Source: an uncultured Alistipes sp.
GTDB taxonomy: Bacteria > Bacteroidota > Bacteroidia > Bacteroidales > Rikenellaceae
NCBI GenBank assembly: GCA_934754975.1
Contig: CAKVKI010000058.1
Coordinates: forward strand, 1-12,078
DNA: 12,078 nucleotides
Reading direction: 5' to 3'
Under the pieces are notes generated by a model. The model searched no databases, had not been told where the DNA came from, and was given only the letters and a program-made list of their open reading frames with translations. The translations under genes were made by a program, and so were the position numbers. Shown piece after piece: positions 1-12,078 of this stretch. Every line of letters begins with the position of its first letter. Within the stretch, counting starts at the first letter, position 1.

Positions 1-752
1 ATGTTGATAAGACCCAGCGCGGCGTCCTGGATATAGTCCAGTCGCTGGAAGCTGAAGTCTGCATGGTTTATCAGCGAGTTCACGTCCTTGATCATCAGCT
101 GCAAACGCGGGTAGATGTCGTTCGGGAAACGTTCGGAGCGGAGGATGCCCGACAGCACGCGCTGGCGGTCGAAAATATTCTCGCGCAGCGACATCGTACT
201 CTCCTGCAGGGCGCTGATGCGGTGCAGGACGGCCTTGTCGATCGAGTCTTCGGAGTTGATGTCCTTCGAGAGTGCCGCGACCTGCTTGGCGATCAGCTCC
301 ACCAGGTCGGCATCGAAGTCGATGCGCACTTCGAGCAGCGAAATGAAGAGGTGATAACCCGTCGAATAGTTGCGGTAGTTCATCTGCAAACGCTTCTCCG
401 TCTCGCGGAAAGTCCGGAATTCGGCGTTGCGCACCGAGACCAGCACACCCTCGTTCGAAATGATGAACGACACGGGTTCGACGATGAACGTATCGCCCGT
501 GGGCACGAAGAAGTTGGAGTTGGAGATGATGGCATTCTCGTCCTCGGAGTATTTCGAGGTAGACTCGATCTCCTCGACCTGCTGCTTGGTCTGCAGGCTG
601 ATCTCCATAAAGTTCTCGACGGCCTTCTGCTCCTTGATCGTGGGCAGGAGCATGTCGATCCACAGAATGTCGTCGTAACCCAGCTCGTCGAAGAGCTTCG
701 TGTCGGCATTGCGGATGATCTTGTTGTATTGTTTGAGGTAAATTGTAATCAT
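1..752 (-). CDS. corA: CorA-family Mg2+/divalent cation transporter, N-terminal part (cut by window edge)
   Basis: The minus-strand frame opens at ATG 752-750 (MITIYLKQYNKII...) and stays open to the window edge, giving 250 full codons ending ...DYIQDAALGLIN. A Shine-Dalgarno-like AAGGAG lies about 9 bases before the ATG, which supports this start. What is visible is the cytoplasmic part of a CorA protein: an alpha/beta N-domain followed by the long helical stalk (LQESTMSLRENIFDRQRVLSGIL, then DIYPRLQLMIKDVNSL). In this family the stalk leads to two C-terminal membrane helices with a Gly-Met-Asn selectivity motif; both lie outside the window and cannot be checked. CorA forms an inner-membrane pentamer for passive Mg2+ (sometimes Co2+/Ni2+) uptake. 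The gene lies 69 bp after mqnA on the same strand. I see no TAnnTTTG promoter in that gap, so cotranscription with mqnA is likely. The CorA fold is clear; the exact metal is inferred. Confidence 0.88.
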   Translation of the reverse strand, partial: MITIYLKQYNKIIRNADTKLFDELGYDDILWIDMLLPTIKEQKAVENFMEISLQTKQQVEEIESTSKYSEDENAIISNSNFFVPTGDTFIVEPVSFIISNEGVLVSVRNAEFRTFRETEKRLQMNYRNYSTGYHLFISLLEVRIDFDADLVELIAKQVAALSKDINSEDSIDKAVLHRISALQESTMSLRENIFDRQRVLSGILRSERFPNDIYPRLQLMIKDVNSLINHADFSFQRLDYIQDAALGLIN

Positions 753-797
753 AAGACGCTCTCCTTCTTAAAGTTTATAATCCTGTTCGGCAGAGAG

Positions 798-813
798 GCG
801 GACCGCCGTCCGC
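798..813 (-). other. hairpin in the mqnA-corA spacer
   Basis: GCGGAC, a CGCC loop, then GTCCGC: a perfect 6-bp stem with a 4-base loop in the 69-bp gap between mqnA and corA. No T-run follows it on the minus strand, so it is not a convincing intrinsic terminator. It could stabilise the mqnA transcript or partly separate the expression of the two genes. Confidence 0.4.
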
Positions 814-821
814 TAGGCTCT

Positions 822-1595
822 TCAGCCGGGATTGGCCCTCGGGGATACCTTGATGCCCGAGTCCCAGAATTTTTGCAGCGCCTTGTGCTTCTGATTGTCG
901 AAAATATAGTCGATATTCTGCGTGAGGTAGCCGTACGCATCGTACGGTTTTTGGTCAAAACCGTGTTCGAGGACCGCCTCGTAAGTGTGTTCAATGCCGA
1001 AAGTCAGCGCATGCTGCAACCCTGCGGTCAGTTCGGGATCGACGCCCCTGCGGGCGATCCAGACGGCGAAGGCGAAAGGCAGGCGCGTGGCTTTTTTCCA
1101 CGCGGCGGCCAGGTCGTACGAATAGGCGAAGCGGCCCTCGTAGTCGAAAACCTTGTCGCCGATCAGCAGGAAAGCATCGCCCGGCAGGGCATGGTCCAGC
1201 TGCGCGTAATCTTCGAGCGTATAGTATTCGGGTGCGACCTTCCAATGTTTCGCGAGCAGGTAGCCGGCCAGTTGCACCGAGGTCAGCGAATGAGCGTCGA
1301 GGAAGACCCGGCGCGCCGTTTCGATCGGCTCGTTGCTCAGCAGGACGACCGTCCGCACGGGACCGGCGGCGCCGATGCAGTATTCGGTAACGATCTCGGC
1401 GTCGGCGAGCGACGGCACGGCGGCGGCAGGCACCAAGGCGATGTCGGCTTTGTGTTCGGCGAAATTCTTTGCGCAGACGGCGGGGGGAGACAACAGCAGT
1501 TCGGCACGCAGGTTACCTTCGTGCCCGATACCATAGATGAACGGTATCGTATTGAGATACGACACAGCCGCTATACGTGGAACTATGACCATCAT
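822..1595 (-). CDS. mqnA: chorismate dehydratase (menaquinone biosynthesis, futalosine pathway)
   Basis: This 257-residue protein has the normal length for MqnA. It belongs to the periplasmic-binding-protein-like VitK2 biosynthesis family (MqnA/MqnD), which in this pathway is cytoplasmic. Visible hallmarks are VSYLNTIP at residues 11-18, DIALVPAAAVPSL at 51-63, and CIGAAGPVRTVVLLS at 73-87; the last two form the typical ligand-cleft segments. MqnA dehydrates chorismate to 3-[(1-carboxyvinyl)oxy]benzoate, the first step of the futalosine route to menaquinone. The pattern VSYLNT plus CIGA-x-G-x-V fits MqnA better than MqnD. Two consecutive ATGs (1595 and 1592) could both serve as start. A close TAnnTTTG promoter lies upstream at 1629-1636. 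There is no signal peptide. The gene is transcribed divergently from the phage block, and corA follows it downstream. Confidence 0.9.
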   Translation of the reverse strand: MMVIVPRIAAVSYLNTIPFIYGIGHEGNLRAELLLSPPAVCAKNFAEHKADIALVPAAAVPSLADAEIVTEYCIGAAGPVRTVVLLSNEPIETARRVFLDAHSLTSVQLAGYLLAKHWKVAPEYYTLEDYAQLDHALPGDAFLLIGDKVFDYEGRFAYSYDLAAAWKKATRLPFAFAVWIARRGVDPELTAGLQHALTFGIEHTYEAVLEHGFDQKPYDAYGYLTQNIDYIFDNQKHKALQKFWDSGIKVSPRANPG

Positions 1596-1628
1596 CCATA
1601 AGGTGTAAAACTGTTGGTTTTAATAATG

Positions 1629-1661
1629 CAAAGGTAATTAAAATTCGGGAGTTTTTCCATA
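1629..1661 (-). promoter_or_regulatory. promoter of mqnA (Bacteroidetes type)
   Basis: On the minus strand TACCTTTG (1636-1629) is an exact match to the Bacteroidetes -7 box TAnnTTTG. A TATG at 1661-1658, 21 bases upstream, is a 3-of-4 match to the -33 TTTG box. The expected transcription start near 1622 would leave a leader of roughly 25-30 bases before the mqnA ATG. Confidence 0.7.
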
Positions 1662-1686
1662 AAGTTTAGAAAAAGTGTCCCGACCT

Positions 1687-1719
1687 CTTGACAAGGGGGT
1701 GTCCGCCGACGTATATTTG
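1687..1719 (+). promoter_or_regulatory. promoter driving the phage-like island
   Basis: TATATTTG at 1712-1719 matches the Bacteroidetes -7 box exactly. CTTG at 1687-1690, 21 bases upstream, supplies the -33 TTG core (it also forms part of TTGACA). A transcription start near 1726 would give a leader of about 115 bases before the first gene at 1843. This is the only clear promoter I see for the eleven genes, so they probably form one transcript. It is back to back with the mqnA promoter, with about 50 bp between the two -33 regions' outer ends overlapping only flanking DNA. Confidence 0.72.
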
Positions 1720-1769
1720 CATCACAATTCACACCGCACGGCACACAGTGCGCGGGTTATCAACATCGG

Positions 1770-1785
1770 GACAAAATTCTTTGTC
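1770..1785 (+). promoter_or_regulatory. leader hairpin of the island transcript
   Basis: GACAAA, loop ATTC, TTTGTC: a perfect 6-bp stem in the 5' leader. GGGAC at 1768-1772 can instead pair with GTCCC at 1787-1791, and the two pairings share bases and exclude each other. This could be a simple regulatory switch or just a protective stem; neither is demonstrated. Confidence 0.35.
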
Positions 1786-1842
1786 AGTCCCTTACGAATT
1801 GTTATTACCGTTTTTCAACAATCTTTCAAACATTTATCAACA

Positions 1843-2247
1843 ATGAATCGCACCCATCTCGAAGGTGCGGCGGAAGCGCTCGCGGCGCAGCAGGGATATG
1901 CCTTCCACACGGGACCCGAAGGCGACATGGCCCACACCGTGCGGAGTTATCCGGCGGCATGGCTCGCGCCCCTCGAACTGCACGCCGTCGAAGGACGCAG
2001 CCACGGCCGGGCGACGTACGACATGACGCTGCACCTGTTAAGCTCCGGCGCACGGCTCGCTCCGGCGGAGCGGCGCACCGTGCAGGCCCGCATGGAGGAG
2101 CAGACGCTCGAAATCTTCGCGGCGCTTTCGCTCGACGAACGGGTTCTCGCAGTCGAAAGGCTTTCGGTCCGTCCCCGCACCTTCGCACTCACGCCGCACG
2201 GCGAAATCTCGCAGACCGCCACCGCACGCATCGTAACCTTTTTCTGA
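1843..2247 (+). CDS. small phage protein, possible tail-completion/tail-terminator factor
   Basis: This 134-residue protein begins MNRTHLEGAAEALA. The frame is open further upstream to a GTG at 1675, but that stretch contains the promoter, so the ATG at 1843 (after TTATCAACA) is preferred. The protein has an N-terminal helix (4-18), a central segment RATYDMTLHLL (56-66), a long charged helix (74-104) and a beta-rich end, VRPRTFALTPHGEISQTATARIVTFF at 109-134. Small alpha/beta proteins of this size with paired strands at the end are common as tail-terminator or head-tail completion proteins in Bacteroidetes prophages, which is why I suggest that role. I cannot assign a family from sequence alone. 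It is the first gene after the island promoter and is followed by a structured 129-bp gap. Confidence 0.6.
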   Translation: MNRTHLEGAAEALAAQQGYAFHTGPEGDMAHTVRSYPAAWLAPLELHAVEGRSHGRATYDMTLHLLSSGARLAPAERRTVQARMEEQTLEIFAALSLDERVLAVERLSVRPRTFALTPHGEISQTATARIVTFF

Positions 2248-2261
2248 TTTCTTCCCTCTGA

Positions 2262-2330
2262 CGCCTTTGCGGCAGCCGCAGCCCCGCCCGGGTTTCGGGC
2301 ACAGCCCCCAAAGGATCGCCGCAAAGGGCG
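2262..2330 (+). repeat. inverted repeat with nested hairpin in the 2248-2376 gap
   Basis: CGCCTTTGCGGC (2262-2273) is complementary to GCCGCAAAG-GGCG (2318-2330) with one bulged G. Inside it, GCCCG (2286-2290) pairs with CGGGC (2296-2300) around a GGTTT loop. The whole gap could fold into one large stem in the RNA. It has no T-tract and lies between two genes on the same strand, so it looks more like an mRNA-processing, attenuation or inserted palindromic element than a normal terminator. Confidence 0.5.
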
Positions 2331-2376
2331 GCGGGACGCACCGCCGCCGCAACGACACTCCTCAAAACTCGATCCA

Positions 2377-3366
2377 ATGACATTCACACAAATTCCGCAA
2401 CAGTACGCTCCGCTCAGCGGAGAACTCCGCTACACGGTTACAGCCGCGGCGGCGGGGATGATCGACCTGCGCATCATCGACACCGGAAGCGCAAACCTGA
2501 TCGGCGCCAGGCGTTCGGCAGGCAGCGCATCGGCTTCATTCGACATCGCCCCCTGCCTGCGCCGCGCCATACGTTTCTCGCCCACGACCGGAAGCACCGG
2601 ATTTTACGTCACCGAAGGCCGCAGCATCGCGGCGGTCGTCGAAGCCGCGATAGCCCCGGCCGGAGAAACAATCCCGGCAGACGGCGACAACGCCGTCTCT
2701 CCGGAACGCACGTTCCTGGCCTGCCGGGACATCGCCGCCGCCCCAGCCCTGCTGACGGCCATGCCCCCGGACCGCCTGATCTCACCGGGCGAAAGCGACG
2801 AGCTGACGCTGCTCTGCGACGAAGCCTGCACCGTAACGGTCACGGCGCAGGCCGGGGAGAGCGCAACCGCCGAAAGTTACCGCACGAAAAGCGGCGGGAT
2901 GCTCGTTTTCCGGCTCGACACCCGTGATTTTCCGGACGCCGAAACCCTGACAGTGGACGCCGGGAAGTGCGGCACGGTCTCCTACACGGTCGTCCCTGCC
3001 GTTTCCGGCGCCCGCAGGCTCGCCTGGCGCAGCAGTGCGGGCAGTATCGAGCATTACACCTTTCCGATTGAGAAATCGGCGACCGTAGAGACCGCAAAGA
3101 GCCGGGCATACGGGACCGACGGCCACCTGACCGCCGCGGCCCGCACCGAACGGCGGATGACACTCGTATCGGCTTACGAGACCCGGACCGTGATCGAAGC
3201 CCTCAGCGAAATCACGGCTTCGCCCGAAGTCTGGCTGGCGGACGGCGACGGATATACGCCGGTCGACGTAACGACCCCGGCCGCTGTCGTACACCGCCAC
3301 GCCGCAGTGAGCTGTCTCGAAATCGAAATCCGTTCCAAACGCAAAATCCGCATGCCATGGAACTGA
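2377..3366 (+). CDS. phage tail-tip type protein (distal-tail-like position)
   Basis: The product has 329 residues, starting MTFTQIPQQYAPLSGELRY, and is almost entirely beta-type. The N-terminal sandwich (about 5-110) contains alternating short strands; the middle (about 115-205) has an Ig-like pattern including ESDELTLLCDEACTVTVTAQ; the C-terminal part (about 210-329) carries RRLAWRSSAGSIEHYTFP near 213-230. That last Trp-rich motif followed by YTF is recurrent in my memory of tail-associated proteins in Bacteroidetes phages. The partner gene downstream overlaps by 10 bp and looks like a baseplate hub, as in the usual distal-tail/tail-associated gene pair. Alternative roles are a fibre or receptor-binding base. 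There is no signal peptide or membrane segment, consistent with a virion protein. A structural role is fairly likely; the exact tail position is inferred. Confidence 0.62.
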   Translation: MTFTQIPQQYAPLSGELRYTVTAAAAGMIDLRIIDTGSANLIGARRSAGSASASFDIAPCLRRAIRFSPTTGSTGFYVTEGRSIAAVVEAAIAPAGETIPADGDNAVSPERTFLACRDIAAAPALLTAMPPDRLISPGESDELTLLCDEACTVTVTAQAGESATAESYRTKSGGMLVFRLDTRDFPDAETLTVDAGKCGTVSYTVVPAVSGARRLAWRSSAGSIEHYTFPIEKSATVETAKSRAYGTDGHLTAAARTERRMTLVSAYETRTVIEALSEITASPEVWLADGDGYTPVDVTTPAAVVHRHAAVSCLEIEIRSKRKIRMPWN

Positions 3367-5717
3367 AAATCGACGCAAAGCCGTGCGACCTCGGAACGGA
3401 GCGGATCGCCGTGCCGGGGTACGACGCCGCGAAACTCTCCGGCGTCGAAGCCGCCCGCGAAGGCCGTTCACTGACGCTGACCATTCCCGCAACGCCCCGC
3501 AACGACGCCCTGGCCGGATTCGCCCGCGATCCGCATGCCGCCGAGCGGTTCAACGCAGCGCCGCACACGGCGGAACTCTCGGCCGAAGGTTCCGTCATGC
3601 TGGCGGGAAGGGTCCGGATGCTGAGCGCGTCGGACGAAGGATACCGGATCGAAATCCGCGAGGGCGGCGCGGGCTGGGCCAAAAACGCCGCGCGGCGGAT
3701 GTTCAACACCCTCGGCGTCGATTACCGGACGGCCCTGGTTCCGCAGACGATCCTCGCAGGCTGGACGGACGATTCGCCCGTGAAGTTCTTTCCGATCCGC
3801 CGCGACGAATACCCGCAGCAGAACAGTTCGACGGACCTGCTTCCCGCCGAACGGCTCCTGACGGTAGACGATTACCACCCGTTCCTGCATGTGGCGACGC
3901 TCGTGGAGAGGATCTTCGCCGAAGCGGGCTACCGCATCGAAAGCAAATTCATGGAGTCGGAGTTGTTCCGGTCGCTCTACATGAGCGGCGCATACGCTTC
4001 GCGCGACACCGCCGCCCTGGCCGCCCGCATGGGCTTCTTCGCCCGCCGGCTGTCGCCCGCAACGGCGAAGGCCGATTACTCGGGCCGCGTATGGGCCAAT
4101 CCGAACACCGCGCTGAATTCCGTGGGAAACCTCGTCGAGACCGCCACGCCCCAGACCCCCGACGCCGACGGAGAGCCGATTCCCGAACTGAGCAACAACG
4201 GCGGCTGTTTCGGCTTCGACCGGGGCAACATCCTCTTTACCCCCGCGACCGAGGTGAGCGCCGGATTCGAATATTACCTGAAGTACACCACAGACCATGT
4301 GATCCAGAGCCGCCAGCGGCTCAAAGGGTTCGATTCGGTCGACCTCGACACGGGCGCCGACATGCGTTTCACGCTGGCCAACCGCTACGAGGACCGGCGC
4401 AATGCGATCGCTCCGAACCACGGTTACCTGGCGATCGTCTTCGACCACACCGCAGGACAGCAGTACCGCCTGATTTGCACAAAGGACGGAGCGTCGGATA
4501 CGCTCTGGGCGGAGTTTTCAGCCCGCACGGCGCAGGTCGTCACGCCGGGGTCGGGAAGCGTGGCGAATCCCGTGCTGCAGATCCGCAGCGGCGCCCGCTG
4601 GGTGCAATATGCCGGCGACTGGGCGCTGTACGACGGGTATATCACCGAACGGGGACAGACGACCGTCGAGCTGCGGGTGCGCACCGCCGCCGAGCGGCTT
4701 TCGCCCTCGTCGCCCAAATACTTCAACCGGATCTACTTCTACGGCGCCGAAGAGGGCATGTCGCTCACCCTGCACAAAGTCTGTTCGCTGCAGCCGCGCT
4801 TCTCGTCGGCTCCCGGATACGGATCGGCGATAACGTTCGCCGACGTGGCCCGGCACCGGATCCGGCAATCGGAGCTGCTCGAAGCGGTGCAACACCTCTT
4901 CAACCTGCGCTTCCACACCGAGCAGGCGACTGGGACCGTCCGGATAGAACCGGCGGACGACTTCTTCGCGGCAGGCCCCGCAGCCGACTGGCGGGCGAAA
5001 ACCGACTTCTCACAGCCCGTCGTGCTGGCGGACATCGCCCCCGAAGTCCACGAACGCCGCACCTGGGGATATTTGGCGGGCGACGGAGCCGTGACGCGTT
5101 TCGACGCCGAAGCCGGAAGCCCCTTCGGCCAATGGAGCGTCACGACAGACTCCTATGCGGCCAAGGAGGGTGAAAAGGAGCTTCGCAATCCGTTGTTCCG
5201 CCCCACGCTCAGTACGGCGGGAGAATATGCCAACGCCCCTTCGGCGCAGATCATGCAGGTCGGAGACCGCGACGACGCGCAGGAAGACGGCACCAACTTC
5301 ACGCCGCGCATCGTGCGCTTCGCGGGCATGCACCCCCTGCCCGGCGGCGAGCGGTGGGGATTTCCGTCGGGACAGGCGGAATATCCCCTCGCGGCGTTCC
5401 ACTTTGCCGGGGACGGTGCGGCGGCGGGATTCACGCTCTGCTTCGAGGACCGCGACGGGGTGCGGGGCCTGCACCGCTATTATGACCGGCAGACAGCCCA
5501 AGAGTCCGCAGGCCGGCGCATCACCCTCTCGCTGCAGCTCGCGCCCCACGAATTCGAAAGCCTTTTCACACCCGGAACGGGAGCGCCCGACCTGCGTTCG
5601 ACGTTCCTGCTCGACACGGGGGAAGGGACGGTCCGCGCAACCCTCCATGCCGTCGGCGATTACGATCCGGAAGCAGTTTCCGTCCGCTGCACCTTCACCC
5701 AACTCCCCGACGCATGA
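3357..5717 (+). CDS. large phage tail protein (tail-associated/baseplate-hub-like)
   Basis: At 786 residues this is the largest protein of the window. The N-terminal about 110 residues (MELKIDAKPCDL... to YRIEIREGGAGWAKNAA) form a beta-rich domain reminiscent of tail hub proteins. A segment near 168-195, VDDYHPFLHVATLVERIFAEAGY split across strands and helix, is a recurring mark of large tail proteins in Bacteroidetes prophages. The middle is beta-rich, and near residues 690-710 is FEDRDGVRGLHRYYD, also typical of these proteins. It overlaps the preceding tail gene by 10 bp and shares ATGA with the next gene, so translation is probably coupled. It would sit at the tail tip and contact the host envelope. 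I see no peptidase or glycosidase active site. It could equally be a tail spike base. Confidence 0.65.
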   Translation: MELKIDAKPCDLGTERIAVPGYDAAKLSGVEAAREGRSLTLTIPATPRNDALAGFARDPHAAERFNAAPHTAELSAEGSVMLAGRVRMLSASDEGYRIEIREGGAGWAKNAARRMFNTLGVDYRTALVPQTILAGWTDDSPVKFFPIRRDEYPQQNSSTDLLPAERLLTVDDYHPFLHVATLVERIFAEAGYRIESKFMESELFRSLYMSGAYASRDTAALAARMGFFARRLSPATAKADYSGRVWANPNTALNSVGNLVETATPQTPDADGEPIPELSNNGGCFGFDRGNILFTPATEVSAGFEYYLKYTTDHVIQSRQRLKGFDSVDLDTGADMRFTLANRYEDRRNAIAPNHGYLAIVFDHTAGQQYRLICTKDGASDTLWAEFSARTAQVVTPGSGSVANPVLQIRSGARWVQYAGDWALYDGYITERGQTTVELRVRTAAERLSPSSPKYFNRIYFYGAEEGMSLTLHKVCSLQPRFSSAPGYGSAITFADVARHRIRQSELLEAVQHLFNLRFHTEQATGTVRIEPADDFFAAGPAADWRAKTDFSQPVVLADIAPEVHERRTWGYLAGDGAVTRFDAEAGSPFGQWSVTTDSYAAKEGEKELRNPLFRPTLSTAGEYANAPSAQIMQVGDRDDAQEDGTNFTPRIVRFAGMHPLPGGERWGFPSGQAEYPLAAFHFAGDGAAAGFTLCFEDRDGVRGLHRYYDRQTAQESAGRRITLSLQLAPHEFESLFTPGTGAPDLRSTFLLDTGEGTVRATLHAVGDYDPEAVSVRCTFTQLPDA

Positions 5718-5977
5718 TGACCCGGCATGAAAAACAACTGGCCGCGACCCTGCTGCGGGAACTCGGCAATCTGAGGGGCCAGCGGGCCGTCGAACGGCTG
5801 TTCGAGCTGGGACTGGTCGATCTGCGGGCCTGCGAACAGCGGGCCATCCGCCGCGAAATCGAACGGCTGGCCGCAGAGGGCGTACCGCGGTGCGAAGCCA
5901 TGCACGCCACGGCCGAGTTGTTCTGCTGTTCCTACGAAAAAATCCGCAACTACTATTACAACTCGTACAAATCCTGA
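5714..5977 (+). CDS. small helical protein with possible helix-turn-helix
   Basis: This 87-residue, almost wholly helical protein starts at ATG 5714, overlapping the stop of the hub gene (ATGA); a second ATG follows directly at 5717. Residues 57-80 (VPRCEAMHATAELF, then CCSYEKIRNYYY) have the spacing of a helix-turn-helix: a helix, a short turn around Cys71-Ser73, and a recognition-like helix. The N-terminal half is rich in Arg/Glu/Leu and may form a helical pair. It stops 3 bases before the protease gene. I do not recognise a named family. Candidates are a small terminase-like DNA-recognition subunit, a late-gene regulator, or a structural adaptor. The four Cys are scattered (Cys40, 60, 71, 72) and do not form an obvious zinc finger. 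Confidence 0.6.
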   Translation: MMTRHEKQLAATLLRELGNLRGQRAVERLFELGLVDLRACEQRAIRREIERLAAEGVPRCEAMHATAELFCCSYEKIRNYYYNSYKS

Positions 5978-5980
5978 AAC

Positions 5981-6856
5981 ATGAAATCGGAAATTCAAAT
6001 CGACAACAACGCCGGCGTCTGCCGCATCGACATCGAAGGCACGATCGGCGTGCCCGAAGAGTGGCAGTTCGAAGAGCCCGAAGCGCGCGTGGCCACTTAC
6101 GAAAAATTCCGCGGCGCCGTACGCCGCATCGCCGAAATCGACGCGCCCGAAGTCGTGGTCAACATCCGCTCGACGGGCGGCGACGTGAACGACGCGCTGC
6201 TGATCCACGATGCGCTCACGGCGCTCGGCGCACACATCACGACCCGTTGTTACGGGTACACCGCTTCGGCGGCGACGATCATCGCGCAGGCCGCTTCGCC
6301 CGGCTGCCGCGAAATATCGGCCAACGCCCTCTACCTGATCCATACGGCCGTCTGCGCGACCGAGGGAAACGCCGCGGAGCTGACCGGAAAACTCGACCTC
6401 CTGCGCCAGACCGACACGCGCATCGCCGCGGTCTATGCCGCCCGTTCGGGACGTCCGGCGGCCGAATTCGAGATCCTGATGGCCGAGAACAGCGGCAACG
6501 GCCGCTGGCTGTCGCCCGAAGAGACCGTCGCGGCCGGTCTGGCCGACGTCGTAACCGATGCGGCGGGGCATCGCGCGCCCTCGCTGACGCAGAATATCGC
6601 CCGGGGCTGGGAACGCCTGCTCGCCCGCATCGGTCTCAGCTCCGCAGAGAGCCTGCCCGCAGACCGCAACGTCCTCCACACCGGAAGCGAGGAGCAGGAG
6701 ATGCTCCGCCGCTCGGCCGCGGCAGTACAGCAGGCCCAGCAGCGTGTCGCTCCCACGCAAACCAAACCCCGCGAGGACCCCTCTTACGGGAACCTCGCGC
6801 AGACGGCCAACCAGCGCGCCTACTCCGAAGACGCAAAGCGTTTACACAACATTTAA
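5981..6856 (+). CDS. ClpP-like phage prohead maturation protease with disordered C-terminal tail
   Basis: The 291-residue product carries a ClpP/crotonase-type serine protease core in residues 1-200. VVNIRSTGGDVNDALLIHDAL (59-79) is the Gly-Gly oxyanion segment; GYTASAATIIA (92-102) contains nucleophile Ser96; ALYLIHTA (116-123) contains His121. The Ser-His distance of 25 equals that in ClpP. Asp145 (QTDTRIAAVYAARSG) is the likely acid. In phages this family cleaves scaffold and capsid N-termini during head maturation, and its place directly before the capsid gene fits. Residues from about 215 on are low in hydrophobics and rich in Gln/Ala/Arg and may act as a fused scaffolding domain. The capsid gene follows after 67 bp. 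An independent cellular Clp role is unlikely given its neighbours. Confidence 0.85.
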   Translation: MKSEIQIDNNAGVCRIDIEGTIGVPEEWQFEEPEARVATYEKFRGAVRRIAEIDAPEVVVNIRSTGGDVNDALLIHDALTALGAHITTRCYGYTASAATIIAQAASPGCREISANALYLIHTAVCATEGNAAELTGKLDLLRQTDTRIAAVYAARSGRPAAEFEILMAENSGNGRWLSPEETVAAGLADVVTDAAGHRAPSLTQNIARGWERLLARIGLSSAESLPADRNVLHTGSEEQEMLRRSAAAVQQAQQRVAPTQTKPREDPSYGNLAQTANQRAYSEDAKRLHNI

Positions 6857-6923
6857 CCCAGGAAGAGTCCCACCGAAGAAAAGGCTCTCCGATCATTCAA
6901 ACAACCCCAAAATCATTTCAACC

Positions 6924-7901
6924 ATGAGTTTCTTAGAAAGCGCCAAACAGTACACCGGCTCCGACCTCGAAAACATCTTTTTCCGTCCCATCCTGAGCGG
7001 CCCTTCGGCCGGCGAGCTGGGCGTAAGAGTCCTCTACAACATGCCCGTCCCGACGACCATCCAGCTCTGGGAAGGACAGCGCAACGTCCTCCAGAAATAC
7101 ACTGCCGCAGGGTGGTCCGGGGGCAGCGCCGCCAACAAACTGCAGAAAACCATCGCCCTGAGCCGCGTGAAGGCCGAGCTGGGATTCTCGGCCGCCGACT
7201 ACTTCTCGCTGGTATACGAGAAAATCGCGGCCCGCGCCGACGTCAATATGGACGACCTGACGGGCAGCGAGCTGGAACTGGCCGAAACCTCGCTCTTCAA
7301 GCAGGCCATCGCCGAGGGAATCCGCGCCACGATGTGGGTCGGCGACACGACGGCCGCTTCGGGTTTCAACACCTTCGACGGCTTCCTCAAAAGCGTCAAG
7401 GCCGGCGCCGAGCAGGAGCGGTTCCACAATTCGATCTACGAAGCCGCCGACTTCACCAATCCCCAAAAGATCGTCGCGATCCTCGACGACCTCTGGCAGA
7501 ACGCCGACGAACGTATCAAGGACCGCAAGGCCGAAGGCCAGCTCGCCTTCTTCGTCACCTCGGATCTCTACTACGCCTACGAAAAGTACCTCGACAGCAA
7601 GGGCGCCGACGCGGCCTACGCCGAAAGCACCAACGGCCGTCAGGGGCTGGCCTACCACGGCATTCCGCTCGTCGACGTCCGTCTGGGGGCCTATTTGGCC
7701 GACACCTCGCTCCACAAGTCGTTCTGCCTGCTGACCGACCGCCGCAACCTCGTACTGGCCGTCAATACGGCCGATTTTCCGGGCAACGAAGTGCGCATGT
7801 GGTACAATCCCGACCTGATGGAGAACCGACAGCGCGCCGTCTTCATGGCCGGCTGCGACGTGATCGACGAGACGATGCTCTCTTACGCATTCCGGGTATA
7901 G
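6924..7901 (+). CDS. phage major capsid protein (HK97-fold type, inferred)
   Basis: The start ATG at 6924 follows an AT-rich leader ending TTTCAACC. The frame is open further upstream, but that part overlaps the protease gene out of frame and is Arg/Pro/Thr-rich, so it is not coding. The product has 325 residues: an N-terminal helix (1-16), an extended arm (20-60) with MPVPTTIQLWEG, and a mixed alpha/beta core. LVLAVNTADFPGNEVRMWYNPD at 276-297 is followed by RQRAVFMAGCDVIDETMLSYAFRV at 303-325. Ending on strands that describe a state of the protein after 'F-x-A-G-x-D' is typical of capsid proteins in Bacteroidetes prophages. Its location after a prohead protease and near a portal supports the call. 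A separate scaffold gene is absent; the protease tail may supply it. The fold itself is inferred. Confidence 0.8.
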   Translation: MSFLESAKQYTGSDLENIFFRPILSGPSAGELGVRVLYNMPVPTTIQLWEGQRNVLQKYTAAGWSGGSAANKLQKTIALSRVKAELGFSAADYFSLVYEKIAARADVNMDDLTGSELELAETSLFKQAIAEGIRATMWVGDTTAASGFNTFDGFLKSVKAGAEQERFHNSIYEAADFTNPQKIVAILDDLWQNADERIKDRKAEGQLAFFVTSDLYYAYEKYLDSKGADAAYAESTNGRQGLAYHGIPLVDVRLGAYLADTSLHKSFCLLTDRRNLVLAVNTADFPGNEVRMWYNPDLMENRQRAVFMAGCDVIDETMLSYAFRV

Positions 7902-7903
7902 CG

Positions 7904-8401
7904 ATGACAGCGTCCACACCCCGCAAACCCGCCGGCGGCATCACGGCCGCCGCGATCACCCCCGCAGGAAATCTCCTGCGGGCGGCGCTGGGGGCCGACG
8001 GGCGCGCCGAAGCGGTGTTCCGCGACGGGACGCTGCTCACCCAACTGCCGCTCGCCGAACAACGCTCCTCCTACTCGGAGCTGAGCGACACCCAAGCCGG
8101 ACCGCAGCGTGTGCGCCATACGCTGACGCTCGTCATCGGCCGCGAAACAGCCCGTACGCTTCTCACCCCCTCATTCCGCCGCACGGCCGCAACCGACGGA
8201 CTGATCGCGACCGTCACGGCCGCATCGGGCGAGCGGCTGCTGATCGGCTGGTCGGCCCGGCTGGGCATGGAACAACCGCTGCGGCTCGGCTCGGTGAGCA
8301 ACGAATCGGGCATAAAGCCCCTCGACGGCACGCCGGTCGTCCTGACCTTCACCTGCGAAGACGCCGACCCGGCCCCGGAACTCAAACAACAGGAACCATG
8401 A
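7904..8401 (+). CDS. beta-rich virion candidate between capsid and portal
   Basis: This 165-residue protein starts 2 bases after the capsid stop and overlaps the portal start (ATGA). The Pro/Ala-rich N-terminus (1-20) precedes strands with RVRHTLTLVIGRETA (69-83), GLIATVTAASGERLLIGWS (99-117) and a C-terminal MEQPLRLGSVSNESGIKPLD near 122-141 followed by PVVLTFTCED. The motif of a Ser/Gly-rich turn, a Pro-Leu-Asp and then a final strand is familiar to me from small structural proteins in Bacteroidetes prophages, but I cannot name a family. Its position between capsid and portal suggests head decoration, a tail tube subunit or a connector. No membrane helix or signal peptide is present. Confidence 0.6.
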   Translation: MTASTPRKPAGGITAAAITPAGNLLRAALGADGRAEAVFRDGTLLTQLPLAEQRSSYSELSDTQAGPQRVRHTLTLVIGRETARTLLTPSFRRTAATDGLIATVTAASGERLLIGWSARLGMEQPLRLGSVSNESGIKPLDGTPVVLTFTCEDADPAPELKQQEP

Positions 8402-9630
8402 GTAAAAAACAGAAAATCAAACCGGCCGTCGCGGTGGCCAACCGCGCGGCCGACCCTTATGTCGCGCTCGGCGCGGGACGTGTCGAAAGCGACAAATTCT
8501 GGCGCTGGGGCGACGACAACCTGTTTCCCAATGCGCTGGCGCTGATGGCCCGCCGTTCGGTGACCCACCGCCGCATCATCAACGACAAGGCCGACTATAT
8601 TTCGGGCAAGGGTTTTACGTGCGACGAAGCGCAGCAACCCCTGCTGGCGGCTTTCCTGCGCCATGTAAACGGCGACGGCGAGAGCCTGCGGCAGGTACTC
8701 AACAAACTGGCGTTCGACAAGGCGCTCTTCGGCAACGCCTTCCTCGAAGCGGTGACCGACCCCGGACATACGTTCCTCGCACTGCACCACCAGGACGCTT
8801 CGCGCTGCCGCCTGGCCCGCGATTCGGCCCACGTCCTGCTCCACCACGACTGGGCGGCGTTCAAGACAGCCGAAGCGCGGACACTCCCCCTTTACCCGGC
8901 GTTCGAACGGCAGGCCGACGGCACGCTGCGCGCCATAATCCATTACAAGGACTACGAACCGACGTTCGAGCATTACGGCGTGCCGCCCTACATCGCGGGG
9001 TTCAACGTCTCGGCCATCGCCTACAAGACCGATAAATGGAACATCTCGCGGCTCGACAATTCGTTCCAGCTCTCGGGCGTGATGATGCTCGACAGCACGG
9101 TAGACAGCGAAGCCGAAGCCGAACGCATCGTGCGGCTCGCCGAGCAGAAATTCGCGGGCAGTCCCGGACAGGTGATGTTCGTCATCCGCGACGGCGGCGA
9201 GCAGAACGACAATTCGCGCTTCATTCCGATCGCATCGCAGAACGAGGGCGACTGGCAGGCGCTGCACCAGCAGGCCGTGTCGGATATCGTCGTGGCACAC
9301 TCGTGGTTCCGGACGCTGAGCGGACTGGACTATGCTTCGGGATTCAGCGCCGAACGCATCCTGCACGAATACGAGGTGGCCCTCAACACGGTCATCCTCG
9401 GCGAGCAGGCCGAACTGACCGAGCCGATCCGCCAGATCATAACGGCCGTACTCGGTCCGGACACCTCGTCGCTGCAGATCGTAAACCGCCCGCCGACACG
9501 CTCCAAGCCGATCTACATGAAGGTCTGGGAGGCCCGCAAGGCCGACGGACTGGATTACGACCCGGACGACGAGCGCCAGCAGTCATTCCTGTCGGAGATC
9601 ACGAAGTATAATATCAGGAGCATAGATTGA
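8398..9630 (+). CDS. phage portal protein
   Basis: The 410-residue product overlaps the preceding gene by 4 bp. Visible portal features are RWGDDNLFPNALALMARRS (36-54), a helical segment HRRIINDKADYISGKGF (57-73), and the classic FDKALFGNAFLEAV (106-119) followed by LHHQDASRCRLAR (129-141), the strand where portal proteins name the residue types they bind. A long helix near 230-250 and a Gln-rich loop come before VAHSWFRTLSGLDYASGFSAE, and the tail is highly charged. Portals form a dodecameric ring at one head vertex through which DNA enters and leaves. The length fits the Bacteroidetes phage portal family. The portal comes after, not before, protease and capsid, which is unusual. A 369-bp non-coding segment follows. 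Confidence 0.85.
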   Translation: MSKKQKIKPAVAVANRAADPYVALGAGRVESDKFWRWGDDNLFPNALALMARRSVTHRRIINDKADYISGKGFTCDEAQQPLLAAFLRHVNGDGESLRQVLNKLAFDKALFGNAFLEAVTDPGHTFLALHHQDASRCRLARDSAHVLLHHDWAAFKTAEARTLPLYPAFERQADGTLRAIIHYKDYEPTFEHYGVPPYIAGFNVSAIAYKTDKWNISRLDNSFQLSGVMMLDSTVDSEAEAERIVRLAEQKFAGSPGQVMFVIRDGGEQNDNSRFIPIASQNEGDWQALHQQAVSDIVVAHSWFRTLSGLDYASGFSAERILHEYEVALNTVILGEQAELTEPIRQIITAVLGPDTSSLQIVNRPPTRSKPIYMKVWEARKADGLDYDPDDERQQSFLSEITKYNIRSID

Positions 9631-9656
9631 TTTCGGACAGTTATCACGCTTTCCGT

Positions 9657-9782
9657 CGCTGTTGTCGCGGCATACTGCCGCGTTTACAAGTCTGACCCGC
9701 CCCTAAATCCCCGCCTCGGCGGGGACTTGTTGCACGCGACGTAAGATGACGCAAAGGTTGTCCTGTTTTTCCCGCTCCGGCA
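9657..9782 (+). repeat. 126-bp tandem repeat, copy 1, with two hairpins
   Basis: First of two near-identical units in the 369-bp gap between the portal and connector genes. It contains hairpin A, CGCGGCA-TAC-TGCCGCG (9666-9682, perfect 7-bp stem), and hairpin B, CCCCGCCTCGGCGGGG (9709-9724, perfect). Neither is followed by a T-run, so terminator function is doubtful. No coding frame with any protein character covers the unit. It may be a dispersed palindromic repeat family, a packaging or processing element, or an untranslated regulatory RNA. Confidence 0.75.
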
Positions 9783-9907
9783 CGCTGTCATCGCGGCATA
9801 CTGCTGCGTTTACAAGTCTGACCCACCCCTGAATCCCCGCCTCGGCGGGGACTTGCCGCACGCAACCAAGACGACGCAAAGGTTATCTTGTTTTTCCCGT
9901 TCCGGCA
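9783..9907 (+). repeat. 126-bp tandem repeat, copy 2 (125 bp)
   Basis: It aligns end to end with copy 1 with 13 substitutions and one single-base gap, about 89 percent identical. Hairpin A (9792-9808) keeps its stem through a G-T wobble, and hairpin B (9835-9850) is unchanged. Every substitution is a transition under the best alignment. The unit borders are arbitrary, because similarity weakly continues upstream of copy 1 (GTTATC...TTTCC near 9640-9654). Confidence 0.75.
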
Positions 9908-9945
9908 CGCTGTTGCCGCGTTGGCAACTCTGACACCCCCGCGGG
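9908..9945 (+). repeat. degenerate third copy of the tandem repeat
   Basis: It begins CGCTGTTGCCGCG like copy 1 and later matches TCTGAC, but 13 bases covering the second half of hairpin A are missing. A different stem, GTTGCC (9912-9917) with GGCAAC (9923-9928) around GCGTT, takes its place, and hairpin B is reduced to the CCCGCGGG palindrome (9938-9945). The rest of the gap up to the ATG at 10000 is A/C-rich leader with no clear promoter. Confidence 0.55.
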
Positions 9946-9999
9946 AACTTCTGCGCCGCTTTCAGCGACATTCGAAAATTCATCCCAATTACAACAACC

Positions 10000-10473
10000 A
10001 TGAACACACTTATCACCCCCGCACAGGTCGTCGCGCTGGCCTTTGCCGACGGGGAGTATCTCGCGCCGGAGAGCGTCACGCAGAGCGACATCGCCGCGGC
10101 CGAACAACGCTATGTCGTCCCGGTCATCGGGCGGCGGCTGTATGAGAAGCTTCTCGCAGGCTCGCATGCCGGCTTCACGACCGAATACCTGACCGCTCCG
10201 GCCGCGCTTTTCACGCGCATCGCCCTCCAGCCGCGGCTCGACGTCCGCACCGGGCCGTGCGGCACCGTCGCGCCCAAATCCGCCGCTTACCAGCCCGCCG
10301 GCACGCAGGCTCTGCGCGAACTGCAGCGGAGCCTGCGCCGCCAGGCCCGGACGCTGCTGCGCCGCGCCGCCGCACACCTCGAAGCGCATGCCGCCGAATT
10401 TCCGGAATACGACCCGCACGAGAACATCCTCAACCGCTGCACGACCGATGGAAACTTTGTACAGACTCGTTAG
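10000..10473 (+). CDS. head-tail connector type phage protein (DUF6712-like)
   Basis: This 157-residue protein starts at ATG 10000 after ACAACAACC. It is mainly helical: ITPAQVVALAFADGEYLAPESV (5-26), SDIAAAEQRYVVPVIGRRLYEKLL (29-52), then FTRIALQPRLDVRTGPCGTVAPKSAAYQP (71-99) and a long Arg-rich helix RELQRSLRRQARTLLRRAAAHLEAH (106-130) ending in ENILNRC. The order 'arrives at P-x-I-G-x-x-L-Y, a Gly-rich loop, then a long final helix' matches what I recall of the DUF6712 family, found next to capsid genes of Bacteroidetes phages and thought to be gp6-like adaptors below the portal. The final 26 bp overlap the holin gene. Adaptor function is inferred from location and fold pattern. Confidence 0.65.
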   Translation: MNTLITPAQVVALAFADGEYLAPESVTQSDIAAAEQRYVVPVIGRRLYEKLLAGSHAGFTTEYLTAPAALFTRIALQPRLDVRTGPCGTVAPKSAAYQPAGTQALRELQRSLRRQARTLLRRAAAHLEAHAAEFPEYDPHENILNRCTTDGNFVQTR

Positions 10474-10873
10474 CGGCGCGGCGGCGGGGATCGCCGCCCT
10501 GTTCGCCCCGATCGGGCCGCTCGTGGCCTGCGCCGTGGTCTTCATCGGCATCGACTTCCTGTCGGGCGTCGCGGCCAGCCGCGCCGCGGCCCGCCGCGAA
10601 GGCCGTGCATGGTACTTCGAGAGCCGCGAAGCATGGCGCACGATCCTCAAGCTGGGCCTCACCATTACGGCGATCGCCATGGCGTGGCTGATCGACAGCT
10701 GCATACTCGGTTTTATGAATCTGAACGTCGCACGGCTCTTTACGGGCTTTACGTGCGGGGTGGAGCTGTGGTCGTTCCTCGAAAACGCGTCGCAGCTCTC
10801 CGACGCCCCGTTGTTCCGCTGGCTGCGCCGCTACGTCCGCCGCCGCATCCGGAAGGAGGCGGGCGATGAGTAG
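10448..10873 (+). CDS. phage holin family membrane protein
   Basis: The chosen start is ATG 10448 (METLYRLVSG), inside the end of the connector gene; an earlier in-frame ATG at 10388 would add 20 polar residues and a deeper overlap. The product has 141 residues with about four hydrophobic segments near 5-20, 24-44, 66-89 and 94-111. It carries IDFLSGVAAS (35-44), WYFESREAWRTILKL (55-69) and ELWSFLENAS (106-115), marks of the Bacteroidetes phage holin family (Phage_holin_4-like), and a basic tail RRYVRRRIRKEAG. Holins open the inner membrane so that the lysin reaches the cell wall. The 8-bp overlap with the lysin gene supports a lysis pair. Confidence 0.83.
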   Translation: METLYRLVSGAAAGIAALFAPIGPLVACAVVFIGIDFLSGVAASRAAARREGRAWYFESREAWRTILKLGLTITAIAMAWLIDSCILGFMNLNVARLFTGFTCGVELWSFLENASQLSDAPLFRWLRRYVRRRIRKEAGDE

Positions 10874-11267
10874 GGGGCTGAGCAACCGCAATCCCGGCAA
10901 TATCCGGCAGTCGGCGGTCCGCTACAAAGGCGAGGTGCGGCCCTCGCGCGACCCGGCGTTCAAGCAGTTCGAATCCATGCCGTGGGGGTACCGGGCGATC
11001 TTCGTCCTCCTGGACACCTACCGCATCCGCCACGGACTGAGGACCATCCGGGGCATGATCTCGCGCTGGGCCCCGCCTTCGGAGAACCATACGGAAGTCT
11101 ACATCCGCGCAGTCTCCGACGCCGTGGGCATTGCCGACGACCGTCCGGTCGACACCCGCGACCGGACGACGATGCTCCGCATGGCGGCGGCCATTTCGCG
11201 GGTGGAAAACGGCACGGAGGCCGATATGGACGACGTGGAACGGGGCTGGGAGCTATTTCGCCAATAG
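10866..11267 (+). CDS. P5-like phage cell-wall lysin
   Basis: The 133-residue product begins RGLSNRNPGNIRQS, the Asn-Pro-Gly-Asn-Ile signature (residues 9-13) of the 'structural protein P5'-like family, followed by FESMPWGYRAIFVLLDTY (35-52) and RWAPPSENHTEVYIRAV (67-83). Proteins with this pattern occur as virion-bound or secreted muralytic enzymes of the lysozyme-like fold. Glu73 in SENHT is a conserved acidic candidate, but I cannot prove catalysis from the sequence. No signal peptide is present, so export would need the holin. It overlaps the holin by 8 bp and is the last gene of the island. Alternatively it is a virion protein that digests peptidoglycan on entry. Confidence 0.75.
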   Translation: MSRGLSNRNPGNIRQSAVRYKGEVRPSRDPAFKQFESMPWGYRAIFVLLDTYRIRHGLRTIRGMISRWAPPSENHTEVYIRAVSDAVGIADDRPVDTRDRTTMLRMAAAISRVENGTEADMDDVERGWELFRQ

Positions 11268-11396
11268 CGGCGGAGAGTCCCGCCCGGACCGGCGCGGCCA
11301 AGCAGGACAGGAGAAAACAAGGCCGGCTGACCGCAATCCCGAATTGCAGGCGGAAAATGCAGACGGGACCGCCAGACTTCGCCGCCGGCCGGCGCG
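11268..11396. other. non-coding stretch after the lysin gene
   Basis: No gene is supported here. It contains a small hairpin, GCAAT-CCCGA-ATTGC (11333-11347), and a 12-base palindrome CGCCGGCCGGCG (11383-11394). Neither has a T-run, so I see no convincing terminator for the island transcript; readthrough towards comEC is possible. Confidence 0.5.
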
Positions 11397-11610
11397 CCCG
11401 GATCACCGGCCCGACAGACAGCGGCACCGCACCCGAATCACGGCCTTGACAAACTGCAATGCCGCCGCGCCTGAATCACCGTTTCGACAGACAACAGTCC
11501 GTGCCTGAACCACCGTCCCGGCAAACAGCGGCGCCGCGACGCCCGAATCAGCATCCCGAGGGACAGCAACGCCGCCGCACCCGAATCACCGTCCGGAGCG
11601 CGCCGCCCAT
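11397..11610. repeat. imperfect six-copy 34-38-bp tandem array upstream of comEC
   Basis: The anchor CCYGAATCA (with one-base variants) recurs at 11397, 11432, 11470, 11504, 11542 and 11580, giving steps of 35, 38, 34, 38 and 38 bp. After the anchor each unit tends to read CCG, then CCCGACAGACAGC-like bases, then a GCCGC-rich end. The units differ considerably and are not separated by unique spacers, so this is not a CRISPR array. It may bind a protein repeatedly, be a decayed minisatellite, or be a remnant of a repeat-rich gene. Confidence 0.7.
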
Positions 11611-11618
11611 CCGGCGGC
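11602..11618. other. hairpin at the end of the array
   Basis: GCCGCC and GGCGGC pair around the 5-base loop CATCC. No T-run follows on the plus strand. It lies 60 bp before the comEC start and could be a weak transcription barrier between island and comEC. Confidence 0.35.
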
Positions 11619-11640
11619 TACATGAAACTCCTGCCGGAAC

Positions 11641-11673
11641 AATGCATGAAACGGCCCGATTTTGCTATATTTG
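11641..11673 (+). promoter_or_regulatory. probable promoter of comEC
   Basis: TATATTTG at 11666-11673 matches the -7 box exactly. The -33 position shows only AATG at 11641-11644 (a weak match). The box ends 5 bases before the first ATG at 11679, so transcription would begin at about 11680. The message would be leaderless from 11679, or the true start is ATG 11715 or 11721 with a short leader. Confidence 0.55.
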
Positions 11674-11678
11674 CAGGT

Positions 11679-12078
11679 ATGAAATCCGAATTCCTGCTTG
11701 CCAAACTCGATCGCATGCCGATGCTGAAAGCCGTTGTGCCGTTTGCGGCCGGGATTCTCGCCGCCGACCGGTTCGCACTGCCCCTGTGGTTTCTCGCAGG
11801 GGCATTTTTGCTGTCCGGAATCCTGGCGCTGCTCCTCCGGTCGCCGCTCTGCACCCTCGTTATGCTCTTCTCGGCGGGATTCGGCGCGGCACAGCTCCGC
11901 GACACCGGGCGTACGGTACCCTATGGAGTATATACCGCCTATGAACTCACCGTCGAAGGCATCCCCGCCGACCGGGGCCGATATACCTCCGCCGAAGCGT
12001 CCGTCACGGCGTGGCGCGACCCGGCCGACGGCACGTGGCGCCCCGCAGGCGACCGCGTGACGCTCTACGCCGACAGCC
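11679..12078 (+). CDS. comEC: ComEC/Rec2 family DNA-uptake channel, N-terminal part (cut by window edge)
   Basis: 133 full codons are visible. RMPMLKAVVPFAAGILAADRF (12-32) is the conserved first segment of ComEC: a short lead, then a membrane helix with Pro-Phe-x-x-Gly-Ile. Two further hydrophobic segments follow (about 33-55 and 56-70), then the soluble start of the DUF4131/OB-like region (ELTVEGIPADRGRYTSAEASVTAW, about 86-109). ComEC forms the inner-membrane channel for single-stranded DNA in natural transformation; the competence domain and the metallo-beta-lactamase-like part lie outside the window. The start could be 11679, 11715 or 11721 (see promoter). Independent expression is likely because of its own -7 box. 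Family assignment rests on the N-terminus only. Confidence 0.78.
   Translation, partial: MKSEFLLAKLDRMPMLKAVVPFAAGILAADRFALPLWFLAGAFLLSGILALLLRSPLCTLVMLFSAGFGAAQLRDTGRTVPYGVYTAYELTVEGIPADRGRYTSAEASVTAWRDPADGTWRPAGDRVTLYADS

Follow-up and report, generated by a model that had tools for sequence, protein, structure and literature searches.

The window analysed here, a 12,078-nt stretch from an uncultured Alistipes sp. (Rikenellaceae), contains a phage block of 11 intact open reading frames, all on the (+) strand, flanked by mqnA and a comEC-like gene. The comEC label is tentative, based on a DUF4131 match below threshold (27.0 versus 31.6 bits) and on general background. The block comprises the following features:

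1688..1719, + strand, operon promoter, TTGACA ... TATATTTG
1843..2247, + strand, g1 (134 aa), putative tail terminator; weak profile match (hhalign 87.4% over 57 columns) to a phage gene
2377..3366, + strand, g2 (329 aa), Ig domains and a weakly distal-tail-like part; model pLDDT 92.3
3357..5717, + strand, g3 (786 aa), tail-tip hub; hub fold with a jelly roll inserted at residues 219-484
5714..5977, + strand, g4 (87 aa), no notable family match (Pfam, PHROG)
5981..6856, + strand, g5 (291 aa), ClpP-type head maturation protease (Pfam 5.7e-23; phrog_94 3.9e-34)
6924..7901, + strand, g6 (325 aa), major capsid-like (phrog_1623 virion structural 7.1e-10; phrog_212 major head 6.4e-4)
7904..8401, + strand, g7 (165 aa), putative major tail tube protein; weak match to the positionally equivalent phage gene (89.9%, 59 columns)
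8398..9630, + strand, g8 (410 aa), portal (Pfam Phage_portal 3.9e-11; portal PHROG)
9657..9920, + strand, direct-repeat spacer; the two copies lie 126 nt apart and match over 84 nt (90%) and 53 nt (87%)
10000..10473, + strand, g9 (157 aa), DUF6712 (Pfam 2.6e-7), putative head-tail connector
10430..10873, + strand, g10 (147 aa), holin (Pfam Phage_holin_4_1 1.5e-12)
10866..11267, + strand, g11 (133 aa), endolysin-like (phrog_873 endolysin 1.7e-43)

The first-pass annotation had described eleven open phage genes with no frame broken, and all 11 were indeed found intact on the same strand; its calls of capsid, protease, portal, holin and lysin are matched by Pfam or PHROG profiles. The tight packing that it reported applies to most junctions but not to that between the portal gene and g9, where a 369-nt gap contains the direct repeats; in the related locus L001, g9 starts approximately 85 nt after the portal gene. 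The first gene had been placed at position 1675. Since its homologues begin at ATG 1843 and a conserved promoter occupies positions 1688-1719, we moved the start to ATG 1843. The gene order is identical in 80 of 80 related loci, and the block is therefore not a chance arrangement. Across these loci g9 was found in all 80 and g6 in 79, while a g4 profile match was present in 44/80, with contig ends possibly accounting for some of the absences. As previously claimed, none of the 11 window proteins matched a Pfam or PHROG profile for an integrase, terminase, replication or repressor gene, and the window holds no tRNA. Sequence searches of solved structures with the g6 and g9 profiles yielded no credible match.

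The promoter motif CTTGACAA-N16/17-TAT.TTTG was assigned in 57 of 66 sequences, the window among them, and a stricter pattern (at most one mismatch) gave 62 matches in 60 of 250 genomes, against 0 for the reversed-pattern control. The motif also occurs elsewhere in a few genomes, preceding an AAA_25-type ATPase gene in G154, G188, G218 and G253 (three of these four were Pfam-scanned), and no convincing gene was found beside its copies in G010 and G123.

The g3 model weakly matches chain 6tba_8A of RcGTA, the gene transfer agent (GTA) of Rhodobacter capsulatus (Foldseek E 4.2e-3), and the g2 model aligns to the needle chain 9g8s_S of phiCD508 (rmsd 4.1, E 1.8e-3), ranked below generic Ig proteins, which suggests weakly that g2 may be distal-tail-like in part. 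The structure-match list of g2 (VIA) is dominated by generic Ig-domain proteins. Profile searches of solved structures gave no match for g1, no notable match for g7 and no credible match for g3, and the g2 profile did not match a 398-aa phage gene. The putative terminator and tube (g1 and g7) are jointly missing in 31 of 58 loci, in which the tail-tip hub is retained. As to a tape measure, the gap between g3 and the next gene is at most 302 nt across 66 loci, and a search for an unlinked copy with phrog_3336, the best family for the tape measure of a related phage, gave matches in 6 of 61 genomes and turned up no tape measure; as this search covered one PHROG family, a divergent protein could escape it. 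Within these limits, the earlier statement that a tape measure is lacking stands, and the structural cluster differs in this respect from a long-tailed system of the RcGTA type. Within the block, g11 alone matched a tape-measure PHROG, and it did so over the muralytic-type part. The particle is possibly short-tailed.

Of 250 Rikenellaceae species genomes, 227 have the portal gene, usually as a single copy, a frequency similar to that of recA (178 of 200 genomes), so that the block is not confined to one strain, a possibility raised at first. Among 295 genomes of the order the portal was present in seven, three being the same family genomes and the other four likely lying outside the family. 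The first-pass annotation had proposed comparing synteny across the family and measuring dN/dS, and these checks revealed the collinearity described above, with corA upstream in 43 of the 57 loci with sufficient upstream sequence, as well as purifying selection: between the window and L001, dN/dS of the block genes ranged from 0.088 to 0.57 and was at most 0.27 in 9 of 11 genes (the comEC row was left out, its alignment being unusable). In 14/57 loci corA is absent from this position, and the chromosomal site is thus not one and the same. With regard to pseudogenisation, another refuting condition named at first, gross core-gene loss was seen in two of 58 loci (L015 and L030).

These data bear on two disfavoured explanations. 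A prophage that was fixed in the family ancestor and is now eroding would fit the missing tape measure, the joint absence of g1 and g7, the damage in L015 and L030 and the single stop codons found in the portal gene (G145, G147) and in the terminase gene described below (G146, G208), but the low dN/dS values, the 56 of 58 loci without gross core-gene loss, the conserved promoter and the recA-like prevalence make such decay very unlikely. Even harder to sustain is the idea of a phage satellite, or of some mobile element, relying on helper functions. It would agree with the lack of integrase and replication genes in the block, with the cataloguing of fragments as viruses in IMG/VR and GenBank and with a chromosomal site that varies between some lineages. 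However, the satellite reading put forward earlier is not supported by a near-universal block that usually occurs once per genome, has no integrase match and lies downstream of corA in most loci, or by a portal tree that agrees with that of an unlinked chromosomal terminase.

The lack of a terminase, correct for the window, is not supported as a trait of the organism, as relatives carry a conserved stand-alone large terminase elsewhere in the chromosome. An alignment search of those 250 genomes found this gene, with intact motifs, in 225; portal and terminase occurred together in 216, portal only in 11, terminase only in nine and neither in 14. A large terminase of its own, one of the features by which we recognise a GTA, is thus present in relatives, unlinked to the block. 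Its motifs are invariant in 38 sequences, its dN/dS is 0.075-0.27 (12 close pairs), and it was assigned to phrog_38 at about 1e-85 in both members scanned. Against solved structures its profile gave weak terminase matches alone (E 0.02 and 0.08), and a viral scan returned 461 relatives, the 80 kept being 27-33% identical over their best segments. Two other probes were rejected. In each of 10 genomes the phrog_2 profile gave a single weak match or, less often, two, most of them lying in frames some 240-450 codons long, and it was replaced by PF03237 because two of the three match sites inspected resemble PhoH; PF03237 also matched 6 of 14 control genomes and so lacks specificity for this element, and the alignment search was used instead.

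A divergently oriented CI/LexA-like repressor adjoins the terminase in 19 of 19 loci (S24-type in the two scanned), and the conserved genes there are the repressor, a small protein, sometimes a small terminase, and the large terminase, with nothing else. A motif upstream of the terminase has a single occurrence in each of 23 genomes out of 180, coinciding with known terminase coordinates in 21; at the sites in G126 and G176 no terminase was matched by coordinates. Neither this motif nor the recurrences of the operon promoter led to a third locus with a tape measure. The possibility that operon and terminase are repurposed parts serving separate host roles (e.g., programmed lysis and DNA processing), with no DNA-filled particle, gains from the distance between the loci (48 kb to 2.6 Mb for 9 of the 11 genomes in which it was measured), from their differing promoter motifs and from the failure to find an operator common to both. 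We nevertheless regard it as rather improbable. Besides the lysis genes, capsid, portal and protease are also under selection. Portal and terminase co-occur, and their trees agree (Mantel r 0.913, with 0 of 2000 permutations as high; 23 of 35 splits in common, against a shuffled maximum of two). Moreover, in G051 the repressor and terminase adjoin the block, lying 4 kb upstream of g1 on the same strand.

We propose that the window contains the operon for head, tail tip and lysis of a split GTA-like element of the Rikenellaceae, one that is ancient and has mostly been inherited vertically; we consider this reading probable though well short of assured. As in GTAs, phage head and portal genes are inherited by descent in host chromosomes, judging by prevalence, purifying selection and tree agreement, and genes for autonomous integration or replication were found neither among the 11 window proteins nor among the conserved genes of the terminase locus. 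The first-pass idea of a domesticated particle, GTA-like or killing, is borne out for domestication by the spread of the block through the family, usually as a single copy, by its collinearity, by the purifying selection on it and by the conserved promoter that precedes it; killing is possible. Counting against a GTA are the 11 genomes with a portal and no terminase match, the nine with the reverse, the 14 of 57 loci without corA upstream, and the partial loss of the block in L015 and L030. In the proposed mechanism, inactivation of the repressor (e.g., in the SOS response) would release the packaging module, the capsid would assemble and then be matured by the ClpP-type protease, and the terminase would load chromosomal DNA via the portal. 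The neck end would carry the hub (g3, probably together with g2), whether or not a short tube is present. The producer cell would be burst by holin and lysin, and the hub would bind a recipient. Without replication or integration genes such a particle could not propagate itself, and so its selected function would most likely be the transfer of host DNA to kin, with packaging and transfer predicted from gene content.

With no tape measure found and the putative tube and terminator genes absent from many loci, DNA delivery by the particle may fail. A PBSX-like particle, with capsids that hold host DNA or are empty and that kill or release lysis products while delivering no genes, would account for these absences and for the retention of the lysin and of a hub with a putative receptor-binding insert. 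We judge it unlikely, albeit worth serious attention, as intact terminase motifs, purifying selection and co-inheritance with the portal argue that DNA loading itself is selected. PBSX of Bacillus subtilis, which we compare by description and not by sequence, has a complete tail. It is, like the proposed element, a chromosomal defective-phage particle, and packages host fragments (PMC12946183).

Returning to the GTA-like element, a more specific version is conceivable, though we would not expect it to hold in full: a family-wide Bacteroidota GTA with a stand-alone, repressor-controlled terminase, which gave up its tape measure ahead of the family's spread, whose tube and terminator were co-lost more than once and whose hub docks directly on the portal neck. 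If true, this would be a long-tailed GTA on its way to having no tail, in species alive today. The joint absence of the putative tube and terminator genes with the hub kept offers a natural series on the minimal tail for DNA delivery, and the stand-alone terminase implies that block-by-block prophage annotation may label elements 'defective' when a part sits elsewhere.

Among phages, record G014 (IMGVR_UViG_3300001596_000105, 37.6 kb) shares the order of the head module, a portal 44% identical and relatives of g1, g3 and g7; it differs in having a tape measure, both terminase subunits, a DnaB-type helicase and an integrase, and its terminase is of another type, which the profile of the stand-alone terminase does not match. 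Few lineages are known to carry GTAs. Our literature search, which reached few subscription papers, found no description of one in Rikenellaceae or Alistipes. The main cluster of RcGTA contains terminase and tape measure, whereas the terminase of the Rikenellaceae lies apart from the block, next to a repressor of its own, and a tape measure was not found. Like the Rikenellaceae element, RcGTA has retained by descent its phage genes for head, portal, protease, terminase and hub, in a host in which they do not replicate (PMC7947584).

A close parallel by description, not by sequence comparison, is FpGTA of Faecalibacterium, called the first GTA of the human gut microbiome by a 2026 study (PMC12946183). 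In three stool donors of that study Rikenellaceae were abundant in total DNA, yet 23 of 25 GTA-like packaging events were assigned to Ruminococcaceae, Oscillospiraceae and Christensenellaceae, family differences not being significant; this counts against a Rikenellaceae GTA (PMC12946183). FpGTA likewise belongs to a gut commensal, has structural genes over two chromosomal loci, a holin and an endolysin and no identifiable tails, and is near-ubiquitous in its genus. It differs in phylum, in that its terminase shares the main operon with portal and capsid, and in that its particles have been observed, as have host fragments of 8.4-8.9 kb (PMC12946183). If our reading is correct, the near-universal GTA-like element of the Rikenellaceae would add a second gut lineage, this one from another phylum, and might serve gene flow in Alistipes.

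The window carries eleven intact phage genes (g1 to g11) on one strand, from the ATG at 1843 to 11267. Its neighbours are corA and mqnA, both on the opposite strand, and downstream a gene that we take to be comEC-like from a sub-threshold match. Profile searches recognised a ClpP-type head protease (g5), a capsid-like protein (g6), the portal (g8), a DUF6712 protein (g9), a holin (g10) and an endolysin (g11), while the role names of g1 (tail terminator), g2 (Ig-domain protein), g7 (tail tube) and g9 are putative. No integrase, repressor, terminase or replication-protein profile matched any of the eleven, and the window contains no tRNA. The first-pass annotation had rightly described an intact block without such genes, but its first start codon at 1675 was wrong, since homologues begin at 1843. 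Positions 1688-1719 form a promoter, with both boxes assigned in 57 of 66 sequences including the window; a stricter form gave 62 matches in 60 of 250 genomes, against 0 for the reversed-pattern control. The same signature promoter also precedes an AAA_25-type ATPase gene at four loci in four genomes (L206, L207, L208 and L213), possibly as a third member of the regulon or through sharing by a mobile element. One repeat feature lies inside the block:

9657-9920, between portal and g9: a direct repeat in two copies lying 126 nt apart (90% over 84 nt, 87% over 53 nt)

A CCCCGCC...GGCGGGG stem accompanies these repeats, for which the window's nearest relative, L001, has no room.

A 37.6-kb IMG/VR record (G014, IMGVR_UViG_3300001596_000105) has a head module ordered as in the window, and its genes run as follows:

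Further upstream: both terminase subunits, g1-related gene, DnaB-type helicase
Head module: g3-related gene, tape measure, 91-aa gene in the g4 position, protease, capsid, g7-related gene
Continuing: small gene, portal, gene in the g9 position, amidase, holin, integrase

The hhalign probability was 97.7% for g3, with weak profile matches for g7 (89.9%) and g1 (87.4%). The window block corresponds to this layout minus the tape measure and packaging genes.

Between the window and L001, dN/dS was 0.088-0.57, with nine of the eleven genes at or below 0.27 and the highest values in g7 (0.38) and g4 (0.57); the g5 alignment covers only about half of the gene, possibly owing to a frameshift in the L001 draft. 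Six further pairs gave block-gene values of 0.01-0.45 where dS was unsaturated. The ratios indicate that the block is under selection, as the domesticated particle proposed in the first-pass annotation would lead one to expect. A portal scan with one genome per species (best 80 of 147 relatives; loci named as Rikenellaceae from record titles and NCBI ranks) showed the gene order kept on a single strand in all 80 loci, for the genes present on each. Among the 58 loci with room for the entire block, 42 had a one-frame match to at least 85% of the model for every one of the six core genes (g2, g3, g5, g6, g8 and g9); in 14 the protease alone fell below 85%, several matching by the front part only. 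Part of g3 is lost in two loci: L030, where it is partial, and L015, an A. senegalensis draft in which most of g3 and g5 is gone and holin and lysin are unmatched. Some draft genomes have a lone in-frame TAG codon in a gene that is otherwise full-length, namely the portal in G145 and G147 and the terminase in G146 and G208; these codons may represent early decay, errors or amber readthrough.

With a portal alignment as query, 227 of 250 genomes sampled evenly across the family were positive (two matches in 6), as were 7 of the 295 sampled from the order; G002, G034 and G051, among these seven, also belong to the family sample. Compared with recA, the completeness yardstick (178/200), the portal is about as common, and some recA-bearing genomes lack it (e.g., G016, G024, G026); the genomes are mostly metagenome drafts, so that absences partly reflect missing sequence, and related genomes are not independent. 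Where more than 9 kb lay upstream of the portal, corA was found on the opposite strand in 43 of 57 loci and mqnA in 34, and a comEC-like match lay downstream in 23 of the 70 loci having room. The mqnA-comEC site named in the first-pass annotation is common to many loci, yet not identical everywhere, as 13 of the 57 have neither corA nor mqnA. Such loci may reflect different sites or host rearrangements; in L106 and L124 (the latter in G051) the block lies near what is presumably rnhB instead of mqnA. Block fragments are also filed as viruses in IMG/VR (L081-L085, L105-L107) and as 'Bacteriophage sp.' in GenBank (MT838736, MT838805).

The absence of a terminase, which the first-pass annotation had reported, holds for the window but not for most relatives, which have a stand-alone large terminase elsewhere. 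PF03237 matched in 78 of 101 family genomes (single in 74; mostly weak; frames of 389-734 codons) and PF03354, another terminase family, in 8. At thirteen of the 14 PF03237 places inspected, the gene is a full-length large terminase, and these thirteen are closely related (761-923 bits, with a model built from eight of them); the fourteenth, L135, scored 509 bits and looks prophage-like by its neighbours. Two of the terminases match phrog_38 (8e-85, 1e-85) and, weakly, the T7-type terminase RNase H domain. With an alignment of seven sequences (E <= 1e-40), 225 of those 250 family genomes gave a match (two or three matches in 16), as did 9 of the 295 from the order, three being family-sample genomes. 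PPQHGKS, LDDLY, VFTRWH and ESNNGGRGFAR are invariant across 38 genomes, and dN/dS is 0.075-0.27 in the 12 closest pairs among 20. Its viral relatives share 27-33% identity over best segments (best 80 of 461), and the terminase of G014 is of another type.

Of the 250 genomes, 216 have both portal and terminase, 11 have only the portal, 9 only the terminase and 14 neither, with 3 and 5 negatives deduced from gaps among the listed genomes (Fisher p 8e-11, uncorrected for kinship). For 38 genomes that have both genes, the portal and terminase trees are largely concordant (Mantel r 0.913, reached in 0 of 2000 permutations; 23 of 35 splits in common, where shuffling gave 0.275 on average and 2 at most; identical nearest neighbour for 27 genomes). 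A divergent HTH repressor gene adjoins the terminase in all 19 loci examined with flanks, and the gene before the terminase encodes a ~95-aa protein in 17 of them and a small terminase in the other 2. Both repressors that were scanned have an HTH and a Peptidase_S24 domain and a match to phrog_4. Across 180 genomes, a motif that lies upstream of the terminase gave a single match in each of 23, and 21 of these places coincide with terminase coordinates. Among the matches listed, 11 one-contig genomes place terminase and block 13 kb, 19 kb and, in the other nine, 48 kb-2.6 Mb apart. In G051, g1 is found 4 kb downstream of the repressor and terminase, and terminase and block share a strand, which suggests that both loci were once a single prophage.

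Gene inventory, prevalence, selection, co-inheritance and motif integrity were observed directly; from these genes, release of the S24-type repressor would lead to derepression, the capsid would assemble and then mature, chromosomal DNA would be loaded, the producer cell would be lysed and the hub would attach the particle to kin. The particle may deliver DNA, as a GTA, or only kill, as a PBSX-like particle. The element has the genomic features of a GTA, and we lean towards that reading; since packaging and transfer of DNA are predictions, it is called GTA-like rather than a GTA. The literature searches turned up no GTA from Rikenellaceae or Alistipes. In three stool donors, Rikenellaceae were abundant in total DNA, yet Ruminococcaceae, Oscillospiraceae and Christensenellaceae accounted for 23 of 25 GTA-like events (PMC12946183), which argues against a highly active GTA in the family. 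Of known systems, FpGTA is the most similar in kind, with a gut host, two loci and no identifiable tails (PMC12946183). What sets the Rikenellaceae element apart is that its terminase is split off and has a repressor of its own, that a tape measure is missing and that the putative shaft genes (g1 and g7), where absent, are absent together.
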